Shown: positions 1 through 12,614 of the stretch, piece by piece
How positions within the stretch are numbered: position 1 is the first letter of the stretch
Layout of the letters: each line of letters opens with the position of its first letter
Notes under the pieces: model-generated
The model's database searches: none
What the model saw: only the letters and a program-made list of their open reading frames with translations
Told to the model about the DNA's origin: nothing
DNA from: Candidatus Hydrogenedentes bacterium CG07_land_8_20_14_0_80_42_17
GTDB lineage: Bacteria > UBA8481
Direction of reading: 5' to 3'
Length of the DNA: 12,614 bases
NCBI GenBank assembly: GCA_002780065.1
Contig: PEWQ01000083.1
Coordinates: forward strand, 1-12,614
Made by a program: the position numbers and the translations under genes

Positions 1-60
1 GTGTCCCCGTATTTCCCCGTATTTCTCCCGTATTTCCCGTATTTCCCGTATTTCCCATAT
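1..60. repeat. CCCGTATTT short tandem/interspersed repeat cluster
   Basis: Five copies of the 9-mer CCCGTATTT can be read at 6-14, 16-24, 27-35, 36-44 and 45-53, followed by a decayed CCCATAT at 54-60. The spacing is 10, 11, 9 and 9 bases. The cluster begins with GTGTCCCCGTATTT at the very edge of the window, so it may continue to the left. It lies beyond the terminator of the neighbouring lipoprotein gene and encodes nothing I recognise. Units this short without spacers exclude a CRISPR array. From memory, motifs of this style (GTGTCCCCG-x-ATTT) are dispersed REP-like elements in several environmental bacterial genomes, but this could not be checked here. Confidence 0.8.
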
Positions 61-86
61 CGACTTGCATGACTCCGGTCTAAATT

Positions 87-116
87 AAAAAAGGGGGCTG
101 TTTTTAAACAGCCCCC
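87..116 (-). terminator. Rho-independent terminator of the lipoprotein gene
   Basis: GGGGGCTGTTT (93-103) and AAACAGCCCCC (106-116) form a perfect 11-bp inverted repeat with only two bases between the arms, so the loop would be about four bases once the inner A-T pairs open. On the minus strand the hairpin is followed by six T residues (plus-strand A run 87-92). This is the classic intrinsic terminator layout, 30 bases after the stop codon of the leftward gene. The plus-strand side of the hairpin has no T tract, so it should act mainly on leftward transcription. Confidence 0.92.
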
Positions 117-145
117 AAGTTGGCCCCCCTAAATCCCCCTGTAAT

Positions 146-775
146 TTACTGAAGAGAAATAGTATCTATCAGAATCGTTCCTTTCTTGACTGAGGCGATC
201 TGATTATCGAATACAGTTGTAAATTCAGACAGCCCTTGCAATGAAGGCAGTTCTTTGAATTGGCTCAAAGGAATTGTAATTGTCTTCCAGTCTGTAGTGA
301 CTCCATCGACTGTAGCTTTGCTGACTCGAGCTCCGTTATCTGTCTTCAGTTCAACAAAAAATTTCGAAGAGAATTCGCCTTCGCCTTTTACGACGATTAT
401 AAGGTTTTTATACTGTGAACCGTCTAGATTATTGAGCTTCATCCACGACCCGCAATAACTTCCTTCGTTAGTAATGTCGTAGGAAATCTTCCAAGCTCCG
501 CCAATAAGTTCGTCGGCGCATTTCGCCACAGGCTGGTCGTCAGCTGAAGCCCATGCTCCAAATTCGCCGCCCAAAGCATTCTTACGTTCAGCTGAATTGA
601 AATCAGCTATCACAAATCCTGCTGCGGCTGGCGGCGGCTCTGGAGCAGTTGCCGTTACTTCGGGCGTAGCCTGTTCTGCAGGTGCAATAGGGGCAGTAGG
701 CGCTTGAGACTTACCGCAACCTAATGCCGTAACCAACATTAACCCAAAAACAAAAATAATACTTTTTTTACTCAT
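146..775 (-). CDS. Lipoprotein with a carbohydrate-binding-like (CIA30/CBM11-type jelly-roll) domain
   Basis: A 209-residue protein that starts with a lysine-containing n-region, a hydrophobic stretch (residues 6-18) and a lipobox-like ALGC with Cys20 as the predicted lipidated residue. Gly at +2 argues against inner-membrane retention if E. coli rules apply. Residues 21-52 are a Pro/Ala/Thr/Glu-rich linker typical of proteins held off a membrane. Residues 53-209 look like a galactose-binding-like jelly roll: a VIADFN opening, a central GSYCGSWMKL strand, a KNLIIVVKGEGE strand, the DWKTITIPLSQF motif seen in CIA30 and CBM11-like domains, and a closing GTILIDTISL strand. No catalytic motif is visible. 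The start has a strong AGGAGG a few bases upstream. The gene is transcribed away from the GH94 operon, and the shared promoter region suggests a role in capturing the same glycan. The domain assignment is by pattern memory and is less certain than the lipoprotein call. Confidence 0.82.
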   Translation of the reverse strand: MSKKSIIFVFGLMLVTALGCGKSQAPTAPIAPAEQATPEVTATAPEPPPAAAGFVIADFNSAERKNALGGEFGAWASADDQPVAKCADELIGGAWKISYDITNEGSYCGSWMKLNNLDGSQYKNLIIVVKGEGEFSSKFFVELKTDNGARVSKATVDGVTTDWKTITIPLSQFKELPSLQGLSEFTTVFDNQIASVKKGTILIDTISLQ

Positions 776-833
776 TCTTTCCTCCTATAAGTTTTGATAT
801 ATCTTGACCGCAACCTCGGCGGCTGTTTAAATA

Positions 834-859
834 AATATATCAGTTATTTTTATTGTCAA
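834..859 (-). promoter_or_regulatory. Candidate promoter for the leftward lipoprotein gene
   Basis: On the minus strand there is a perfect TTGACA (plus coordinates 859-854) and, 14 bases further on, TGATATATT, which is an extended -10 (TG, one base, TATATT; hexamer at 839-834). The 14-bp spacing is short for sigma-70. The extended -10 could compensate, or a weaker TATTTA at 16-bp spacing could serve instead. Transcription would begin near 827, giving a leader of about 50 bases before the ATG at 775. Confidence 0.5.
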
Positions 860-882
860 GAAGAAAAAATAAATTATTTAAT
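853..882 (+). promoter_or_regulatory. Candidate sigma-70-type promoter of the glycan operon
   Basis: TTGTCA (853-858, five of six to consensus) and TTTAAT (877-882, five of six) are separated by 18 bases in a very AT-rich stretch. The start site would fall near 889, inside the palindrome at 885-900. The -35 box overlaps the minus-strand TTGACA used by the divergent promoter, so the two polymerase sites would compete or be co-regulated. Confidence 0.6.
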
Positions 883-884
883 TG

Positions 885-900
885 ATGTAAGCGGTTACAT
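885..900. promoter_or_regulatory. LacI/CcpA-family-type operator
   Basis: ATGTAAGCGGTTACAT is a 16-bp palindrome with perfect six-base arms (ATGTAA and TTACAT) around GCGG. The central CG step and the TGTAA...TTACA arms match the general form of operators bound by LacI-family regulators and of CcpA cre boxes; only one inner pair is mismatched. It sits directly downstream of the candidate -10 and over the predicted start site, the usual place for repression. No LacI-family gene lies in this window, so the regulator must be encoded elsewhere. The symmetry is seen directly; the family assignment is inferred from the motif. Confidence 0.75.
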
Positions 901-933
901 ATGGTAGTAATTAGCGATAAGGAGTTGATAATA

Positions 934-3306
934 ATGTCTAATTTATCTTGGAAATTCAAAGATGACGGTAAGATATTTGAAATTACGGGTAGTCCTAAAG
1001 TTCCATGGTCGCATGTAATAACAAATGGGAAATTTGGTTCTGTATGGACTGAACGCGGCGGAGCGTTTGCGTGGTGCGGAAACTCTTTGCTCGATCGATT
1101 GACTCGATTTGAACAGGATATCGTTCTGAATTCAGCACGCCGTTATATTTATCTTTTGGATTCATCAGGCATTGTCCGGACATTGACGCCTTCACCAATT
1201 CCGGGCGATGCCGTTTGGCGTGTTGAATATGGACCGGGTGTTGTCACTTATTATGGTGAATGCTCAAAATACAAAACTCGGCTCGATGTTGTTGTGTTAC
1301 CGGATATTAACGCGGAGATGCAGTATGCTGACGTTGAAAGCATTGACGGAACCGAGAAGAACATTCGCCTGTGCTTTGCGCAGGATATTCTTCTAGGAAC
1401 TTGGCCGGATACTCACAGAGAATTCCATAAACTTTTTATTCGCTCTGAATTAGCTGATTCTGCCGCCGGATCTCATCTCGTCTTTACAAAAGTGCTCGAT
1501 ACAAGACCTGGCCAGAAAGAAAATTGGAACGCTTCATTTCATGGAGCGCTTGCTGTCGGCTCTGCTCAAGGCATGGCAGGCTTTGAGACTGATCGATGTA
1601 CTTTTTACGGATACGCCGGCTCGGTAGAAAAGCCTATTCTTCTTTCAGAACCTCCACGGCGAGGAAGAACCGGTGCATGGGCTGATGCAATGTCTGCAAT
1701 CGATGTGCAGTGCAAGACCGGTGAAGTGACTGCTTTCATAAATGCGTTCGGTTCAAAGGAAGAGGTTTCATCTGTTTTTTCAAAAGCAGTTTCAGTCTCC
1801 CGAGAAACAGCAATTTATTCCATAAAAAAATTCTGGGAGAAAAATATTGGAGAATTAACCGCAGAAACTCCGTCGAAAGATATCAACTGCATGGCGTCGC
1901 ATTGGCTGCGCTATCAAACTATCGCGGCGCGGCTCATGGCGCGATGCGGGCTTTATCAAACTTCGGGAGCATTCGGTTTTCGAGATCAGCTTCAGGATTC
2001 AATGATATTTCTTCATTATGCACCTGAGCGCACCGAGGCTCAGTTGAAATTGCATCTTGCTCATCAGTTTGAAAAAGGAAATGTGCTTCATTGGTGGCAT
2101 CCCGAGACGAATACCGGAATCACTGAGAATTGCTCTGACGATTATCTATGGCCGATAATGACTGCTTCGGAACTGTATCACGAAACGGGCAGAACAAAGT
2201 TTTTAGACGAAAAGATAGAATTCATGGACAGCGCGCCGATGCCGATTTGGGATCACTTGAGATTGTCGGTTGATCGAGCGTGGGTTCGACGCTCTGAACG
2301 CGGATTGCCTCTGCTTGGCTCCTGCGACTGGAATGACGGGCTTTCGTCGGCAGGCGATAAAGGCAGAGGAGAATCCGTTTGGGTTGGACATTTCTATCAC
2401 ATTTTGCTTCTTGAGATGGCGGAGCTTGCTCGCGCGCGCGGCGAAGATCCTCTCGAATATTTGGAACGCGCAAAAGTTATTCGACAAGCAGTGAACGAAC
2501 ACGGATGGGATGGAGAATGGTTTATTCAAGGGACAAACGACGAGGGAAAACTGATCGGTTCTAATCAGTGTATGGAAGGTAAGATACATCTCAATCCTCA
2601 GACGTGGTCAATCATAGGGCGGACTGCTGTCGAAGATGAATCATCATCCGTTGAAAATATCGCATCTGAACTTAAATTTTCCGAGCGCGCGTATAAAGCG
2701 ATTGAATCTGTGAAAAAACATTTACTCGTTGAATGGGGCGTGCTTCTTCTCTCGCCGGCTTATTCGACTCCTGATGAATCGATCGGATACATCACAAGAT
2801 ATGCGCCAGGCGCGCGCGAAAACGGCGGAGTTTATACTCACGGCGCAATATGGACTGCCCGCGCCGCACGAATGATTCGCGATCGAGAACTTCTGCATCA
2901 AGTTATTTTCTCTTTACTCCCGCCTGTTCGAGGAAGAGATCCGCGATACTTTGCTGAACCGTATGTCACTCCCGGAAATATCGACGGCCCGATTACTCCT
3001 ACTCCGGGAAAAGGCGGTTGGACATGGTATACAGGCTCATCAGGCTGGCTCGAGCGAATTATCTTTGAGGACTTATTTGGAATCAGAGCCATGCCTGAAG
3101 GTTTGATATTGGATCCAATGGTTCCCGACGAGTGGAATTCGTTTAAAGTTGTCAGACCTTGGCGCGGTAAAAAATTGCATTTGAATTTTGTTCGAGGAAA
3201 TGAGCCTGGAATATCAGTTTTAAAAAAAGAGATCGGAGGAAAATTTTTAAGTTTCGCTTCATTGCCGGATTCGAATGAATTCGAAGTGACAGTGAGGTTT
3301 GTTTAA
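934..3306 (+). CDS. GH94 family glycoside phosphorylase (cellobiose/chitobiose phosphorylase-like)
   Basis: A 790-residue enzyme expected to cleave a beta-linked disaccharide or oligosaccharide with inorganic phosphate, releasing a sugar-1-phosphate in the cytoplasm. GH94 landmarks occur in order: FGFRDQLQD (residues 347-355), a TNTGITEN...SDDYLW block (about 391-406), DWND (465-468, holding the catalytic general-acid Asp), GRGESVW (477-483), ENGGVYTHGAIW (629-640, with the phosphate-site His) and GGWTWYTGSSGW (694-705). Length fits stand-alone phosphorylases rather than the giant cyclic glucan synthases, and there is no signal peptide. I chose ATG 934 because AAGGAG lies nine bases upstream at 919-924; an in-frame ATG at 901 has no ribosome site and abuts the operator. 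The GS-CDWNDG...GRGESVW context differs from the ADWNDC form I associate with classical cellobiose phosphorylase, so cellobionate, chitobiose, laminaribiose or another substrate remains open. Confidence 0.95.
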   Translation: MSNLSWKFKDDGKIFEITGSPKVPWSHVITNGKFGSVWTERGGAFAWCGNSLLDRLTRFEQDIVLNSARRYIYLLDSSGIVRTLTPSPIPGDAVWRVEYGPGVVTYYGECSKYKTRLDVVVLPDINAEMQYADVESIDGTEKNIRLCFAQDILLGTWPDTHREFHKLFIRSELADSAAGSHLVFTKVLDTRPGQKENWNASFHGALAVGSAQGMAGFETDRCTFYGYAGSVEKPILLSEPPRRGRTGAWADAMSAIDVQCKTGEVTAFINAFGSKEEVSSVFSKAVSVSRETAIYSIKKFWEKNIGELTAETPSKDINCMASHWLRYQTIAARLMARCGLYQTSGAFGFRDQLQDSMIFLHYAPERTEAQLKLHLAHQFEKGNVLHWWHPETNTGITENCSDDYLWPIMTASELYHETGRTKFLDEKIEFMDSAPMPIWDHLRLSVDRAWVRRSERGLPLLGSCDWNDGLSSAGDKGRGESVWVGHFYHILLLEMAELARARGEDPLEYLERAKVIRQAVNEHGWDGEWFIQGTNDEGKLIGSNQCMEGKIHLNPQTWSIIGRTAVEDESSSVENIASELKFSERAYKAIESVKKHLLVEWGVLLLSPAYSTPDESIGYITRYAPGARENGGVYTHGAIWTARAARMIRDRELLHQVIFSLLPPVRGRDPRYFAEPYVTPGNIDGPITPTPGKGGWTWYTGSSGWLERIIFEDLFGIRAMPEGLILDPMVPDEWNSFKVVRPWRGKKLHLNFVRGNEPGISVLKKEIGGKFLSFASLPDSNEFEVTVRFV

Positions 3307-3309
3307 ATT

Positions 3310-5271
3310 ATGAAAAAGAGAAATGCTAAAGTCAGAGCGGGAAGACTTGAGATTGACGGCAAACCGCAATTCCTTTATTCGGGAGAGATTCATTATTTTC
3401 GAATCGAACCTAATGAGTGGCGAGACAGACTTATAAAAGCAAAGTCTTTGGGATTGAATACGGTCTCAACTTACATTCCGTGGCGCTGGCACGAAATCGA
3501 GTCTCCACATGATGGAAATCCGCCCAAATTTGATTTTACCGGCACTACGGATTCGCGGCGAAATCTTATTCGATTCATTGAAGAGACTGAAAAATGCAAA
3601 CTGGATTTAATTCTTCGTCTTGGCCCAATTTCGAATGGAGAGATGCGGTTCGAAGGTTTGCCTGACCGAATAGCCAAAGATCCCCGGACAGTAGAATCGC
3701 CTGAATCTGCTCTGCATCATACAACAGCGCCGAATTATCTTGCGACAGCTTTTCTAAAACCTGCTTTGGAGTGGCTTAATTCTCTTTTACCTATCGTTGT
3801 GAAGTATCAGAGCACGAACGGGGGCCCTGTGACAATGGTTCAGCTCGACAATGAAATTGGAATGGTGCATTGGATCGGAGGACTAACTCTTAATTCACGG
3901 GTGTTTGCCGAATATTTTCGCCGACTGAAAAGAGATGCGGTTTCTGCAGGAATAAAAGTTCCTTTCATTGCGAACATTCCGCAGTTTTACGATTACGATA
4001 CGCGCAGCCGCGGCAACTGGGCTCCAGTGACTGCGCTCAATTTTGAGGAATTCGAATCTGCAGGCGTGGAGATCATGGGCGGGGCATATCAGCCGAGACG
4101 GCTTGATGCTGATAATTGCCATGATATCCATCTCGCAACTGAGGTTGTCAGGTCGATTCAGAAGAATTCTATTGCAATTTGCGCTGAGACTCAGACCGGA
4201 ATTCTTGTGGATCGTCCGAGACTTTATCCGAAAGATGTGCATCTTCTTCTTTCAATTGCTTCGATGACTCAACTCCGCGGATTGAATCTTTATATGCTTG
4301 CGGGCGGAGAAAATCCTGATGACCTTGGCGCATTCGGAATTGAGCACGATTGGCAGGCTCCGATTTCACCTTCAGGAAAGATTAGAGCTCATGCCGAGCC
4401 GATAAAAGAGTTCGGGGCAAAATTAAAAAAGCTCGAACCTTTTTTTGCATCAGGCGAGTCCTGGACTCCGGTGGATATTGCGGTTCCGGAAGAATACTAT
4501 CGGGGACAGAATAATCCTTTTTTTGCGGAATCGCTTCCTTGCTTCTTTGACGCTGCAGCACGGTCCCTTTTTCTCGAAGGATTTCCTCCGCGCTGGATAT
4601 GGATTGGAAGGAAAAAAAATCCGAGACTTCAGGAACGGCAGTTCAAGAGCCGCGTTGTATTTGCATTTTCACTTGGAAAGATGTCGGCTGAGTCTCAGAA
4701 AAAAATCCTAAGTCTAATTCGAAACGGAAAAACAGTTGTGATCTCGCCGAAACTGCCTGATAAGGATCTTGAAGGGAGACCGTGTCGAATTTTAGCAGAC
4801 GCTTTGAAAGCGGAATCGATCAGTATCGAGTCGGATCGGACGACTTCGAAAATATTTGGAGAGACTATTTTTAACATGACGAAACCTGCTCCGGTAAAAG
4901 TTGAATCCGCGGAGATATTTGGAGAGTGGGCAGGAAACACGATTGCATTCGAAAAGCAAATTGGAAAAGGAAAAGCGATTTATATCGGAGTATCGCTTTC
5001 GGACAGACAAAATTCGCAGGAAAGAGTATTTAAAAAATTGCTGATTCGATTGAAACTCCAACCGCTATTATCATTTCGGTCGGAAAATATCGAAAAACCT
5101 ATTTGCATGGTTAAGCGACTGAAAAAAGATTATCTTGTACTTATTGCCAACATGCATGAGACAAATTGGAGCGGCGAAATAATTTTGAAAGAAAGAAATA
5201 TGAAAGAGACTATTGCAGGACGCTGTGCGAGATTCTACATTTACAGAGGAGGCAGATTATGGCGAACGTAA
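3310..5271 (+). CDS. GH35-like glycosidase with GH42-type (amidotransferase-fold) C-terminal region
   Basis: A 653-residue protein. Residues 10-350 carry GH35 clan-A signatures: SGEIHYFR (24-31), NTVSTYIPWRWHE (50-62), RLGPISNGE (103-111), VQLDNEIG (177-184) with acid/base Glu182 after the diagnostic Asn, CAETQTG (291-297) with probable nucleophile Glu293, and LYMLAGGENP (327-336). Both catalytic Glu are kept, so it is likely active, removing a terminal beta-linked sugar. Residues about 410-560 (a SRVVFAFSL strand, a helix, then RNGKTVVISP) resemble the beta-galactosidase trimerisation domain of GH42 instead of the usual GH35 beta-sandwiches. No signal peptide is visible, so it should act in the cytoplasm. 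It starts three bases after the GH94 stop and overlaps the next gene by 13 bases. A GH35/GH42 hybrid layout recalls archaeal exo-beta-D-glucosaminidases, so beta-galactosidase should not be assumed. Confidence 0.85.
   Translation: MKKRNAKVRAGRLEIDGKPQFLYSGEIHYFRIEPNEWRDRLIKAKSLGLNTVSTYIPWRWHEIESPHDGNPPKFDFTGTTDSRRNLIRFIEETEKCKLDLILRLGPISNGEMRFEGLPDRIAKDPRTVESPESALHHTTAPNYLATAFLKPALEWLNSLLPIVVKYQSTNGGPVTMVQLDNEIGMVHWIGGLTLNSRVFAEYFRRLKRDAVSAGIKVPFIANIPQFYDYDTRSRGNWAPVTALNFEEFESAGVEIMGGAYQPRRLDADNCHDIHLATEVVRSIQKNSIAICAETQTGILVDRPRLYPKDVHLLLSIASMTQLRGLNLYMLAGGENPDDLGAFGIEHDWQAPISPSGKIRAHAEPIKEFGAKLKKLEPFFASGESWTPVDIAVPEEYYRGQNNPFFAESLPCFFDAAARSLFLEGFPPRWIWIGRKKNPRLQERQFKSRVVFAFSLGKMSAESQKKILSLIRNGKTVVISPKLPDKDLEGRPCRILADALKAESISIESDRTTSKIFGETIFNMTKPAPVKVESAEIFGEWAGNTIAFEKQIGKGKAIYIGVSLSDRQNSQERVFKKLLIRLKLQPLLSFRSENIEKPICMVKRLKKDYLVLIANMHETNWSGEIILKERNMKETIAGRCARFYIYRGGRLWRT
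5245..5252 (+). promoter_or_regulatory. Strong ribosome binding site fixing the ABC ATPase start
   Basis: AGAGGAGG ends six bases before ATG 5259 and lies inside the last codons of the GH35-like gene. It decides for ATG 5259 over an in-frame ATG at 5166, which would add 31 charged residues foreign to this family. Confidence 0.9.
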
Positions 5272-6356
5272 TTATCGACCGAGTAGGAAAGATTTATCCG
5301 AACGGATTTGTGGCGATGCATGAAGCAAACTTTGAGGTGCCTGACGGCTCATTTACGGTTTTGGTTGGACCTTCAGGCTGTGGTAAGACAACTCTCTTGA
5401 GAATGATTGCCGGACTCGAATTAATTTCGAACGGAGAAATTCGAATTGACGGGAAGCGAGTAAATGAAGTTCCTTCAAAGAATCGCGATATTGCGATGGT
5501 CTTCCAAGACTATGCTTTATACCCGCACATGACGGTTTACGAAAATATGGCGTATGCATTAAAACTGCGTTCGCTTCCTAGAGACGAGATAAAGAACCGC
5601 GTCGATTCTGCGGCGGAGATGCTCGAACTGAATCATACGCTTGATAGGAAACCGGCTCAGCTTTCAGGCGGACAACGCCAACGAGTTGCTTTAGGCCGCG
5701 CGATTGTTCGAAATCCCAAGGTCTTTCTTTTTGATGAACCTCTCTCTAATTTGGACGCGAAACTTCGTGTTCAGATGCGGAGCGAAATATCGAGACTGCA
5801 TAACAGATTGAAAGCAACGATGATTTACGTCACTCATGATCAGGTGGAAGCAATGACAATGGCGGATATGATTGTAGTTTTGAAGGACGGCTACATTCAA
5901 CAGATTGCTCCGCCGCTAGAACTTTATTCTCAGCCGAAAAATCTTTTTGTCGCCGGGTTTATCGGGAGCCCTCCGATGAACTTCATGAATGTATCTTTAG
6001 AAAACGAAAGGCGTTTGAGCGGTGACGGTTTTTCTGTCGGAGCTACGGAAGAATTGGCAAAGTTAGCGGTAATGCAGAAGCAAAAGGAACTTACTCTTGG
6101 AATACGTCCTGAAGACATTCATGACAGATTGTCGAGAATCGATGTTCCGCCTGATAGAATAGTGTCAGGTGTGGTTGAGGTAGTTGAACCGATGGGCTCT
6201 GAGGTTTTTGTCAGCGCGCGCATAAGCTCGAATTTAATTACGGCTAGATTTAGAGGAGATTTAATTCCGGAGGTAGGTTCAAGAATTGAACTCGTCTTCG
6301 ATATGACCCGCGCACATCTTTTTGATAAGGAGTCTGGGGCAAGGCTGGTAGAGTGA
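5259..6356 (+). CDS. ugpC: MalK/UgpC/MsmK-type sugar ABC importer ATPase
   Basis: A 365-residue ATPase of the carbohydrate uptake (CUT1) group, which powers an inner-membrane permease pair. Visible motifs are Walker A GPSGCGKTT (37-45), the Q-loop region MVFQDYALYPHMTVYENM (80-97), signature LSGGQ (135-139), Walker B FLFDEP with Glu160, D-loop SNLDAKLR (163-170) and switch His193 in VTHDQ. The C-terminal 130 residues include GFIGSPPMNF (233-242) and GIRPEDI (281-287), typical of the MalK regulatory/TOBE part. Length is normal. No binding protein or permease gene accompanies it in the window, so it is probably a shared energiser of the MsmX/MsmK kind or serves permeases elsewhere. The symbol marks the family; the substrate is not glycerol phosphate by context but a glycan breakdown product. 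It overlaps the GH35-like gene by 13 bases, which implies translational coupling. Confidence 0.94.
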   Translation: MANVIIDRVGKIYPNGFVAMHEANFEVPDGSFTVLVGPSGCGKTTLLRMIAGLELISNGEIRIDGKRVNEVPSKNRDIAMVFQDYALYPHMTVYENMAYALKLRSLPRDEIKNRVDSAAEMLELNHTLDRKPAQLSGGQRQRVALGRAIVRNPKVFLFDEPLSNLDAKLRVQMRSEISRLHNRLKATMIYVTHDQVEAMTMADMIVVLKDGYIQQIAPPLELYSQPKNLFVAGFIGSPPMNFMNVSLENERRLSGDGFSVGATEELAKLAVMQKQKELTLGIRPEDIHDRLSRIDVPPDRIVSGVVEVVEPMGSEVFVSARISSNLITARFRGDLIPEVGSRIELVFDMTRAHLFDKESGARLVE

Positions 6357-6391
6357 TGAGTGATGCGTGGTGCGTGATGAATGATTAATGA
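6353..6391. repeat. 7-bp degenerate tandem repeat (GTGATGA/GTGATGC)
   Basis: Consecutive heptamers GTGATGA (6353-6359), GTGATGC (6360-6366), GTGGTGC (6367-6373) and GTGATGA (6374-6380) are followed by decayed ATGATTA and ATGAGAT. The array begins within the stop codon of the ABC ATPase gene and fills most of the 57-bp gap before the first diguanylate cyclase. Read on the other strand it encodes a His-His/Arg-Ile-Thr pattern that I recall from dispersed heptamer repeats in environmental genomes. No hairpin with a T tract is present, so it is not a terminator. Confidence 0.8.
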
Positions 6392-6413
6392 GATTCGCAC
6401 CTCGCGCTGAGAT

Positions 6414-7655
6414 ATGTTTGATACAGCGTTAATATTTGGAATTGCATCATCGATCGCTTTGATTGCCGGCATTAGCCTTTCAATAAGAAATGCGGCTCGC
6501 ATTGGAACTATTTTGTCGGCTATTGCTTTTGCATTTGCCGTTAAAAATTTTGAAAATTCATTTATTCAAGCCGCTCTATTTTTCTTTGCCCCGCCGTTAC
6601 TAGCTGCTCTATCTTCATATTCGGCGGAACAAATAAAGAGCATGATTAATCTCTCTTCATCTTTTGAAATTGAACGGAAAGGGATTATTGAAGAAATTCG
6701 CCGGCAAGTAATTGAATCGAAAAAAAGAAAAGAGTTGATAGATACTCAGACGTCTATTTTTGAATACTTGAATAATCTTTCTTATCGATTTGGATTTTGT
6801 AAAAACACTGAAGATGTAAAGAACGAAATTATTAATGGAGCCAAAAAAATACTTAATTGTTCTGATGTCGGAATAATCGAATTTGATTATTTAAATACTT
6901 CAAAGAATGAATTGTCGAAGTGTTTTGAAGATATCTCTCTTCCTTGCCGGCGCAATATGAAAGACGGCAGATACGCAATAGTCGCAGTTCTTCTCCGAGG
7001 CGAACTATGCGGCGGGAAAAAGTATTTATTATACGCTGTCAGAGAATCTAAATGGACAAACATGGAATTGAGGCTTCTCTTTACTCTTTCGGAGATCGGC
7101 TCAACTGCGTTTCAGTCTGCAATCTTTTATGAAAAAATCGAAGAGGAGGCTGTGCATGACGCTCTGACAGGACTCGCCACCAGACGTGCGATAGAAAAAA
7201 TTATTTCGAAGGAGCTTGCTTTATCCCGCCGAGCAGAACGCTTACTTGCCGTATCAATTCTCGATATCGATCGTTTCAAAAAAGTTAATGATACTTGGGG
7301 TCATGAAGCAGGAGACGATATTCTCTGCAAATTTGGAAATGCGATTAAAAATTTCATTGAGAACAGAGAAGAGGTAAAAGGCCGGATAGAAGCAGGCAGA
7401 TACGGCGGAGAGGAATTCATTATAATTTGCCGCGAATCCGATTCTACTTATTTGGCGTCGATTATCGATATGCTTAGAGAAACAGTAAAAAACAGCATAT
7501 CTAAACCTGACGGAACTCCTTTGATGTTTTCGGCCGGAGTATGCGAATTCCCGTTGCACGGTTCAAATATGAATGAACTATTTCTAAATGCGGATAAGGC
7601 TCTTTATCACGCTAAGGCAAGCGGTAGAGACAGAGTTAGGATTTGTGCGTCATGA
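6414..7655 (+). CDS. Membrane-anchored diguanylate cyclase (GGEEF), no canonical I-site
   Basis: A 413-residue protein that should make cyclic di-GMP from two GTP at the inner membrane. Residues 3-70 are hydrophobic with two to three membrane segments, 80-115 is a charged probable coiled coil, and about 118-240 looks like a degenerate GAF-type sensory region. The GGDEF domain follows from 247: DALTGLATRR (249-258), LDIDRFKKVNDTWGHEAGDD (283-302) with metal ligand Asp284 and guanine-contact equivalents Asn292 and Asp301, then RYGGEEF (329-335). These residues predict activity. The RxxD product-inhibition site that normally lies nine to six residues before GGEEF is replaced here by KGRI (322-325), so feedback inhibition is probably lost. 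The start codon has only a weak ribosome site (TGAGAT). The stop overlaps the next start as ATGA. Confidence 0.94.
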   Translation: MFDTALIFGIASSIALIAGISLSIRNAARIGTILSAIAFAFAVKNFENSFIQAALFFFAPPLLAALSSYSAEQIKSMINLSSSFEIERKGIIEEIRRQVIESKKRKELIDTQTSIFEYLNNLSYRFGFCKNTEDVKNEIINGAKKILNCSDVGIIEFDYLNTSKNELSKCFEDISLPCRRNMKDGRYAIVAVLLRGELCGGKKYLLYAVRESKWTNMELRLLFTLSEIGSTAFQSAIFYEKIEEEAVHDALTGLATRRAIEKIISKELALSRRAERLLAVSILDIDRFKKVNDTWGHEAGDDILCKFGNAIKNFIENREEVKGRIEAGRYGGEEFIIICRESDSTYLASIIDMLRETVKNSISKPDGTPLMFSAGVCEFPLHGSNMNELFLNADKALYHAKASGRDRVRICAS

Positions 7656-8770
7656 ACGCACTCGTGATAAGTGGAATTTTATTATCTCTGTTAGGCTTTT
7701 ACTTTGATTATGAAATATTGAAATTCGGTTCAGGTATTTTGATCCTTATTGCATTGTGGTGGAGAGAAAAGGAAAATATTTTGGAAGGCTCTCCGAAAAA
7801 ATATTTTCTGCTTTGCGCAACTGCTTTTATTTTGTCGGGTCTTATCGTATATTTGCCGGCGCTAATCCTTTTAGCCGCATTTTATTTTTCTGCGTTTAAT
7901 ATTCACATGAAGGTTAAAAAAATATTCGCCGATAAAAAAAGAATTTTTGATTCAACAGAAGATGAGATAAGAGAAGCTGAAAAGGAAAGAAAAGAAGTTG
8001 ATAGAATTGAAGAAGAAAGCCGGCGCAGTCTGAAAGATGCGGAAGACAAATCCAGGCTTTTACGTTTAATTCTTGAAGTTTCTGAAGTAGACGAAGTCGT
8101 AAAGACTCTTCATAAAGTTTTTACTGAGCTGAAGCAGTTGAAAGGAATTAAACTGATTTGTTCTCGAAGGAAAGATGAAATTTCGGTTAATGAAGATGTA
8201 GAACCTTGGGTTTCAAAATTTATACAACCGTTTCTTGGACAGGCCCGGCTTGTTTTACTTAAAACGATGCGTATGGAGACTCTAAAAAAAGTATCGCGCT
8301 CGGATTGGCTGACAGGTTTGCCTAACAGAAGAGCTTTGGATGAAAACGTTGAATCTGAAAAACATCGCGCAGTTGCGCTGGGATTATCTCTAAGTTATCT
8401 TATGCTGGATATTGATTACTTTAAAAAATTTAACGACAATTACGGACATGCGGTTGGAGATTTTGTTTTAGTTGAGATTGCCAAGGTGATCAATGAAACA
8501 GCTCGTAAAACAGATTCTGTTGCCAGATATGGCGGCGAGGAATTTTGCGTATTACTTGCAGAAACCGGCATCGAGCCTGCTATGATATTTGCGGAGCGAT
8601 TGAGGAAGAGAATAGAAGATATGCCTTTACTGCCGCCGGGGCATTCTTCGCCTTTGAGAGTCACAGTCTCGATTGGAGTATCCGAACGAAGTTTGGCTTC
8701 TGCTGATGAGGCTCTGTATCTGTCAAAACAGAATGGACGGAATAGAGTTTCGGTGGTCAGTGACAACTAA
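7652..8770 (+). CDS. Membrane-anchored diguanylate cyclase (GGEEF) with intact RxxD I-site
   Basis: A 372-residue second cyclase. Residues 3-82 hold about four short hydrophobic segments in two pairs, 88-135 is a highly charged coiled coil rich in Glu, Lys and Arg, 136-205 is a short linker or reduced sensory region without a recognised domain, and 215-370 is the GGDEF domain. It has LTGLPNRR (220-227), LDIDYFKKFND (252-262) with Asp253 and Asn261, Asp270 in HAVGD, and RYGGEEF (292-298). RKTD at 285-288 is in exactly the I-site position, so it should be inhibited by its product. ATG 7652 overlaps the preceding stop (ATGA), indicating coupled translation; a TTG three codons earlier is less likely. 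The last 11 bases overlap the exporter ATPase gene. Confidence 0.94.
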   Translation: MNALVISGILLSLLGFYFDYEILKFGSGILILIALWWREKENILEGSPKKYFLLCATAFILSGLIVYLPALILLAAFYFSAFNIHMKVKKIFADKKRIFDSTEDEIREAEKERKEVDRIEEESRRSLKDAEDKSRLLRLILEVSEVDEVVKTLHKVFTELKQLKGIKLICSRRKDEISVNEDVEPWVSKFIQPFLGQARLVLLKTMRMETLKKVSRSDWLTGLPNRRALDENVESEKHRAVALGLSLSYLMLDIDYFKKFNDNYGHAVGDFVLVEIAKVINETARKTDSVARYGGEEFCVLLAETGIEPAMIFAERLRKRIEDMPLLPPGHSSPLRVTVSIGVSERSLASADEALYLSKQNGRNRVSVVSDN

Positions 8771-9470
8771 ATCTCTTGAAGTATTGAATCTTCAAAAAAA
8801 GTTTGGAAAGAATTTCGCCGTAAAGGATATATCTTTTCATGTTGGAGCCGGTGAAATTGTCGGATTGGTAGGATTGAACGGAGCCGGTAAGACTACAGCG
8901 CTAAAAATTATTCTCGGATTGATTCAAGCTGACAGCGGCTCGGTTTCGATAGATACAGGAACTGAAAGACGAAGAGGCGATATCGGATTTCTCCCGGAGG
9001 AGAGTGACTTTTCTTTCTTGCTTACCGGATATGAAACTCTTCTTTTCGCCGCGGCTTTGGCTGGAAAAATTTTTTATGTTGAAGAAGTTTTTAATAAAAC
9101 AGGAATTTTTTATGCTAAGGACAAACGCATAGGAACTTACTCGAAAGGAATGAAACGAAGGCTAGGGCTTGCGTGCGCGCTTGTGACTCTTCCTAAATTA
9201 ATTATTCTTGACGAACCTCAGTCAGGACTCGATCCCCTGGGCCGCCGCGGCCTTGCATCTATTTTGGAAGAAGAACGTTCAAAAGGAAATTCTATCTTGA
9301 TTGCTTCTCATGACCTCAATGAGACTGCTGAAATTTGCGATAGAGTCGTTGTGATACATAAGGGCAGAGATATTGCAGTTCTTGAGCGGGAGAAAATATC
9401 AGATGGAAAACTGAAAGAAAAGTTTTTCGAATTAATTGAATCTGATTTGGCAGAGTGTGTTGCTAAATGA
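8760..9470 (+). CDS. ABC-2-type exporter ATP-binding protein
   Basis: A 236-residue ATPase that partners with the membrane protein encoded immediately downstream. It shows Walker A GLNGAGKT (38-45), a Q-loop replaced by the GFLPEE form (77-82) usual in ABC-2 exporters, signature YSKGMKRRLGLA (127-138), Walker B LIILDEP (147-153) with Glu152, and switch His184 in ASHDLNE. The SKGM-type signature and LNGAGKTT loop are typical of exporter subunits of the CcmA/NatA class, not of sugar importers. The most likely start is GTG 8760, which puts the family core at the N-terminus and overlaps the cyclase gene by 11 bases; its ribosome site is poor, and in-frame ATGs at 8673 and 8733 lie deeper in the cyclase gene. 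The stop shares ATGA with the permease start. Cargo is unknown. Confidence 0.92.
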   Translation: MTTKSLEVLNLQKKFGKNFAVKDISFHVGAGEIVGLVGLNGAGKTTALKIILGLIQADSGSVSIDTGTERRRGDIGFLPEESDFSFLLTGYETLLFAAALAGKIFYVEEVFNKTGIFYAKDKRIGTYSKGMKRRLGLACALVTLPKLIILDEPQSGLDPLGRRGLASILEEERSKGNSILIASHDLNETAEICDRVVVIHKGRDIAVLEREKISDGKLKEKFFELIESDLAECVAK

Positions 9471-10225
9471 AAAATATTAAAGCAATTTTAATTATTACGG
9501 CTCGAACTATTCGTGAACTTATTCGAGCAAGAGTTCTTTACTCTTTATTAGTATTTTTGCTCATCGCCGCCTGGGGTTCGCTTTTTATCGGAGGACTTAC
9601 ATTCGAATCCAAATTTGAAGTGGCGACGGATCTAGGTCTGACGGGTTCTGCGTTTTTTGCTGCAATATCTGCGATTCTAATTGGAGTCGAGTATGTTGGA
9701 GCTGTGTCCAGTCGGGTCTTTTGGCCTGCTTTAAGCGCGGGAGTAAAGAGGTCGGAACTTTTTGCGGGAAGATTTATCGGAGCAGGCGTGATTGTTCTGA
9801 TTCTTTCTTCTGTGCCCTCGATTCTGTTATATTGGTCATTCTATCTTCTTGGAGGAGGCGGCTCCATTTTGCCGTTGAGAGATGCCGCTCTGCTCCTACC
9901 GCTTGAAGCGCTCCTCATATTTTCAGTCTCTTCGGTTTTATCGGTAAACTTTTCAAAGGCATTGGCTTTTGCGCTTTCAATAGGAATTTGGATTGCGTGC
10001 CATATGCATCCGGATCCGCTTGCAATGGAGGTTTTATATCCGGGCTCAGTAAGCAGAATAATAATGTTTATTCAAAATATTTTACCGGATCTTGAATATT
10101 ACAATGCTCGGATTTCAAGCACAACTAGCACAGGACATTTTGTTCTCGCACTTTATCAGACTTTGGTTTATTCATTGCTCTCTGTTGTATTAGGAATAAT
10201 GACGTTCAGGAAGAGAGCTCTATGA
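9467..10225 (+). CDS. ABC-2-type exporter permease
   Basis: A 252-residue inner-membrane protein with about six hydrophobic segments (roughly 24-43, 60-78, 103-127, 138-162, 164-180 and 226-247) and the amphipathic N-terminal helix TARTIRELIRARV that precedes the first segment in ABC-2 permeases. The C-terminus ends FRKRAL, the usual basic cytoplasmic tail. Family members dimerise and export lipids, polysaccharide, drugs or peptides with a separate ATPase. Both neighbouring junctions are ATGA overlaps (9467-9470 and 10222-10225), so ATPase, permease and the next protein are probably made in fixed proportion. I cannot identify the substrate. The residues are ordinary for the family and there is no sign of truncation. 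Confidence 0.86.
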   Translation: MKNIKAILIITARTIRELIRARVLYSLLVFLLIAAWGSLFIGGLTFESKFEVATDLGLTGSAFFAAISAILIGVEYVGAVSSRVFWPALSAGVKRSELFAGRFIGAGVIVLILSSVPSILLYWSFYLLGGGGSILPLRDAALLLPLEALLIFSVSSVLSVNFSKALAFALSIGIWIACHMHPDPLAMEVLYPGSVSRIIMFIQNILPDLEYYNARISSTTSTGHFVLALYQTLVYSLLSVVLGIMTFRKRAL

Positions 10226-10839
10226 AGCGGCTCGTTCTTGGAGCTTTTTTTTTATTTTTGTTTTTAGTTGCAGGATTGACTTCTAAAGCGCTTGCGCGGA
10301 ATTCTTTTTATACTCCTTCTTTAAATATTCGATTCTGCGGATTGTTCAGAGCTATGTCGGATATTATCTGGGTCAGAATTTCTCAGGACATTCCGTTTTT
10401 GCTTCGAGTTGACAGTCGAGAGTCGGAATTAAATTTTCATCGCGCTCGAGTTGCCGCGCGCTTGAATCCTGAAAATCTCGAACCGTATCGATATGGAGTG
10501 CTGGGGTTATCTCTGTGGGGACGCAACGATCTGGCATTAAAACTGGGTCGAGAAGGATTGAGAAAACATCCTGAAGACAGAATGCTTAATATGATGATGT
10601 ATTCTGTTGTATCTCAAGAAGAAGCATCAATAAAAGAATCGATTGAGTTTCTAAACGAATACGCGTTGAGAGACGATCCGATGAATAGATTTTTTCTCGT
10701 ATTGAAAGCCATGAAAGAGAAAAAACTTGGAATGAAAGAAGATGCTGTTCGAACTCTGCATGAACTTATAGAACGTTTTCCTGAGGAGATTGGAATAGTA
10801 GAGTATGCGAGAGAGGAATTGAAAAGATTGAACTCATAA
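10222..10839 (+). CDS. Exported TPR-like protein of unknown function, coupled to the ABC-2 exporter
   Basis: A 205-residue protein with a signal peptide: MKR, a strongly hydrophobic stretch (7-19) and an SKALA end at residue 25 that fits signal peptidase I, so it should reach the periplasm or stay anchored by its first helix. Residues 40-60 (LFRAMSDIIWVRISQDI) are an aromatic, possibly membrane-apposed helix. Residues 68-200 are alternating amphipathic helices with TPR-like spacing, for example NPENLEPYRYGVLGLSLWGR (82-101), a following helix ending RKHPED, and DAVRTLHELIERFPEE (174-189). No enzyme motif is visible. The gene starts inside the permease stop (ATGA), which strongly suggests a third component of that exporter. 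I do not recognise a named family. Confidence 0.75.
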   Translation: MKRLVLGAFFLFLFLVAGLTSKALARNSFYTPSLNIRFCGLFRAMSDIIWVRISQDIPFLLRVDSRESELNFHRARVAARLNPENLEPYRYGVLGLSLWGRNDLALKLGREGLRKHPEDRMLNMMMYSVVSQEEASIKESIEFLNEYALRDDPMNRFFLVLKAMKEKKLGMKEDAVRTLHELIERFPEEIGIVEYAREELKRLNS

Positions 10840-10896
10840 TGGAGGTACGCATCAATGGAGAGCCTGAGTTAGCAAGAAATATAAAGTATTAATAAA

Positions 10897-10914
10897 TTGT
10901 AAAAATCTTTACAA
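10897..10914. promoter_or_regulatory. Perfect AT-rich inverted repeat, candidate operator
   Basis: TTGTAAA (10897-10903) and TTTACAA (10908-10914) are perfect inverted arms around AATC. The site lies about 30 bases upstream of the TATAAT box for the surface protein gene, where an activator or repressor could bind. With two GC pairs per arm and no T tract it would be a weak terminator. The TGTAA/TTACA core echoes the 885-900 operator but with two more bases between half-sites, so it is probably read by a different protein. Confidence 0.45.
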
Positions 10915-10942
10915 GAGTATACAAATCTGAATAGAAATACGG

Positions 10943-10948
10943 TATAAT
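10943..10948 (+). promoter_or_regulatory. Perfect TATAAT -10 box just before the surface protein gene
   Basis: TATAAT stands only four bases upstream of ATG 10953. A start site seven bases downstream would fall at about 10955, on the tandem ATGATG, so the transcript could be leaderless. The -35 position at 17-bp spacing (TACAAA, 10920-10925) matches only three of six. No Shine-Dalgarno sequence is visible upstream of the start, which agrees with leaderless initiation but does not prove it. Confidence 0.45.
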
Positions 10949-10952
10949 TAGC

Positions 10953-12614
10953 ATGATGAAATTGAAATGCCATATTGAAAAGAACAAATGGAATAAATTA
11001 ATTTCTTGTTTATTCGTTTTTCTGCTTATTGTCTTCTCCATAAATAAAGCAGACGCTTCAGCCTACAATACAATTTCGACGATCGATGGAACTCTTTCCG
11101 GATATGCAGATGATGAAAAGCGGACGAATAGTACTGGCACAGATTGGGCTGGAAATGTAATTAACTATGCGTATGTGACTTGGGATACGACATATCTCTA
11201 CATCGGCGTTGACGGAGATATGAGTAGCGACCTAAACGAACTCATAATTTATGTTGATAAAGATTACGGCTCATCGAATGGATCTAAGTCATTGAGCGAC
11301 AATGTAGGTGATCTAGACAACACGATTTCGTATTGCGGTATCGAAGACGTTCCGTCAGACGCGAATTTTCTGCCTGACTTTGCGATTGGCTGGGAAGCTG
11401 ACAACGGCAATAACGGAATCCGTGGCTGGGCTAGCGCTGGCACGACTTATACAGGTGCGGTCGACAATTTCGGTTGGTATCCTGACGGCGGCAATGGACT
11501 TACTATACAAGGCGGCGGCTGGAGTGGTGAATACGAAGCAAGAATCGAGTGGGATGATTTTTTCGGAAGTGCGACTTTGCCGGATACAGCACGGATTGCT
11601 ATCCTCATCGGCATTGGAAATGATGGGGCACATTCGAATCAATTCATCCCTCAAGACGGCTCTTCAGTTTGGGTCATCAACGTAACGAATTTCGAAAAAA
11701 AGCCGATTACTTTATGGTCGCCCGCGAACAACCGTCCCTGCACGGGGGCGCTGATGATTACCGAAATCTTTTGCGAAGGCACGGGTACGAATTACGAGGG
11801 GATGGAACTTTATAACTTCTCCAACCATATCATCGACCTGCAGAACTACCGCATGCTCGAAGACTGGCCGGCCCTTGGAAAAGCAACCGACATGCAGACG
11901 ATCACAAAGCTCCTGGTCGGCGACTCTTTCCTGATCTCCCCACATAAAATGGTGACGATTACGGAGATCGGCACGCTGGCGAAATTCAACGCGGCCATGC
12001 CGAACGCGCAAGGGAACGTATTTGCGCTGAACGGCACCATCACATTGACCGATGCAGGTTCGACCCCAGACTCGGTGGGCATCTATCCTCCTTATTCCGC
12101 TTCCGAGACCTGGCCGATCGATCTCCTCAGCTACAACATCGCGACCGCCGTTAAACAATCCTATGAGAAGAAGGACATCACCTTGAATGAATGGGGAACG
12201 GCTATCGGTTCGAACTGGGCGGTTGACAACGATCCTGACACCGGCACACCTGGCACTCACAATACGGTTTCAGCGCGAACTATCGATCTTGTCTCTACTC
12301 AAACTTCAATTAGTGGAGGCGACAGCTCGTATTTAACTTTTTCTGTAAAGAATACTAACACGAACGACAGTATCCAATGGGACTCGGTCGTCTTCGAGAT
12401 AACCTCCGCGCTTGGCGGAACGCTTACAGGCGGCGGCACGACTTACGAGACTTATACTTATTCGAATGGAGTAGCATTCGCAAAATATACGTCTCCCGGC
12501 ACTGGCGGGACCGAGACCATAATTGCATACGTAAAATATTACATAGATTCAACTACCGCAAGCGGAGTAGACACTGTCGCGATTACCGTAATAGTCGATC
12601 CGAATCCGCCAGTC
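10953..12614 (+). CDS. Exported surface protein, DOMON/CBM9-like + Lamin-tail + Ig-like domains (partial, runs off the right edge)
   Basis: An open frame of 554 codons with no stop before the window ends, so the C-terminus is missing. Residues 11-37 form a signal peptide (basic KWNK, hydrophobic core, ADASA). Residues 40-250 resemble a DOMON/CBM9-like beta-sandwich: STIDGTLSGYADD, YAYVTWDTTYLYIGVDGD, LNELIIYVDKD and a later YEARIEWDDF. Residues 267-437 are a Lamin-tail domain: LMITEIFCEG, YEGMELYNFSNHIIDLQNYRM and the closing DTGTPGTHN. Residues 440-554 begin an Ig-like fold (SYLTFSVKNTN, GVAFAKYTSPGTGG, TVAITVIVD). Such proteins are usually extracellular and modular; no catalytic site is visible. 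DNA for the Lamin-tail domain (about 11715-12255) is GC-richer and prefers C-ending codons, unlike the flanks. Start: ATG 10953 or 10956, both without a ribosome site. Confidence 0.85.
   Translation, partial: MMKLKCHIEKNKWNKLISCLFVFLLIVFSINKADASAYNTISTIDGTLSGYADDEKRTNSTGTDWAGNVINYAYVTWDTTYLYIGVDGDMSSDLNELIIYVDKDYGSSNGSKSLSDNVGDLDNTISYCGIEDVPSDANFLPDFAIGWEADNGNNGIRGWASAGTTYTGAVDNFGWYPDGGNGLTIQGGGWSGEYEARIEWDDFFGSATLPDTARIAILIGIGNDGAHSNQFIPQDGSSVWVINVTNFEKKPITLWSPANNRPCTGALMITEIFCEGTGTNYEGMELYNFSNHIIDLQNYRMLEDWPALGKATDMQTITKLLVGDSFLISPHKMVTITEIGTLAKFNAAMPNAQGNVFALNGTITLTDAGSTPDSVGIYPPYSASETWPIDLLSYNIATAVKQSYEKKDITLNEWGTAIGSNWAVDNDPDTGTPGTHNTVSARTIDLVSTQTSISGGDSSYLTFSVKNTNTNDSIQWDSVVFEITSALGGTLTGGGTTYETYTYSNGVAFAKYTSPGTGGTETIIAYVKYYIDSTTASGVDTVAITVIVDPNPPV

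Follow-up and report, generated by a model that had tools for sequence, protein, structure and literature searches.

The window analyzed here is the entire contig C104 (12,614 bases) of the home genome, G000, a metagenome-type assembly of 207 contigs and 2.39 Mb at 86.9% completeness; the phylum is represented in this analysis by one further genome, G001, which belongs to the same order. On the forward strand at the end of the window, an open reading frame of 554 codons (10953–12614) marks the gene of a putative exported multidomain protein, which runs off the contig at position 12614. The protein starts with a hydrophobic stretch, predicted to be a signal peptide, and its sequence is repetitive, rich in Thr, Ser, and Gly, and of extracellular type. 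Most likely the gene encodes a tandem-domain protein that is exported to the surface or matrix. Elsewhere in the window, 6414–8770 is occupied by a pair of GGDEF (diguanylate cyclase) genes arranged head to tail, their ends overlapping.

All features of the gene lie on the forward strand. The N domain (residues 36–250; 11058–11702) has native codon usage and no Pfam match. A linker (residues 251–266; 11703–11750) follows and carries the 5′ edge of a composition change, with a GC3 of 0.765 over residues 250–266. The high-GC3 block itself (residues 255–437; 11715–12263; GC3 0.71) is LTD-like and foreign in codon usage, with a Pfam LTD match at residues 264–376 and a whole domain of approximately residues 267–437. 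The C-terminal region (residues 438–554; 12264–12614) is incomplete and again native in codon usage (GC3 0.46); its Invasin_D3 match in Pfam is nonsignificant (E = 0.41), and it is perhaps an Ig-like/invasin-type domain.

Assignment of the block to the LTD family combines profile scores and motifs. PF00932 scores 25.7 bits on the excised region (E = 1.5e-5) and 23.3 bits on the whole protein, below the gathering cut-off of 34.3 bits, and we therefore term the block LTD-like. Although its score sets it apart from bacterial LTD proteins (PF00932), it shares their xITEI...ELYN start and W...GTPG..N end; the start follows the pattern (I/V)xE(I/V) plus ELYN, and the E, Y, N, and W are invariant in an alignment of the block with the other LTDs of the home genome. 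As to the Ig-like beta-sandwich fold of the family, AlphaFold2 on the single sequence, without an alignment, gave a mean pLDDT of 31.9, too low to be of use, and hhalign of the block against other LTDs returned a probability of 57% over 41 columns. A comparable layout is that of ExeM of Shewanella, an exported multidomain protein that likewise carries an LTD; cells do not need this LTD to degrade DNA, and it has been suggested to act in membrane association (PMC6085458). Unlike ExeM, the target encodes no nuclease domain within its available stretch.

The composition of the gene changes markedly at the block, and by more than the hand count of the first-pass annotation had indicated. Hand counts in the first-pass annotation had put G+C near 54% in the block and near 47% and 46% in its flanks, and a recount agreed: 53.7% at 11701–12000 and 54.0% at 11801–12100, against 43.7% at 11101–11400, 49.7% at 11401–11700 (together about 47%), and 46.3% at 12301–12600. 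The step is steeper in GC3, which is 0.71 in the block versus 0.455 at residues 61–249 and 0.462 at residues 438–554 (P = 1e-8, Fisher test), so that total G+C understates it (~7 points versus ~26 points in GC3). GC12 is level across block, N flank, and C flank (0.464, 0.473, and 0.479, respectively), placing the difference in third positions only. For reference, GC3 in the home genome averages 0.385 (sd 0.051; 796 ORFs of at least 200 codons, 1.24 Mb). The block’s reported preference for ATC, CTG/CTC, and AAC was confirmed, with ATC at 12 of 14 Ile codons, AAC at 12 of 15 Asn codons, and CTG or CTC at 10 of 14 Leu codons; the flanks use ATC for 11 of 28 Ile codons and AAC for 8 of 22 Asn codons. 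Both G-ending and C-ending codons rise in the block (G3 from 0.16 to 0.31, C3 from 0.29 to 0.40).

A scan with no prior on position recovered residues 255–431 (11715–12245) as the best segment, with a log-likelihood gain of 19.9 versus at most 11.8 in 300 within-gene shuffles of synonymous codons. In within-gene contrast, the target tops the 686 home genes of at least 250 codons (runner-up 14.4), in rankings that cover 1.24 Mb of the 2.39 Mb, or about half of the home genome. The 95% intervals for the edges are 11628–11769 at the 5′ side and 12053–12281 at the 3′ side, an uncertainty of ~70–115 bases in either direction. Both intervals include the predicted domain edges, and the coincidence of block and domain edges described in the annotation is thus genuine to within roughly 100 bases, short of base-exact agreement. 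The reading frame is uninterrupted through N flank, block, and C flank, as had been noted for both joins. A microhomology between the edges (CGCGAAC..., 10 of 12 matches, at 11723 and 12274) is not beyond chance, with ~0.1 expected by our own estimate. Weaker internal stretches of foreign-type codons occur in the home genome in L026 (483–1745), L084 (141–2270), and L074 (9662–11095), which are glycerophosphotransferase-like, glucoamylase-like, and FtsX/MacB-like, respectively.

Codon tables of the home genome and G001 (57.3% G+C, GC3 0.647) separate the block from its surroundings. The block favors G001 usage by 45.9 nats, and the flanks favor home usage (30.2 nats for the N flank, residues 41–254; 23.2 nats for the C flank). 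Scored in 183-codon windows, the home genome averages −42.5 (sd 15.7) and G001 +43.4 (sd 17.0), which puts the block at the center of the foreign distribution. Within the gene, the foreign-type score is maximal over 11718–12230, a segment that ranks third among 796 genes, and the two genes above it look foreign over nearly their whole length. G001 is not thereby the donor, since several genomes of GC3 0.6–0.8 fit equally well. Most LTDs that equal the block in GC3 exceed it in GC1 (0.48 in the block), although the LTDs of G001 have GC1 values just as low.

Two other sources of the codon bias were considered and rejected. An LTD-intrinsic bias is ruled out by 23 LTDs of other genomes, whose GC3 step relative to flanks averages −0.001 (sd 0.052, maximum 0.076) against +0.213 at the target block by the same measure; the five other LTDs of the home genome (GC3 0.35–0.54) likewise have no comparable edge step. 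High expression was also rejected as a cause, because home-genome frames resembling ribosomal proteins L4, L23, L2, S19, L22, and S3—named by sequence and by their order around the L2 match—have a GC3 of only 0.35–0.46, and high expression here does not imply high GC3.

Homologous proteins show that the domain arrangement also exists outside the home phylum. When the nearly full protein was searched against the phylum of G072, two long matches (E = 1e-41) emerged, L176 (G394) and L177 (G398), both reaching from the N domain through the linker into the beginning of the LTD; the linker motif PA...P is common to all three proteins. In these two proteins of another phylum the order is N domain, linker, LTD, and then further extracellular-type sequence, with LTDs that exceed the Pfam cut-off (40.2 and 41.2 bits). 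The order is thus like that of the target, but GC3 is fairly even along these genes (0.41–0.50 in L176, 0.36–0.37 in L177) and the LTD is distant: the N domains are 42–45% identical to the target’s, versus ~22–27% for their LTDs against the block. Between L176 and L177 themselves, identity is 69% in the LTD and 88% in the N domain; LTDs diverge faster than N domains, so low LTD identity alone proves nothing. The N domain (~215 aa), present in the target and in L004 and L176–L182, represents an uncatalogued extracellular domain family: Pfam has no match for it, yet 8 of 16 genomes in the phylum of G072 do, and some of these matches lack an LTD.

Searches for the origin of the block itself returned no donor or close relative among 386 genomes related to G000, the phylum of G054, viral contigs, plasmids, phages, and genome contigs searched by pattern, a set of collections that is not exhaustive. 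A match in G140 (L092, E = 4.6e-4) was set aside, because its alignment is confined to the block’s later half and it lies in a repetitive protein without the LTD start. Three results favor replacement over vertical descent. With the linker removed from the query, L177 is not among the matches; the L177 LTD finds better matches in LTDs of G001 and of home gene L015 than in the block; and in a maximum-likelihood tree of 48 LTDs, the block groups with domains from G054, G059, G056, and G010 (support 95/92), apart from L176/L177. Against replacement, the block is the longest branch of that tree, and forcing it into a clade with L176/L177 costs only 1.2 log-likelihood units and is not rejected (p-AU 0.463). 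Of the refuting results named in the first-pass annotation, a missing GC3 step at the domain edges did not materialize; proteins with the same domain order do exist, but on whether their history matches, the LTD tree is neutral. Because this clade is not rejected and low LTD identity is uninformative, composition is the main evidence for a swap.

Taken with its native flanks, the foreign composition of the block fits a laterally transferred gene fragment. We consider the gene a real codon-usage mosaic that is probably best explained by lateral replacement below the level of the gene: in a native gene of a low-GC genome, the DNA of a middle LTD-like domain would have been replaced by its equivalent from an organism of GC3 ~0.6–0.8. 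DNA of a higher-GC LTD gene would have been taken up, the linkers flanking the domain may have been the sites of recombination, and the swap would be too recent for the block’s codons to have drifted to host usage. Points against this reading are that the collections searched yielded neither a donor nor a close relative of the block, that the LTD tree tolerates a clade with L176/L177, that the edges are placed only to within ~70–115 bases, and that GC1 of the block is low for its GC3. Of the annotation’s proposal that a domain was inserted or swapped from a higher-GC source, the swap is retained, on the strength of codons typical of GC3 0.6–0.8, native flanks, and the lack of an LTD-wide step. 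Insertion is not: the N domain–LTD order in another phylum means that “inserted” yields to “replaced” or to vertical descent with odd codons. Domain swaps should be tolerable in a protein of tandem domains, and a swapped LTD would alter one module while leaving the rest unchanged.

Whether protein domains are transferred laterally as units is a long-standing question. Sub-gene replacement is itself a known process, with transferred fragments inside genes reported in Escherichia coli/Shigella (PMC3212841); the present case is neat, rather than new, in that the segment approximates one domain. It resembles the gene fragments previously described as laterally transferred (Chan et al. 2009, PMC2639706; PMC3212841) in being a seemingly foreign stretch within a resident gene. 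Those fragments were detected by discordant orthologue trees, whereas this one was detected by codon usage and no donor was found. According to a systematic study, regions that encode domains do not, as a rule, serve as modules of transfer (PMC2639706), whereas the target stretch is about one whole domain. A compositionally marked, in-frame, domain-sized block in a surface protein, from a phylum represented here by two genomes, is a concrete case on which that conclusion can be examined. It is possible, and short of probable, that one domain was exchanged nearly at its edges between distant bacteria, replacing an older LTD at the same position, with the domain as the unit of transfer. Our literature search found no published report of this gene or of swapping among bacterial LTDs.

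A rather unlikely alternative is that the LTD descended vertically with the N domain and that its codons became GC-enriched in place, by codon or mRNA selection or by biased gene conversion. The old position of the LTD, the linker motif shared with the homologues, the compatible LTD tree, and the match of block and flanks at codon positions 1 and 2 are all consistent with such descent. Against it, the within-gene contrast is unmatched in 686 genes, LTDs elsewhere have no step, highly expressed home genes are not GC3-rich, and the joint rise of G- and C-ending codons is not obviously expected of translational selection.

Misassembly, in which another organism’s DNA was joined in as the block, is unlikely: two independent in-frame joins near the domain edges would be needed, around an LTD at its ancestral position and rebuilding an order found in another phylum, and the block contains no N. 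That a chimera keeps even this probability reflects the metagenome-type assembly of 207 contigs, the position of the gene at a contig end, and, in part, scaffold C203, which has an N gap within a stretch that turns GC-rich. On that scaffold (locus L089, ~4000–6673), G+C climbs from ~0.40 at first to 0.67 near the contig end, with the N run, a scaffold gap, in between; the last gene has a GC3 of 0.73, the highest of the sample. The stretch was either imported or wrongly scaffolded.

Import of the entire gene from a higher-GC source, with its flanks later replaced by, or drifting to, home codons, is highly improbable. The nearly full protein finds no match in G001, the only other genome of the order, and flank GC3 (0.44–0.46) lies slightly above the genome mean, as such an import would allow; both flanks nevertheless fit home codon usage, and drift would not spare one domain.

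Recombination among paralogues, which the annotation had offered as a second origin for a shared high-GC LTD, is barely credible: the home genome does hold six LTD matches in five genes, but none is close to the block (14–24% identity) or has its codon usage, and a protein search of the whole assembly, 87% complete, returned the block alone.

In L015 (C195 of the home genome, 5127–9263) and L097 (C101 of G001) the domain order is a different one, with an LTD after a DOMON-like stretch; the two genes appear to be orthologues of one another, which makes them a useful native comparison for the target gene. At L012 (C192 of the home genome), a 1329-aa protein with two LTDs (3877–7866) is followed by an RHS-like repeat protein, and directly upstream of it lies a GC-rich transposase-like gene (1485–3700) that is apparently split by a frameshift.
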